Part shown: piece after piece, positions 1 through 64,000 of the stretch
Position numbering within the stretch: position 1 is the first letter of the stretch
Layout of the letters: each line of letters begins with the position of its first letter
Assembly (NCBI RefSeq): GCF_000014225.1
Contig: NC_008228.1
Location: 2,108,001 to 2,172,000, forward strand
Source: Paraglaciecola sp. T6c
GTDB lineage: Bacteria; Pseudomonadota; Gammaproteobacteria; Enterobacterales; Alteromonadaceae
Direction of reading: 5' to 3'
DNA length: 64,000 nucleotides
Notes under the pieces: model-generated
Told to the model about the DNA's origin: nothing
Databases searched by the model: none
What the model saw: the letters and a program-made list of their open reading frames with translations, nothing else
Made by a program: the position numbers and the translations under genes

Positions 1-1
1 G

Positions 2-322
2 CATGATTACTATTTGCAAGCCATTCTCTATACCTTGGCGCTGCATCGTTGGCTTAAAAGTAAAAAATCGGATTATGCCTACGCTGATGACATAGGCGGT
101 GCCTATTACACCTTCTTGCGTGGAATGCACAGTGAAAAGTCTGGAAATGGAGTATTTTATTTGATGCCAGCGCAAGCCTTGATAGAAGATTTAGATGCAC
201 TGTTTAATGGCGAATATCAGGTTAACAGTGAGCCTCAACTTGCATCGTCAACGGCAGCTAAAAACAGCAAGGATAGCGGCGATGATGCGCCCGCTGCGCA
301 AGGACAGTTAGACTTATGGTAA
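2..322 (+). CDS. recB: RecBCD subunit RecB, C-terminal end (partial)
   Basis: This is the last 106 codons of RecB, the helicase-nuclease subunit of the RecBCD double-strand-break repair enzyme; the rest lies left of the window. The visible part begins HDYYLQAILYTLALHRWL. It contains the QxxxY motif (QAILY) that closes the RecB-family nuclease domain, followed by the aromatic/glycine-rich segment (GGAYYTFLRGM) typical of the RecB C-terminus. A polar tail rich in Ser, Asp and Ala follows. The stop codon overlaps the start of recD by 7 nt, the usual recB-recD coupling. Identity rests on this motif plus the RecD gene directly downstream. Confidence 0.93.
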   Translation, partial: HDYYLQAILYTLALHRWLKSKKSDYAYADDIGGAYYTFLRGMHSEKSGNGVFYLMPAQALIEDLDALFNGEYQVNSEPQLASSTAAKNSKDSGDDAPAAQGQLDLW

Positions 323-2529
323 GCAAATTGATGATAAAAAATGATGTATCAACCCCACAGAGTCAGCAAACACAAGTTCAGGCATCACCGGAGCCGCCCA
401 CGACTGCCAGTATTCTACAAAGCTTGTTGAGTGTAGGTCGAATTCGCCCATTGGACGTGGCATTTGCTGAGTTTATTATGCTTCACGAGCGTAATAAATT
501 GGCGGTAAACACCGCTGGCATTCACGCGCTGGGTTTACTCGCTGCTTATCTCAGCAGCCGATTGGGCGAGCAAGATAGCTGCCTCAATCTCGATGGATTT
601 TATCAGCCATTTTTACCCTTTTATCGTTTCGATTCTGCGCCTGTGCTTATGTCTATTTTAGAGGCATCTAGCTGCGTTTCGGTAGTTGAAGAGCCGCGCT
701 TTAATCAAGCATCTGATGCTGTGGCCGGTTCAGATACCCGTTCTGATACAGGTAACAATACTTCATCGCATGATCGTTATTCTTCGGCCCAGCATTTACC
801 GGCCCAGCAGTTATCGGCCAAGCAGTTACACACTCATCAGGCGCAGGAACATCAGTCTCAAAGTAAGCCTTTGATTTTACAGGGGCATGAACTTTACATG
901 CAGCGTTATTGGCAGTACGAAGTGCAACTGGCAGAAAAAATAAACAGCATGACAGGGCGCACGAGTACCTTAGATATTGAACAGGGCAGAGCATTGCTAG
1001 GGCAATTGTTTGTTTCAGCACCCGATGATGTAGGTGATGAAAGAGACCTTAATGATGTAAACCGTCAAAGTGGTCATGGCCACGCCCAGCGGGAGCCTGA
1101 AATAGATTGGCAAAAAGTGGCGGTGTGTCTTGCGGCGAGCCAAAGCGTGAGTGTGATCACCGGTGGACCAGGGACAGGGAAAACAACCACTGTGATCCGG
1201 TTGATGGCTCTTTTACAGGGCTTGGCGCGACATAAAGGCAAAAAACTGCAAATTAAACTGGCTGCGCCAACAGGAAAAGCCGCTGCGCGTTTGAGCCAGT
1301 CTATCAGTGCCGCCATGGACAAACTACCGGACGCCTTAAAGCCTGATTTACCTAGTCAGTGCAGCACTATTCATAGGTTATTGGGCAGTATTCCAAATAG
1401 CCCTTATTTTCGCTTTAACCAGCAACACCCCTTGCACGTCGATGTGCTGATAGTGGATGAAGCGTCCATGGTTGATTTACCCTTAATGAGTAAGCTATTT
1501 GCGGCTTTGCCTAGGCATGCAAAGATTGTTTTATTAGGTGATAAAGACCAACTCGCTTCGGTAGAGGCGGGCAGTGTGCTGTCTGATATCTGTTCTGCGG
1601 CATTGAATTTTTCGCCCACTGTCTTCAATCAATCCCCGCCATACAGTGATCAAGCACTTGGTGTGGTAAAAGACCTGTGCCAGATTGAGTTAAACATCAA
1701 TACCCTAAATAAGGCGCCGATTAGCAATAGCCTTGCCTTGCTGCACAAGAGTTATCGTTTCAGTGAGAAAAGTGGTATTGGCCGCTTAGCGCGGGCTATT
1801 AACATGGGGCGATTGGCGAATGCCAAAGCATTATTTTCAGATGATGTTTACCAAGATGTAGTATGGCAAACCAGTGATGATCCAAAAGCCTTGGTGAATA
1901 GACTGCTGCCGGATTACCAACGATATTTCGAGCGCGTAAGGCAGGTCTGCGCCCGAGGAACCCTTAGCACGCAGGGTATTGAGGTCTTTGCGTTATTACA
2001 GCAACAACAAGTCTTGTGCGCGCAAAAAGAGGCGAGTTGGGGCGTAAAGCAAATGAATGTCTTGATTGAGTCTGAGCTGAATAAACACGGAGCCATTGAA
2101 CTAGGTCGAGATTTCTATATTGGCCGGCCCGTTATGCTTAAGCAAAACGACCATAGTTTAGGCTTGTTTAATGGTGATATTGGTATTGCCATGCCTGACG
2201 AGGAAAACGAAGGTCTGATGAAAGTGTGGTTTGTTACTGAGCAAAACACCTTGCGTGGGGTGTTGCCCAGTCGGTTACCTCCCCATGATACGGTTTACGC
2301 CATGACGATACACAAAAGCCAAGGGTCTGAGTTTGATCATGTTTATTTGTGCTTGCCACGCATTGAAACGCGCTCTCAAGCGAGATTGCTCAGCCGAGAG
2401 CTGCTGTACACTGGCCTTACGCGGGCGAAGAAATCGTTCAACTTGTATAGTGACGAGCAGGCCTTGTCGATCAGTGTGGCAAGGCGTTGTCAGCGAGGGA
2501 GTGGGCTAGCTAAGCGTTTACTCCCGTAA
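316..2529 (+). CDS. recD: RecBCD subunit RecD, 5'-3' helicase
   Basis: RecD is the fast 5'-to-3' SF1 helicase subunit of RecBCD. The 737-residue product is longer than E. coli RecD (about 608). Walker A is GGPGTGKT at residues 283-290. The Walker B region (LIVDEASMVD) follows, then the GDKDQL motif. C-terminal motifs include TIHKSQGSEFDH and LLYTGLTRAKK. The extra length lies largely in a low-complexity Ser/Gln/His-rich insert at about residues 128-185, between the N-terminal region and the ATPase core, and a second acidic insert near 236-262. The ATG overlaps the recB stop; an in-frame ATG at 331 is an alternative. The 3' end overlaps the convergent Cache-protein gene by 12 nt. Confidence 0.96.
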   Translation: MVSKLMIKNDVSTPQSQQTQVQASPEPPTTASILQSLLSVGRIRPLDVAFAEFIMLHERNKLAVNTAGIHALGLLAAYLSSRLGEQDSCLNLDGFYQPFLPFYRFDSAPVLMSILEASSCVSVVEEPRFNQASDAVAGSDTRSDTGNNTSSHDRYSSAQHLPAQQLSAKQLHTHQAQEHQSQSKPLILQGHELYMQRYWQYEVQLAEKINSMTGRTSTLDIEQGRALLGQLFVSAPDDVGDERDLNDVNRQSGHGHAQREPEIDWQKVAVCLAASQSVSVITGGPGTGKTTTVIRLMALLQGLARHKGKKLQIKLAAPTGKAAARLSQSISAAMDKLPDALKPDLPSQCSTIHRLLGSIPNSPYFRFNQQHPLHVDVLIVDEASMVDLPLMSKLFAALPRHAKIVLLGDKDQLASVEAGSVLSDICSAALNFSPTVFNQSPPYSDQALGVVKDLCQIELNINTLNKAPISNSLALLHKSYRFSEKSGIGRLARAINMGRLANAKALFSDDVYQDVVWQTSDDPKALVNRLLPDYQRYFERVRQVCARGTLSTQGIEVFALLQQQQVLCAQKEASWGVKQMNVLIESELNKHGAIELGRDFYIGRPVMLKQNDHSLGLFNGDIGIAMPDEENEGLMKVWFVTEQNTLRGVLPSRLPPHDTVYAMTIHKSQGSEFDHVYLCLPRIETRSQARLLSRELLYTGLTRAKKSFNLYSDEQALSISVARRCQRGSGLAKRLLP
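784..828 (+). repeat. Three tandem 15-bp units inside recD
   Basis: Three consecutive in-frame 15-nt units encode SAQHL, PAQQL and SAKQL (RecD residues 157-171). The units are tcggcccagcattta, ccggcccagcagtta and tcggccaagcagtta, differing at a few positions each. They sit in the polar low-complexity insert of RecD and look like a small expanded minisatellite in a region without structural constraint. Confidence 0.8.
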
Positions 2530-5500
2530 GTGCCCCCGCAGCATATTGGCGCTGGTGGTTAAACTGGCAATGGTACCAATCACCCCCGCTAATGAAGCGG
2601 CGATGATGTACAGCGACTGACCAGAGGTAAGAGCGACAGCACCTATGACTAAGACCAACAACAAGCCTAGCGGTACTCTATAGCTTTTCCATGTGCCTGC
2701 TTCTCCGTCATTCACTAACTGACTCATGGATTCTGGGCTTTCAGCATGTAACACAAAATGCGCAAAGCTTTGATTGATAATAGCCACATGCCGGCGTTCA
2801 ACTTTTATTAAGCCCGCTAACGCGAGGTGCTCTATCATTTCGCTATTTTTAGGGTTGATATATTGCCCTTTTGCAAGATTGTATAAAGCGAGTTTTTCAG
2901 CGTTGGAGCATAACTCCCACTTGTAGCGATACAATGCCCCTGCTTTTAACAATATGTAATTAATGGTGGCCCAATATCGGGTACTGTAGAGCTTGCTAGG
3001 CGGTTGTTTTACGTTGTCGTATACCCGATGCAGGTTCTCTTTAGCGAACCAGTTGAGTGCTCTGGAAACCGAGCTAAAATTGGGCCCTTTAAGAGGAAGT
3101 ACCAGTTCATCAGTGGGCACAGCACGCGGCTCTGTTATAGCGAACAAGCAGGCTAAATCTCTGAACATGTCTATTTCGTCGTGTAGTACGTCTTGGTCGA
3201 TTTGCTGAGTGATTTTCGCCGGTAAGATGACATTGAAATCCAGCAAACAGTCAGCCCAAGATAAGTAATCAGCGTGGGCTAATTTGGCTGTATCGTTTAC
3301 CTGACCTAGGGGATCTTTCATTTTAACTCGTTGCAAACTATAGAAACCAGCGTACAGGGTTAAGCTTTCAATTTTACCGAGCAGCACCAGTGATTTAAGC
3401 TCCATGAGTAAACCCAGTAGCTCATTCCTGAGTTTGGGGACTTCTAAACACACCTCAATATCCCACATTTCGATAGCGAACCCCGTCATTTCAGGGCCGA
3501 TGTGCAGCACCATTTTCACATTGGGTAAATCGACTTTTTCTTGCTTAAAATGTTGCAAACATGGACTGTTTTGCAGTAATAAAGCAAAGCAGGCCAATGA
3601 CTGTGCCCCTGTTGTCTCTTTGCCTTGGTTTTTTTGTTCTGTCTTCTGTTGTGTTTCTTGAAGTATTATATGCGGCTTAGACACTGCGCCTTCTTCTGTT
3701 AGCGGTGTTAAGTGAAGCAACGTGGTTAGATCAATACCGTTAGGCTTGGCTGAGTCTACCTTGAGCGTTAAATGCGGTGAAATTTGCTCACAGTCCTCAT
3801 TGCGCATGGGTAAATTTAGGCCACGTATGTGTCGTAAGAAAAACGACGAGTAATACAATCTTTGCCACAACGTCACTCGATTAAAGTGAAGCCAGGCGAT
3901 CAGCATCAGCGTAATCGCAATGACCCCTAATATCATTGCCCAAACGGGCATAGTGAGATCATAATTCGCTAAACGATCGTAAGCGCTTTTAATGGTTTCG
4001 CCACCTGTTGTAGCAACGTCGTCTTCGGTATATTGCGTTTCGTTGGATTTTCCTTCATCAATCTGCTCGTGAGGTTCGTTCATCTCAGGTGTGTGCGAAA
4101 AAGCAATAAAGGAGTCTAACCAAGGCCAATCTTGAGTCGCGCTTATCAAATCCAGCGCATTAGGGAAGTCGTTTGGGGTTACAGCAGTGGAGTAGTGTTC
4201 ACACTGTTTCTTTAAACTGCGCATGTTTGTTTGCTGTGTCATTGGCTTGTTGCTCTCGCCACTACCTTTCAATAAAGCCGCGGCTTTCATACGATGCTTG
4301 GTAATAGAATTTGGAAAACGCGTGAGACCTAAAGCGGCAATTTCTGCTCGCTCTCGATTCAGCTTATTGCAATCTTGATATTGATAATAATGCGCTAAAT
4401 TTTTCAGCGGGATCGTCATGACGGACTTAAGGTATAGTGCTTGTACTAGAGCGAGAGCGCCTAACCCTAACGCTAGAAAGACAGCACCTTTTGTTCCCTT
4501 ACCATGAATAGAGAAACTTTCTCCTGCGGATTCAAAAAGTAACTTGTACCCACGGTAACCAAAATAAAATATGACCAGTAGGGTACCAATGGCGATAAAT
4601 GTCACCCAATATCCAGCACTCTCTTGCGGATAAATAGCGAGGTGGGTAAACGTGAAAAGGCAGTACATGATGCCAATGAGCGTGGAGCTTATATGCAGCA
4701 TTTCTTTGGTATCAAAGGTGGCGGGTAAATTCACTACTTGCTTGAGTCTATCGGTATCGAATAGTCGGCCAAGCAACCAACTCGTGCATGTTAAGAACGT
4801 CACAAATACGGCAAAACTAATGCACAGAAACATAAACTGACTTGTCATCAGCGCATCTAGGCTGTCGTTGGGGTAAAACACCACCACCGCCCACTGATCA
4901 ATCACACTGGGTCGTACAAAAAAGCGGCCTGCTTGGCCGTGATAAAACCCATCGATTGCTTGGTTAACCGTTGAATTTTCAGCATCCGTATTGTCCAGTG
5001 CTGCGCGGATCCGTTGGCTGAGTACAGGGCTGTGATTACCTGAATAATAAAGGTTTTCCACTAAGGAGCGGCTAGCGTCACTGTGAAATAATACGTCACC
5101 GTTATCTCTGTCGACCACCATGAACGTCATGTCCATTGGGGCCGGTTTGGCTAGGCTAATACTGGGTAGCAATACATCGGCGGCAATCACATCGGCATAG
5201 CGTTTATTGCTGGGCTCGCTTTGGACGTTATACCCACTGGCGTGACTGTGAATGCCTGTATTGCTGCCATCGTGCAGCGGCATCGAGATGGTGGTGCCAC
5301 GGGTCGCATTATTGACGTTGAGCAGGCGCTGAATGAAGACTTGGTTGTATCCATTAGATTGAAGAGTATCGTCATTTTTAGGGGGTAATCGCCAGCCTTT
5401 TTGATCGCGAATTTTTTTGAAATAGTCTCGGTTAGATAACTCAAATCCTGCAGGTAATACATTGTTTTCAACAAAGTAAAAGGACGGTGTCAAAATAAAG

Positions 5501-7323
5501 CCATCTTTGTTGAGCAGAAAAATATTGAGTATTTTTAGCGGGGGATTTGCTTGCGGTGATGAGGCAACGTATGTGTCTAGACTTTCATCGGGAAAGTGTT
5601 CCAGAGCTAAATTTTGTGCGAAAAAGTCGATGATCTGCGCGTCGTCTGGCAAGGTGTCATCATCGTTTAGATAGTCGAACAAGTTAGCCTTGTGAAGATC
5701 GCTTTCAATTGTAAGCTGTGTACCTTTGCAGGCGTAACGAATAAAGAATTGATTTTTTGCGTTGACGGCAGCGTTGGGTAAATTGCTGAAATTGGGCGGC
5801 GCTTTATTGCTTGCACCATGCTCGGCTTGAGCACGTTTAAGCTCATCTGGCGCGAGTTTGTGATCTTCAACGTTGAGGCACGGGTTATCTGTGATACTCA
5901 GTAACCCCTGATGAAAATTGTCTAATAAGTCGAGCTGAGTTTGTCGCTTATCACGTGCTCGCGTTTGGCCGTCATTTTTGTGTGTATCTGTGCTTTTTTG
6001 CAGGATTTGGTAAAAAGTACGGTACTGGGCGAGTTTGTTAAATACTTCGTAGACGTCGTGCTCCATTTCTTGGGCGATTGTTGAGCCATAGTCCATGGCC
6101 CGCAGGTCTTTGTCGTAGCGTACAACGTACTTTTGTAAATAAGCCAAAAGCAAAGACAAAACCACGATAAAGAAAGCGTAACTGATGAGGTGGGTGAGAT
6201 TACGCGTGGCTGGGGTGATCGAATGGGTAACCGGCAACAGAAACAAACGCACGAGGGCCAACATAAATAGCAGACTCACAATGCTGACGACCAATAATGA
6301 CGCATTCCAACTGGTTGTGCTTTGTTGGATTAGTTTGGCTCTGGGCATTAGCCCAATGAGATACAGATGATTTAAGGTGTTGGTTTCACCCTCGTGCTCA
6401 TACTGCAAAGGAATGTCTAGTGCGAAAGGGAAAGCAAATACGCGATATTTTCCATAAGACAAAGTGATATCGATATGGCTACTGTAACTTGGCAAAGGGA
6501 CTTTGCCTTTAATATCAGCCTCTTCAGCCATGGACAACAAAGAGCGCGATTCTTGGCGTAAAAAGGCACGGTTAATGCTGGTTAAATCAACAATGGATAT
6601 GGTTTTTTCATGACCCACCGAGGCGAGTACTTCTCCTTCTTTACTGGCAAATAAATATTGGCTAAAACCTGCTTGGGGGGTAGGCAGAATATCCTCTACA
6701 TCTAAAGTTGCGCTAAACTTTTTTTGTAATTTTGGTGCCGTTTCTGGAAGTTGCTCGCTATCTGTGCCAGTTGCAGATATGGCGTTGTCACTCACGTTTG
6801 CGCTATCGCCCAAGGCGTTTGAGTCTGTAATTTTCCCTTGAGCTTGTATTCCTGGTTCGATTTTAGTCGCTGGGGAGACGTCGCTCGCATCAAACTCACT
6901 GTTGCTTGAAGGGGAGGTTTCTTCGGGGGCTTTCGTTTCTAGTGTACTTGCGGTGGCTGTTTCACTAACATCTTTAATGTGAATTTGCTGCGCCGATAAT
7001 TGGTAAAGCAGCGTTGTTGCCGTTTCTCTGGTTAAGTTGTCGGATGTGCGTTGATAGCTCGGCATAAGGGAGCGTATCGAGGTTTCACTTTCGCTATAAT
7101 CATGAGCGCGTTTAATTTTATCTAGATTTTCGTTTAGCGTATTGGATGCTTCGTACAGGATCCGGTACAGATTGTTGTTACTTGAGCCTTCTTCGATGTT
7201 GCTGTAGTACAAATAGGTATATAACCCCGCCGCACAAAGCAGAATAATAAACAACAAAAATAGGCGTCTTTTTGGCGTTTTAGACGGGGATGGGGTATTC
7301 TGCGCCACCGATTTTTCCGACAT
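2518..7323 (-). CDS. Very large multi-pass membrane protein with Cache-type sensor region
   Basis: I do not recognise a named gene. The protein has 1601 residues from the ATG at 7323, chosen because a purine-rich GGAAGAGG lies 9 nt upstream; a TTG 33 nt further up is possible. One TM helix lies at about 21-40 and further helices near 338-361, 376-397, 824-850, 873-897, 901-926, 944-963, 1123-1146 and 1548-1588. A long extracytoplasmic region at about 400-820 resembles double-Cache sensors, with NRDYFKKI, then a segment around GTTISMPL, and MVVDRDNGDVLFHSD. The C-terminal part of about 400 residues is soluble. I see no HAMP, kinase, GGDEF, EAL or chemoreceptor signature, so the output is unknown. 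A second Ser/Glu-rich periplasmic stretch lies at about 110-180. Confidence 0.85.
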   Translation of the reverse strand: MSEKSVAQNTPSPSKTPKRRLFLLFIILLCAAGLYTYLYYSNIEEGSSNNNLYRILYEASNTLNENLDKIKRAHDYSESETSIRSLMPSYQRTSDNLTRETATTLLYQLSAQQIHIKDVSETATASTLETKAPEETSPSSNSEFDASDVSPATKIEPGIQAQGKITDSNALGDSANVSDNAISATGTDSEQLPETAPKLQKKFSATLDVEDILPTPQAGFSQYLFASKEGEVLASVGHEKTISIVDLTSINRAFLRQESRSLLSMAEEADIKGKVPLPSYSSHIDITLSYGKYRVFAFPFALDIPLQYEHEGETNTLNHLYLIGLMPRAKLIQQSTTSWNASLLVVSIVSLLFMLALVRLFLLPVTHSITPATRNLTHLISYAFFIVVLSLLLAYLQKYVVRYDKDLRAMDYGSTIAQEMEHDVYEVFNKLAQYRTFYQILQKSTDTHKNDGQTRARDKRQTQLDLLDNFHQGLLSITDNPCLNVEDHKLAPDELKRAQAEHGASNKAPPNFSNLPNAAVNAKNQFFIRYACKGTQLTIESDLHKANLFDYLNDDDTLPDDAQIIDFFAQNLALEHFPDESLDTYVASSPQANPPLKILNIFLLNKDGFILTPSFYFVENNVLPAGFELSNRDYFKKIRDQKGWRLPPKNDDTLQSNGYNQVFIQRLLNVNNATRGTTISMPLHDGSNTGIHSHASGYNVQSEPSNKRYADVIAADVLLPSISLAKPAPMDMTFMVVDRDNGDVLFHSDASRSLVENLYYSGNHSPVLSQRIRAALDNTDAENSTVNQAIDGFYHGQAGRFFVRPSVIDQWAVVVFYPNDSLDALMTSQFMFLCISFAVFVTFLTCTSWLLGRLFDTDRLKQVVNLPATFDTKEMLHISSTLIGIMYCLFTFTHLAIYPQESAGYWVTFIAIGTLLVIFYFGYRGYKLLFESAGESFSIHGKGTKGAVFLALGLGALALVQALYLKSVMTIPLKNLAHYYQYQDCNKLNRERAEIAALGLTRFPNSITKHRMKAAALLKGSGESNKPMTQQTNMRSLKKQCEHYSTAVTPNDFPNALDLISATQDWPWLDSFIAFSHTPEMNEPHEQIDEGKSNETQYTEDDVATTGGETIKSAYDRLANYDLTMPVWAMILGVIAITLMLIAWLHFNRVTLWQRLYYSSFFLRHIRGLNLPMRNEDCEQISPHLTLKVDSAKPNGIDLTTLLHLTPLTEEGAVSKPHIILQETQQKTEQKNQGKETTGAQSLACFALLLQNSPCLQHFKQEKVDLPNVKMVLHIGPEMTGFAIEMWDIEVCLEVPKLRNELLGLLMELKSLVLLGKIESLTLYAGFYSLQRVKMKDPLGQVNDTAKLAHADYLSWADCLLDFNVILPAKITQQIDQDVLHDEIDMFRDLACLFAITEPRAVPTDELVLPLKGPNFSSVSRALNWFAKENLHRVYDNVKQPPSKLYSTRYWATINYILLKAGALYRYKWELCSNAEKLALYNLAKGQYINPKNSEMIEHLALAGLIKVERRHVAIINQSFAHFVLHAESPESMSQLVNDGEAGTWKSYRVPLGLLLVLVIGAVALTSGQSLYIIAASLAGVIGTIASLTTSANMLRGHLRE

Positions 7324-7487
7324 TGACTTGCACCTCTTCCTTGTGTTGTTAAACAACAGGTCAAAACTAAGGAAAAATCAAGTTTTAGGCTTAAAATTTG
7401 CGCAAGTCTGCTACGTGCGCCACACTAAAATAGCGCGCACAGGTGCGTAGTAACTCATTACTTTCATTCAAAATTCAGGAACTCAAC

Positions 7488-7880
7488 ATGACGGAAATTT
7501 CAGCGGAAGAATTTATTGCCCTTAGCAAGTTATTACCAGAAGAGCGTTTTGATTACGCTATTACTCGTATGATTGAGCGTCAGCATTTGTGGGGATTATT
7601 CGGCGACAATGGCTGGCTAATGCTTAAAGCTGAAGATGATGCTTGTATACCCGTATGGCCTTACGCTGAATTTGCGCAAGCTTGGGTTAAAAATGACTTC
7701 CCAGATTGTGAGCCGAAGCAAATTGACTTTGCCCAGTGGCATCAGGTGTGGTTACCCGGTATGCAACAAAATGGTACCTTGGTGTTGGTGTTCCCATTGA
7801 GTGAAGATGAAGAAGGGATCATGCTTGAAGCCCAGGAAATGCTTGAATGTATTAATGAGGAACTGCAAACAGAATCCTAG
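7488..7880 (+). CDS. DUF2750 family protein
   Basis: A 130-residue soluble acidic protein. The motif pattern (ALSKLLPEERFDYAITRM, then GLFGDNGWLML and VWPYAEFAQAW) matches the DUF2750 family as I know it; no function has been established. The ATG at 7488 is preferred because CAGGAA lies just upstream and family members begin near this point; an in-frame upstream start at 7443 would add 15 unlikely residues. The stop overlaps the GTG of the next gene by one base, so the two are probably translationally coupled. Confidence 0.85.
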   Translation: MTEISAEEFIALSKLLPEERFDYAITRMIERQHLWGLFGDNGWLMLKAEDDACIPVWPYAEFAQAWVKNDFPDCEPKQIDFAQWHQVWLPGMQQNGTLVLVFPLSEDEEGIMLEAQEMLECINEELQTES

Positions 7881-8494
7881 TGACGTCTTCTCTTTATGCT
7901 GAGGCTAGTGATGATGCGGGCCTAGGGGTTAACCACGCCCGCATCAACGTCTATATCGCCAATCGGCCAAATTACCAAGATTTATCTCTACTAAATACAA
8001 TGCGCCCCTTTTGCACGGGGGACATTGAAGCGCTCAATCGACAGTGTGGTAATGGCTGGCGTAAAGTCTTTAATGTTTATGCAAAATTAGTGTTTGCTTG
8101 GCGAAGTGCGGATCCCGTATTAGATGCATGTTTGCCCGGTGCGGGCTGTGCAAGCTGGCAAGTCTATAGGGATACAGTCTTGCTGCAAAAAGACAGTCAG
8201 ACCGCTTTGCTTTTTAACCCGCCCTTACCACAGCAAGACTTGCCTAATTACGGCAACGGCTGCGCTGATAACGCTATAACGGGCACAATTCATAATGCGT
8301 ATCACATTATAATGGGCCGTACTTATGCAAAATCTTTAGTTCAGACTGCAGGTTTGAACTTAACATGGCACGGTGAAGAGTTTGCTATTGATCAGATTGC
8401 CCGCACAGTGGTTTGCCCATACTTTGATTACCGCCAGTTATCCAATATTAAAATTATCCGCTTAGTTGAATTGTTAAAATCGCTTAATCAATAG
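7880..8494 (+). CDS. Conserved hypothetical protein, 204 aa
   Basis: I do not recognise a domain with confidence. The start is GTG in a TAGTG overlap with the DUF2750 gene, and no ATG is close. The protein is soluble, with no signal peptide or membrane helix. Visible features are an INVYIANRPNYQDL segment near residue 23, a CGNGWRKVFNVYAKL segment near residue 56, several cysteines (about 44, 56, 83, 90), and GTIHNAYHIIMGRTYA near residue 135. The His- and Asn-rich central part could be an active site, but that is only an impression. Tight coupling to the DUF2750 gene suggests a shared role. Confidence 0.75.
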   Translation: MTSSLYAEASDDAGLGVNHARINVYIANRPNYQDLSLLNTMRPFCTGDIEALNRQCGNGWRKVFNVYAKLVFAWRSADPVLDACLPGAGCASWQVYRDTVLLQKDSQTALLFNPPLPQQDLPNYGNGCADNAITGTIHNAYHIIMGRTYAKSLVQTAGLNLTWHGEEFAIDQIARTVVCPYFDYRQLSNIKIIRLVELLKSLNQ

Positions 8495-8626
8495 CCATTT
8501 GATTTCTACTTTTAGAAAAGCGCGCAGTTATTTTTTATTAGTGGGTGTAAATAGCCAAATTGACTTGATAAAGCCGCTGATATTAACAACAATTCGCAGC
8601 CTTTATTGATTATGTTTGAGCGTGTT

Positions 8627-10330
8627 ATGTCTGAGTTGTTTTTACGTCAGCAATTTCCCATTTTTCACCAACAAAATGACGGATCGCCTTGGCTATATTT
8701 CGATAATGGTGCCACCACACAAAAGCCGCAGCCAGTTATTGATACCATAACTCGCTTTTACTCCCAGCAAAATGCGAATGTACACCGTGCTAGCCACCGA
8801 GTATCTGCTGACACCACAAACGCCTTTGAGCAGGTGCGTAAAGATGTCGCTGCATTGATCAATGCCAGCAGTGAAAAAGAAATCATTTGGACCAAGGGCA
8901 CAACAGAAAGCATTAACTTATTGGCTAACGTATTGGCCAAGGGGCACGTGGAATCTGGTGATGAGATTGTGTTGTCTGCGCTGGAGCACCACGCGAACAT
9001 TGTACCTTGGCAGCAAATCGCTAATGAACTGGGACTGCACATAAAAGTGATCCCAGTGAATAAAGATGGTGTGCTGCAGTTAGCAAACATTAAAAGTTTA
9101 ATCACCGATAAAACTGCTTTGGTAGCGGTTAGTCATGTCTCTAATGCGCTGGGAAATATAAACCCAATTTCGCACATTATCGCTCATGCTAAAAAGCATG
9201 GGGCATTAACGCTAATTGATGGTGCCCAGGCTATTGCTCATTTACCCGTAGACGTGCAGGCGCTTGATTGTGATTTTTATGCTTTCAGTGGTCATAAGAT
9301 GTTTGGCCCAACGGGAATTGGCGTTTTGTATGGCCGCCAAGTATTACTCGATGGTTTACCGCCGTACCAAACCGGTGGTGAAATGATTGAAAAGGTGAGT
9401 TTTTCAGGTACAACCTTTCAAGGATTACCGTTCAAATTTGAGGCCGGCACACCTAATATTGCTGGCGTGTTGGGTTTAGGGGCGGCCGTGTCTTTTTTAA
9501 AGACGCATCAATCGGTAATCCATGAACAAGAGCAAGCCCTGTATACCTCGTTAGTTAATGGCTTGCGAAGCATTTCAGGTATACGTTTATGGGGGGACCT
9601 TGAAAACAGCGTTTGCGTGCAATCATTCACTGTCGATGGGATCAACAACCAGGATCTTGGGCTATTGCTTAACGAGCATAATATCGCGGTTAGGGTAGGT
9701 CATCATTGTGCTATGCCATTGATGCAGGCGCTCTCAATTGATGGCACGGTGCGGGTTTCCTTGAGTGGCTACAATACCTTGCCAGAAATACATCATTTCA
9801 TTGACGTGCTACAAGGTATTGTAAGCTCGCTGCGCCCTGATTCTATAAACGCCAGCCAAGATTTAACGTCAGTAGCAGTGGTGAAAAACACTGCACCGCA
9901 AAATGAAGCATGGAATGACAAGGCGTTTGATTTTGACACTATGCCACTGGCGCTGAGCATACGACAGGCCAAGGGCTGGGATGAAACCTACCGGCAAATT
10001 ATGCTCGCCGGTAAACAATTGCATAAATTGCTTCCTGAGGATCACACTGGGCAATACGAAGTGATGGGCTGTGAGAGCCAAGTGTGGCTGAAATGCGTTG
10101 TACGCGATGATCACCTTATTTTAGCTGCTCATTCGCCAAGTAAAATCGTACGCGGGTTATTGGCCATCATTTTTGAGCCATTAGCGCGTCTAACGGTGCG
10201 TCAAATAAAGCAATTTAGTCTGCATGATTATTTACACGCGCTGGGGCTAGGTAAGCATGTGAGTCAATCAAGAGGCAATGGCTTGCAAGCCGTGATTGAA
10301 CAAATTCAACACCAGGTTCACTCACGTTAG
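8627..10330 (+). CDS. csdA-csdE: Cysteine desulfurase fused to SufE/CsdE-type sulfur acceptor
   Basis: A 567-residue bifunctional protein. Residues about 1-405 are a class-V PLP-dependent cysteine desulfurase of the SufS/CsdA type: cofactor lysine K224 in FSGHKMFGPTG and persulfide cysteine C361 in RVGHHCAMPLM. Residues about 430-567 form a SufE/CsdE domain with acceptor cysteine C482 in EVMGCESQVWL. The enzyme would take sulfur from cysteine and pass it internally to its own acceptor. In E. coli CsdA (401 aa) and CsdE (147 aa) are separate and feed CsdL/TcdA; a tcdA gene lies at 41198-41989. ATG at 8627 is chosen (GAG 6 nt upstream); ATG 8612 and TTG 8606 are alternatives. A Ser/Asn-rich linker joins the halves at about 405-430. 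Confidence 0.93.
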   Translation: MSELFLRQQFPIFHQQNDGSPWLYFDNGATTQKPQPVIDTITRFYSQQNANVHRASHRVSADTTNAFEQVRKDVAALINASSEKEIIWTKGTTESINLLANVLAKGHVESGDEIVLSALEHHANIVPWQQIANELGLHIKVIPVNKDGVLQLANIKSLITDKTALVAVSHVSNALGNINPISHIIAHAKKHGALTLIDGAQAIAHLPVDVQALDCDFYAFSGHKMFGPTGIGVLYGRQVLLDGLPPYQTGGEMIEKVSFSGTTFQGLPFKFEAGTPNIAGVLGLGAAVSFLKTHQSVIHEQEQALYTSLVNGLRSISGIRLWGDLENSVCVQSFTVDGINNQDLGLLLNEHNIAVRVGHHCAMPLMQALSIDGTVRVSLSGYNTLPEIHHFIDVLQGIVSSLRPDSINASQDLTSVAVVKNTAPQNEAWNDKAFDFDTMPLALSIRQAKGWDETYRQIMLAGKQLHKLLPEDHTGQYEVMGCESQVWLKCVVRDDHLILAAHSPSKIVRGLLAIIFEPLARLTVRQIKQFSLHDYLHALGLGKHVSQSRGNGLQAVIEQIQHQVHSR

Positions 10331-10398
10331 TTGGGATGTATAAAAATGAGCTGATGTGGCTATTAGCGCGGAAAACGAATGCGAAAGATGAGCGTGAA

Positions 10399-10938
10399 TT
10401 ATTTTATCAAGGGTAGAATAGTCTTAAAAGCAGGTGAACGGCAGTCTTTTATTAGCTCAAATAAAGCCATTTCTACGCTTGTGATGCTTGCTCCGCGTGC
10501 GCTTAATTTCTCTATCGCTAACGCTTTATTCTCTTGGGCTCTCGATGAGACAGCGTCGCTGACCACTTCTACGTGATAGCCTAAGTCCAGCATGCCAAGC
10601 ACCGTCTGATAAACACATACATGTGCTTCTATGCCACAGACAAGCCAGTTGTCCTTTTGGCTATCGTGTAGTGTGTCTACAAACGTCTGTGTATCACATG
10701 CGTTAAAGGTGTGCTTAGTGATAAGGGGATGGTGCGTAAGCTCTTCGGCTAACAGTGGAACTGTCGGACCTAATTTAAGTGGGGCTTGCTCTAGGCATAT
10801 ATTGGGGATAGCTAATATTTGAGCAGCGTTGATGAGCGTAAGTGTATTATGAAGCAGTGCTTCGCTTTGAAACACCTGATGGGCTAAGTTGCCTTGTATA
10901 TCGATAACAACAAGGCCAGTATCGTTTGTTTGTAGCAT
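10399..10938 (-). CDS. Isochorismatase-family cysteine hydrolase
   Basis: A 179-residue alpha/beta hydrolase of the isochorismatase-like superfamily, closest in feel to YcaC-type proteins. The catalytic triad is visible as D13 (VVIDIQ), K75 (LITKHTF) and C108 (GIEAHVCVYQT). The non-proline cis-peptide region GIEAHVC is well kept. The substrate cannot be assigned; relatives hydrolyse amides, carbamates or vinyl ethers. It is cytoplasmic, with no signal peptide. It is convergent with the cysteine desulfurase gene and stands alone. Confidence 0.9.
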   Translation of the reverse strand: MLQTNDTGLVVIDIQGNLAHQVFQSEALLHNTLTLINAAQILAIPNICLEQAPLKLGPTVPLLAEELTHHPLITKHTFNACDTQTFVDTLHDSQKDNWLVCGIEAHVCVYQTVLGMLDLGYHVEVVSDAVSSRAQENKALAIEKLSARGASITSVEMALFELIKDCRSPAFKTILPLIK

Positions 10939-10958
10939 CAGTTAGCCTGTTACTTTAG

Positions 10959-11189
10959 ATGATAAGTACGGTAACCAAGGATGGGTGTGATAACAACGAA
11001 TTTTGCACTACTGTGACTGCATGCTTGCTCTTTATTGGTGCGGCTGTCGGTGGTTTAAACTGTACACTTCTGTTCAATATGTTGATTTATAAGCGCTTAT
11101 TTTTTTACATATCAGGTGTGGTTATTGCTATGTCGCAGCCAGTATTTTATTTTGCCTTTGTTATTTATGCATTAGTGATTTTTCATTAA
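10959..11189 (+). CDS. Possible small membrane protein, 76 aa (doubtful)
   Basis: An open reading frame with two hydrophobic stretches (about residues 18-42 and 47-74) in the gap between the isochorismatase-like gene and the nucleoside permease gene. There is no convincing ribosome-binding site before the ATG, and T-rich DNA readily yields hydrophobic frames, so it may be spurious. It ends 41 nt before the TTG start preferred for the next gene. Confidence 0.28.
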   Translation: MISTVTKDGCDNNEFCTTVTACLLFIGAAVGGLNCTLLFNMLIYKRLFFYISGVVIAMSQPVFYFAFVIYALVIFH

Positions 11190-11230
11190 TGGCCTATTCA
11201 TTTGTTATTCGTTCATTCGGGAGTAATTCG

Positions 11231-12223
11231 TTGAAGTATTTAGTCTGTGCCTTGTGCCTATTAGTAAGTGTGTCAGTGATTGGGGCAGAGAAAAAGCCGA
11301 TTGCTGTAAAAGTGTTTATAGCCGGCATGTTTGAAATCGGTGCAAATCAAGGGGATAAAGCGGGAGAATTTCAACATTGGTATGAGCGTTATTTTGCCGA
11401 GGCCCAACCAATCACGATCCCGGGGGCGTTGACGCCGGTATTTTGTAATAAAAATGGCGTGTGTGGGTCGGTGTTAGGCATGGGCAAAGTGGCGTCTTCA
11501 TCCTCAATGCTCGCGATAGTTTTAAATAGCCAGTTTGATTTCTCTCATAGTTATTTCATGATCAGTGGCGTGGGCGGAATTCCTCCCTCGCAGGGCACCA
11601 TCGCGGATGTTAATTGGGGCAGTTGGTTAATCGATTACGATTTGGGGCACCGCTGGATGCCAGAAGAAGGCGAGGCAGGAGCGCCTGTATTTATGCCTAG
11701 GAAAGGTTATGAAGATATTCGTCGCTATCAGCTTAACCCTGCGTTAGTTAATTTCGCGGTTTCTTTATCAAAAAATGCTCAGCTAAAAGACTCACCTTCG
11801 GCTCAGGCGTATCGTATGCGTTACCCTGAACCGCAAGCGCGACGTAAACCAGCAGTGACTGTGGGCACGCATATCGCCGGTGATACTTTCTTTCATGGCC
11901 CAGGTCTGTCAGCTGAAGCACAATACATGAGTGAGCTATATGGGGCAGATGACTACATGATCGCAGAAATGGAAGGAGTGGCGATTGCCCAAGTACTCGC
12001 GCGGACAGTGGGTACTGACAGAATGCTCAGTTTACGAGGTGCGGTGAATTTTGACCAAGGAAATCCTAATGAATCTACGTTAGCGCATCTTGACCCTGCT
12101 CCGGGTGAAACCGCCGGAGGATTTGCCGAAACCGTGGAAAATATTGTCATAGTCGGTGGTAGTGTGGTTGATCACATTGTCACGCATTGGTCTGACTTTA
12201 AAGACGGTTACTCAGCAAAATAG
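11231..12223 (+). CDS. Periplasmic purine nucleoside permease-like (NUP) protein
   Basis: A 330-residue protein of the NUP (purine nucleoside permease) family, named after a Candida transporter although the fold is nucleoside-phosphorylase-like. A TTG start at 11231 is preferred: GGGAG lies 7 nt upstream, and translation from there begins directly with a signal peptide (MKYLVCALCLLVSVSVIGA). The in-frame ATG at 11189 would put 14 residues in front of it. Family segments include KVFIAGMFE near the mature N-terminus, VCGSVLGMGKVASSSS, YFMISGVGGIPP, TVGTHIAGDTFFHGPGL and IAEMEGVAIAQVL. It probably binds or converts purine nucleosides in the periplasm; the true activity is unknown. Confidence 0.88.
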   Translation: MKYLVCALCLLVSVSVIGAEKKPIAVKVFIAGMFEIGANQGDKAGEFQHWYERYFAEAQPITIPGALTPVFCNKNGVCGSVLGMGKVASSSSMLAIVLNSQFDFSHSYFMISGVGGIPPSQGTIADVNWGSWLIDYDLGHRWMPEEGEAGAPVFMPRKGYEDIRRYQLNPALVNFAVSLSKNAQLKDSPSAQAYRMRYPEPQARRKPAVTVGTHIAGDTFFHGPGLSAEAQYMSELYGADDYMIAEMEGVAIAQVLARTVGTDRMLSLRGAVNFDQGNPNESTLAHLDPAPGETAGGFAETVENIVIVGGSVVDHIVTHWSDFKDGYSAK

Positions 12224-12290
12224 TCTTATTTTTTTTCACCTCAGCCCAAGTGTTATGTGAGTGTTGATAGCTGTCGGCACTCAACTAACC

Positions 12291-12515
12291 TTAATCCATA
12301 GGATCTGACAGGGTAAAATCTCGGGGAGCCTGTTGGTCACATTTTTTGCATTCAAGGTCCATGTTCAGATGTTGCTCACGGCCTTGTTTTGTTATCACCC
12401 AAGGCCTGTTTGTCCACGGAGGATCGTGCCGTACATGTTGATGGTGACCACAGCCGAGTTTCGCTACCCAATGGTCTTCGTCATCTTTTACGTAACCAAT
12501 AATAGGCTGCTTCAT
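12291..12515 (-). CDS. DUF3565 family protein
   Basis: A 74-residue protein with the DUF3565 pattern: GYVKDDEDHWVAKLGCGHHQHVRH, then PPWTNRPWV, and a C-terminal CKKC. The Cys/His spacing (C22, H24/H25, H27, H30 and the CxxC near 57-60) suggests a metal-binding, perhaps zinc-ribbon-like, fold. No function is known to me. It is monocistronic, on the opposite strand to its neighbours. Confidence 0.87.
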   Translation of the reverse strand: MKQPIIGYVKDDEDHWVAKLGCGHHQHVRHDPPWTNRPWVITKQGREQHLNMDLECKKCDQQAPRDFTLSDPMD

Positions 12516-12608
12516 GATTGATTCTTCCTCTATATGCTACTGATGGCGCCCATGTAGCTTACCTCTTACGTTTACTTAAAATGAATAGTTGATCGTGTTT
12601 GTGGCAAT

Positions 12609-12686
12609 AACAGTCATTTTTGGTTGTAATGAATAAAAACAATCATTTTTGGTTGTTATTTAACTTAACAATCTAATTTGGTTGTT
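12609..12686 (+). promoter_or_regulatory. Three 20-bp imperfect dyads at exact 29-bp spacing (candidate operator array)
   Basis: Three copies of AACARTC-N6-GGTTGTW occur at 12609-12628, 12638-12657 and 12667-12686, each start 29 bp after the last. Within them CAGTCATTTTTGGTTGT, CAATCATTTTTGGTTGT and CAATCTAATTTGGTTGT are nearly the same, while the 9-bp spacers are unlike. The middle copy is an 8-bp inverted repeat with one mismatch around TTTT. The array ends about 75 bp before the SatD-like gene and directly upstream of a possible -35 box, so it is probably where a regulator, perhaps the HTH protein encoded next, binds. Confidence 0.8.
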
Positions 12687-12690
12687 TTAA

Positions 12691-12720
12691 TTGCATGAAC
12701 CGTCAGATTTATCGTAAACT
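12691..12720 (+). promoter_or_regulatory. Candidate sigma-70 promoter of the SatD-like/DUF3307 operon
   Basis: TTGCAT (12691-12696) and TAAACT (12715-12720) are separated by 18 bp and lie 4 nt after the third repeat and 40 nt before the start codon. The match to consensus is moderate. Its position just downstream of the repeats would suit activation, or repression by a bound array. Confidence 0.4.
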
Positions 12721-12760
12721 GATTGCCTAATCGATAAAGGCTACGACCTGAGGTACACGT

Positions 12761-13393
12761 ATGATCGCTGTTTTAACCGGAGACCTAGTAGACTCGACAG
12801 CCATGCCTGCGAAAGATTACCAGTGTGCGGTCAGTATCATGGATGATTATCTCGCCAAATGCCAAACACGATTTGCTGCAAAAGGCGAAATCTATCGTGG
12901 TGATAGTTTGCAGCTTATTTTCAAGCAGCCACAACATGCTATGCGCGCAGCAATTGAGCTTAAAAGCCTACTCTTTAGTACTGATGCAACTCAACGACCT
13001 TTGGGAATTACGCTGTCTGTAGGCTTGGGGGAGCAGCTTATTGACGGTAACAAACCCAGTGTTTCACAAGGAAGCGCATTTACCTTATCAGGTAGAGGAC
13101 TGGACAGTACACCTAGTGGGCACATTAGCTTACATCATGAGGGGGGCGCATTTTTTGATGCACTTGTGCTAGCAACGCAGTTTTTAGATAACGTGTTGTA
13201 TTCGCACACGCAAAAACAAGCGAGGGTGCTTTTTCATTATTTAAGTATGGATTTTCCCACTCACACCCAGTTAGCCAATGCATTGTCAACCAGTCAACAA
13301 AACGTGACTAAGCATTTAGCGCGTATTAGCGCGGATTTGATTAAAGCCTATGTTGTTTTTTTTGAGGAAAAATTAAGCAAGGAAAGTGACTAA
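12761..13393 (+). CDS. SatD-like protein: cyclase-fold domain plus C-terminal helix-turn-helix
   Basis: A 210-residue cytoplasmic protein resembling the SatD family. The N-terminal part looks like a class III nucleotide-cyclase fold: TGDLVDST at 6-13 resembles the cyclase D-x3-ST element, YRGDSLQLIF at 45-54 resembles the GD hairpin, and ITLSVGLGE at 83-91 fits the following strand. SQGSAFTLSGRGLD at 102-115 is the SatD-type conserved stretch. Residues about 168-190 (TQLANALSTSQQNVTKHLARI) have the shape of a DNA-binding helix-turn-helix. It may be a nucleotide-sensing regulator rather than an enzyme. It overlaps the DUF3307 gene by one base, and operator-like repeats precede it. Confidence 0.8.
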   Translation: MIAVLTGDLVDSTAMPAKDYQCAVSIMDDYLAKCQTRFAAKGEIYRGDSLQLIFKQPQHAMRAAIELKSLLFSTDATQRPLGITLSVGLGEQLIDGNKPSVSQGSAFTLSGRGLDSTPSGHISLHHEGGAFFDALVLATQFLDNVLYSHTQKQARVLFHYLSMDFPTHTQLANALSTSQQNVTKHLARISADLIKAYVVFFEEKLSKESD

Positions 13394-14112
13394 TGGTATT
13401 GTTTTTATTGATGATTGCAGCTCACATACTGGGTGATTTTTATATTCAGAAAGATAGCTGGGTAACCTGTCGAAATAATCATCATTTTGCCTCATGGGGG
13501 CTAGGTAAACATGTACTGTCTCATGTTGTTCTGCTCACTACTGCCATATGGTTGGCCGGCTTCTTAACTGCACAAGGCTGGATAGCCATTGTCGTGATAG
13601 GCTTTTCACATCTGCTTATCGATGTATGGAAGTCTTATCAACCAAACAAACTGAGCTACTTCTTATTAGACCAATTCTTTCATATCGTGATCATCGCTTT
13701 GGCTGCACTAGCGCTTAGTGGTATTGGCTTGGCCGAGATAAAAACACAGCTATATTTGCTCCTAAAAGTGAAATATGTAGCCATAACGTGTGCCTATGTG
13801 ATTGCGTGTCGGCCGGTATCGATAGCCATAACAATCGCTCTGGATAATTACACCGCACAATTAGCGGATAAACAAACGGGTCTTGCATCTGCAGGGCGCT
13901 GGATCGGCTATATAGAAAGGTGCTTAATTATCTCGTTTGTGTTGATTGGCCAATTTGCGGGTGTAGGCTTTTTGCTAGCAGCCAAAACGATTTTTCGATT
14001 TGGCGACTTAACAAAAGAAAAAGACATGAAGCTAACTGAGTACATGATGCTGGGCACCTTATTAAGCTTCTCATGTGCGTTATTACTGGGCTGGTGGGTC
14101 AATAGACTCTGA
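13393..14112 (+). CDS. DUF3307 family integral membrane protein
   Basis: A 239-residue multi-pass membrane protein. The N-terminal pattern (LLMIAAHILGDFYIQKDSW) and the HLLIDVWKS segment near residue 76 are hallmarks of DUF3307. Acidic and histidine residues inside helices (H11, D15, H74, D77) recall a membrane-embedded metal site, an inference from sequence only. The start codon overlaps the SatD-like stop (TAATG), so the two are translationally coupled. Function is unknown; the partnership suggests that the soluble regulator controls or senses the membrane protein. Confidence 0.85.
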   Translation: MVLFLLMIAAHILGDFYIQKDSWVTCRNNHHFASWGLGKHVLSHVVLLTTAIWLAGFLTAQGWIAIVVIGFSHLLIDVWKSYQPNKLSYFLLDQFFHIVIIALAALALSGIGLAEIKTQLYLLLKVKYVAITCAYVIACRPVSIAITIALDNYTAQLADKQTGLASAGRWIGYIERCLIISFVLIGQFAGVGFLLAAKTIFRFGDLTKEKDMKLTEYMMLGTLLSFSCALLLGWWVNRL

Positions 14113-14154
14113 TACTTAAGTGGCTACACGGTCAGCGTGTTGTTACAACCATGA

Positions 14155-14454
14155 TTAAATCGTCACAGCGAAGCTGAGAAGTTTACGCTCACCTTGTTCA
14201 ATACGAGTAACGCTGTGTTCGTATTTATCCGGTCTGAAAAGATAAACCCGGCCGAACAAATTGATAATGCACTTTTGACAATGAAACACACCACCCACTT
14301 TGGGCTGTCTTAACACGATATTGAATTTGTAGTATTTACCCTTGGCGATTGGGTCAATATGAGCCATGACCTTATGTTGATTAGGGTAGGTGACTAAATA
14401 GGCTGAAAGGCGTTTAGAGCTAAACAATACCTTGTTGCGAACACGAGCGAGCAC
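14155..14454 (-). CDS. Minimal 2OG-Fe(II) dioxygenase-like protein, 99 aa
   Basis: GTG start with GGAG 5 nt upstream. The short protein keeps the core signature of 2-oxoglutarate/Fe(II) oxygenases: HxD (H32, D34), a distal histidine H80 (YEHSVTRI) and the 2OG-binding arginine R90 ten residues on, with the QPKVGGVFHC strand between. That is the C-terminal half of a usual double-stranded beta-helix, without the N-terminal helical part. It could be a compact hydroxylase, a subunit needing a partner, or a remnant. The reading frame upstream is closed by a stop about 25 nt before the GTG, so it is not obviously a truncated longer gene at this locus. Confidence 0.7.
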   Translation of the reverse strand: MLARVRNKVLFSSKRLSAYLVTYPNQHKVMAHIDPIAKGKYYKFNIVLRQPKVGGVFHCQKCIINLFGRVYLFRPDKYEHSVTRIEQGERKLLSFAVTI

Positions 14455-14547
14455 AATATCTCCGAGCTGACTTAATTAAAAATTGATTATAACACGGGGT
14501 AGTAATCGTTTTTTAATATCATTAATGCTTAGCTAGACCTATTCTGA

Positions 14548-15990
14548 CTAATTCATTTTATGAACACGTACGCAATTTTTACCAGCGTGCTTAGCCTCAT
14601 ATAATGCGTCATCTGCGACTTTTACCATTCTCTCTAATGAACGTGCTTTCACGGCATAGGTAACGCCAAAGCTGGCTGAAATCGCTAAATCAGCTTCATC
14701 CTGAAGTGCAATCGGTTGAGCAGCAATTAGCGTGCAGGTGCGCTGGGCAATCGCTTTGGCTGTCTCAAGTTTTGTCGCGGGCAATAAAATAACAAACTCT
14801 TCGCCGCCCCAGCGGGCTATCGCATCGTGCTCACGTAATTCACTTTGCAGTAACACCGCAAATTCTACCAACACTTTATCGCCTACATTATGCCCGCGGG
14901 AATCATTGATACGTTTAAAATTGTCCACATCGACCATAATTAAACTGGCTTCTTGATTGGCTCTGACTATTTTGTCAAAACGCCATTGCACATATTCACG
15001 ATTATGTAATTGAGTAAGAGGATCAAGCTGATGTTTTTTAGCCGACTCGCGCTCAAAAAAACGAATAATGACATGAGCTGTCACAAAAACCACAAAAATA
15101 ATCAACAAAACAAACGAGGTATGGCTGGTGTATGCATCGGTGCTGGCGGTTTTACGTGATGATAGCGGAGTAAGAAGGTAGAGCTTCCAGTGCAAAGCCT
15201 TAAGGTCTATCTGTGCGATGAGGTTGATATAATCAGGGGTCTTAACGATGATATTATTCAAGCTTGGCAATAATTTTTGTTCTGCGGTCAATGCTTGAAA
15301 CCAAGATAGCTGCTCAACTGACAGAATACGTTTTCCATCAGCCAATAGGTCAGGATCTGATGCCAGTACAACATCTTGATTATTATCCACAAACACGAAA
15401 TCGTAACCGAAAGCATCTTTGTAGCTATCAAATGCGTCCAAGAACGTTTTTAAGCGTTTACCCACCCCAATAAACCCGAGAAATGCACCCTGATCATTGA
15501 ATACTTTCACGTCAAAATAAATGTGAATATCTTGTCTGTTACCTAACGCTGCTGCCACATTGTGAGTTTGTTCCTTAACGCGAAAATACCATTCAACTTC
15601 GCCTTCTTTTAACTCTAGTGTGCTGCCATTGGCGTTATATTGTTTGCGACTGTTTTCACTGGCAACAAAAAAGTCCATGTTGTAGTCCATGGACATACGC
15701 TTGACTAAATCGAGTATCGCCTTGTCATCGATGATTTGAGCATTCATCAATCGGCGCAAGGTTTGGGTATTGGCAAGTATTTGTGCAGTGTGCAGCGGCT
15801 TAACCAACTCCTGCGTGACTAAATCAAAAGCTGGAGACATGGATTGCTGCTGCAGTCGGCTTTGTTCTTCTACCGAGTCGGACAACGTTAAGTAACCGCT
15901 AATCGCTACCGCAATCGCCATAACAAGCAACATAATGGGCACTTTGAACCCGATACTGAGTAAGTTACTACGCTGGGAAGTGCTCAACAC
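14548..15990 (-). CDS. Membrane diguanylate cyclase with Cache-like sensor domain
   Basis: A 480-residue protein. An N-terminal TM helix (about 13-31) and a second near 287-310 flank a periplasmic region of about 250 residues, with Cache-like strands such as DIHIYFDVKVF and FLGFIGVGKRL. The cytoplasmic GGDEF domain begins at DPLTQLHNREY. The active site is GGEEF near residues 391-396 in RWGGEEFVILLP. An inhibitory RxxD site (REHD) sits five residues before it, so the enzyme should be active and feedback-inhibited by c-di-GMP. It lies 116 nt downstream of the glycosyltransferase gene on the same strand. Confidence 0.92.
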   Translation of the reverse strand: MLSTSQRSNLLSIGFKVPIMLLVMAIAVAISGYLTLSDSVEEQSRLQQQSMSPAFDLVTQELVKPLHTAQILANTQTLRRLMNAQIIDDKAILDLVKRMSMDYNMDFFVASENSRKQYNANGSTLELKEGEVEWYFRVKEQTHNVAAALGNRQDIHIYFDVKVFNDQGAFLGFIGVGKRLKTFLDAFDSYKDAFGYDFVFVDNNQDVVLASDPDLLADGKRILSVEQLSWFQALTAEQKLLPSLNNIIVKTPDYINLIAQIDLKALHWKLYLLTPLSSRKTASTDAYTSHTSFVLLIIFVVFVTAHVIIRFFERESAKKHQLDPLTQLHNREYVQWRFDKIVRANQEASLIMVDVDNFKRINDSRGHNVGDKVLVEFAVLLQSELREHDAIARWGGEEFVILLPATKLETAKAIAQRTCTLIAAQPIALQDEADLAISASFGVTYAVKARSLERMVKVADDALYEAKHAGKNCVRVHKMN

Positions 15991-16106
15991 AAAATTCCGA
16001 TATGTTTAAAAACCGGTAATATTACTTAGTTTAGTGAATGAAATATATACCATTTTAGTGTTAGTTTTTGTATGAAAAACAATCGATAGTGTCATGTGAG
16101 ATTGCA

Positions 16107-17366
16107 TTATTTATCGCCCTCTGAATTATCAATTGAACGATTTTTGGCTTCAATCCATTGGGCCATATATTGGGTACTTTTATGGTGATGGTGTTGCAAC
16201 ATGCTACCAGTGAAGTTCTTCAACCTATGTGCTGATAACGTGCACTTGGTTTCAATAATACGCGAAATCAAAGCCGGCCCAATGGTGCGTTTATCGAACC
16301 GAAGTAGTGCCTGTTCAATGTGCTGTTGGCACCTTAGCCATAGCCCTTCGTCTTGATACAAAGCCACTGCGTTTTGCGCGAACTGTTCCGCGATATTAGC
16401 AATGGCACCTGGCCATAGTGCTTCATCACACATACCTTCAGCCCCGATGGATGTGGTTACGCTGGGCGTATTACACAGCATCGCTTCTGCCAATTTGCCC
16501 TTGATGCCAGCGCCAAACCTTAAGGGGGCTAAGCACACCTTGGCATTAGCCATCACCGCTTTAGCATCTTGTGCCCAACCTTTAATATAAAACCCTTGTT
16601 TCGGGTTATGTAGTTGGGTTGCTTTAGGGGGCGGATAAGCCCCGTAAATATGCAGCTCAGCAGTGGGTAACGCTTGTCGTATCAAGGGCCAAATTTCGGA
16701 TTTTAGCCACAGTACGGCGTTCCAATTTGGCTCGTGGCGAAAATTACCAATGCTGACAAAGTGCTGGCGCTGCGAAAAAGACAGGTTGGGATATCGTTGC
16801 GTTATGTCTTCAATATCAAGCATAAACGGGCAGTGATATAGCAGGTTTGCTGGCACACAAAAGGTATTTTGCAGCAGGGTGTATTCGAAACTCGATATGA
16901 TTAAACTGAGATCGCAGCGGTATATGGATGCGATTTCACGTAACGCCAAATCGCTTTTAAGATCGCTTTCAGTGATGTCTCTGCCTTGCTTGAATGCACG
17001 GTGACGAGCATCACGTAAACTGTGCATATCTTCCGTATCAAGTACGCGAAGTGCATTTGGGCAGTGCTTAGCAACACGCCAACCGAACTGTTCTTCCAAC
17101 ATAAAACGGTCGAACACCACGACATCTGGTGCTTGATTCAAAATAAAGTCATCAAAACTGCTGCAGTTAAGGGCAATGCTGTGTTCGCTTATACCAAACT
17201 CAGTGAGATTAATTTTATGCTCACCTTGAACCGCCGGACTCGCAAAACTAACAGACCAACCTTGCTGCATGAAAAGTGTCAGCAGGCTCATCATATGTTG
17301 GCCTGCAGCTGAAGAGTTAGGCTCTGGCCAAACATAGCCTATAACTAAAATATGTTGAATTGACAT
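16107..17366 (-). CDS. GT-B glycosyltransferase (GT4-like)
   Basis: A 419-residue protein from the ATG at 17366, which lies 4 nt after the stop of the upstream diguanylate cyclase; an in-frame start at 17435 inside that gene is less likely. The N-terminus HILVIGYVWPEPNSSAAGQH is a Rossmann nucleotide-sugar-transferase start. The C-terminal half carries family-typical segments FVSIGNFRHEPN, ELHIYGAYPP, FYIKGWAQDA and CLAPLRFGAGIKGKLAEAM with the donor-binding glutamate. Donor and acceptor sugars cannot be told. Coupling to a c-di-GMP synthase suggests a role in surface polysaccharide. Confidence 0.85.
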   Translation of the reverse strand: MSIQHILVIGYVWPEPNSSAAGQHMMSLLTLFMQQGWSVSFASPAVQGEHKINLTEFGISEHSIALNCSSFDDFILNQAPDVVVFDRFMLEEQFGWRVAKHCPNALRVLDTEDMHSLRDARHRAFKQGRDITESDLKSDLALREIASIYRCDLSLIISSFEYTLLQNTFCVPANLLYHCPFMLDIEDITQRYPNLSFSQRQHFVSIGNFRHEPNWNAVLWLKSEIWPLIRQALPTAELHIYGAYPPPKATQLHNPKQGFYIKGWAQDAKAVMANAKVCLAPLRFGAGIKGKLAEAMLCNTPSVTTSIGAEGMCDEALWPGAIANIAEQFAQNAVALYQDEGLWLRCQQHIEQALLRFDKRTIGPALISRIIETKCTLSAHRLKNFTGSMLQHHHHKSTQYMAQWIEAKNRSIDNSEGDK

Positions 17367-17370
17367 AAGG

Positions 17371-18612
17371 CTACTCAGGTTGTTTTGCCAATTGAACGCA
17401 ATTACGTCCTGCTTTTTTGGCGGCATAGAGGGCAATATCTGCTTGTTTCATGATATCGCTAAATTGGCTGAACTGACTGCTTCGCTTTGCAACACCAAAA
17501 CTAGCAGTGATTTTAACCGTTTTTCCTTGACTATTTTTTGATGTAGAGCCTTTCCCTGCGGCGGCTTTAGGACGTTTCTTTGGCCGAGGCTTATCCCGTA
17601 AGGCGATAGGGTAATCTGCGATCATTTGGCGTATTTGTTCTACAAAGGGCAACGCTTGTTGTGGTGATTTACGAGGGAAAATCAAAATGAATTCTTCGCC
17701 GCCAAAGCGAAACGCTTTTCCGCCACCGCCCACTTTGTTTAAGCGACTGGCGACTAATCTAAGGACTTCGTCGCCGACGTCATGGCCGTAGGTATCGTTA
17801 AATTTTTTGAAGTAGTCGATATCCGCCATCACCACCACATATTTTCGCCCCAGCGTATTGACGTATTGCATTAAGGCTCTTCGTGAAGGGATAGACGTAA
17901 GCTCATCCTTGAAAGCCATATTAAAGCTGTCTTTTAGCATGGCGTACAAAAAGCTGGTGGCTAAGACCAACGCCAATACATTGTGTAATTCAAACGTTGC
18001 ATAAGCGGGCATCATTGCGATAAGCACCACCGCGAGAAGTAAAGCGCCATGGTTATTATCTGAGATCAAAATAAAACGCACAAAGCATAATGCGAGGGTA
18101 AATATCACGACTAACCACTCAAATGGCGAATACAAGGCGTTTAAACGTGGGTCAATATGATTGGCGAACGTATAAATTGGACTTAGGCTATTTTGGGTAA
18201 CCGCAGGAATGTACTCCAGCACCAAATAGCTGACGATGGCGACGACAAAAATCTTCGCCAAGGTGATAACCAAGTTGTAAGCAGAAAACCCACTGTCTTT
18301 AGCGCAACTCAAATAACCGAGTATGACCAAGAATATTAGCGGTAGATAGCGGTTAAACGCCGATGAAAGGGCTATTTCTCCATGGGTAAAAAACAGTAAT
18401 ATAGCCAGTAAAACGCAGACCCAAAACAATCTGCTACGACCAAATTGAAGCGCGATCACCGCTGAAATTGAAAGAGATAAATATCCAATCCAAGGCAGGG
18501 GAGAAAACCAGTCCAGTAATAAGGCAGGTTGTGCCTCAACAAAATAAACAACGAGTATTAATAGCGCTGCATATACGAATAGGTGTTTAAAAATGTTGTA
18601 CAAATAGGTCAA
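17371..18612 (-). CDS. Diguanylate cyclase with multi-helix membrane N-terminus
   Basis: A 413-residue protein. The first 210 residues or so hold six or seven TM helices with short loops, a membrane-embedded input module. The GGDEF domain starts near TSIPSRRALMQYV, with active-site FRFGGEEFILIFPR near 302-307. The RxxD inhibitory site is absent: the equivalent residues are glycines (KVGGGGKAFRF). A Lys/Pro/Ser-rich insert at about 340-364 (KPRPKKRPKAAAG onward) splits the later strands, which is unusual. The start appears to be TTG at 18612 without a clear Shine-Dalgarno sequence and is uncertain. It is followed at 4 nt by the glycosyltransferase. Confidence 0.9.
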   Translation of the reverse strand: MTYLYNIFKHLFVYAALLILVVYFVEAQPALLLDWFSPLPWIGYLSLSISAVIALQFGRSRLFWVCVLLAILLFFTHGEIALSSAFNRYLPLIFLVILGYLSCAKDSGFSAYNLVITLAKIFVVAIVSYLVLEYIPAVTQNSLSPIYTFANHIDPRLNALYSPFEWLVVIFTLALCFVRFILISDNNHGALLLAVVLIAMMPAYATFELHNVLALVLATSFLYAMLKDSFNMAFKDELTSIPSRRALMQYVNTLGRKYVVVMADIDYFKKFNDTYGHDVGDEVLRLVASRLNKVGGGGKAFRFGGEEFILIFPRKSPQQALPFVEQIRQMIADYPIALRDKPRPKKRPKAAAGKGSTSKNSQGKTVKITASFGVAKRSSQFSQFSDIMKQADIALYAAKKAGRNCVQLAKQPE

Positions 18613-18732
18613 AGTGTTCGGCTCGAACTTGGCATAAAGGAGTATTGTATGAAATTTTTGTTTGTTCTATAAGTGTATGTGTTAATTTGCTGCAAATTAA
18701 ATGAATATTATCAATCTGTTAAAAGGAGCCGT

Positions 18733-19800
18733 ATGTCGTCTCACGTAGTTTTTGGAGCCGGATTAATAGGCAGTTACCTAGGCGCAAGTATGCATCATTT
18801 AGGGCTAAATGTAGCACTTGTTTGCCGTGCAGCTGTGAAGCGCAATTTAGCTGAGGGCGTTGTGCTAACGGATTATCAAGAGCATTATGCACAAGTAGAA
18901 AATCTCAATTTTCTCGATAGTGAAATTCTCGCAAAGCTCAAGCCTGAGCAAATATCCTGTGATTTTTTATGGTTGACCGTTAAATGCCATGGCGTTGAAC
19001 GCGCTTTGCTCGAAATTGCGCCGCTAGTCAATAAAAACACGGTCATTTTGTGCTGCCAAAATGGCCTAGGCTCAGACAAACCAGTCAAAAATGCTTATCC
19101 ACACAATACTGTACTTCGAGTGATGGTGCCGTTTAACGTCGTTGAGCTTGAAAAAGGCCATTTGCATCGCGGCTCAGAGGGCCACTTAACAATAGAGCAA
19201 GCGAATAGACCTGTTATTAGTGAGGATTTGCACGCTACGTTGGACAGCGAACTTCTGCCGGTCAGCATCACCAAAGACATGCAGTCATTGCTATGGGCCA
19301 AGTTACAATTGAATCTAGGCAATAGCATCAATGCCTTGGCAGATATCCCAGTGAAAAGCATGTTAGAGCAACGAGGCTATCGGATTGTTATTGCTGCTAT
19401 GATGCAAGAGTTATTGGGTGTCTCAAAAGAACTAGGACTTGAGTTACCAAAAGTCACTGCGCTACCCGCTAACCTTGTACCCCATGTCCTTAAGTTGCCC
19501 AACTTTTTGTTTAAGTTAGTGGCGAATAAAATGCTTGCCGTCGACCCTAACGTGCGTACATCTATGTGGTGGGACATGTCTCAAAATAAGCCAACAGAAA
19601 TCCAGTATTTAAACGGAGCTGTAGTAGACGAGGGGGCAAGAGTGGGAGTTCCCACCCCAGCAAACACACGTATTGTAGCGTTAGTCGAAGCGTTATCTGC
19701 GCCTAACAGCAAACATGAGCAAGGGGCTAAGCGAGTAAAAACCGCACTTACCCGCCCAGTGAGCGCATCCCAGTTACAACGGCTAATTCGCCAGCACTGA
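18733..19800 (+). CDS. Ketopantoate reductase family (ApbA/PanE) oxidoreductase
   Basis: A 355-residue NADP-dependent reductase from the ATG at 18733, which has AAAGGAG 5 nt upstream. The Rossmann motif GAGLIGSYLG is at about residues 7-16, followed by CCQNGLGSDKPV and the C-terminal domain with the K-x-xx-N pattern (LLWAKLQLNLGNSINAL) of ketopantoate reductases. The family includes the pantothenate enzyme PanE, which reduces 2-dehydropantoate to pantoate, but also paralogues of other specificity; the length exceeds E. coli PanE (303 aa). No other pantothenate gene is adjacent, so PanE is not certain. Confidence 0.85.
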   Translation: MSSHVVFGAGLIGSYLGASMHHLGLNVALVCRAAVKRNLAEGVVLTDYQEHYAQVENLNFLDSEILAKLKPEQISCDFLWLTVKCHGVERALLEIAPLVNKNTVILCCQNGLGSDKPVKNAYPHNTVLRVMVPFNVVELEKGHLHRGSEGHLTIEQANRPVISEDLHATLDSELLPVSITKDMQSLLWAKLQLNLGNSINALADIPVKSMLEQRGYRIVIAAMMQELLGVSKELGLELPKVTALPANLVPHVLKLPNFLFKLVANKMLAVDPNVRTSMWWDMSQNKPTEIQYLNGAVVDEGARVGVPTPANTRIVALVEALSAPNSKHEQGAKRVKTALTRPVSASQLQRLIRQH

Positions 19801-19804
19801 CGAA

Positions 19805-20539
19805 TTAGTGTTGATTGTCGTTGAGTAATTTGGGTTTCAGGTTGTCTACCCACATGGCGGTTGCACCGCATATGGCTACGGGCATAACTATAAAGTTGAC
19901 GATGGGGATCATCGAAAAAACGCTGACCCCAATTCCAAAGCTAAAACAGTTTCCACGGCTTTGATTTAAGGTACGTCGCATATCTTTAAACGATACTTTG
20001 TGATTATCAAATGGGTAATCACAATATTGGATTGCCATCATCCAAGCGGTGAACAAAAACCATAGCACTTGGCCGAAGACCGGCAAGATAAAAAACAACA
20101 ACAAGAAACCCAATGCGCGGGGGATATAATAAGCGAGTTTTGAAAATTCACGGCCTAATGTGCGGGGAATGTCTTTCACAACATCTAATACGCCTGTGTC
20201 GCCTAAGTCTTGCCCTGTCAGGTGTTTCTCAACCTTTTCGGCTAGTAAACCGTTGAAGGGGGCTGCAATCCAGTTGGCAAGCGTGCCAAAGATAAGGGCG
20301 AAAACCAGCAAGATAGTGACAACAGCAAGAGGCCAGATAATATAACTCAAAGCCGATTTGAGCCAGCCTAGCCAATCGGGTATTAAATCAACGAGCCAAA
20401 TAATAGCCCCGTCTATTTGCCCAAAAAGAGCGTACAGAGCCACTGAAAATAAGATCAGGTTTACTGCCAGCGGAATAAAAACGAAACGTTTTAAGCCTTT
20501 AGTTTGAATAAGGGAAAAGCCCTGTAAGAAGTAATTCAA
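19805..20539 (-). CDS. cysZ: CysZ-type sulfate transport membrane protein
   Basis: A 244-residue membrane protein matching CysZ in length and pattern. It starts with an amphipathic GFSLIQTKGLKRFVFIPL segment. Hydrophobic helices follow, with FNGLLAEKVEKHLTGQ and the AWMMAIQYCDYPFDNH motif typical of the EI24/CysZ family. CysZ supports sulfate uptake for cysteine synthesis. In E. coli cysZ is divergent from zipA-ligA; here it is divergent from smc-zipA-ligA, so the synteny is kept. Confidence 0.92.
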   Translation of the reverse strand: MNYFLQGFSLIQTKGLKRFVFIPLAVNLILFSVALYALFGQIDGAIIWLVDLIPDWLGWLKSALSYIIWPLAVVTILLVFALIFGTLANWIAAPFNGLLAEKVEKHLTGQDLGDTGVLDVVKDIPRTLGREFSKLAYYIPRALGFLLLFFILPVFGQVLWFLFTAWMMAIQYCDYPFDNHKVSFKDMRRTLNQSRGNCFSFGIGVSVFSMIPIVNFIVMPVAICGATAMWVDNLKPKLLNDNQH

Positions 20540-20777
20540 TGTGTTGCCTCTTTTGTATACTGTTTATCGGTTTGTCGATAGCTTAATTGTGCGTTTATCG
20601 TTGGTTCGCCAAAAAATGTCTAATACCTTGAATTAATTAGCAAATATTGTTGCGATCTTAGGGTATTATACTGGCGAACATGGTCGCGACAAAACGTCAA
20701 TTGTTACATGGGGTGAGTTTTGCTACATTTCCACTGTTTCCCATAATAACGATAAAACCGGAATCCTCTTTTTATTC

Positions 20778-23700
20778 ATGCGTTTAAAGAAAATAAAGCT
20801 CGCGGGGTTTAAGTCTTTTGTAGATCCTACCAGCATCCCCTTTGTTGATGATATGACCGCCATAGTCGGGCCGAACGGCTGCGGAAAATCCAATGTGATA
20901 GATGCTGTGCGCTGGGTATTAGGTGAAAGCTCTGCGAAAAACTTACGTGGCGATGCCATGATCGACGTTATTTTCAATGGCTCCACGGCAAGAAAACCGG
21001 TATCTCAATGCACCGTTGAGCTCGTATTTGATAACACCTCTGGGCGTATTCAAGGGGAATTTGCCAGTTACAATGAGATATCCGTTAAGCGCTTAGTCAC
21101 CAAAGATGGCCAGTCGAGTTATTTTTTAAACAACAGCAAGTGTCGTCGCAGAGATGTCACCGATTTGTTCCTCGGCACAGGGCTTGGCCCGCGTAGTTAC
21201 GCGATCATTGAACAGGGCACTATTTCAAGGCTGATCGAATCAAAACCCCAAGAGCTGCGAGTCTTTATTGAAGAAGCGGCAGGTATTTCCAAGTACAAAG
21301 AGCGTCGCAGAGAAACTGAAAACCGCATTCGCCACACCAAAGAAAACTTAGAGCGCTTAGAAGATGTCCGCGGTGAGTTAGGTGCGCAATTACAAAAATT
21401 GGAAAAACAAGCATCAGCTGCAAAGAAATATAAAGAACTAAAACAGCAGGAGCGACAATATCGAAATGAATTGGCGGCCATGCGTTGGTCTAACTTTAAC
21501 GCCAAAATAGTTAGCCTAGAGCAACAAACGCATCAGCAAGAGGCAGACCTAGAAGCCTTTATTGCCCGCCAACGAGGAGATGAAAAAGAAATAACAGTTT
21601 ATCGTACACGCCAGCAAGAACTCAAACAGCAACTGCAAGATACACAACAAGGGTATTTTCGTCTTGGCACCGACATCACTCGCCTAGAACAAAACCAACT
21701 GCATAGTAAACAACGCATTGGCCAAATTAAGCAAGAATTGAGCACTCTAAATGAGGCAGTAAAAGACAGTGAGGTTGAGCTGCAGGCTAGTGTCACTCGG
21801 TTGGCTGAGTTAACCGACGTGATTGAACAACATGGGCCAGAACATGAATTAGCACAACAAGCACTAGAAGATGCTATCTGGCAATTGCAAAATACAGAAG
21901 AGCGCACCTCAGCCGAGCAAAATCAATGGCGAGAGCAAGAACAAACCTTTCAAAAATACAAGCAACAAGCGCAACGTTATCATAGCCAAATCCAATCAAT
22001 TTTAGCTATGCAAATGCGCAGTGAAGAGCGCATAAGTGAAATTACCAGTGAGATCAATAGTCTAAAAACGGACGAGTTTGCAACGCAAATAGATGAGGCC
22101 AAAACGGCGCAAGAACTCATCCAAGAGCAATATGATGAGGCGCAGTTACAATACCAGCTTCGAAACGAGGCTTTGCATCAAGCTCAGTTAGATTGGCGAA
22201 AATTCAGCGACGCACAAACAAAAGTACAAGGTGAATTGCAAACCATAGAGGCGCAAATAAAAGCTTTGCAAGGCGTACAAAATTTAGCAAGAGGTCATGA
22301 AGATTATCAACAATATTTACTGGAAAAGGGCATTGATAGCCAACCATGGCAGGCTGCGTTGACCGTAAACTCAGGATGGGAAAAGGCTGTCGAAGCAGTT
22401 ACAGACCAGTGGAAAAATGCACTTATTGTGAATAACATTGACGATATTGGCGTGTTTGAAGAAGCGCAGTGCCAAGGCATTGCCTTAGTCGTCAATAATA
22501 ACAACGACCAAAGCGGCGATTTAGCGCGTAAAGAAGGGACTTTGGCAACCGTGCTCGGTGACAGTGTCATTCCTCAGTGGATGGCGGATATTCGTATCGC
22601 TCGTACCCGGCAAGAGGCTTTGGCTGCGCGTAACGCATTAACCCGCGGGCAAAGTATTGTCAGCGCAGATGGATTATGGCTTGGTAAGGATTGGGCGCTC
22701 GATGGTTGCAGTGAAGATGCCGGCGGCAGTATACAGCGCGCTAACGCTATCGCCGCTCTTGAATCTGCGCTGCCGGCTATACAACAACAGTGCGAAGAAG
22801 CACAGGGCACTAACGAGCAAGCGCAAGAAAACGTTGAGCATTTAAGTACACTTAAAGAGCAAGCACAGGGCAATTTATCTCGTTGCAGTGAAGCACTAAG
22901 CGAGCATAAAAATCACCACCAATGGTTGGTTCAGCAACAGCAAACGAACGCTCAGCGCGTGACAAAACTGCAAGCGGAACTTAAGCGCCAACAAGACATC
23001 TTGCTTAAAGAGCAAGCCGAACTGACCGAAACTACTGCGCAGACCGAAGAGTTGGCTGAAACACTGTTAGGGCTAGAAGAGCAGCAAAACGATATAGAGC
23101 GGCAGCGTGAAGCGTTTAACAATCAACTTCGAGAGCAGCGCCATCAAGTTGATAATCTAAAAAATCAACAACATCAACACGCCTTAACCTTAAAAGGTCA
23201 ACAAGCGGAAGTACAAAATGTACAGACCATTCAAGCGCGCGAGCGTGCTCAATTGCAAAATATGTTGTATAAAAAAGAACAGTTGAACAACGAGTTATCG
23301 CTATTGTCTACTCCACTCGATGAGCAAGCTGGGGCTCTACAGGCAATGTTAACAGAGCATAAGCAACTGGATGATAAGCAGCAAACGCTAAACACAGCCT
23401 TGGGTGAACTTGAGCACCAACTCGCGGTAATTGAAAAAGGTCAGCAAAGCATTAATGCGCAGATTCAACAGATGCAGCAAGATGTACAAACTAGCCAATT
23501 AGCGTGTGAAGGTTACCGCGTTCGTGCCAAAAGCGTTATCGAACAACTCAGCGAAGCTAAAGTGCAGTTACAGCCTTTACTTGAGGCAATAGGCGAAAAT
23601 AGCGACGAAAAGCGCTGGCAAGAATATTTAGAGCGCACCGTTGCTGCAGTCGCTAGGCTTGGGGCTGTTAACTTAGCTGCCGTTGAAGAATACGATATTC

Positions 23701-24272
23701 AAGCTCAGCGCAAACAACATTTAGATGAACAAAATCAAGATCTTGAATCCGCTCTTGACACGTTAGAGCAAGCAATACGTAAAATTGACAAAGAAACCAG
23801 AAGTCGCTTTAAAACGACTTTTGATCAAGTCAATAATGGCTTACAAACTCTGTTTCCTAAGGTCTTTGGGGGCGGCTCTGCCTACTTAGCCTTGACCGAT
23901 GACGATTTACTGGAAACAGGGGTGAGTATTATGGCGCGACCACCGGGCAAGAAAAATAGCACAATTCATCTGCTTTCTGGTGGAGAAAAAGCGCTGACCG
24001 CTTTATCATTGGTTTTCGCAATTTTTCAACTGAATCCAGCACCTTTTTGTTTGTTGGATGAAGTCGATGCACCGTTGGATGATGCCAATGTGGGGCGTTT
24101 TTGTAAGCTGGTAAGCGAAATGTCTACCAGTGTGCAATTTATTTATATCACCCATAACAAAATTGCGATGGAAATGGCTAGTCACTTAACGGGGGTCACC
24201 ATGGCTGAGCCGGGTGTATCACGTATGGTCGCTGTTGATGTGGAACAAGCTTTAGCTATCGCGCAAGCATAA
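20778..24272 (+). CDS. smc: Chromosome partition protein SMC
   Basis: A 1164-residue condensin ATPase. Walker A GPNGCGKS is at residues 31-38. Long Gln/Glu-rich coiled coils occupy about 170-500 and 670-1000, and a hinge lies at about 510-660. The C-terminal head has the LSGGEKALTALSL signature followed by Walker B (CLLDEVDAPLDD). Its presence indicates an SMC-ScpAB condensin lineage rather than MukBEF; scpA and scpB are not in the window. It lies upstream of zipA with 24 nt between and probably heads that transcript. The 238-nt gap to cysZ should hold both promoters. Confidence 0.97.
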   Translation: MRLKKIKLAGFKSFVDPTSIPFVDDMTAIVGPNGCGKSNVIDAVRWVLGESSAKNLRGDAMIDVIFNGSTARKPVSQCTVELVFDNTSGRIQGEFASYNEISVKRLVTKDGQSSYFLNNSKCRRRDVTDLFLGTGLGPRSYAIIEQGTISRLIESKPQELRVFIEEAAGISKYKERRRETENRIRHTKENLERLEDVRGELGAQLQKLEKQASAAKKYKELKQQERQYRNELAAMRWSNFNAKIVSLEQQTHQQEADLEAFIARQRGDEKEITVYRTRQQELKQQLQDTQQGYFRLGTDITRLEQNQLHSKQRIGQIKQELSTLNEAVKDSEVELQASVTRLAELTDVIEQHGPEHELAQQALEDAIWQLQNTEERTSAEQNQWREQEQTFQKYKQQAQRYHSQIQSILAMQMRSEERISEITSEINSLKTDEFATQIDEAKTAQELIQEQYDEAQLQYQLRNEALHQAQLDWRKFSDAQTKVQGELQTIEAQIKALQGVQNLARGHEDYQQYLLEKGIDSQPWQAALTVNSGWEKAVEAVTDQWKNALIVNNIDDIGVFEEAQCQGIALVVNNNNDQSGDLARKEGTLATVLGDSVIPQWMADIRIARTRQEALAARNALTRGQSIVSADGLWLGKDWALDGCSEDAGGSIQRANAIAALESALPAIQQQCEEAQGTNEQAQENVEHLSTLKEQAQGNLSRCSEALSEHKNHHQWLVQQQQTNAQRVTKLQAELKRQQDILLKEQAELTETTAQTEELAETLLGLEEQQNDIERQREAFNNQLREQRHQVDNLKNQQHQHALTLKGQQAEVQNVQTIQARERAQLQNMLYKKEQLNNELSLLSTPLDEQAGALQAMLTEHKQLDDKQQTLNTALGELEHQLAVIEKGQQSINAQIQQMQQDVQTSQLACEGYRVRAKSVIEQLSEAKVQLQPLLEAIGENSDEKRWQEYLERTVAAVARLGAVNLAAVEEYDIQAQRKQHLDEQNQDLESALDTLEQAIRKIDKETRSRFKTTFDQVNNGLQTLFPKVFGGGSAYLALTDDDLLETGVSIMARPPGKKNSTIHLLSGGEKALTALSLVFAIFQLNPAPFCLLDEVDAPLDDANVGRFCKLVSEMSTSVQFIYITHNKIAMEMASHLTGVTMAEPGVSRMVAVDVEQALAIAQA

Positions 24273-24296
24273 TAAAAAAGGGTATGAGTTAATTCG

Positions 24297-27715
<3,419 letters not shown>

Positions 27716-27718
27716 AGC

Positions 27719-28057
27719 ATGGATACATCATTTATTTTCGATGCGTTAGCGACCTTAACCCGTTGGACAAGTCCATATTATACTGAAATTTCGATGACGA
27801 TCGTGGCGACAGTATTGGTAATCTATGGGGATATACTGAATAAAAAAGTTAAACATATATTGTCGCCATATCACTTCATTATTCGCACATCTGTATTCGT
27901 GCTTATTTGTGCGTTTGGCTACGGGGCGTTGGTGATTTTTACCACGCCACACGTAAAATTAATCTTGATGATGATACCCAGTATGTATCGCGGATTGTGT
28001 ATTGTGAGCCTGTTCTTACTTCTGGGTTATTTAGCTGAGCACAGGCGTTACATATAG
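27719..28057 (+). CDS. DUF3392 family membrane protein
   Basis: A 112-residue protein with three predicted TM helices (about 20-38, 53-75, 84-105). The pattern KVKHILSPYHFIIRTSVFVLICAFGYG matches DUF3392, a small family of Alteromonas- and Vibrio-type bacteria. It follows ligA by 3 nt, so it is co-transcribed. No function is known. A strong terminator follows 30 nt after the stop. Confidence 0.85.
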   Translation: MDTSFIFDALATLTRWTSPYYTEISMTIVATVLVIYGDILNKKVKHILSPYHFIIRTSVFVLICAFGYGALVIFTTPHVKLILMMIPSMYRGLCIVSLFLLLGYLAEHRRYI

Positions 28058-28087
28058 AGCTGCCTGTGCCAGTCTCTTGAGTTAAAG

Positions 28088-28112
28088 CCAGCCTACTAAG
28101 GCTGGTTTTTTT
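28088..28112 (+). terminator. Rho-independent terminator after the smc-zipA-ligA-DUF3392 genes
   Basis: A perfect 6-bp stem CCAGCC / GGCTGG with a 6-nt loop (TACTAA) is followed by seven T. It closes the plus-strand transcript and lies just before the end of the convergent DUF2062 gene. Confidence 0.9.
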
Positions 28113-28118
28113 GCTTTA

Positions 28119-28661
28119 TTAAGGTTGCTTCAATTTAGCTTGCTTGGCAGCGTATTTTGCTTGGCGAACCTGCCATGCTTTCACCACAGACCAGCGCCAG
28201 ATGTAATTTAAACCAAGGAAGCCCGCTAAACCAAAAACGATTGAGCACACGCCACAGCCTAGTAAGAATGCCGGCCCTATGGTCTCTAAGCTTTGTACTA
28301 CCCAGTCCCAACTTAATTGGAAGTGAAACGCTTGCGTGTCAGTGCCTAGGATCGTTGCGCCGACTAAGTACGCCCCATAAAAAATTGGCGGCATAGTGAA
28401 AGGGTTGGTGATCCATACTGTGGCGACCGAAAGTGGCAAGTTGACCCTAAGGGGAATGGCTGCCCCGGCGGATAGCCACATCTGAAATGGCACCGGCCAG
28501 AATGCGAAAAAAAGACCTAGACCAAACGCGCCAGATGCTGAACGACGATTAAGATGCCAAAGATTTGGGTCGTGCAACAAGGAGCCGAATATCTTCAATG
28601 CTTTTTGCTTTTTAATTTTATGATGGTCCGGTAAAAAGCGTTTAATGAACTTTTTCAGCAT
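28119..28661 (-). CDS. DUF2062 family membrane protein
   Basis: A 180-residue protein with the DUF2062 pattern: a basic N-terminus, LHDPNLWHLNRRSASGAFGLGLFFAFWPVP with GxGLF, and ATVWITNPFTMPPIFYGAYLVG. It has three to four TM helices. The family is of unknown function and often lies near comEC in Alteromonadales-type genomes. Its 5' end overlaps the divergent comEC start region, so the two genes share a very compact promoter region. Confidence 0.88.
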   Translation of the reverse strand: MLKKFIKRFLPDHHKIKKQKALKIFGSLLHDPNLWHLNRRSASGAFGLGLFFAFWPVPFQMWLSAGAAIPLRVNLPLSVATVWITNPFTMPPIFYGAYLVGATILGTDTQAFHFQLSWDWVVQSLETIGPAFLLGCGVCSIVFGLAGFLGLNYIWRWSVVKAWQVRQAKYAAKQAKLKQP

Positions 28662-30999
28662 GATTCCCTATAATGTGTTGAGAAGTGATCTACAGGATGT
28701 GCTTAGCACTATGGACGGAAGACTTTTCAGTTTTATTGCAGCAAGCATATCTGCGCTTTTCTGGTTGTCTCTGCCTGCGCTCGCCATTCTACCAATAATT
28801 CTAACGCTTGCCATACTGCTTTGGCGTTTACCTAAGGGTAATTCAACCCTTTTGAGTATTAAATCTTTAAGTTGCAGCTTTCTACTCGGCATTTTTTGGA
28901 TGGCAAGTGTAGGGCATTGGCAGCAAACTTGGCAACTACCATCAAGCGATTTTACCCAAGGTGTGTGGGTTAAAGGGCAGGTGAAAAGTTTAATCGATGA
29001 CGAAAATAGCGCACGATTTAACCTCAAGATATCCAGTATTGATGACAGGGCGTTAGCCAAGGATGTGCTAATCCGCCTCAGTTGGACGCAGCCAACATGG
29101 CGTTTAAAGCAAGGGCAGTTGGCTCAATTGTGGGTTAAGTTAAAGCCTCCTCATGGGCTGGCGAATCAAGGTGGTTTTCATTATCAGCAGTGGCTGTTTA
29201 GTCAAAGTGTTGTGGCAACGGGCTACGTAAAAACTAATGAAAACAATAGTCTAGTTGGATCTGATAGTTCTGTTCGCCAGCGTCTGCTCGACGATATTAT
29301 GGCTTTAAAGCTGGATACAACGCCCTGGATTGCAGCGCTTTCTTTGGGGCATAGAGGGCTACTGACACCTGATGATTGGTCTTTGGTACAACGGACTGGT
29401 ATCGCCCATTTGATAGCAATATCTGGCCTACATTTGGCCCTTGTAGGCAGTATTTGTTATTTGCTTATCGCCAGTATCTTACTTTTTTGTTACCGAGTGT
29501 TAATCAAGGGGCAAAACGCTAACTTCTATTTCATCAGCGTCTTCATCACGCTTATTACCACGCTAGGGTATGCCTATTTAGCAGGCTTCGGTTTACCAGC
29601 GCTACGGGCATGGCTTATGTTGGCGCTAACGGCCTTGCTTGTTTTTAGTTGCACCCATTGGGGGTTTGGACGAATTTTGTTGGTAGGAGTGAGCGCATTT
29701 ATTGTACTTTTTCCTTTGAGTCTTTTTGGTCAAAGCTTCTGGCTGAGTTTTGGAGCGGTCTCAATTATCGGCTTCGTATTTTGGCGCTGGCCGGTGCGCC
29801 ATCGAGGATTTTCGATTAAAACCTGGTTTGCTAGTATGTGCCGTTTACAGCTGGCCCTAAGCCTCTTAATGCTGCCTTTGGTGGCGTGGCAGTTCTCATT
29901 TGTATCAGTCGTGTCGCCTGTCATCAATTTAGTGGCGGTTCCTGTTGTAACACTGATCATTGTGCCCATGTGTTTGCTAGGAGTGATAATGATGTTGCTA
30001 TCCATACCGTACTGGAAACATGTATTTACCCTGGTGGATGTAGGGTTACAGTTTCTACTGGATAAACTCAGTCTAATGGAGAGTTGGTCCGGAGCCGCTT
30101 TTAGCATTCAAGCCATACCTGGGATTGTGTGGGTTTGCTTTACTATTGCAGCGCTAACTTTTTTGTTGCCAAGGGGGCTAATACCGCGCCTGCTAGCGCT
30201 GGTGCTTTGTATACCATTACTAACGTTTGGACTCACCCCTGCCAAACGCGACTGGCAAATCAATGTGCTGGACGTGGGGCAGGGCTTATCGGTTGTGGTG
30301 CTCAAAGCTGACAAAGCTTTGGTTTACGATGTAGGAGCGGCGTACCCCAGTGGGTTTAATATGGCCGATAGCGTGTTGTTGCCTTTTCTGAGAAGCAAAG
30401 GCTTGCGTGAAGTGAGTGCGCTCGTTGTGAGTCATTTTGATAATGACCACAGCGGCAGTTTGCCGGCGCTACGTCAGAAAATGGCGATAGAGACCCTGTT
30501 CACCACACAAGACTTGTGTAGGCAAAATTGGCAGCTCACGTGGCAAGGGCTGAGCGTCAAGGCCTTGTGGCCAGACGACCCGAATTTGTATAGCGATAAC
30601 AATAGTTCTTGCGTACTGCGAATTAGCGACGGTGATTTTAGTCTGTTGTTAACTGGGGATATAGACGCCTCGGTAGAGGCAAAGTTAATAGCCGGTTACG
30701 GCACAGCTTTACGATCGGATGTGCTAATTGCCCCTCATCATGGCAGTAATACCTCTTCCTCTAGGGTATTTATTGATACGGTAAAGCCCGACTTTGTTGT
30801 GTTCAGTCAAGGGTTCATGAATCGGTGGGGATTTCCAAAAACGGCCGTGGTAGAGCGGTATCAACAAACAGATGCACAGCTGTATCGCACATCAAAGCAT
30901 GGGCAGGTTCAAATAAGCATTAACGACAGTGGCGCTCAGGTGAGTACATTTCGCCAGAATATCTCCCCATACTGGTATGCAAATCAGACAATTGATTGA
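28645..30999 (+). CDS. comEC: DNA internalisation protein ComEC/Rec2
   Basis: A 784-residue inner-membrane protein forming the channel that brings single-stranded DNA into the cytoplasm in natural competence. N-terminal DUF4131-like helices are followed by an OB-like region. The competence membrane domain (about 220-480) begins at LIAISGLHLALVGS and has many TM helices. The C-terminal metallo-beta-lactamase-like domain (about 530-760) has GQGLSVVVL, the metal motif SHFDNDHSG and LIAPHHGSNTSSS. The start is uncertain: ATG at 28645, 28660 and 28711 are all in frame, and 28711 (MDGRLFSF) avoids most of the overlap with DUF2062. Its presence implies potential transformability. Confidence 0.92.
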   Translation: MNFFSMIPYNVLRSDLQDVLSTMDGRLFSFIAASISALFWLSLPALAILPIILTLAILLWRLPKGNSTLLSIKSLSCSFLLGIFWMASVGHWQQTWQLPSSDFTQGVWVKGQVKSLIDDENSARFNLKISSIDDRALAKDVLIRLSWTQPTWRLKQGQLAQLWVKLKPPHGLANQGGFHYQQWLFSQSVVATGYVKTNENNSLVGSDSSVRQRLLDDIMALKLDTTPWIAALSLGHRGLLTPDDWSLVQRTGIAHLIAISGLHLALVGSICYLLIASILLFCYRVLIKGQNANFYFISVFITLITTLGYAYLAGFGLPALRAWLMLALTALLVFSCTHWGFGRILLVGVSAFIVLFPLSLFGQSFWLSFGAVSIIGFVFWRWPVRHRGFSIKTWFASMCRLQLALSLLMLPLVAWQFSFVSVVSPVINLVAVPVVTLIIVPMCLLGVIMMLLSIPYWKHVFTLVDVGLQFLLDKLSLMESWSGAAFSIQAIPGIVWVCFTIAALTFLLPRGLIPRLLALVLCIPLLTFGLTPAKRDWQINVLDVGQGLSVVVLKADKALVYDVGAAYPSGFNMADSVLLPFLRSKGLREVSALVVSHFDNDHSGSLPALRQKMAIETLFTTQDLCRQNWQLTWQGLSVKALWPDDPNLYSDNNSSCVLRISDGDFSLLLTGDIDASVEAKLIAGYGTALRSDVLIAPHHGSNTSSSRVFIDTVKPDFVVFSQGFMNRWGFPKTAVVERYQQTDAQLYRTSKHGQVQISINDSGAQVSTFRQNISPYWYANQTID

Positions 31000-31024
31000 A
31001 AACTGAGCATTAAATAATTGATAG

Positions 31025-31053
31025 TTGGGGATTTTCACCTCAACAGTTACAAT
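31025..31053 (+). promoter_or_regulatory. Candidate promoter of msbA
   Basis: TTGGGG (31025-31030) and TACAAT (31048-31053) are 17 bp apart in the 95-nt gap between comEC and msbA. The -10 is good, the -35 weak. It would allow the essential msbA-lpxK-kdsB genes to be expressed apart from comEC. Confidence 0.4.
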
Positions 31054-31094
31054 ATCCCTGTGTAACCTTAACTAAGTCGAATTCTAACGCCTTC

Positions 31095-32852
31095 ATGACT
31101 CATACTTTACCTACGCAAAATGTGTTCAAACGCTTCGCCGTTTACCTAAAAGACTTCAAGCTTGCCTTTGGTGTAGCGATTATTGGCATGGTCGGGTACT
31201 CCCTGATCGATGCTTATGTGATTTCCTTGCTGCAACCTATTATTGATGGCAATGGGGGCAAGTGGGATTACGATTATCTGCGCATAGCTGCTTATTTTGT
31301 TATCCCCGTTTTTATCGCCCGTGGCATATTTAATTTTATGGGTACCTATACCTTGTCTTGGATATCAAGCCAGGTGGTGATGAAGATGCGCGAGCAATTG
31401 TTTCATCAGTACATGCATTTGCCCGTTGAGTTTCACGATCATCATCCCTCTGGGCAGCTTATCTCAAAAGTTATTTACGATACCGAGCAAGTCGCTGGCG
31501 CAGCAGGCAAAGCGTTCTTAACCTTGGTCAGAGAAGGCGCGTTGGTCTTTGGCTTATTATTTTGGATGTTCTATCATTCTTGGCAGTTGTCGTTAGTCTT
31601 TATTTTGATTGGCCCGCTTGTGGCCATGATTGTATCTGTTGTGAGCAAGCGATTTCGTCTGGTGAGTAAAAATATTCAGCAAGCCATGGGTAACTTAACA
31701 TCCTCTGCAGAGCAAATTATTAAAGGCCACAAAGTGGTATTGATGTTTGGCGGGCAAGATTTAGAAGCCTCGCGTTTCGCTAAAAAGAACAACAATAATC
31801 GTCAGCAGAATATGAAGCTGGTAATTGCGCAAATTCTCAGTGTGTCATCGATTCAAGTGATTGCCTCTGTTGCACTGGCCGTCGTGTTATACATCTCTAG
31901 TAAACCGAATTTCATCACTGATTTAACTCCTGGAACGTTTGTAACCGTCGTGGTGGCTATGACCATGCTACTTAAACCGTTGAAACAGCTCACCACGGTA
32001 AACAGTGAGTTTCAAAAAGGCATGGCTGCATGCGTGAGTATCTTCTCAGTGCTAGACAATGCTATAGAAAAAGATACCGGCAGCAAAGTGCTAGACAAAG
32101 CCAAGGGCAAATTAGAGTTCAGAGACGTGACCTTCCATTATCCTAATAAGGAAGAGGCCGCGTTATCGGATATGTCATTCACGGTAGAGCCAGGGAAAAC
32201 CTTTGCTCTGGTAGGGCGTTCAGGCAGTGGTAAATCAACCATATCGAGCCTATTAACTCGTTTTTATGATGCGCAGCAAGGGACTATCTTACTCGACGAT
32301 GTGCCATTGCAAGATTTCAAACTGAAGGATTTACGTCGCCAGTTTGCGCTAGTGTCTCAGCACGTCACACTTTTTAACGATACGATTGCTAATAACATTG
32401 CTTACGGCTCAGAAGGGCGCGTTACCCCCGAGCAAGTGTTGGCTGCGGCAAAAACTGCCCACGCTTTAGAATTTATAGAGCAGTTACCCAACGGCATGGA
32501 AACACTCATCGGTGAAAATGGCTTGATGCTGTCTGGCGGACAACGTCAACGTTTGGCCATTGCCCGTGCTGTGCTGCTTGATGCACCTGTGCTTATTCTT
32601 GATGAGGCAACATCGGCGCTTGATACGGAGTCAGAGCGATTGATCCAGGATGCGCTCGAAACGCTGCAGCAAGATCGTACCAGCATTGTTGTGGCTCATC
32701 GCTTATCTACCATTGAAAGTGCCGATCAGATATTGGTTATTGAGAGAGGGCGTATTTTAGAGCAGGGGGATCATGCTTCGTTATTATCCGAGGACGGCGC
32801 GTATGCTCAGCTACATAAATTACAATTCGGCGACGGGCAAACTGACGCGTGA
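31095..32852 (+). CDS. msbA: Lipid A export ABC transporter MsbA
   Basis: A 585-residue ABC half-transporter that flips lipid A core across the inner membrane as a homodimer. Six TM helices span about 1-320. The ATPase domain has Walker A GRSGSGKST, the Q-loop in FALVSQHVTLFND, signature LSGGQRQR, Walker B VLILDEATSALD and the H-loop in VVAHRLSTI. Length and gene order (before lpxK) identify MsbA among the exporters. Its stop overlaps the lpxK GTG by 4 nt. Confidence 0.96.
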   Translation: MTHTLPTQNVFKRFAVYLKDFKLAFGVAIIGMVGYSLIDAYVISLLQPIIDGNGGKWDYDYLRIAAYFVIPVFIARGIFNFMGTYTLSWISSQVVMKMREQLFHQYMHLPVEFHDHHPSGQLISKVIYDTEQVAGAAGKAFLTLVREGALVFGLLFWMFYHSWQLSLVFILIGPLVAMIVSVVSKRFRLVSKNIQQAMGNLTSSAEQIIKGHKVVLMFGGQDLEASRFAKKNNNNRQQNMKLVIAQILSVSSIQVIASVALAVVLYISSKPNFITDLTPGTFVTVVVAMTMLLKPLKQLTTVNSEFQKGMAACVSIFSVLDNAIEKDTGSKVLDKAKGKLEFRDVTFHYPNKEEAALSDMSFTVEPGKTFALVGRSGSGKSTISSLLTRFYDAQQGTILLDDVPLQDFKLKDLRRQFALVSQHVTLFNDTIANNIAYGSEGRVTPEQVLAAAKTAHALEFIEQLPNGMETLIGENGLMLSGGQRQRLAIARAVLLDAPVLILDEATSALDTESERLIQDALETLQQDRTSIVVAHRLSTIESADQILVIERGRILEQGDHASLLSEDGAYAQLHKLQFGDGQTDA

Positions 32853-33832
32853 GATGGATAGAGCGTGTTTGGTATCAGCAACCTTGGTACAAATGGCCGA
32901 GCATTCTGTTATTAATGCCATTGACTGTGCTCTTCTGGCTGATTTCTAAGGCCAGAAGATGGGCGTTTTTGACTGGCTTGAAAAGCTCAGTCAAGGTGTC
33001 TGCGCCAGTGATTATCGTGGGTAATATCAGCGTGGGGGGCAACGGTAAAACACCTCTTGTTGTGCATTTAGCCCAGTTTCTACAGGCAAATGGGTATCGG
33101 CCTGGGGTCCTTAGCAGAGGGTACGGCGGTAATAGCCGTGATTATCCTTGCGCGGTGACACGCAATAGTCAACCAAGCGAAGTTGGAGACGAACCCGTAT
33201 TGATGCGCCAGCGCATTCATTGCCCCATGGTGGTTGATCCCCATCGCGGACGCGGCGCCCAGTGTTTAGTCGAAGAGCACGATTGTGACGTCATAATTTG
33301 TGATGACGGCTTGCAGCATTATGCGCTGCAACGAGATATTGAAATTGTGGTGATGGACGCCAAACGGCGTACCGGAAACCATTTTTTGCTGCCATCTGGG
33401 CCGCTGAGAGAATCTACCGCTCGCTTAGGGCAAGTAGACTTTGTTGTGGTCAATGGCCAGAACACGCAAAGTGGTGAATGGCTAATGTCATTAGCGCCGA
33501 GTGAGTTGGTCAACCTGAATAACCCAACTCTGCACTTAGCGCTAAGTGAGCTGGATGCTCCGGTTATTGCAGCGGCCGGTATTGGTCACCCGGAACGATT
33601 TTATAAATTATTAGAGCGGCACAAGGTAAAGCTTAAAAGCTGTTTGAGTTTTGTGGATCACCACGCGTTTCAAGCAAGTGATTTGCCTAAAGAGCGGGTG
33701 CTGATGACAGAGAAAGACGCGGTTAAATGCCGAGCATTCGCCCACGATGATTGGTGGTATTTACCGGTGGATGCCAATCTTGATAGCGAGTTTGAACAAC
33801 AATTATTAATGAAATTACGCAACGTAAAGTGA
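32849..33832 (+). CDS. lpxK: Tetraacyldisaccharide 4'-kinase LpxK
   Basis: A 327-residue membrane-associated P-loop kinase that phosphorylates the 4' position of the lipid A disaccharide precursor. An N-terminal hydrophobic helix (about 17-33) anchors it. The P-loop is GNISVGGNGKTPLV, with VLSRGYGGNSRDYP and EHDCDVIICDDGLQHYAL typical of LpxK. The GTG start lies in a GTGA overlap with msbA, giving tight coupling. Confidence 0.96.
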   Translation: MRWIERVWYQQPWYKWPSILLLMPLTVLFWLISKARRWAFLTGLKSSVKVSAPVIIVGNISVGGNGKTPLVVHLAQFLQANGYRPGVLSRGYGGNSRDYPCAVTRNSQPSEVGDEPVLMRQRIHCPMVVDPHRGRGAQCLVEEHDCDVIICDDGLQHYALQRDIEIVVMDAKRRTGNHFLLPSGPLRESTARLGQVDFVVVNGQNTQSGEWLMSLAPSELVNLNNPTLHLALSELDAPVIAAAGIGHPERFYKLLERHKVKLKSCLSFVDHHAFQASDLPKERVLMTEKDAVKCRAFAHDDWWYLPVDANLDSEFEQQLLMKLRNVK

Positions 33833-33840
33833 GATAAAAG

Positions 33841-34044
33841 ATGGCGTTTGATAAAAAACTACTGGAAATCGTAGCCTGTCCTGTGTGCAAAGGTACGCTT
33901 ATTTTAAACAAAGACAGCAATGGTAATGAACGCTTGGTATGTCGTTTCGATCGTTTAGCTTATCCAATCGAGCAAAATATCCCAGTGTTGCTTGAAACAG
34001 AAGCACTGGTGCTATCAAGCGAAGAACTAGAAAAAATTAAATAG
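33841..34044 (+). CDS. Trm112/YcaR family small protein
   Basis: A 67-residue protein of the Trm112-like family. It has [14 protein letters not shown] with the CxxC pair, then [20 protein letters not shown]. It is the equivalent of E. coli ycaR, conserved between lpxK and kdsB; the exact role is unknown, though related proteins act as activators or zinc-binding partners of methyltransferases. It is co-transcribed, with gaps of 8 and 12 nt. Confidence 0.92.
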
Positions 34045-34056
34045 TAAGGTTGCCAT

Positions 34057-34821
34057 ATGAACTTCAACGTTATCATTCCTGCACGTTACGCCTCCACTCG
34101 ATTTCCGGGCAAACCCCTAGTCGAAATCAATGGTAAGCCTATGGTGCAACATGTATATGATCGCGCTATTGAATCAGGTGCGTCAAATGTGATTGTAGCC
34201 ACTGACGATGCCCGCATCGCAAAAGCGGTGAGTGATTTTGGGGGAAAATATTGCATGACTGGGGCTCATCATGAGTCTGGTACTGAGAGATTGGCTGAAG
34301 TGGTGGAAATGCAGGACATGCTGTCTCAGGAAATTGTGGTTAACGTTCAAGGTGATGAGCCGTTTATTCCTGCTGAGAACATACAACAAGTGGCAGAAAA
34401 CCTACATCATCATCAACAAGCCGAAATGGCCACTTTGGCGGTTAAAATAGTCGATGTAGAAGAAGCATTTAATCCTAATGCCGTCAAAGTCGTGTTAGAC
34501 AAGCAAGGTTATGCTATGTATTTCACGCGGGCAACAATACCTTATGATCGGGCGCGCTTTTTGGATGAAGATATCATTGATGAAATCGGTGATTACTACC
34601 TGCGCCATGTGGGGATTTATGCCTATCGTGCGGGTTTTATAAAACAATATGTGAACATGTCACCGTCAGGATTAGAGCAAATCGAGTCATTAGAGCAATT
34701 GCGTGTGTTGTGGCACGGTGAGAAAATTCATGTTGATATCGCGCGTAAAACGCCGCCCGCAGGCATTGATACTCCTGAAGACTTGAAGCGTATTCTCGCC
34801 GACCCTTCCCTTAAATTTTAG
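34057..34821 (+). CDS. kdsB: 3-deoxy-manno-octulosonate cytidylyltransferase KdsB
   Basis: A 254-residue CMP-KDO synthetase, which activates KDO with CTP for the lipopolysaccharide inner core. It shows the N-terminal nucleotide-binding stretch [27 protein letters not shown], and [15 protein letters not shown] with the metal-binding aspartate. Also present are [11 protein letters not shown] and [12 protein letters not shown]. Length is as usual (E. coli 248). Confidence 0.97.
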
Positions 34822-34823
34822 CG

Positions 34824-34849
34824 CACAAACACAGTATCGTGTGTTGGTG
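34824..34849 (+). terminator. Hairpin after kdsB, weak terminator
   Basis: AACACA/TGTGTT stem extended by CAC/GTG across one mismatch, loop GTATCG, followed by TATTTATT rather than a clean T-run. It sits 2 nt after the kdsB stop and may only attenuate transcription into the next gene. Confidence 0.4.
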
Positions 34850-34877
34850 TATTTATTCACAATGGTAGAGAGCCAGA

Positions 34878-35876
34878 ATGCCCTTAAGCGCCCTTAAAAA
34901 AATAGAATTGGGCGTTTTCCCTACGCCCATTCATAAATTAGCCCGTTTATCAGCTCATCTTGTTGGCCCGCAGATTTATATCAAGCGAGATGACCTTACC
35001 GGTTTAGCGCTTGGGGGCAACAAAACCCGTAAACTCGAATACTTATTAGCTGATGGGCTAGCCCAAGGCTGTGATTGTATCGTTACTGCAGGTGCGGCTC
35101 AGTCAAATCATTGCAGGCAGACTGCCGCAGCAGCCGCTACCTTGGGGGTAGAATGCCATTTGATCTTGGGCGGGCAGGCCCCAATTAGCGCGAACGGAAA
35201 CCTACTTCTTGACCAGCTATTTGGAGCACGTATTCATTGGGCTGGTCAGAAGCGCAAAGGTGAAGATATTCCTGATATTGTCAGCACGTTGCAAAAGCAA
35301 GGAAAGAGACCTTATGTTGTACCGTATGGGGGCTCTAATACCATAGGTTCAGCCGGGTTTATCGACGCCTTCAAAGAGCTACAACAGCAGTGTCACGCTA
35401 GTAGTCAAGTAATTGAATTTTCAGATATTGTCTTCGCGTCTAGCTCGGGAGCAACCCATTGCGGATTAGTGCTTGGAAAAGCGCTGTGTGATGCCGCCAG
35501 TAATATTATTGGAATCAATATTGATAAAGATGAGCAAGGCAAAGATAGCTTTAAATCTCAGCTGCAAACGCTGATCGAGGATACCGCTCGAACATTCTCG
35601 ATTAACTACGATGGTACAGTGGATGATGTACAGTTAATCGATGATTATATCGGCCAAGGATATGGCGTGGTGGGCAATTTAGAGCGTGAAGCGATATCTT
35701 TGTGCGCCCAACTTGAAGGGATATTGTTAGACCCTGTATACACTGGACGGGCGATGGGCGGTTTAATTGACATGATCCGTCAAGGTCGTTTTGCTTCAAA
35801 CAGTAATGTGCTTTTTTGGCACACTGGTGGGGCGCCTGCTATCTTTGCATATGCCGATGCATTACAACCAAGTTGA
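34878..35876 (+). CDS. dcyD: D-cysteine desulfhydrase / ACC deaminase family PLP enzyme
   Basis: A 332-residue fold-type II PLP enzyme. The PLP lysine is in LALGGNKTRKLEYLL, preceded by IYIKRDDLTG; AGAAQSNHCRQTAAAAA is the substrate and phosphate-side loop. Glycine loop residues are in YGGSNTIGSAGF, and a C-terminal LLDPVYTGRAMGG follows. The family covers D-cysteine desulfhydrase (giving pyruvate, sulfide and ammonia) and 1-aminocyclopropane-1-carboxylate deaminase; the E. coli DcyD-like length favours the former. It probably detoxifies D-cysteine in the cytoplasm. Confidence 0.85.
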   Translation: MPLSALKKIELGVFPTPIHKLARLSAHLVGPQIYIKRDDLTGLALGGNKTRKLEYLLADGLAQGCDCIVTAGAAQSNHCRQTAAAAATLGVECHLILGGQAPISANGNLLLDQLFGARIHWAGQKRKGEDIPDIVSTLQKQGKRPYVVPYGGSNTIGSAGFIDAFKELQQQCHASSQVIEFSDIVFASSSGATHCGLVLGKALCDAASNIIGINIDKDEQGKDSFKSQLQTLIEDTARTFSINYDGTVDDVQLIDDYIGQGYGVVGNLEREAISLCAQLEGILLDPVYTGRAMGGLIDMIRQGRFASNSNVLFWHTGGAPAIFAYADALQPS

Positions 35877-36034
35877 TTGATTTTTCAACGATTGTTGAGG
35901 TTAAACGTGACTTAAGGCAAGTTTATCCCCCAATTGCACGATTTCTGTGCAGTGGCGTGCATTTAATGCTGGATAAAATTTTTTTGAAACACTATGGTTT
36001 ACCCCCTCCTTTAGTATAAGAGTATGGTGATGTT

Positions 36035-37813
36035 GTGAAAGCGTTGTTGGCGATAAACGTCTTGTTTTGGCTGTGTGCGTCTTACGCTTATGGGGAGCAT
36101 AGTGAAGAAGTAGAAAAATTCATTATTGCTGGGCAAGCAGCGACTTATGATTGTCCTAAAAGCAACATTACCCCAACCTTGGATAGTTACTTAGCCAACG
36201 ATGATTTAGCCAAGGCGCAAAAAGATCGACTGAGTTTGATAAAGTCCCATTCATTGATTTGTGTCGGTCAATACAGTCAGGCACAAGATATTTTGGACGC
36301 CTTGCTTGAAGATGAAGCGGTTAGTAAAAGCAGTGCTTTGTATGCCGGGGCGCTATATCAGGCCGGTTTCATTCTTGATGTGCAGGAAAACCCCCAACGC
36401 TGTGACTATTATGCTCAAGCACAAGATCTCGCTCGAGACCGATTCTCTGATATTTATTTGAGCGCACAATTAGGTTTAATTACTGTATGTAACCAACATA
36501 ACACTGACATCTCAGTCAAGCTGGGTAAATTGTATGCGTTGCTAGAACAGTTTTTAGAAATTGGTGATGTGGCCGCTATCGCTCATATCCATAATAACAT
36601 TGGGTTGCTGTACGGCAGCATAGGGCAGAACGAATTAGCCGCTGAACAATATTTAAAGTCTTACCACATGGGGCTTGAAGTGTATGAAACTAGCAACCAA
36701 TTAGCGACGCTGATTAGCGCAATCAGTGCCAATATGGCCAGTGGAGATTTTGTCGCGGCGAAAGAAAACATCGAAATATTTAGAAAAGCAAATTTGGGCG
36801 TGAATACGCCGTTAACGAATACTTGGTTACACTACGCAGAGAGTCGCTATTACTTTCGAATAGAAGAGTATGAGAATTTGCGTAATAGCCTACTAAAGTT
36901 ACATTTCTACCTACCTAAAGTGAGTAGCAAAATCATTCATCGTAACGCAAAGTTATACGCGGTTGCCCTGTGTATCCACGATGACGACGCACAATGTGTG
37001 CAGAGCTTTTTAGCTGAACAAGAAGCGTTAAGTAGCAGTGAGCACAAAAAATTCTTGGCAAAAAGAGACTACCTTTGGGTCATGACGCATGCGTATTTTT
37101 ACACCGGTAATCTAATACAGGCGCAAAGAACCTTTAGGCACTACGCCGAGGTGAGTAATCAGCAAATTTTAGATCAACAACACTCGGGACGCGTATTAGG
37201 TGTAGCGAACCTTCACGGTCAAATCACCTCATTAGAAAGCGAACTGGAACAGCAAGAGGCGCAAAAATACCGCTCGATTGTGTTGTTGAGTTTAGCGTTT
37301 ATTATGCTGTTAGCGGGTGTGTATTTCTTTGTGGTCAAACGCTACATAAAGCGAGTGAGTACTGATGCGTTGACCGGTTTGTTGAATGAAAGAGCAGTGA
37401 TTGCACTTATGCGCCGTCTACCGACAGCACAAGATGGACGGACCAATGCGCTCGCGCTCATCGATATTAGTAATGCTCGAACGGTAAAACAAAAATACGG
37501 CCATATTGCTGAAGAAAGGGCGCTGACTGCTGTTTCAGAATGCTTACATAAAGTCACAAGAGAAGAAGACATTGTCGGGCGGGTTGGCAGTGAGCAGTTT
37601 GTTGTTTGTTTACGCAGTATTAACGAGGCTTTGGCGCGCGAGTTCTTCGAGCGGGTACAAAACGGACTTGCGGATACCCAGTTTATTGCAACGGTAGGAG
37701 AGAAGGTGTCCATTGAGAGCCAAATGAGCGTGTACTTATCCGTCGAGGGACTGTCTGACATTGAAGATGTGCTGTCAGATATGCGTGATTCCTTTGTTGC
37801 CCCAAAGGAATAG
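36035..37813 (+). CDS. Secreted-TPR membrane protein with degenerate GGDEF domain
   Basis: A 592-residue protein with GTG start (GGTGA just upstream; no in-frame ATG nearby). A signal peptide (about 1-20) leads a periplasmic helical region of about 390 residues with TPR-like repeats, for example LYGSIGQNELAAEQYLKSYHM. A TM helix lies at about 412-432. The C-terminal GGDEF-like domain starts at STDALTGLLNERA, but its active-site loop reads RVGSEQF near residues 515-521 instead of R-x-GG(D/E)EF. It is therefore probably catalytically dead and perhaps a receptor or scaffold. The GNAT gene follows after 4 nt. Confidence 0.85.
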   Translation: MKALLAINVLFWLCASYAYGEHSEEVEKFIIAGQAATYDCPKSNITPTLDSYLANDDLAKAQKDRLSLIKSHSLICVGQYSQAQDILDALLEDEAVSKSSALYAGALYQAGFILDVQENPQRCDYYAQAQDLARDRFSDIYLSAQLGLITVCNQHNTDISVKLGKLYALLEQFLEIGDVAAIAHIHNNIGLLYGSIGQNELAAEQYLKSYHMGLEVYETSNQLATLISAISANMASGDFVAAKENIEIFRKANLGVNTPLTNTWLHYAESRYYFRIEEYENLRNSLLKLHFYLPKVSSKIIHRNAKLYAVALCIHDDDAQCVQSFLAEQEALSSSEHKKFLAKRDYLWVMTHAYFYTGNLIQAQRTFRHYAEVSNQQILDQQHSGRVLGVANLHGQITSLESELEQQEAQKYRSIVLLSLAFIMLLAGVYFFVVKRYIKRVSTDALTGLLNERAVIALMRRLPTAQDGRTNALALIDISNARTVKQKYGHIAEERALTAVSECLHKVTREEDIVGRVGSEQFVVCLRSINEALAREFFERVQNGLADTQFIATVGEKVSIESQMSVYLSVEGLSDIEDVLSDMRDSFVAPKE

Positions 37814-37817
37814 CCCT

Positions 37818-38246
37818 ATGGTAGACATGACACTTAGCCTTGTGACTACGAAAACGCAGTTAAACGAGTGTTTTTCGCTTATGAGTCAGCTTCGACCGCA
37901 TCTGAGTAAAGCGCAGTTTATTGAGCAAGTTAAGGTGCAAAAGGGCGAAGGATTCCAATTATTACAAGCTAAATACAGCAATGGCATCGCTGGTCTTGCT
38001 GGTTTTCGCATAAGCCAAAATCTTGCTTGGGGTAAGCATTTGTACATCGACGATTTAGTCACAGATAAAGATACACGCTCCAAAGGTATTGGGTTTGCGA
38101 TGCTTAACTGGTTAGAAGAGCACGCTAAAACGAAGAACTGCGCGCAAATCCATCTTGACTCGGGTGTCCAGCGCTTTCAAGCCCACAAGTTTTACTTACG
38201 CTCAGGATTTGTTATCTCCAGCCATCACTTTGCTAAAACACTTTAA
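37818..38246 (+). CDS. GNAT family N-acetyltransferase
   Basis: A 142-residue protein from the ATG at 37818, with AAAGGA upstream and the start 4 nt after the TPR-GGDEF stop; in-frame starts inside that gene are less likely. The acetyl-CoA-binding motif A is the segment from YIDDLVTDKDTR to SKGIGFAMLNWL (the R/Q-x-x-G-x-G/A role taken by RSKGIG). The C-terminal VQRFQAHKFYLRSGF is typical of GNAT. The acceptor is unknown. Confidence 0.87.
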   Translation: MVDMTLSLVTTKTQLNECFSLMSQLRPHLSKAQFIEQVKVQKGEGFQLLQAKYSNGIAGLAGFRISQNLAWGKHLYIDDLVTDKDTRSKGIGFAMLNWLEEHAKTKNCAQIHLDSGVQRFQAHKFYLRSGFVISSHHFAKTL

Positions 38247-38265
38247 CCTGTAAACGGCTCGATTT

Positions 38266-38766
38266 ATGCGATTACTGTTACCCTTAAAATATTACGACGA
38301 CGCTGGGCGTGTTAAGCCATCAAAATCTATTTTATGGTGTTTATTTTATATTTGTCGCCCTATGTGGGTATTTGTCGCTTCATTGACATTTCGTCAAGAT
38401 AGCGGAGCCTTGTTAGCGCTGTTTTATCCGCACAATAGCTACTTCTATTCTAGTTTGTTGATTGCTTTGCCTGGATTTCTGGTTGTTTTACTAATTAGTT
38501 TTCGCACAAAGTTATGGGACACCCGAGCACGATTCTCTTTTCGTTTAATCAAGCCCTTTATTCTCTTAAGTCTATTTGTTGATATCGGCTTTCACGTTTT
38601 TATCGCCGCTAAACAAAACTGGGGCTTTTCGTGGCTTATTGCGTTAACTCTATTGCTAGATTGTATTTATTTCTACTGGGTCAAAAAAAATCTGCATTTA
38701 ACCTTGTTGACGCGTGACTGGATGAAGGCAGAAGAAGGAATGGGTCCTAAAGAGCAACCAAGATAA
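38266..38766 (+). CDS. DUF2919 family membrane protein
   Basis: A 166-residue protein with four TM helices. LPLKYYDDAGRVKPSKSILW at the start, ICRPMWVFVASLTFRQDSGALLALFYP after it and a C-terminal FYWVKKNLHLTLLTRDW fit DUF2919, seen in Vibrio and Alteromonas relatives. No function is known. It follows the GNAT gene by 19 nt, so a shared transcript is likely. Confidence 0.82.
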   Translation: MRLLLPLKYYDDAGRVKPSKSILWCLFYICRPMWVFVASLTFRQDSGALLALFYPHNSYFYSSLLIALPGFLVVLLISFRTKLWDTRARFSFRLIKPFILLSLFVDIGFHVFIAAKQNWGFSWLIALTLLLDCIYFYWVKKNLHLTLLTRDWMKAEEGMGPKEQPR

Positions 38767-38891
38767 TCGAGCTATTACTATTTTCTCGCCGGTTGCGCTT
38801 CAATAAATACCTACACAGGGAAAGCGTAAACGAACGAGAATCTTGATTTTATCACTTCAATTCCTTTTCTTCTTTTCATTTGAATGGTTAA

Positions 38892-38921
38892 ACTGCTTCG
38901 GCGGGCGGGCGCCGAAGCAGT
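38892..38921. terminator. Strong GC-rich 12-bp perfect hairpin between convergent genes
   Basis: ACTGCTTCGGCG (38892-38903) and CGCCGAAGCAGT (38910-38921) pair perfectly around GGCGGG. It lies between the convergent DUF2919 gene and the 137-aa gene, 11 nt from the latter's stop. There is no T-run on either side, so a classical intrinsic terminator is unlikely; it may protect 3' ends or block read-through. Confidence 0.6.
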
Positions 38922-38932
38922 GTATTAACACA

Positions 38933-39346
38933 TTATTGAACGTTATTGGCGACCGCTTGCTCGAAATAGTTTTTCACGCTGACCTGACTGTCATTGACTA
39001 GGCGTTGATAACAGATCCCTGCGAATGCGTAGGTGTTTCCAGCGTATTCCAGCACGACATAGGGTGCGCGCTTATCGGATTCATCGTACTTCCAAAATCC
39101 GCCGACTTTGTGGCGAAATAACTCGCCGACATAAGCCCCGTATATATTACAAATAGTGAATACGGCGTTATCTTCTAACGCTTGGGATTCATACTTGCCA
39201 AGCCAACTCAAAATAACATCATCTACTAAAGAAAGACTTTGTTCTGTTTCATCTAAGATGATGCCGAACTCTTGCTCGGTCGTTTCAATAGCATTTTGAG
39301 CGCTATCGATCATAAGTTGGGTGAGTTCTTCTTGGGTCATTTGCAT
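38933..39346 (-). CDS. Hypothetical protein, 137 aa, downstream of LysR regulator
   Basis: I do not recognise this protein. The ATG at 39346 is chosen because GGAG lies 6 nt upstream; a TTG 12 nt further up is possible. It is acidic and soluble, with a helical N-terminal half (TQEELTQLMIDSAQNAIETTEQ) and a C-terminal half with strand-like segments IYGAYVGELFRH, GGFWKYDES, PYVVLEYAGNTYAFAGICYQR. The latter looks like a small alpha/beta fold. It begins 23 nt after the LysR-type gene and is probably in one transcript with it. Confidence 0.75.
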   Translation of the reverse strand: MQMTQEELTQLMIDSAQNAIETTEQEFGIILDETEQSLSLVDDVILSWLGKYESQALEDNAVFTICNIYGAYVGELFRHKVGGFWKYDESDKRAPYVVLEYAGNTYAFAGICYQRLVNDSQVSVKNYFEQAVANNVQ

Positions 39347-39369
39347 CTTGGTCTCCAATATTGACGTTA

Positions 39370-40311
39370 TTATTCTTTATACGAGTTAGTGTAAGAGTCA
39401 CTGAGCGAGCTATTGTAAAAGCTATTAAAGGTGCTTTGTTGAATCAGTGTTTGATAAAGCAACTGTGTGCCAGGCCCACAAGAGTCTGGTTTAGGTTTAA
39501 CCACATAACAAATCAGCGGGCGTAAGCTACTGCCTTTTATGGGCAAACGGTGAAGCGAATTCGAAGCAATTAAATCTTCGATGATAAAATCTGGTAGCCA
39601 GCAAAAGCCAATATTTTGCAACAATAAATCAATTGCCGTTTCAAAGGTGCTGACTGTCCAACGCTGTTCTGATTTTAACCAGCCTTGTTTTTCGCTTGGG
39701 GTGTTGGATGTATCTTTAATAACGAGTTGAAGGTGTTGCTGTAAGTCATTTAATTCGACGGGGCCATCTAGTGCTGCAAGTTGATGTTCGGGGTGACAAA
39801 CGGGATGTAATAAACATTCCGCAATCGGCTCACCTAAAAAACCTCTGGGCATTAGTGGTGATATCACTATGTCAGCCCAGCCCTCGGTAATCGCTTCCTC
39901 TGTACCGGTTAATACTGTTTCGATAATGCGTAACCGGCTGCCTCGGCTTTCAGGATAAAATGTTTTCAATGCCGGATAAAGGAGCTTCTTTGGGTAGGCT
40001 AAGTCAACAGCAATGGTAATTTCGGGCTCCCAATCTTGGTTGATGTTCGCGGCTAATTCTTCTAAATCTTGCACGTTTTGCGTTAGATGGCGAGAGCGAC
40101 GCAGCATGACTTCACCGGCTTCGGTGAGGAATGCTTTTCGCCCTTTAACCTCAAGCAGCTTTACATCAAGTTGGTCTTGAAGCTTAGCAACCGCATGATT
40201 CAAGGACGACTGGCTTTTATTTAAATGAGCCGCCGCGTGAGCATAGCCACCGTGATCGACAACGGCTTGCAGTATTCGCCATTGCTCTAGAGTCGTTTTT
40301 GCACGATACAT
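39370..40311 (-). CDS. LysR-type transcriptional regulator
   Basis: A 313-residue LTTR. The winged HTH is at residues 8-65 (LEQWRILQAVVDHGGYAHAA, then KSQSSLNHAVAKLQDQL and LTEAGEVML). The C-terminal periplasmic-binding-like effector domain (about 95-295) includes ITIAVDLAYPKKLLYPAL and IGFCWLPDFIIEDL. The effector is unknown. Usually such genes regulate a divergent target, which here would be the DedA-like gene at 40436, 124 nt away. Confidence 0.92.
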   Translation of the reverse strand: MYRAKTTLEQWRILQAVVDHGGYAHAAAHLNKSQSSLNHAVAKLQDQLDVKLLEVKGRKAFLTEAGEVMLRRSRHLTQNVQDLEELAANINQDWEPEITIAVDLAYPKKLLYPALKTFYPESRGSRLRIIETVLTGTEEAITEGWADIVISPLMPRGFLGEPIAECLLHPVCHPEHQLAALDGPVELNDLQQHLQLVIKDTSNTPSEKQGWLKSEQRWTVSTFETAIDLLLQNIGFCWLPDFIIEDLIASNSLHRLPIKGSSLRPLICYVVKPKPDSCGPGTQLLYQTLIQQSTFNSFYNSSLSDSYTNSYKE

Positions 40312-40435
40312 TAGGTTTCTATTTTATCGAAAGGATAGGGCTATGCTAGGGGCTGTTGCTTTCAAAAACAACTTAAGTTGATCTCAAATCTCTGATTTAG
40401 CGTAAATTACTCATTATTTACTCAACTGCAATCTT

Positions 40436-41173
40436 ATGCGTTATCACTCTTTGTTACCGCTTTCTGCTTTACTTTCGATCGGTGTTTTTTCGTTACTCAT
40501 CCATCTAGACATTATGCCCTCTGGCATAACGATACTTGAAGAGCTCAAAGTTGCTTTTGCTGGATACTTATATGCGTTGATTCTGATTATTATTTTGGCT
40601 GAGTCGATAGTGTATGTGGGGTTCTATTTTCCTGGCCAGTTTTTCGCGGTGTTGCTCGTGGTGTTAGCCAAGCCGCAGTGGCAGGATATAGTGTATTTGA
40701 CTTTGTGTATGGTCGTCGCGGCAACGTTGGGGTCGTGCATTAATTACTGTCTTGGACATCGACTCGCGAAACCCAATAATGAAAAAAAGAGCCCAGAAAC
40801 AGACGGCGTATATCATGGCACTATTCAAGTACCTGATCACAGTAAGTCTGAAGCCACGTCGGGCGTCCAACATGAAGATGACAAAGCAACCGAAGGGCTT
40901 TCCATCAAATACTTATTGATTGCTATGATCCATATTAATTCGTTAGCTTTTTACATGTTCAAACAAGGTGAGCAAAATAGATCGTTCAACGTGGTTTGGT
41001 TTGCAGGCTTACTGAATTTACCTTATTACTTGCTATTGATTTTTGCCACATCTGTTCTCAGTGAGGAGGTACTGCAACTTGCTGAAAATACGATGTTTTT
41101 ACTATCCGCCATTTCAGTTTGGTTATTGATAAGTGGGTACCTTGACTATAAGAAATATAGAGCAAATATATAA
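40436..41173 (+). CDS. DedA-like membrane protein with charged loop
   Basis: A 245-residue membrane protein. N-terminal helices contain a DedA-like segment, ESIVYVGFYFPGQFFAVLL, followed by GSCINYCLGHRLA, recalling the E-x-PG and G-x3-Y-x-G motifs of DedA/SNARE-associated proteins. A hydrophilic, acidic loop at about 116-160 separates it from a C-terminal membrane part. In that part HINSLAFYMFKQGEQNRSFNVVWFAG has the F-R-x-x-G-like region in altered form. DedA proteins act in lipid flipping and membrane stress. Assignment is tentative. Confidence 0.65.
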   Translation: MRYHSLLPLSALLSIGVFSLLIHLDIMPSGITILEELKVAFAGYLYALILIIILAESIVYVGFYFPGQFFAVLLVVLAKPQWQDIVYLTLCMVVAATLGSCINYCLGHRLAKPNNEKKSPETDGVYHGTIQVPDHSKSEATSGVQHEDDKATEGLSIKYLLIAMIHINSLAFYMFKQGEQNRSFNVVWFAGLLNLPYYLLLIFATSVLSEEVLQLAENTMFLLSAISVWLLISGYLDYKKYRANI

Positions 41174-41197
41174 AATTTTTGCGCGGTAGAAGGAACG

Positions 41198-41989
41198 CTA
41201 GACGGTCTGACTCGCTTTATATAGGATTTTTTTCATCACTCGGGCCGCTGCAACAAAGCCAAATGAAGCCGTGACTGCTACTGATGCACCAAAACCATTA
41301 CTGCAGTCAAGTTTGACGCTGCCATCGGTTAAGTTTTTTGTTTGGCAAACGGAGCCATTCTCTTGAGGATAACGCAGCTGTTCGGTAGAGAAAACGCAAT
41401 CGATGGCAAAACGCCGTTTTGAATTAGTAGTAAAACCGTATTCTTTCCGCAATACGTAGCGCAGCTTAGCGGCTAATGGGTCTTGAATGGTTTTAGCCAA
41501 GTCAGCTACCGCTATTTGCGTAGGATCAATTTGACCCCCGGCTCCACCTATTGTGATGATAGGGATTTTAGTGCGCTTGCAGTGAGCAATCATTGCGGCT
41601 TTCGCTTTTACGCTATCCGTGGCCTCGACTACGTAGTCCATATGTTTGTTAAGGAGTTCCTTGGCATTATCTGGGGTAACGAAATCCTCGATAACATCGA
41701 CCTTACAGTCAGGATTAATTTGTAAAATACGCTCACGCATGGCATCGACTTTTGCCTCGCCAATAGTACTTTGCAAAGCGTGAATTTGCCGATTGGTGTT
41801 GGTAACGCAAATGTCATCCAGGTCGATTAACGTGATATGGCCTATGGCGCTGCGTGCTAACGCTTCTGCTACCCAAGAGCCGACACCACCAATGCCAACA
41901 ATACATACATGGGATGCACGTAGAGTGTCTGTTTCATTTATGCCATATAAACGCTGCGTGCCGCCGAAGCGTTGTGAAAATTGACTCAT
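41198..41989 (-). CDS. tcdA: tRNA threonylcarbamoyladenosine dehydratase TcdA (CsdL)
   Basis: A 263-residue E1-like ATP-dependent enzyme that cyclises t6A37 to ct6A37 in ANN-decoding tRNAs. It has the start pattern RFGGTQRLYG, the nucleotide motif CIVGIGGVGSWVAEALARSAIG, LIDLDDICVTNTNRQIHAL, and the VEATDSVKAKAAMI region. The position of the redox-prone cysteine region near CVFSTEQLRYP agrees. In E. coli it receives help from CsdA/CsdE; here that partner is a fused gene at 8627-10330. It is oriented away from manC. Confidence 0.95.
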   Translation of the reverse strand: MSQFSQRFGGTQRLYGINETDTLRASHVCIVGIGGVGSWVAEALARSAIGHITLIDLDDICVTNTNRQIHALQSTIGEAKVDAMRERILQINPDCKVDVIEDFVTPDNAKELLNKHMDYVVEATDSVKAKAAMIAHCKRTKIPIITIGGAGGQIDPTQIAVADLAKTIQDPLAAKLRYVLRKEYGFTTNSKRRFAIDCVFSTEQLRYPQENGSVCQTKNLTDGSVKLDCSNGFGASVAVTASFGFVAAARVMKKILYKASQTV

Positions 41990-42273
41990 GCTATTGGACC
42001 CATGTTAATTGACTGAGAGTATAAAAACGTAATCGTATCTTAATATCTAATAGTTATTATATCAGGGTAAGGTACGCTTTTTGCAAGTAGTCAGCTTCGT
42101 TCTTAGCCCGGTATTTTGATAATTGCTGAGTACAACGCTTAATAAACGTTAAAAAGCGTGGTTTTTTAAGCATATAAACGCCCAGTACATTGAATTAATC
42201 GCGGGCTTTTAATAGTATTCCAGCACAAAATATTAGCCGTAAAATAGTAAAGATAATTAAAAAGGAAAGTGAA

Positions 42274-43695
42274 ATGAAACCAGTCGTTTTAGCCGGTGGT
42301 AGCGGAAGCCGTTTATGGCCAAAATCTCGTGCGGCATTGCCTAAGCAGTTTTTACGCTTAACGTCGAATTTGACGATGTTGCAAGATACTGTTGCGCGCT
42401 TAGAGGGGACTCAAGCAGAACAACCTATCGTCATTTGTAACGATTCTCATCGCTTTCTTGTCGCAGAGCAGTTACGCCAGCAAAACATAGAGCACGGTGG
42501 CATTTTATTAGAGCCTATGGGGCGCAACACCGCTCCTGCGATTGCACTCGCTGCGTTACATGCCTCGCTAAAGGGGGAAGACCCTACCTTGTTGGTACTT
42601 GCTGCGGATCATTTGATCAATGATAACAAAGCGTTTCATAAAGCCATTGCCCAAGCCGAAGTGCTGGCAGAGCAGGGTAAGTTAGTCACATTCGGCATAG
42701 TGCCAGACAGCGCGCATACGGGTTACGGCTATATTCGTAGCGGTGCAAAAGTAGCGCAAGCAGAAGTGGGCTTTGATGTGGCTGAGTTTGTTGAGAAACC
42801 TGACTTGGCTACGGCGCAGCAATATGTAGACTCAGGGAACTATTTCTGGAACAGCGGTATGTTTTTATTTAAGGCGAGCCGTTATTTAGAAGAACTCGAA
42901 AAGTACGCCCCCGACATGTTGGATATCTGTAAACGTGCGATTGCGACAGAAGCCCCAGATTTAGAATTCGTGCGGGTTGATGCAGATATATTTGCTACAT
43001 GCCCTGATGATTCTATCGATTACGCTGTAATGGAAAAGACTGATTCAGCCGCTGTTGTGCCATTAGATGCAGGTTGGAGCGACGTGGGCAGTTGGTCTTC
43101 CTTATGGGAAACAGCAAAAGAAAAAGATGAAAATCAAAACGTGATCATCGGTGATGCGATATTAGATGACGTTCACAACAGTTATATTAACGCTGAGCAG
43201 CGCCTTATTTCGGTGGTTGGCTTAGATGATGTCGTTGTGGTTGAGACCAAAGATGCGGTTTTGGTTGCCCACAAAGATAAAGTACAAAATATCAAAAATG
43301 TAGTGAACAAACTTAAAGCGGAAAAACGACCAGAGTTTGAATTTCACCGCGAAGTATTCCGTCCATGGGGCAGTTACGACTCAATCGATAACGGTGAACG
43401 TTTTCAAGTGAAGCGTATTACGGTTAAACCGGGAGAAAAGCTTTCCGTGCAAATGCATCATCACAGAGCAGAGCACTGGATCGTAGTAGCGGGCACGGCC
43501 AAAGTCACCAACGGTGAAGAAACCTTACTGTTATGCGAAAACCAATCAACTTATATCCCGGTTGGCGTTATTCACGCATTAGAAAACCCAGGAAAAATCC
43601 CTTTAGAGCTTATTGAAGTGCAATCAGGTACCTACTTGGGCGAAGACGACATTGTGCGTTTTTCTGATCGCTACGGTCGCGTTGAGTCTAAATAA
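42274..43695 (+). CDS. manC: Mannose-1-phosphate guanylyltransferase / mannose-6-phosphate isomerase
   Basis: A 473-residue bifunctional AlgA-type enzyme giving GDP-mannose for polysaccharides. The N-terminal nucleotidyltransferase motif [20 protein letters not shown] is at residues 6-25, with [16 protein letters not shown] and [10 protein letters not shown]. The C-terminal isomerase cupin (about 350-470) has [13 protein letters not shown], whose His residues bind metal, and [26 protein letters not shown] is just upstream. The 284 nt before it hold a long AT-rich leader with an imperfect hairpin near 42135-42159. It forms an operon with the phosphomannomutase. Confidence 0.96.
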
Positions 43696-43723
43696 GAATA
43701 ATGAGTGACAAGGATTTGATGAA

Positions 43724-45169
43724 ATGAAGATTACCTGTTTTAAAGCCTACGACATTCGCGGCAAGCTGATTGAACAGTTGGACGAGCGCATTGCTTATCG
43801 TATAGGACGGGCGTTTGCTCAGCACTTTAGTGCGAAAACGGTAGTAGTGGGGGGGGACGTGCGTCTTACTTCCGAGCCATTGAAGCTCGCATTGTCTGCC
43901 GGCTTGATTGATGGCGGAGCCTCCGTCAGCGATTTAGGCATGACGGGCACCGAGGAAATTTATTTTGCCACCAAACATCTTGGTGTTGATGGCGGCGTAG
44001 AAGTGACAGCGAGTCACAACCCTATAGATTACAATGGAATGAAGCTTGTAAAAGAGGGCTCACGCCCAGTTAGCGGAGATACGGGGTTGTTCGCAGTACA
44101 AGCCTTAGCTGAAAGTTTCAGTGAAAGCGAAGTAGAGACTGGTCTTAAGCAATATTCAACAGCGTTTGTTACTGACGATGAATTCATTCAGGGAAAATGT
44201 AGTGTTGCGCCTGAAAAGTTACAAGCAAGTGGTCAATATAACGTCATCTCTATCATGGATGCTTATGTTGAACATATGCAAAGCTATGTAAACGTTAATA
44301 ATTTCTCACCCCTTAAATTGGTGGTAAATGCGGGCAATGGGGCAGCAGGTAAAGCCTTGGATGCAATAGAATCTGCCTTTTTACAAAAAGGCGTGCCCAT
44401 CGAATTTATAAAAATTCATCACCAACCTGATGGACATTTTCCAAACGGTATACCTAATCCTTTGTTACCAGAGAGCCGCGCGGATACTGCAAATGCAGTT
44501 ATCCAGAATAAGGCAAATATGGGAATAGCATGGGATGGTGACTTTGACCGTTGTTTTTTATTCGATGAAAAAGGTGAGTTCGTCGAAGGGTATTACATCG
44601 TTGGTTTGTTAGCGCAAGCCTTTTTAGAAAAAGACCCTGGGGCCAAAATTATTTACGATCCCCGGGTGTATTGGAATACCGAAGACATCGTGAAAAATGC
44701 AGGTGGTGTGCCGATTAAGAGTAAAACAGGCCACGCATTCATCAAAGAGCGTATGCGTGCAGACGATGCAGTATATGGCGGAGAGATGAGTGCTCATCAC
44801 TATTTCCGTGATTTCGCTTACTGTGACTCAGGTATGATCCCTTGGTTATTGGTCGCTGAACTACTGTGTTTACAAAATAAACCTTTATCAGAAATGGTCG
44901 CTCAACGGATTGCTGCATTCCCATCATCAGGTGAAATTAATTCTACGTTAGAAAATCCAGATGCGTCTATCGCGAAAATTTTGCAGGCTTACGAAAGTAA
45001 AGCAACTGTAGTGGATTACACAGATGGTATTGGTTTAGAGTTTGATAAATGGCGCTTTAATTTGCGTAAGTCTAATACGGAACCCGTTGTAAGACTTAAT
45101 GTGGAGTCACGAGGTGACATACCACTTATGCAGGCTAAAACAAAAGAGTTATTAGACATATTGAAATAG
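43724..45169 (+). CDS. manB: Phosphomannomutase (ManB/CpsG type)
   Basis: A 481-residue alpha-D-phosphohexomutase converting mannose-6-phosphate to mannose-1-phosphate for ManC. It starts CFKAYDIRG. The phosphoserine loop is [14 protein letters not shown], the metal loop [11 protein letters not shown], sugar-binding [10 protein letters not shown], and phosphate loop [15 protein letters not shown]. It lies 28 nt after manC. A bidirectional terminator follows. Confidence 0.96.
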
Positions 45170-45215
45170 CATTAAAAATAATAGGCAGTGACGACGTTAT
45201 TGCCTAAAGCCACAT

Positions 45216-45247
45216 AAAAAAATAGCGCCAATTGGCGCTATTTTTTT
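45216..45247. terminator. Perfect 32-bp palindrome, bidirectional terminator of manB and gltA
   Basis: Seven A, then TAGCGCCAATTGGCGCTA, then seven T make a perfect inverted repeat centred on AATT. On either strand it gives a GC-containing stem followed by U7. It lies between convergent manB and gltA and can end both transcripts. Confidence 0.95.
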
Positions 45248-45262
45248 ATTCAATTATCAACA

Positions 45263-46543
45263 TTATTTGTCGATTTTGTTGTATTTTCGTTGTGCTTCGC
45301 CAGTGTATAGTTGACGAGGACGGCCGATTTTCTGACCTGGCTGGCTCAACATTTCATGCCAGTGAGATACCCAACCTACCGTTCTTGCTAAAGCAAAAAT
45401 ACAGGTAAACATATTCGTTGGAATACCAATTGCCTTAAGAATAATGCCAGAGTAAAAATCTACATTTGGGAACAATTTCTTCTCAGCGAAGTATGGGTCG
45501 CTAAGGGCAATACGCTCTAGCTCCATGGCAACATTCAACAACGGATCGTCAATGTTTAATTCAGCCAATACTTCGTGACAGCTTTCACGCATAACGGTTG
45601 CACGAGGGTCAAAGTTTTTGTAAACACGGTGACCAAAGCCCATTAAGCGGAAAGGATCGTTCTTATCTTTCGCGCGGTCGATAAATTCAGGAATGCGATC
45701 CACTGAACCAATTTCTTGCAGCATGTTTAAACAAGCTTCATTAGCACCACCGTGAGCAGGGCCCCATAATGATGCAACACCAGCGGCAATACATGCATAA
45801 GGATTAGCGCCAGATGAACCCGCTAAACGTACGGTAGACGTAGACGCGTTCTGCTCATGGTCTGCGTGCAATGTAAAGATTCTGTCTACTGCGCGAGCTA
45901 CCACAGGGCTGATTTTGTAATTTTCAGCCGGTACAGAGAACATCATATTTAAGAAGTTTTCAGCGTATGACAAATCGTTACGTGGATAGACAAATGGTTG
46001 ACCAATATTGTACTTGTAACACATGGCGACCAAAGTCGGCATTTTAGCGACTAAACGATACGCACTGCGTAGTCGTTGATCTGCGTCTGAAATGTCTAAA
46101 TCATCGTGATAGAACGAAGCCATTGCGCCAACTGTACCGCACAACATCGCCATAGGGTGGGCATCACGGCGGAATCCACGGAAGAAGTTATTAACCTGAT
46201 CGTGAACCAAGGTATGGCGCGTGATGGTGTCTTTAAATTCACGATACTCTTCAGTCGTTGGCGTCTTGTCATGTAACAACATGTAACATACTTCAATGTA
46301 GTCAGCGTCGCGTGCTAAATCTTCAATTGAGTAGCCGCGATGGAGCAAAATACCTTTTGCGCCGTCTATGTATGTGATTGACGACTCACATGAGCCTGTC
46401 GCCATAAAGCCCGGATCGAAAGTGAAATAACCGCTGGCTCCCAACGTACGTACATCGATTACATCATGCCCTGCAGTACCAGATAGAATCGGAAGTTCGA
46501 CCTCTACATCACCTGCTTTCAAAGTGGCTTTATTGTCTGCCAT
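45263..46543 (-). CDS. gltA: Citrate synthase GltA
   Basis: A 426-residue type II (hexameric, NADH-sensitive in relatives) citrate synthase condensing acetyl-CoA and oxaloacetate. Motifs are [20 protein letters not shown] at the N-terminus, [15 protein letters not shown] with a catalytic histidine, and [16 protein letters not shown] with the second. A strong Shine-Dalgarno GAGGAG precedes the ATG. It is divergent from sdhCDAB, with a 412-nt shared regulatory region. Confidence 0.97.
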
Positions 46544-46955
46544 GTATTGCTCTCCTCAGAAATGTTCTGTTTGCGATAAACCGCATTTTATGATGATTAT
46601 CGGGAAAAATTGGCGCTATTTGTACTCAGGTTGACGCCATAAGTCAATTTAAAACCATTTTCGCTTAATAATTATTCACCCTCATTCTACCCTGAATATT
46701 CATTCTAATTATGCATATAATTTATGCTTGATTATAAACCGTTAATAACGAACAACAATTGTATTTATTGGCGTCGCTGGATATACTCGTGCCTGTCGTC
46801 TAGCTCTTGTTAACATGAATAATAAAAGCAACAACTTGTTTACAATATGGCAACAATCTAGGCGGTAGGACACATGTATCTTTAAGCGATTGGTAAGGTG
46901 CAACACATTACCAAACAATGACTAGACAACCTACGGGTAAAACAGGCATCAAAAC
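46544..46955. promoter_or_regulatory. Divergent gltA / sdhC regulatory region (412 nt, no gene)
   Basis: No plausible coding frame. The region is AT-rich, with an inverted repeat GCATA-TAATT-TATGC at 46713-46727 and a TACAAT near 46840 that could be a -10 for sdhC, without a good -35. Shared regulators such as ArcA or CRP act here in E. coli, but I cannot place confident sites. The sdhC leader after the possible promoter is about 110 nt long. Confidence 0.6.
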
Positions 46956-47330
46956 GTGAAAAAGCAGAGACCAGTTAATTTACAATTAAACACAATCAGT
47001 TTTCCCCCTGCAGCTATAACTTCTATCCTTCATCGCATTACCGGCGTCGCAATGTTTTTTGCGTTGTTGTTTGTGATCTGGGCTTGGGCGGAATCTGTAT
47101 CTTCTCCAGACGGTTTTGCATTTGTGCAAGAACAGATGTCGGGAGTTATCGGTAAAATAATCGCTATCGCTACCATTTCAGCGCTCACCTACCACATTCT
47201 TGGCGGTCTGCGCCATTTAGTGATGGACATGGGTTACTGGGAAGAACTTGAGTCAGGGAATATCAGTGCGAAAATCGTTATCGGTTTATGGATTGTTCTG
47301 ACTGTCGTTGTAGGAGTTTTATTATGCTAA
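46956..47330 (+). CDS. sdhC: Succinate dehydrogenase cytochrome b556 subunit SdhC
   Basis: A 124-residue membrane anchor of complex II with GTG start (in-frame, MKKQRPVNLQLNTISFP). SILHRITGVAMFFALLF is the quinone-site signature, and TYHILGGLRHLVMDMG holds the haem-ligand histidine. It has three TM helices. The sdhD ATG overlaps its last codons by 7 nt. Confidence 0.96.
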   Translation: MKKQRPVNLQLNTISFPPAAITSILHRITGVAMFFALLFVIWAWAESVSSPDGFAFVQEQMSGVIGKIIAIATISALTYHILGGLRHLVMDMGYWEELESGNISAKIVIGLWIVLTVVVGVLLC

Positions 47331-47671
47331 CTAACCAAGCTAACTTTAAGCGTGACGGCGTTCAGGATTACGTTACTGTGCGTGCCACTGCCATCATCAT
47401 GACTGCGTTTACTTTATACATGCTGTGGTTTTTCCTTAGCACCCCAACAGTGACCTATGAGATCTGGCACGAGTTGTTTTCTTCTTTAGGCATGAAAGTA
47501 TTCACTTTTGCAGCGTTAGTGTCTGTGATGCTGCACATTAGAATTGGTTTTTGGCAAGTGCTAACCGATTACGTCAAATCAACAGCCCTTCGCGCTGTTG
47601 TGCAATTTTTTATTAACCTAGTGGCGTTTGTCTATGTTGCTGTAGGTTTATTTGTTTTGTGGGGTCTATAA
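47324..47671 (+). CDS. sdhD: Succinate dehydrogenase membrane anchor SdhD
   Basis: A 115-residue anchor from the ATG at 47324, overlapping the sdhC end; the first in-frame start at 47288 lies deep in sdhC and is not used. Segments NFKRDGVQDYVTVRATAIIM at the start and VMLHIRIGFWQVLTDYVKS with the haem/quinone-site histidine fit SdhD. It has three TM helices and ends directly before sdhA. Confidence 0.95.
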   Translation: MLTNQANFKRDGVQDYVTVRATAIIMTAFTLYMLWFFLSTPTVTYEIWHELFSSLGMKVFTFAALVSVMLHIRIGFWQVLTDYVKSTALRAVVQFFINLVAFVYVAVGLFVLWGL

Positions 47672-49441
47672 ATGAGTATTCCAGTTCACGAGTTCGATGC
47701 GGTAGTAATTGGTGCCGGTGGTGCAGGCATGCGCGCAGCATTGCAGATTTCTGAATCAGGAAAATCTTGCGCATTACTATCTAAAGTATTTCCAACACGT
47801 TCACACACAGTATCTGCCCAAGGTGGTATTACGGTAGCACTGGGTAACTCCCACGAAGATAACTGGGAATGGCACATGTACGACACCGTAAAAGGGTCAG
47901 ACTATATTGGCGATCAAGATGCCATTGAATACATGTGTAAAACAGGCCCTGAAGCCATTATCGAAATGGAAAACATGGGTTTGCCTTTTTCTCGTTTCGA
48001 AAACGGTAAAATTTACCAACGTCCTTTCGGCGGTCAATCTCAGAACTTTGGTGGCGAACAGGGTGCACGCACTGCAGCTGCAGCTGACCGAACCGGCCAT
48101 GCGCTTTTGCATTTGTTGTATCAACAAAACGTAAAAAATAAAACCAAAGTGTTCAGTGAATGGTATGCCCTTGATTTAGTTAAAAACCAAGATGGTGACG
48201 TTGTTGGATGTACCGCAATTGATATCGAAAGCGGTGAAGTGGTTTTCTTTAAATCAAAAGCGGTTGTGTTAGCAACAGGTGGAGCAGGGCGTATATTCGC
48301 TTCTACTACCAACGCCCACATTAACACGGGTGACGGTGTTGGCATGGCCATTCGTGCTGGTGTACCTATGCAAGACATGGAAATGTGGCAGTTCCATCCT
48401 ACGGGTATCGCTGGTGCAGGAACACTGGTAACTGAAGGGTGTCGCGGTGAAGGCGGTTACCTACTTAACAAAGATGGCGAGCGCTTCATGGAGCGTTATG
48501 CGCCAAATGCAAAAGATTTGGCTGGTCGCGATGTTGTTGCCCGCTCAATGATGACTGAAATACGCGAAGGCCGTGGCTGTGAAGGCCCTTGGGGTACGCA
48601 CCTTAAGTTAAAACTTGATCACTTAGGTAAAGACGTACTTGAGTCTCGTTTGCCTGGTATTCTTGAATTGTCACGTACGTTTGCCCACGTTGATCCTGTA
48701 AAAGAACCTATTCCAGTGATTCCTACCTGTCATTACATGATGGGGGGTATTCCAACCAACGTGAACGGTCAAGCGTTAAGCATTGATGCACAAGGCAACG
48801 AAAAGCCAATTCAAGGTTTATTCGCTTGTGGTGAAATTGCATGTGTATCTGTACACGGTGCAAACCGTCTTGGCGGTAACTCGTTACTTGATTTGGTGGT
48901 ATTTGGTCGTGCGACTGGACTACACCTTGGTAAAGCTATCGACGAAATTGAAAGCCGCGAAGCGTCTTCAGATGACATCGACGCTGCACTCGTGCGCTTT
49001 AATCGCTGGGAAAACTCAGAATCTGGTAAAGGTGAAGACCCTGTACAGATTAAGAAAGACTTACAGAAATGCATGCAGCTTAACTTCTCGGTATTCCGTG
49101 AAGGCGATGCAATGGCTGAAGGTCTTAAAGAGCTCGGCGAAATTCGTGAGCGTTTGAAATCAGCTCGTCTTGATGACAAGAGCAGCGATTTCAACACAGC
49201 GCGTATAGAGTGTCTTGAACTAGACAACTTGATGGAAACCGCATACAGCACAGCTGTAGCCGCTAATTTCCGTACAGAAAGCCGTGGCGCGCACAGTCGT
49301 TTCGATTTCCCTGACCGTGATGACGACAACTGGTTGTGTCACTCTGTTTACTTGCCTGAAGGTGACAAAATGTTAAAACGTGACGTAAACATGACACCTA
49401 AACTACGTGAAGCTTTCCCACCGAAAGCTAGAACTTACTAA
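47672..49441 (+). CDS. sdhA: Succinate dehydrogenase flavoprotein SdhA
   Basis: A 589-residue catalytic subunit oxidising succinate to fumarate. FAD-binding [14 protein letters not shown] lies at the N-terminus. [13 protein letters not shown] holds the histidine covalently linked to [29 protein letters not shown] and [18 protein letters not shown] are further conserved segments, and the C-terminal [16 protein letters not shown] is typical. The start is 1 nt after the sdhD stop. Confidence 0.98.
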
Positions 49442-49455
49442 GAGGAGTTAAGCAT

Positions 49456-50166
49456 ATGCAATTATCATTTTCTGTTTATCGCTATAACCCAGATGTAGAC
49501 AATGCTCCTCGTATGCAAGACTACAAACTTGAGGTTGAAGAAGGTCAAGACATGATGGTGCTTGATGCACTTATCGCGTTGAAAGAACAAGATCCAACGT
49601 TGTCATTCCGTCGCTCATGCCGTGAAGGTGTTTGTGGTTCTGACGGTGTAAACATGAACGGTAAAAACGGTTTGGCGTGCATCACGCCTTTGTCTGCCCT
49701 TGGTAGCAAGAAAATCGTTGTTCGCCCTTTGCCTGGTTTACCTGTGGTACGTGACTTAGTCGTTGATATGACTCAGTTCTATACCCAGTACGAAAAAATC
49801 AAGCCGTTCTTGATTAACGACAACAATCAACCGCCAGCACGTGAGTTTTTACAATCACCTGAAGAGCGCGAGAAGTTAGATGGTTTGTACGAGTGTATCT
49901 TATGTGCTTGCTGTTCAACCTCTTGTCCTTCATTTTGGTGGAACCCTGACAAGTTCATTGGTCCTGCGGGCTTATTGCACGCTTACCGTTTCTTAGCTGA
50001 TAGCCGTGATACCGCGACTGAACAACGCTTGGGCGATCTAGATGACGCATTTAGTGTGTTCCGTTGTCATGGGATTATGAACTGCGTTAGCGTTTGTCCG
50101 AAAGGGTTAAACCCGACCAAAGCAATTGGACACATCAAGTCCATGCTGTTACAGCGGGCTGTTTAG
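49456..50166 (+). CDS. sdhB: Succinate dehydrogenase iron-sulfur subunit SdhB
   Basis: A 236-residue subunit carrying three clusters. The [2Fe-2S] motif is in RRSCREGVCGSDGVNMNG and the later LAC. The [4Fe-4S] motif is CILCACCSTSCPSFWW. The [3Fe-4S] motif is in FRCHGIMNCVSVCPKGLNP. It passes electrons from SdhA to quinone. AGAGGAGTT precedes the ATG. A terminator follows 42 nt later. Confidence 0.98.
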   Translation: MQLSFSVYRYNPDVDNAPRMQDYKLEVEEGQDMMVLDALIALKEQDPTLSFRRSCREGVCGSDGVNMNGKNGLACITPLSALGSKKIVVRPLPGLPVVRDLVVDMTQFYTQYEKIKPFLINDNNQPPAREFLQSPEEREKLDGLYECILCACCSTSCPSFWWNPDKFIGPAGLLHAYRFLADSRDTATEQRLGDLDDAFSVFRCHGIMNCVSVCPKGLNPTKAIGHIKSMLLQRAV

Positions 50167-50207
50167 TTTTTAATTCTGTAAGTTATCTCTGCAGAATGAT
50201 AATGTCT

Positions 50208-50241
50208 AAATAGCCATCCCAAATCGGGTGGCTATTTTTTT
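50208..50241 (+). terminator. Rho-independent terminator after sdhB
   Basis: AAATAGCCATCCC pairs with GGGTGGCTATTT with one bulged T and an AAATC loop, ending in seven T. It separates the sdhCDAB transcript from sucA, so sucAB probably has its own promoter in the next 100 nt. Confidence 0.85.
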
Positions 50242-50343
50242 AGTTTACAAACTGTAAGTTAAGGTGAGCATCAGCAAACCTTTAAAAGGTCGTGTGCATC
50301 TGCACATTTAATTGTGAGTCTTAATAAAATTCAAGGGACAACA

Positions 50344-53166
50344 ATGCAACAAAGCGTGATGAAAGCATGGTGGGATTCTTCTCACATGGCTGGTGGCAAC
50401 GCTGCTTATGTAGAAGAACTATACGAAGCATATCTTGAAGACGCGAAAAGCGTATCTGACGAATGGCGTGCTATTTTCGACAAATTACCTAAGGTCGAAG
50501 GAGCTGAACTTGAGACTAAGCACAGTGAAATTCGTGACCAATTTCGAGCATTAGCTGCACTGGGTCCTGTTGCTCGAGCAGGGACTGTTTCTACTGGTAC
50601 ATCTCATGCCAGCGATGAGAAACAAGTTAAAGTTTTACAGCTTATTAATGCATACCGTTTTCGCGGTCACCAGCACGCAAATCTTGATCCATTAGAACTT
50701 TGGAAACAACCCAGAGTTCGCGATCTTGAATTGTCGCATCACTCGTTATCAGAAAAAGATTTCGACACTGTATATAATGTCGGCTCTTACGCCATAGGCC
50801 AAGACAGTATGAAATTAGGTGATTTGTTCAAATCACTTAACCGTACTTATTGTGGCTCAATTGGTACTGAGTACATGCACATTACCGATACAGAACAAAA
50901 GCGCTGGTTACAAGATAGAATTGAATCTGTACAAGCTAAACCTGAAATTTCTCGAGATGAGAAGGTCGCCATTCTTAAAGGCCTAATTTCTGCTGATGGC
51001 ATGGAGAAATACCTAGGGGCTAAATTCCCAGGAGCTAAACGTTTCTCTCTTGAAGGCGGTGACGCATTAGTGCCTATGCTCAAAGGCTTGATTAGTCATG
51101 CTGGCGAATGTGGCACGAAAGAAGTGGTTGTCGGTATGGCTCACCGAGGACGTATTAACGTTCTTGTTAACGTACTAGGCAAAAACCCGTCGGTTTTATT
51201 TGATGAATTCTCTGGTAAGCACGACAACACTTTAGGTGCTGGCGATGTTAAATACCATGCTGGCTACTCGTCAGATTACGCTACCCCAGGCGGCAACGTG
51301 CATTTAGCACTTGCTTTCAACCCGTCTCATTTAGAAATTGTTAATCCAGTGGTTATCGGCTCGGTGCGCGCGCGTCTAGATCGCAGAAACTGTGAAGATG
51401 GCTCTGTGGTATTACCGATTACTATTCATGGTGATTCCGCTATTGCTGGTCAGGGTGTAGTGCAAGAGACATTTAACATGTCTCAAACACGTGGTTTCAA
51501 AGTGGGCGGTACGGTTCGCATCGTTATCAACAACCAAGTTGGTTTCACCACATCCAATACGGAAGATACGCGTTCAACTCAATACTGTACTGATATTGCT
51601 AAAATGGTACAGGCGCCTATCTTCCACGTAAATTCAGATGATCCTGAAGCCGTTATGTTTGTGACTAAGCTAGCCCTTGATTATCGTAATAAATTTAAAC
51701 GCGACGTGGTAATTGATTTAGTCTGTTACCGCCGTCACGGACACAACGAAGCCGATGAGCCGAGTGCGACACAGCCGTTGATGTACAAGAAGATTAAAAA
51801 GCACGCTGTTCCTCGTCAGCTTTATGCCGAGCAATTGCTAGCCGAAGGCTCTATTGAATCTCATGAAATAGACAAGTTAGTATCTGATTATCGCGCAGCA
51901 CTTGATCACGGAGCTTGTGTGGTAGAAGAGTGGCGCCCAATGACTGAGCATTCAGTGGATTGGACTCCGTATCTTGGCCACGACTGGACTGCACCTTATG
52001 AGGGGCAAATCAGTGTAGAGAAGCTTAAAGATCTCGGCGATAAGTTATGTACTTATCCAGAAGATCACAAGTTACAATCTCGCGTAGCCAAGCTATATCA
52101 AGACCGTCGCGCTATGGTTGCTGGTGAAAAATTACTTGACTGGGGAATGGCCGAAAATCTAGCTTACGCCTCTATCGTTGACCGTGGCTCAAACATCCGT
52201 ATGACAGGTCAAGATTCTGGTCGTGGTACCTTCTTCCACCGTCATGCTGTATTGCATGGTCAAGGTGATGGCGAAGCGTATATGCCACTTGCGCATTTAC
52301 ACCCAGAACAGGGGACCATGGAAATATACGATTCTGTATTATCAGAAGCGGCTGTGCTGGCCTTTGAATTCGGGTATGCCACGGCAGAACCAGGTACACT
52401 GACCATTTGGGAAGCTCAATTTGGTGATTTCGCCAACGGTGCTCAGGTGGTTATTGACCAATTCCTAAGTTCAGGTGAAGCCAAATGGGGCCGACTATGC
52501 GGTCTTACTATGCTGCTTCCTCATGGTTACGAAGGTCAAGGCCCAGAGCATAGCTCGGCACGTTTAGAGCGTTTCTTACAAATGTGTGCTGACCATAACT
52601 GGCAGGTGTGCGTACCATCAACGCCAGCTCAGGTTTTCAACATGTTGCGTCGTCAGGCTATTCGCCCGATGCGTAAGCCACTAATTGTTATGTCACCTAA
52701 ATCATTGTTACGCCATCCATTGGCCGTTTCTTCTCTTGAGGAGTTGTCGACTGGCGTATTCCAAAACGTGATTGATGAAATTGACGAAATGGATGCCTCG
52801 AAGGTGAAGCGCGTCGTGATGTGTTCAGGCAAAGTGTATTATGACTTACTTGATCAGCGCCGTAAGAGTGAGCAGGATGATGTTGCTATTATTCGTATTG
52901 AGCAACTCTATCCGTTCCCGCACGCTGAAATTGAGCCTATCGTCAATAAGTTCAAACACGTTACTGATTGGGTTTGGTGTCAAGAAGAGCCACAAAACCA
53001 AGGTGCTTGGTATTGTAGTCAACACCACTTTTGGTCAGCTATTCCTAACGGCGCAAAATTAAGCTATGCCGGTCGTAACGCATCTGCGTCGCCAGCGGTA
53101 GGGTATATTTCTGTTCACAACCAGCAACAAAAAGAGTTGGTTGATGATGCATTAACTATTAAATAA
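50344..53166 (+). CDS. sucA: 2-oxoglutarate dehydrogenase E1 component SucA
   Basis: A 940-residue thiamine-diphosphate decarboxylase of the 2-oxoglutarate dehydrogenase complex. The ATG at 50344 is chosen because AAGGGA lies 6 nt upstream. Segments are the N-terminal E2-binding-like WWDSSHMAGGNAAYVEELY, LINAYRFRGHQHANLDPL, the HRGRINVL pocket, the TPP/metal region IHGDSAIAGQGVVQET with QVGFTTS, and the C-terminal FSGKVYYDLLDQRR-type stretch. It is followed by sucB after 9 nt. Confidence 0.97.
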   Translation: MQQSVMKAWWDSSHMAGGNAAYVEELYEAYLEDAKSVSDEWRAIFDKLPKVEGAELETKHSEIRDQFRALAALGPVARAGTVSTGTSHASDEKQVKVLQLINAYRFRGHQHANLDPLELWKQPRVRDLELSHHSLSEKDFDTVYNVGSYAIGQDSMKLGDLFKSLNRTYCGSIGTEYMHITDTEQKRWLQDRIESVQAKPEISRDEKVAILKGLISADGMEKYLGAKFPGAKRFSLEGGDALVPMLKGLISHAGECGTKEVVVGMAHRGRINVLVNVLGKNPSVLFDEFSGKHDNTLGAGDVKYHAGYSSDYATPGGNVHLALAFNPSHLEIVNPVVIGSVRARLDRRNCEDGSVVLPITIHGDSAIAGQGVVQETFNMSQTRGFKVGGTVRIVINNQVGFTTSNTEDTRSTQYCTDIAKMVQAPIFHVNSDDPEAVMFVTKLALDYRNKFKRDVVIDLVCYRRHGHNEADEPSATQPLMYKKIKKHAVPRQLYAEQLLAEGSIESHEIDKLVSDYRAALDHGACVVEEWRPMTEHSVDWTPYLGHDWTAPYEGQISVEKLKDLGDKLCTYPEDHKLQSRVAKLYQDRRAMVAGEKLLDWGMAENLAYASIVDRGSNIRMTGQDSGRGTFFHRHAVLHGQGDGEAYMPLAHLHPEQGTMEIYDSVLSEAAVLAFEFGYATAEPGTLTIWEAQFGDFANGAQVVIDQFLSSGEAKWGRLCGLTMLLPHGYEGQGPEHSSARLERFLQMCADHNWQVCVPSTPAQVFNMLRRQAIRPMRKPLIVMSPKSLLRHPLAVSSLEELSTGVFQNVIDEIDEMDASKVKRVVMCSGKVYYDLLDQRRKSEQDDVAIIRIEQLYPFPHAEIEPIVNKFKHVTDWVWCQEEPQNQGAWYCSQHHFWSAIPNGAKLSYAGRNASASPAVGYISVHNQQQKELVDDALTIK

Positions 53167-53175
53167 GGATCCAGT

Positions 53176-54663
53176 ATGTCAATAGATATTAAAGTACCGG
53201 TATTGCCAGAATCTGTGGCCGATGCATCAATTGCCACTTGGCATGTGAAGGTAGGTGAACAGGTTACTCGCGATCAAAACTTGGTCGATATCGAAACCGA
53301 TAAAGTGGTACTTGAAGTGGTTGCTCCTGCAGATGGCGTATTAAGCGACATCCTAGATGAAGAAGGTGCAACAGTACTAGGCGAGCAGATAATCGCAAAA
53401 TTTGAAGAAGGGGCTGGCGCATCTCAAGCAAAAGAGCAAAGTGCACCAGCAGCAGAGAAAACATCCAGTAATAAAGGTGAGTCAGTGGAGATTAAAGTAC
53501 CTGTTCTGCCCGAATCAGTGGCAGATGCAACCGTAGCAACATGGCATGTTCAACCAGGCGAATCGGTCTCTCGTGACCAAAACTTGGTAGATATTGAAAC
53601 CGATAAAGTGGTTTTAGAAGTGGTTGCTCCAGCCGATGGCACCTTGAGTGACATTCTCGCTCAAGAAGGCGAAACGGTAATGGGTGAGCAAGTGATTGCT
53701 AATTTTGCTGCAGGCGCTGCGCCCGCTAAAGCTGAAGCCACTGCTGCCGCTAGTAGTGATACAGGCGGTTCAGACAATGACGCCTTAAGCCCTTCAGTAC
53801 GCCGTCTATTAGCTGAAAAAGGCATTGATGCTGCGAGCATCAAAGGTACAGGTAAAGGCGGTCGTGTGACTAAAGAAGACGTTGAGAAATCATTGTCTGC
53901 GCCAGCTAAGAGTGCAGCACCAGCAAAAGCTGACGCACCGGCGACGCCTTCACTAGGCGGTGAGCGTTCTGAAAAACGTGTACCTATGACACGTCTTCGT
54001 AAGACAATCGCGAGTCGTTTGCTTGAAGCGAAAAACTCTACGGCTATGTTGACAACGTTCAACGAAGTTAATATGAAGCCTATCATGGAATTACGTAAGC
54101 AATATCAAGAGTCGTTCGAGAAACGTCACGGTATTCGTTTAGGTTTCATGTCTTTCTACGTTAAAGCAGTAACAGAAGCGCTTAAACGCTTCCCAGAAGT
54201 GAATGCGTCTCTTGACGGTGATGATATTTGTTACCATAACTACTTCGATGTATCGATTGCAGTGTCTACTCCTCGCGGTTTGGTTACACCTGTATTGCGC
54301 GATTGCGATACACTGGGTATGGCTGGTATCGAAGGTGGCATCAAAGCACTTGCACTTAAAGGGCGTGACGGTAAATTGTCAATGGCTGATATGCAAGGTG
54401 GTAACTTCACTATCACTAATGGTGGTGTGTTTGGATCATTGCTTTCAACCCCTATTATTAATCCACCACAGAGCGCTATCTTGGGAATGCATAAAATCCA
54501 AGATCGTCCTATGGCGGTGAATGGCAAAGTAGAAATTTTGCCTATGATGTATTTAGCACTTTCTTATGATCATAGAATCATCGACGGTAAAGAGTCTGTT
54601 GGTTTCTTAGTTACGATCAAGGAAATGTTAGAAGATCCAACGCGTCTGCTACTGGATGTTTAA
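53176..54663 (+). CDS. sucB: Dihydrolipoyl succinyltransferase E2 with two lipoyl domains
   Basis: A 495-residue E2 of the 2-oxoglutarate dehydrogenase complex, longer than E. coli SucB (405). Two tandem lipoyl domains, at about 3-77 and 104-178, carry lipoyl lysines K43 and K144 in ETDKVVLE. The repeats share a run of 23 identical residues around the lysine and lie 101 residues apart. An Ala/Pro linker follows, then the peripheral subunit-binding domain (about 204-238, [14 protein letters not shown]), another linker and the catalytic core (about 260-495) with [15 protein letters not shown]. Specificity for 2-oxoglutarate is inferred from its place after sucA. Confidence 0.95.
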
Positions 54664-54674
54664 TAGGATCTAAG

Positions 54675-54697
54675 CGGGTAAGTCATTGACTTACTCG
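54675..54697 (+). terminator. Hairpin between sucB and sucC, probable attenuator
   Basis: CGGGTAAGTC pairs with GACTTACTCG around an ATT loop (10 bp including one G-T), followed by TTTCTT. It lies 12 nt after sucB and 90 nt before sucC. The T-tract is poor, so it would reduce rather than stop transcription into sucCD. Confidence 0.5.
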
Positions 54698-54786
54698 TTT
54701 CTTGCCGTTGTTGTTTCTATAATATCGGCTAACAAAATCAAGCTGCCAAGCGCGGCTTTTTTCTTAAACAAAACGGATAGAAAACC

Positions 54787-55956
54787 ATGAATTTGCATGA
54801 ATATCAGGGTAAACAATTATTCGCTGAATACGGTTTACCTGTATCTGAAGGATATGCTGCGGAAACTCCGCAGGCGGCAGTTGAAGCTGCAGATCGTATT
54901 GGCGGTACTGAATGGGTTGTGAAATGTCAGGTTCACGCTGGTGGTCGCGGTAAAGCAGGTGGCGTTAAGCTTGTTAAAAACAAAGATGAAATCAAGGCAT
55001 TTGCTCAAAAATGGCTTGGTCAAAATTTGGTGACTTATCAGACAGATGAAGCTGGGCAACCAGTAAGCAAAATCTTGGTTGAAAGCTGTACAGATATTGC
55101 TCAAGAATTGTACCTAGGTGCAGTTGTTGACCGTGCTTCTCGTCGCGTAGTTTTCATGGCATCTACCGAAGGTGGTGTTGAAATTGAGACCGTTGCTGAA
55201 GAAACACCTGAAAAAATTCTTAAGGCTGAGATCGATCCTCTAGTAGGTGCTCAACCTTACCAAGCTCGCGAAATCGCGTTTAAACTTGGTCTTAAAGGCG
55301 TTCAAATCAAACAGTTTACTCAAATCTTCATGGGTTTGGCTAAATTGTTCGAAGAAAAAGACATTGCACTAATCGAAGTAAACCCGCTTGTTATTAAAGA
55401 CGACGGTAACCTTCATTGTCTTGACGCGAAAGTAGCGATGGACAGCAACGCTGCATATCGTCAGCCTAAGCTTCAAGAAATGCACGATCCTTCACAGGAA
55501 GATGCACGTGAAGCACAAGCGGCTAAGTGGGAACTTAACTACGTAGCACTTGATGGCAACATCGGTTGCATGGTTAATGGTGCAGGCCTAGCAATGGGCA
55601 CTATGGACATCGTTAACTTGCACGGTGGCTCACCAGCTAACTTCCTAGATGTTGGCGGCGGTGCAACCAAAGAGCGTGTTGCTGAAGCATTCAAAATCAT
55701 CCTTTCTGATTCAAATGTTGCAGCCGTTTTGGTTAACATTTTCGGTGGTATCGTGCGTTGTGACATGATCGCTGAAGGTATTATCGGTGCAGTTAAAGAA
55801 GTGGGTGTAACCATTCCTGTTGTTGTACGTTTAGAAGGTACAAACGCAGAGCTTGGCCGTGATGTATTGGCTAACTCAGGTTTAGATATCATCGCCGCTT
55901 CTAGCTTAACGGATGCTGCGAAACAAGTTGTTAAAGCTGCCGGAGGTGCTGCATGA
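54787..55956 (+). CDS. sucC: Succinyl-CoA synthetase beta subunit SucC
   Basis: A 389-residue subunit forming, with SucD, the ADP/GDP-linked succinyl-CoA ligase. [18 protein letters not shown] begins the ATP-grasp domain; [16 protein letters not shown] binds nucleotide, and [19 protein letters not shown] with metal ligands follows. The CoA-ligase-type C-terminal half has [12 protein letters not shown] and [15 protein letters not shown]. It overlaps sucD by 4 nt. Confidence 0.97.
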
Positions 55957-56825
55957 GCGTACTAATCGACAAAAACACCAAGGTAATCTGTCAAGGTTTC
56001 ACTGGTGGACAAGGTACTTTCCACTCAGAACAAGCTATCGAATACGGTACGCAAATGGTCGGTGGTGTTACGCCTGGTAAAGGCGGCACAACTCATCTTG
56101 GTTTGCCTGTTTTCAATACAGTACGTGAAGCGGTTCAAGAAACAGGCGCTACTGCGACTGTTATCTATGTACCAGCGCCTTTCTGTAAAGACTCTATCGT
56201 TGAAGCTGCAGATGCAGGTATCGAATTGATCGTTTGTATCACTGAAGGTATCCCTACGCTTGATATGCTTTACGTTAAAGAATACGTAAATCGTAAAGGC
56301 GTGCGTATGATCGGTCCTAACTGCCCAGGTGTTATCACCCCAGGCGAGTGTAAGATTGGCATCATGCCTGGTCACATTCACAAGCCAGGTAAAGTCGGTA
56401 TCGTTTCTCGCTCTGGTACGTTGACGTATGAAGCTGTTAAGCAAACAACAGATGAAGGTTTCGGCCAGTCTACGTGTGTTGGTATCGGTGGCGACCCTAT
56501 CCCAGGCTCTAACTTCATTGACATCCTACAGATGTTCCAAGACGATCCTAAGACTGAAGCAATCGTAATGATTGGTGAAATCGGCGGAACGGCTGAAGAA
56601 GAAGCAGCTGCATTCATCAAAGCTAACATCACTAAACCTGTTGTTTCTTACATTGCTGGTGTAACTGCTCCTGCTGGTAAGCGCATGGGTCATGCTGGTG
56701 CGATTATCTCTGGTGGTAAAGGTACTGCTGACGACAAATTTAAAGCACTTGAAGATGCAGGCGTTAAGACTGTTCGCTCACTTGCTGACATTGGTCAAGG
56801 TCTTCGCGAAATTACCGGTTGGTAA
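55953..56825 (+). CDS. sucD: Succinyl-CoA synthetase alpha subunit SucD
   Basis: A 290-residue CoA-binding subunit with an N-terminal Rossmann domain ([19 protein letters not shown]). The second domain contains [20 protein letters not shown], and the phosphohistidine loop is [17 protein letters not shown]. The ATG lies in a GCATGA overlap with sucC, giving translational coupling. Confidence 0.98.
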
Positions 56826-56842
56826 GCTTGCTTAGTACTCAT

Positions 56843-56871
56843 AAAAACCCGCTTTTGTAGCGGGTTTTTTT
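56843..56871 (+). terminator. Rho-independent terminator after sucD
   Basis: CCCGCT / AGCGGG stem with loop TTTGT, flanked by five A and seven T. The A-tract also makes it a possible terminator on the other strand. It ends the suc transcript. Confidence 0.93.
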
Positions 56872-56957
56872 ATGACTAAAACTCGCTAGAATAGGATACT
56901 CAACAGCAGCAGGCTTACGCCAAGAATAATGTGTAAAAAGGATTTATCAATCGAGTG

Positions 56958-57272
56958 ATGAACAAAACCATCAGACCGTTTCTTCTGCTAATGACTTCAC
57001 TTTATGCTAACCCAGCCCTTTGTGCAGCCATCAGCAGTGGTTGTTACAATGAATGCCGAGAACTTTTCAGAGATATCTCTTTCAATAGCCCCCTTGTAGG
57101 GCTGGGTTATCTTATTGCTCCTATCATTTGCTTCGTACTATTCGCTGGTAAGGAGACTTCGGTCAAAAATACCGAGTCCGAAAATCTAAATAAGCATATA
57201 GTTAGACTCTTTGGGTTACTTGCTATTGCATCAGTCGCGCTAATTGTCTTGGTTCAACTTTGGCGCTCCTGA
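56958..57272 (+). CDS. Small membrane protein with signal peptide, 104 aa, unknown
   Basis: I do not recognise this protein. From the ATG at 56958 (a GTG directly before it is also possible) it has a signal-like N-terminus (about 1-22), a short segment with three cysteines (SGCYNECRELF plus the CAA near the cleavage region), a TM helix (about 46-64), a polar loop and a second TM helix (about 80-99). The upstream sequence has AAAAAGGA about 20 nt before. It stands alone between the suc terminator and the convergent peptidase gene. Confidence 0.55.
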   Translation: MNKTIRPFLLLMTSLYANPALCAAISSGCYNECRELFRDISFNSPLVGLGYLIAPIICFVLFAGKETSVKNTESENLNKHIVRLFGLLAIASVALIVLVQLWRS

Positions 57273-57306
57273 ATATTCCTAACTTGGTACTCTGCTGCAA
57301 AGTGTT

Positions 57307-57328
57307 AAAAAGGAGCCTAAGCTCCCTT
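57307..57328 (-). terminator. Terminator for the S9 peptidase gene
   Basis: On the minus strand AAGGGAGC pairs with GCTCCTTT around TTAG (one G-T), running into five T. It lies 17 nt past the peptidase stop. Confidence 0.65.
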
Positions 57329-57344
57329 GCTTACCTTTGAAGGA

Positions 57345-59411
57345 CTATTCTTCCGACTCAGACATATGCTCATCTAATCCTGAGATAAATTCGCTTCCAT
57401 GAATCATCTCAATGCTGGAATTACTGAAATCATCACCTATGGGCTCTATTCGCCCGCCTAAACAAGAACCCAAAAATGCTTCTGCTACAGCGAAAAATGA
57501 CAGATTGTTTTCTGGTTTACTAAAGCCATGCCCTTCGTCTGGGTAGAGTACATAGGTCACTGGGATGTCACGATTTTTCATCGCATTAACGATTTGGTCG
57601 GACTCAGCTTGTTTTACACGTGGGTCGTTAGCACCTTGCCCTATGAGTAACGGCTTAACGATTTTGTCCACATGTGTAATAGGTGATCGTGCTTTAAGCA
57701 GTGCTAAGCCTTCTTCGGTTGTAGGGTCGCCCACGGCTTCGTAGAACTTCTGACGAAAGCTCTCCCAGTAAGGCGGGATTGAATCGAGTAAGGTGACTAG
57801 GTTTGATGGACCGACAATATCGACTCCACATGCAAACGCTTCAGGGGTAAAAGTCAGTCCGGTTAAGGTTGCATAGCCACCATAACTGCCACCCATAATG
57901 GCGACTCGGTCATCTGTAGTAATGCCTTGCTCAATGGCCCACTTCTTTGCATCGATAAGATCGTTATGCATAGCACCGGCCCATTCTTTATTTCCAGCAT
58001 TGAAAAAGTCCTTGCCAAATCCTGTAGAGGCGCGAAAGTTAACCTGTAACACACTGTAACCTCGATTCGTTAACCACTGCGCAGTAGAATCAAAGCCGAA
58101 TACATCCCGTGCCCATGGGCCGCCATGAACCAATAAAACCAGCGGAGACGGACGCTCCGGTTTACCATCTTGGTCGAGATCTGCATCCAAAGGTAGCGAC
58201 AAGTAACTAACCAATTCAAGGTCATCACGTGAAGGGATAACTACACCATGCATGGTAGAAAGAGGCAGGTCGTTAACCTTTGGCTGCGTCACAAACATAT
58301 TGTTTAATTCGCCGCTTGTGGTATCAAATACCTTATAAATGGGGGATTGATTGCTTTGGTCAGTGAATACAGTCCACAGGGAATTGTCCAACGTTTGGGC
58401 TAACACCTGAGAGCCGCCACTAAGTTGGCTGTTCAACCGTTTGATGGGTGTTTGGAGTGTACTGCCAATTGCGTGCCATACAGGTTGAATGTAATTCAAT
58501 GCATACGCTAAGGGTTCGTGACTGCTTGGGTGCAACAGCACATTTGATACATCTACTTTGTTATCACTGGCGATGACCTTAGGAGTGGTCTCACCCAAAA
58601 GTAGATAAACGAGTGCAGCCGTGTTTCGCTCTCGCGTATCGAGCATATATATGCCCTGATTATCTTTATCAAAGCCAATAATGTTAAAGGGTTCAGAATC
58701 TAAAAAGGGTACCTCGAACCACAAACGCCATTTATCTTTTATTTTAGTAAACACTTGGCTCGACCTATCTGGTGCGGTTTTCACTGCTAGGCGGACCTGC
58801 AAGTTATTGTCTAACGTATATTTGGTATAGCCGTTATTTTGCTCCAGTAATGTGCGCTCCCCTGTGGCTACATTGACTTGATATACATCGTGCCACTTGG
58901 CATCGCGATCGTTCATACCTACTATGATAGTACCGGGGTGATTTACATTTTGGTGCATTTGATCGGCTTGCACACCCGCATAGGGGGTTAAATCTCTGAT
59001 GTTGCCACTGGCGATATCAATCCGGTGTAAATGCCAGTTCTCATCTCCATCTTTGTCTTGGATGAAAAACACGTATTGACTGTCGAGTGACCAAAAGTGG
59101 GTAGGGATCCCACGACCGGTGTCATGCGTTATTGGCACTGCACTGTTGAAGTCCCCTAAGTTGCCCACCCATAGGTTCATCACGCCATCAACTGGCGCTC
59201 TAAAACTCATCTTATTACCATCTGGGCTGATGCGACCTTGATAGCGAGTGGGGTTACCAAATAAAACCTCCCGAGAAATGAGCGCTGGGGCAGAGGCTTG
59301 TTGAGCACCTGGATTAGATATTTTCTGGCTTGTCTGATTTATGCTGTTGGTGCAGCCGATCAATGTCAGCAATGCGCTCAATGTTAAAGCGTAAAACAAT
59401 GAAATTTTCAT
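57345..59411 (-). CDS. Prolyl oligopeptidase family (S9) serine peptidase, lipoprotein
   Basis: A 688-residue protein from the ATG at 59411, with AAGGGA 5 nt upstream. An in-frame start at 59555 would place 48 residues before the signal peptide and is rejected. The signal peptide ends in the lipobox LIGC (C20), so it is an envelope lipoprotein. The beta-propeller-like N-terminal half is followed by an alpha/beta-hydrolase domain. The catalytic serine lies in GGSYGGYATL, the aspartate in GANDPRV and the histidine in DEGHGFSKPEN. It resembles the acylaminoacyl/dipeptidyl peptidase branches (S9C-type). A role in peptide scavenging is inferred. Confidence 0.92.
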   Translation of the reverse strand: MKISLFYALTLSALLTLIGCTNSINQTSQKISNPGAQQASAPALISREVLFGNPTRYQGRISPDGNKMSFRAPVDGVMNLWVGNLGDFNSAVPITHDTGRGIPTHFWSLDSQYVFFIQDKDGDENWHLHRIDIASGNIRDLTPYAGVQADQMHQNVNHPGTIIVGMNDRDAKWHDVYQVNVATGERTLLEQNNGYTKYTLDNNLQVRLAVKTAPDRSSQVFTKIKDKWRLWFEVPFLDSEPFNIIGFDKDNQGIYMLDTRERNTAALVYLLLGETTPKVIASDNKVDVSNVLLHPSSHEPLAYALNYIQPVWHAIGSTLQTPIKRLNSQLSGGSQVLAQTLDNSLWTVFTDQSNQSPIYKVFDTTSGELNNMFVTQPKVNDLPLSTMHGVVIPSRDDLELVSYLSLPLDADLDQDGKPERPSPLVLLVHGGPWARDVFGFDSTAQWLTNRGYSVLQVNFRASTGFGKDFFNAGNKEWAGAMHNDLIDAKKWAIEQGITTDDRVAIMGGSYGGYATLTGLTFTPEAFACGVDIVGPSNLVTLLDSIPPYWESFRQKFYEAVGDPTTEEGLALLKARSPITHVDKIVKPLLIGQGANDPRVKQAESDQIVNAMKNRDIPVTYVLYPDEGHGFSKPENNLSFFAVAEAFLGSCLGGRIEPIGDDFSNSSIEMIHGSEFISGLDEHMSESEE

Positions 59412-59607
59412 TCGATTCCCTTTATGTTGGCTTTGAGTAGGGGCCAAAACCGCACGAATAAACTCTTTGTCCCTGTGTTTAGCAATATGAATATAGCCCA
59501 TAACGCGAGGTATATAGTGTTGTTTTGAAAGGAAGAACATCGCGAGGCGCTGCACATACTTAGACAGATACGTGCATGCAGCGCTTTTGAAAGCGTTAGC
59601 GGTCTAT

Positions 59608-61029
59608 TTAGGCTCTGGGCTGAATGTTAATATTACTGCGAAACAAGTTTAGTTTATCAACACGACTTTTAATTTCTTCTAATTTTGGCCTGTTAGCACC
59701 ATAAGGGCCAATTGAGCGCTCTTCGTCATATTCGGGCACAAAATTGACGTATACGCTGCCCGTTGAGAACGTCTCAAGTTGATTAAACAGTTCTCTAACC
59801 CAGGCTTTACCTGCGTCGTCCCCATCAGTGGTTTGCCAACGCCCATGAATATTTACCGTGTACGCTGTTGAGCGATGGGGAAAGGCCATGGCATCAGGCG
59901 CCACTCGAGATGCAGCGCCGCCTAGCTGAGCCGTAAAAATTTCACATTCATCTGATGGTAACTGTTCGGCTGCGTTGACTAACGTATCGATAAGCTCGTC
60001 AGTCATTTCGGTAAAGTCGCTAGATTTCCAATAATTTCGCGCCCCTGGTGCAAGCAGTGGATCGAATGCTGCTTGCCACGCAGCGTAAGGGACTGGGCCA
60101 ACCGCATCTGCTAAAGGCTTTGCAATACTGCGAAGTGGGGCGAGTGCCTCTTCACCTTTTGCTATATCTCCCACGTATATCATCGGCAGAATAATGACGG
60201 GCTCACCGTGATGTTCGGGGGCCAGAAAGGGAAAGGGCGGTGCTTTGCGCATGACAGGCCAGCAACTTGCTTCATCCGGCATTGATTTGGCGATGTCGCG
60301 ATATGTGCGTAGAATTGATTTCGCTTCGGTAAGGGGAAATACAGCCGGACCGCCAAATACCATCGGTCCAACAGGATGCAATTTCAATTCAAATTGTGTT
60401 ACTACCCCAAAATTACCGCTGCCGCCACGTATAGCCCAAAATAGTTCGCTGTTTTCCTGCTCTGATACATGCAGAAAATCGCCCTGAGCATCAACTAGAT
60501 CAACGCTAATAATATTATCAACGGTATGCCCAAAAGCTCGGCTTAACCAACCATATCCGCCACCCAACGCCAGACCTGCAATCCCCGTTGTTGAATTAAT
60601 ACCAGTCGGGACTGCCAGACCGAAGCGTTGAGTCTCGTGATCAATATCTCCCAAGCAAACGCCGCTTTGCACTCTTGCTATGCGCGCCGTAGGATCAACG
60701 GAGATGCCTTTCATACAGCTCATATCTATCGTTAGGCCGCCATCACATAACGCGCTGCCCGCAATATTGTGGCCACCGCCTTTCAATGAGATTAACAGTT
60801 CATTCTTTCGAGCGAATTGTATGGTTGTTACCACATCTGCGGTTCCACTGCAGCGGACGATGAGGGCGGGGCAGATGTCTATCATGCCATTCCATAGTGC
60901 ACGAGCCTCTGCGTAACCGGCAGTGTCAGGTAGTAACACCTCACCGCGAATAGAGGAAGTGTACTGTTCAAACTGTTGTGTATTTATATCCTTTTTTTGG
61001 CCATCAAGGCCCATAATATGAATGTTCAT
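59608..61029 (-). CDS. FAD-binding oxidoreductase, berberine-bridge-enzyme-like
   Basis: A 473-residue flavoprotein of the PCMH/VAO type. SLKGGGHNIAG at about 81-91 has H87, the histidine that carries covalent FAD in the family. The second attachment cysteine of bicovalent enzymes is replaced by N145/S146 in PTGINSTTGIAG, so mono-covalent FAD is expected. GGGYGWLSRAFGHTVDN and the C-terminal BBE segment YVNFVPEYDEE follow. The substrate (sugar or aromatic alcohol in relatives) is unknown. No signal peptide is seen. It is divergent from the HxlR regulator with 161 nt between. Confidence 0.9.
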   Translation of the reverse strand: MNIHIMGLDGQKKDINTQQFEQYTSSIRGEVLLPDTAGYAEARALWNGMIDICPALIVRCSGTADVVTTIQFARKNELLISLKGGGHNIAGSALCDGGLTIDMSCMKGISVDPTARIARVQSGVCLGDIDHETQRFGLAVPTGINSTTGIAGLALGGGYGWLSRAFGHTVDNIISVDLVDAQGDFLHVSEQENSELFWAIRGGSGNFGVVTQFELKLHPVGPMVFGGPAVFPLTEAKSILRTYRDIAKSMPDEASCWPVMRKAPPFPFLAPEHHGEPVIILPMIYVGDIAKGEEALAPLRSIAKPLADAVGPVPYAAWQAAFDPLLAPGARNYWKSSDFTEMTDELIDTLVNAAEQLPSDECEIFTAQLGGAASRVAPDAMAFPHRSTAYTVNIHGRWQTTDGDDAGKAWVRELFNQLETFSTGSVYVNFVPEYDEERSIGPYGANRPKLEEIKSRVDKLNLFRSNINIQPRA

Positions 61030-61190
61030 ATCGTCACTCCTTTGGTTGATTTATAACCAAGGGTAGGCGTTAGTAAAAATGCAGTCTAGTGAACATTTTG
61101 CACTAGGGGGTACAAGTTGTTTACTGGCTAGGGTGCTAAATACACGTTTAGGGCGTATGCTAAATTGACTTTTCACTGAGGAATACCACT

Positions 61191-61901
61191 GTGAATACAA
61201 CCCCCTATGGGCAGTATTGCCCACTAGCAATGTCTGCAGCTTTTCTATGCAATAAATGGACATTATTGATCTTTAGAGAGTTACTGTTTGGTTCAACAAA
61301 CTTTAATGACATAAGCCGAGGAGTGCCGCGAATGTCGCGCACATTGCTGTCGAACCGCTTGAAAGAGCTGGTCAATATTGGCTTGATAACGCGCCAAGAA
61401 AAGCAGGCAACAGGACAAGTTGATTATGTGTTGACTGAATCAGGTAAAGCCCTTGAGTCAGTGGTTTTCTCGATGGCTAGCTGGGGGCAGGAGTGGTTAG
61501 AAACCGAGCCATCATTGGATAATATTGATGGTAGTTTCTTGATGTGGGACATTCGACGTAATGTGAGAATACATGAGGATTTGCCTAACCTTTTTATTGC
61601 CCATTTTTTGCTGACTGACATGCCTGAGAATAAAAGCGAGTATTGGTTGATATTCGAAAATGGGCAAGTGGATTTATGTTACGTGGACAGAGGGTTTAAT
61701 GTAGATGTAAACATTGAAGTGGCTGCGCGCGAACTTACCAAAATTTGGATGGGCTGGGAGGATTTTTCCGCTGCAGTCAAAGACCACACATTGAAATTCA
61801 GAGGACCTAAAAAATACACCGAAATTGCCGAGTATTGGCTAGGTTGTAGCACGCTTGCGCATATCAAAAAACGCGAAGGGCACTTACTCGTGTCTGAGTA
61901 A
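61191..61901 (+). CDS. HxlR-family regulator with extra C-terminal domain
   Basis: A 236-residue protein with GTG start (GAGGA 8 nt upstream). The N-terminal HxlR winged helix (about 8-105) has YCPLAMSAAFLCNKWTLLI, NFNDISRGVPRMSRTLLSNRL and the recognition wing VDYVLTESGKALE. The C-terminal half (about 115-236) resembles an SCP2-type ligand-binding fold in hydrophobic pattern, but that is tentative. It probably regulates the divergent FAD oxidoreductase. An imperfect dyad GTACAAgTTGTTTAC lies at 61110-61124 in the shared gap. Confidence 0.87.
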   Translation: MNTTPYGQYCPLAMSAAFLCNKWTLLIFRELLFGSTNFNDISRGVPRMSRTLLSNRLKELVNIGLITRQEKQATGQVDYVLTESGKALESVVFSMASWGQEWLETEPSLDNIDGSFLMWDIRRNVRIHEDLPNLFIAHFLLTDMPENKSEYWLIFENGQVDLCYVDRGFNVDVNIEVAARELTKIWMGWEDFSAAVKDHTLKFRGPKKYTEIAEYWLGCSTLAHIKKREGHLLVSE

Positions 61902-61905
61902 GTGC
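61880..61905. terminator. Hairpin spanning the hxlR-type stop codon
   Basis: GCACTTACTC (61880-61889) and GAGTAAGTGC (61896-61905) pair perfectly around GTGTCT. The right arm contains the TAA stop. It lies between convergent genes; there is no T-run, so it is a possible but unusual 3' end structure. Confidence 0.5.
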
Positions 61906-61916
61906 TGGGTTCTATC

Positions 61917-63314
61917 TTACTCGCTAGAACTTAGATTATGAGTAACATTGCTATCACTAGGTGATACCCGCCATATTATATTGCCTACATCATCTGCCAC
62001 TAATAAATTGCCGCTCTTATCAAACTCAACCCCGACAGGGCGGCCTCGGGCTTCATCTTCTTGGTTTAAAAATCCTGTCAGAATATCAATAGGTTTCCCC
62101 GCAGGTTGTTGATTTTTAAAAGGTACAAAAATGACTTTATAACCAGCTTTAGGTTCACGGTTCCAAGAGCCATGCTGGCCGATGAACATGCCTTCGCTTA
62201 CATCGTTTAGTGCATGCCCACCTCGAGAGTACATTAACCCTAGCGATGCGGTGTGAGCGCCTAATGCATAATCGGGTTTAATGGCGCGCGCTACTAACTC
62301 AGGCTCTCGCTGCTCGACTCGGGTATCAATATTTTGCCCGTAGTAACTATAGGGCCAACCGTAAAACCCGTTTTCTTGAACTGACGTCATATAATCAGGC
62401 ACTAAATCGTTACCCAACTCATCTCGCTCATTAACTGCTGTCCATAACGTATCGTCGACCCAAGTCATGCCTACGGGGTTGCGTAATCCAGAAGCGAAAA
62501 CACGATGCTCACCTGTTGCAATGTCGATTTCCCAAATTGCGGCCCGGCCAATTTCGGCTTCAAATCCATTTTCTGCAATATTACTGTTGGAGCCAATCGA
62601 GGCATAAAGTTTAGTGCCGTCCTTATTGGCGATAAGGTTTTTGGTCCAATGATGATTGAGTTCCCCCCCAGGCAGTTTTATTAACTCTGTACCTGCGGCT
62701 GTGATCTCAGTTTGGCCTTGCTGATAAGGAAAACTCACCACGGCATCCGTATTGGCAACATACAAGGTATTGCCGATGAGTGTCATGCCAAAGGGAGAGT
62801 GAAGGTTTTGCAAGAATCGGGTTTTCGTTTCCGCCACACCGTCCTTATCAGCGTCTCTTAATAAAGTGATACGATCTGCACTTGGAGTGCCCGCACCAGC
62901 CTTTGCCATAATTTTGCCGGCAATCCAGTCCTTAATTCCGCTATCGTCTTGGTCTTTCTGCGGCTTGTTACTCTCAGCCACCAAAACATCACCGTTTGGC
63001 AAAGTGTAAAGCCATCTTGGATGATCTAAATCCATTGCGAAGCGATTCACTTGGATTGAATCCAAAGGGGTCGTAGGTTTCTCGCCCTCAGGCCAGCCTA
63101 CAGCACTGGCAATGCTCACATTAGGGATAAGTGTGCTGTTAGGTTCAACCAAAGTGGGCTCTTCGCCAAAGGTCACAGCAGGGTCTATTTTAGAGCTTTC
63201 GCTGCAACCGCTTAAGCCAATGAGTGAAACGATCAGCGTTGTGCTCCCAATGGCAGGTATAAAGTGTTTAAAGTTAGATAAATAGGGGCCAAAAAAAGTA
63301 CGTAGAGGGTACAT
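61917..63314 (-). CDS. Sorbosone/glucose dehydrogenase-like lipoprotein (PQQ-type beta-propeller)
   Basis: A 465-residue envelope lipoprotein: the signal peptide ends in LSGC (C37). The mature protein is a six-bladed propeller of the glucose/sorbosone dehydrogenase family, with RFAMDLDHPRWLYTLPNGDVLVAES, HSPFGMTLIGNTLYVANTD, ELNHHWTKNLIANKDG, FASGLRNPVGMTWVD and YSRGGHALNDVSEGMFIGQHGSWNR. Conserved histidines and arginines are those that bind PQQ in relatives, but cofactor use is not proven. No PQQ synthesis genes are in the window. Possible oxidation of sugars in the periplasm. Confidence 0.87.
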   Translation of the reverse strand: MYPLRTFFGPYLSNFKHFIPAIGSTTLIVSLIGLSGCSESSKIDPAVTFGEEPTLVEPNSTLIPNVSIASAVGWPEGEKPTTPLDSIQVNRFAMDLDHPRWLYTLPNGDVLVAESNKPQKDQDDSGIKDWIAGKIMAKAGAGTPSADRITLLRDADKDGVAETKTRFLQNLHSPFGMTLIGNTLYVANTDAVVSFPYQQGQTEITAAGTELIKLPGGELNHHWTKNLIANKDGTKLYASIGSNSNIAENGFEAEIGRAAIWEIDIATGEHRVFASGLRNPVGMTWVDDTLWTAVNERDELGNDLVPDYMTSVQENGFYGWPYSYYGQNIDTRVEQREPELVARAIKPDYALGAHTASLGLMYSRGGHALNDVSEGMFIGQHGSWNREPKAGYKVIFVPFKNQQPAGKPIDILTGFLNQEDEARGRPVGVEFDKSGNLLVADDVGNIIWRVSPSDSNVTHNLSSSE

Positions 63315-63620
63315 GAAATCTCCTGAAGTTCACTAAACTAGATGAATCTAGCGCCGTATAGTTGATGATATAGAATGGACACGATAGTACACATGAAGCA
63401 ATTTTTTTGCCGCTTATTGTTAACGAAAAAATTCATCGCAAACGTTTATGTTTTGGCGTCATTACGCCTTTATACGTTAATAGCGTGAATCTGCCTAAGG
63501 AATTAAGTTAAGTAACATTTGCATTTTGTATAGCCGTTTTACGCGCTGGAATGCTAAGGGGAAACTACCCTACTGGACGTTGAGGCGCAGGTTAATCAGT
63601 GGTGAAAGAATAGGCGTAGC
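63315..63620. other. Intergenic region of 306 nt without a gene
   Basis: No plausible coding frame. A small dyad CTAGATgaATCTAG lies near 63337-63350, and a short hairpin GGCGT-CATT-ACGCC at 63455-63468 is followed by TTTAT. It should hold the promoter of the dehydrogenase-like gene and the 3' end of the solute-binding-like gene. I see no regulator motif I can name. Confidence 0.6.
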
Positions 63621-64000
63621 TTAGTTCAATTTGGCATCATCTCGGTACATGCTGTATTTTTGCACAAGTTCTTCAAATGCCTCAGATTCTTGTACTTCGA
63701 GTAACGCTTGGTTGAATCTATCTCTAAGCTGCTGGTTTGAGAAACCCACTCTGTAACGATTTGGCGCAAAAAGGTTATGCACAGTCACCGGGGTCAGTTG
63801 ATGACTGGGCTCTAGCAGGGCCTGCAGGTGAGTAAAAATGTTTACGTCCATGATCACCACCGACACATTGCCATTTAACAGCATCGCGACTTGCTTCTGC
63901 TGGTCCGGCAGTTCAACGTAAAGAGGAGCTTTGTGGGCGGCAAGTGTAAACTCTTCGCCGAGATTCTTAGAAGCGGTTTGATAAGCTGACATGACATACT
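63621..64000 (-). CDS. Periplasmic solute-binding-like protein (family 3), partial
   Basis: The C-terminal 120-odd residues of a protein continuing beyond the right edge: the frame stays open upstream of the ATG at 63992 (Y V M S A Y Q T). Segments AAHKAPLYVELPDQQKQVAMLLNGNVSVVIMDVNIFTHL, with RYRVGFSNQQLRDRFNQALLEVQESEAFEELVQKY, split into the second lobe and the terminal helix pattern of bacterial extracellular solute-binding proteins, family 3. No transporter genes are visible, so a sensor-type or orphan binding protein is possible. Confidence 0.7.
   Translation of the reverse strand, partial: YVMSAYQTASKNLGEEFTLAAHKAPLYVELPDQQKQVAMLLNGNVSVVIMDVNIFTHLQALLEPSHQLTPVTVHNLFAPNRYRVGFSNQQLRDRFNQALLEVQESEAFEELVQKYSMYRDDAKLN

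Follow-up and report, generated by a model that had tools for sequence, protein, structure and literature searches.

A tandem array of inverted repeats at a fixed 28–29-bp pitch upstream of satD-like genes is a probable cooperative operator of the adjoining SatD-like protein

Organization of the satD-like locus

The window analysed here, a stretch of 64,000 nucleotides of Paraglaciecola sp. T6c, contains three inverted repeats in front of a SatD-like gene that is followed by a gene for a DUF3307 membrane protein. Positions in the window are as follows.

12610..12627, + strand: proposed operator dyad 1, ACAGTC-N6-GGTTGT, lying at −151 to −153 relative to the start codon of 7/7 close orthologues
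12639..12656, + strand: proposed operator dyad 2, ACAATC-N6-GGTTGT, 29 bp from dyad 1
12668..12685, + strand: proposed operator dyad 3, ACAATC-N6-GGTTGT, 29 bp from dyad 2
12691..12720, + strand: candidate core promoter TTGCAT-N18-TAAACT (TTGCAT at 12691-12696, TAAACT at 12715-12720)
12761..13393, + strand: SatD-like gene, 210 aa, proposed autoregulator with a predicted N-terminal class III cyclase/GGDEF-like fold and a C-terminal helix-turn-helix (HTH)
13393..14112, + strand: DUF3307 membrane protein (PF11750, E=1.6e-25), putative second gene of the operon, overlapping the satD-like stop codon by 1 base

The first-pass annotation had described three inverted repeats at an exact 29-bp pitch, separated by unlike spacers. 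Both distances are indeed 29 bp, and the triple at 29/29 is kept in all seven close genus orthologues (L009-L015, T6c included), with the last dyad 93–95 bp upstream of the start codon, while the 11-bp gaps between the dyads differ and diverge among the seven. The exact pattern ACARTC-N6-GGTTGT occurs three times in the whole window, at dyads 1–3, and AACARTC-N6-GGTTGT three times in the 5,187,005-base T6c genome, all at the array; additional exact copies elsewhere in this genome are thereby excluded. At ≤2 mismatches the window holds 13 matches versus 8.8 expected, and the genome 231 versus 364 for the reversed control pattern. Loosely matching dyads are background, and the array stands out by its exactness together with its spacing. 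A divergent DUF3565 gene (12291-12515, − strand) adjoins the array and could share the control region.

Pitch is conserved across relatives and arm letters vary

The satD-like gene is present in 8 of 16 sampled genus genomes, T6c included; the closest named relatives found are those of Paraglaciecola mesophila (95% protein identity) and P. chathamensis (86%). The eighth genus locus (L062), encoding a protein 31% identical, carries another array, of GTGACT type with four dyads at 28 bp. Searches with E limits of 1e-5 for the family and 1e-8 for order and phylum found relatives in 117/295, 49/295 and 21/398 genomes, respectively, the samples overlapping. The set of loci assembled for comparison, free of repeated places, numbers 172.

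An unconstrained dyad scan (pitch 19–45, arm gap 4–8) gave a best pitch of 28 (110 loci) or 29 (44 loci) in 154 of the 172 loci, which are not independent events because related genomes are counted separately; the remaining 18 did not yield either value. The same pitches were obtained in 68 of 860 dinucleotide shuffles and in 7 of 172 coding segments from the same loci. With dyads located by each array's own consensus and the pitch left free, 28 or 29 bp accounted for 258 of the 291 distances between neighbours in 146 arrays, one pair per array having already been picked at that pitch. The array fit used for covariation (see below) imposes a pitch of 28/29 and favours a C-rich arm end, and it is therefore the unconstrained scan, not the fit, that serves as evidence for the pitch. 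In the 151 fitted loci, arrays consist of two (60), three (79), four (9), five (2) or six (1) dyads. The arrays of five and six dyads at L121 and L122 have an exact 29-bp pitch and apparently arose by recent duplication. A pitch of 28 or 29 bp does not correspond to an integral number of helical turns, and successive dimers would accordingly wind round the DNA.

Elsewhere the arms read, by lineage, GCAAYC, GCAAAC, GCAAGC, GTAACC, TTAGCC, ATACGC and others: arm letters vary between lineages and the geometry stays. The expectation that the repeats recur upstream of orthologues thus holds for the pitch (154/172), whereas the AACARTC/GGTTGTW letters are genus-specific within the family. Outside that family, ACAACC arms recur in one archaeon.

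The arrays are tied to satD-like genes

We searched 290 Alteromonadaceae genomes with two double-dyad patterns, the T6c letter type having been searched in the T6c genome only. The GTAA type yielded 32 array loci in 30 genomes and the GCAA type 20 in 19, 52 in total; the reversed control pattern gave none in any of the 290 genomes. Comparison of coordinates by hand placed 48 of the 52 (29 + 19) no more than about 450 bp upstream of a satD-like gene.

Four arrays lie away from such upstream regions. One of GTAACC type (G205; L205:2266-2311) is a second array at a distance of 14 kb from satD; it precedes an ORF with a PAS domain and marks a possible extra target. Another second array (G171; L203:2507-2552) lies at the end of a DUF3307 ORF and before a 245-aa ORF, and a further one (G162; L204:1560-1605) lies 1.7 kb upstream of the array of a satD-like gene, beside a Fic-domain ORF. 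The last (G072; L206:2660-2705) is on a 6.4-kb contig in which no satD-like ORF was found.

The SatD-like protein has a predicted cyclase-like fold and a C-terminal HTH

An AlphaFold2 model of the SatD-like protein, built from seven sequences, reached a pLDDT of 83.3. It bears out the C-terminal HTH read from the sequence at first pass, with predicted helices 151-162, 168-175 and 179-188, the last being the putative recognition helix. The N-domain of the predicted model has the class III nucleotidyl cyclase fold; GGDEF and Cas10-type domains, which have a related fold, score equally high against it. The putative catalytic Asp pair is kept, the transition-state Asn position is mostly V, I or T, and R112 is present in 99 of 151 proteins, roles that we presume from the sequence motif rather than from superposed coordinates. 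Cyclase activity is doubtful from these residues, and the predicted fold suggests a nucleotide sensor.

The family PF16264 takes its name SatD from the sat genes of Streptococcus mutans, sat standing for secretion and acid tolerance. The T6c protein has no Pfam or NCBIfam match at E≤0.01 and none to PF16264 even at E≤5. Among ten satD-like relatives scanned, five scored 18.4–28.3 bits, below the curated PF16264 cut-off of 29 bits, and five gave no match; a PF16264 search of the T6c genome and of 14 control genomes was without match and is uninformative. Since the T6c protein falls below the membership score, we call it SatD-like and not a member of PF16264.

A DUF3307-like ORF follows the satD-like gene in 165 of 172 loci, as judged with a profile grown from the T6c DUF3307 protein, and the two genes are probably co-transcribed. 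The structure model of the DUF3307 protein is poor (pLDDT 63.2). Assignment to an anti-phage defence system described in PADLOC-DB 2.0.0, for which both proteins should match a profile, is not supported: three DUF3307 proteins scanned had no match at E≤0.1, and three satD-like proteins matched solely over or around the HTH.

Operator letters covary with recognition-helix residues

The letters of the half-sites were set against 204 protein columns in those 151 of 180 loci (the 172 plus 8 plasmid loci) that have a clear array. The other 29 had low fit scores or an unusable protein, or were removed individually as ambiguous; for five loci (L074, L078, L080, L081, L177) the half-site register was set by hand. 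Among the 204 columns, base 1 is tracked best by residue 179, base 2 by residue 180, base 4 by residue 181 and base 5 by residue 184, all within the predicted recognition helix. The same four columns came out best when loci were thinned at 70% (83 loci) and 50% (52 loci) identity, and at 60% (59 loci) without the five hand-set loci.

Over all 151 loci, R179 goes with G1 in 110/111 cases and Q179 with A1 in 18/18; among the 83 representatives, N181 goes with A4 (62/62), Q180 with C2 (34/37), K184 with C5 (27/30) and E184 with G5 (5/5). N184 (C, T and G in 6, 6 and 1 cases) and R184 (C, T and A in 8, 4 and 1) are uninformative. Pairing of Arg with G and of Gln with A is familiar recognition chemistry. 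At 60% thinning the helix was not picked by bases −3 to −1, 6, 8 and 9, and base 7 picked residue 183 weakly; base 3 picked residue 180 at 70% thinning only.

Excess information is higher in columns 166–190 than in columns 1–149 (Mann-Whitney p of 0.015, 0.001 and 0.005 at 95, 70 and 50% thinning). Columns outside the helix also covary strongly, namely 84 and 69, as shared ancestry would give, and 191. We counted independent pairs on supported branches of a tree of 129 N-domains, averaging those with and against the code. The averages are 3/0 for R179-G1, 3/0 for Q179-A1, 0.5/0 for Q180-C2, 2.6/0 for N181-A4, 4.1/0 for K184-C5 (with one against in a few single pairings), 2.5/0 for E/L/S184-G5 and 0.9/0 for T184-A5; other independent pairs showed no base difference. 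None of these tests on the 129 N-domains reached 0.05, the pairs being too few. Covariation of HTH residues with operator letters speaks for the earlier proposal that the neighbouring HTH protein controls the array, which would make the gene autoregulated. An operator in the protein's own promoter region, with letters matched to its own recognition helix, is what would be expected of a one-component HTH autoregulator, and the computed arrays show both.

Distant members in archaea and other bacteria

Five further proteins lie beyond the covariation set; the prediction rule was scripted after the Natronosalvus and Fusobacterium DNA had been seen and before that of the other three. For Natronosalvus (residues Q, Q, A, K) it predicted ACNACN, and two ACAACC-N6-GGTTGT dyads were found 29 bp apart. 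For the near-identical proteins of Halorientalis and Haloplanus (K, S, T, E) it predicted TTNGGN, with K179 falling under the default of the rule, and the DNA holds dyads of the TTCG[CG] type, two pairs at 29 bp, base 5 being mixed. The three haloarchaeal satD genes have 29-bp arrays, with letters that mostly fit. Their proteins score above the PF16264 cut-off, with 54.2 bits for Natronosalvus, 112.6 for Halorientalis and 110.9 for Haloplanus. The latter two share with the T6c locus both features, an annotated DUF3307 gene and 29-bp arrays, as members of PF16264; in Natronosalvus the next gene has a DUF3307 tblastn match over 43% and no Pfam match.

In Fusobacterium, whose SatD (53.5 bits against PF16264) adjoins a DUF3307 match, the prediction was GCNACN; a good GCAATC-N6-AGTTGC dyad is preceded at 29 bp by a poor one, and the unconstrained scan ranked other places higher. 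Aerococcus (L214) was a miss, with no array, no adjoining annotated DUF3307 gene and no PF16264 match. A Ruminococcus match (L041) within a 655-aa ORF, presumably a degenerate-GGDEF protein, was excluded.

Promoter context and sign of regulation

The array had been said to end at a candidate −35 box. TTGCAT does begin five bases after dyad 3, and all seven close genus loci keep TTGC-N18-TAMACT 4–5 bases beyond the last dyad while the sequence between has diverged; a consensus promoter scan, on the other side, called no promoter at TTGCAT-N18-TAAACT. The best promoter-like match overlaps a dyad by 12 or more bases in 91 of 151 loci, a count from a weak scan in which array density forces part of the overlap, the weights are taken from general background and the boxes often differ within a lineage. 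In five of six scored ATACGC loci, one dyad lies within a promoter-like arrangement of TTGACA-like box, N17-19 and −10 box. The last dyad at L072 lies at −18 from a script-chosen start codon and covers a GGAGG stretch. At L072, L076 and L094 alike, the last dyad (at −18) reaches up to the script-chosen start codon, and translation might be affected too.

Dyads that overlap promoter-like matches favour repression, and repression of the satD-DUF3307 operon appears likelier to us than activation. In the genus the conserved promoter form follows just downstream of the array, an arrangement that would suit activation equally well. PMC11323703 reports satD as the sole accessory gene of Streptococcus pyogenes in the top essentiality quarter, which by analogy may be a further pointer to a repressor.

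The gene pair on mobile elements

On the E. coli plasmid pEC34A (3,770 b; L199:1792-3481) the satD-like and DUF3307 genes are the main cargo, the annotation otherwise comprising mobA, a Rop-family gene and one small ORF; the array there is weak. Five Klebsiella records of pEC34A length have tblastn matches to both genes, and among E. coli genomes the satD-DUF3307 DNA of pEC34A had no megablast match. The pair was further found on plasmid records of Segatella, Sphingomonas, Vibrio, Salinivibrio, Enterobacter, Pseudomonas and haloarchaea, some of up to 761 kb, and in four viral contigs; tblastn against phage records returned nothing for the satD-like protein of L145, the archaeal SatD of L210 or the T6c DUF3307 protein. 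On the Sphingomonas plasmid (L195:4069-5612), for which a clear array was not fitted, the pair adjoins genes annotated as Pycsar effector and as adenylate/guanylate cyclase.

Proposed mechanism and alternative explanations

Computation shows the array with its conserved spacing and its link to satD-like genes, operator letters that covary with recognition-helix residues, and a predicted fold; dimerisation, cooperativity, co-transcription, repression and nucleotide sensing are inferred. In our reading, to which we assign a probability of roughly 0.87, the array is the cooperative operator of the adjoining SatD-like protein, which is most likely an autorepressor with an N-domain that is probably a nucleotide sensor. 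A SatD-like dimer would place its two recognition helices (179-188) on both arms of each 18-bp dyad, and contact between neighbouring dimers would fix the 28–29-bp pitch; with neighbours touching, the array would fill cooperatively. The protein would control its own promoter and with it the DUF3307 gene behind, most likely as an autorepressor, and the cyclase-fold N-domain would probably sense a nucleotide that loosens or tightens DNA binding.

The same operator and protein might instead serve activation, bound protein aiding RNA polymerase from an array upstream of a weak −35 box. The start of TTGC-N18-TAMACT 4–5 bases after dyad 3 in 7/7 close orthologues, with its poor −35 box and 18-bp spacer, and the silence of the consensus scan at the T6c locus would suit an activator; the promoter-like matches inside the array in other lineages (5/6 ATACGC loci) and the position of the last L072 dyad over GGAGG are places typical of repressors, and we hold activation to be rather improbable. 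Many HTH families bind dyads, so some other regulator might occupy the array with the satD-like gene merely its target, a notion for which nothing direct speaks. It is hard to reconcile with bases 1, 2, 4 and 5 being best tracked, among 204 columns, by recognition-helix residues of the satD-like protein, with 48/52 arrays of the family genome search standing at satD-like genes, and with an array that accompanies the gene pair on haloarchaeal plasmids too; we consider it very improbable. The near-constant length of the tandem unit and the recently duplicated look of L121 and L122 (5 and 6 copies) could bring to mind repeats with no regulatory role, such as iterons, a partition site or a functionless recent tandem duplication. 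We reject such an origin with near certainty, since the spacers have diverged across many species in which arms and pitch are conserved; the operator letters are, moreover, linked to the HTH.

Beyond the autorepressor reading, we tentatively entertain the idea, less probable than not to be right in full, that satD-DUF3307 is a mobile module of bacteria and archaea in which a nucleotide-sensing cooperative repressor silences a membrane effector until a signal such as infection or stress arrives. As part of this still speculative picture, the module would own a private, fast-evolving operator array, and private operators would let modules coexist without cross-talk. The leads are the cargo of pEC34A, the Pycsar neighbour, the patchy occurrence (117/295 family genomes) and essentiality in S. 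pyogenes, which, in so far as the excerpts of PMC11323703 describe it, would be expected of the repressor of a harmful partner.

Comparison with known systems

The first-pass annotation knew of no published array before SatD-like/DUF3307 genes, and our searches of the open-licence literature returned no account of such an array or of a DNA-binding SatD, with satD/satE results swamped by satellite-DNA papers. The literature searched assigns no molecular mechanism to either SatD or DUF3307; a mention of DUF3307 occurs in PMC8504454. Taken together, the array, the code and the cyclase-like fold turn SatD into a regulator open to direct test, whose operator would be largely predictable from four residues. 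With letters that drift and a geometry that is fixed from proteobacteria to haloarchaea, the family offers a clean natural data set for protein–DNA recognition.

The T6c protein shares length and layout with the SatD family PF16264. SatD is presented as an acid-tolerance gene in the excerpts of PMC10326533 and as an 'essential accessory gene' of S. pyogenes in those of PMC11323703; in neither set of excerpts is it presented as a DNA-binding autoregulator, unlike our proposal for T6c. From class III nucleotidyl cyclases and GGDEF proteins the SatD-like protein differs by changes at the presumed Asn and Arg positions and by the fusion of the domain to an HTH. KorA and ArdK are plasmid-borne HTH repressors that act on repeats, like the proposed SatD-like regulator (excerpts of PMC9723621). 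One satD-like protein gave a very weak match to PF16509 (E 0.032), and no significant sequence link to KorA/ArdK was seen. To our knowledge, KorA and ArdK are without a cyclase-fold domain. In the local recognition code of the LacI family, recognition-helix residues set nearby operator letters, as they appear to do here (start of the abstract of PMC2978694). The LacI family has an unrelated protein architecture, whereas the SatD-like system is distinguished by two to six tandem dyads at a fixed 28–29-bp pitch.
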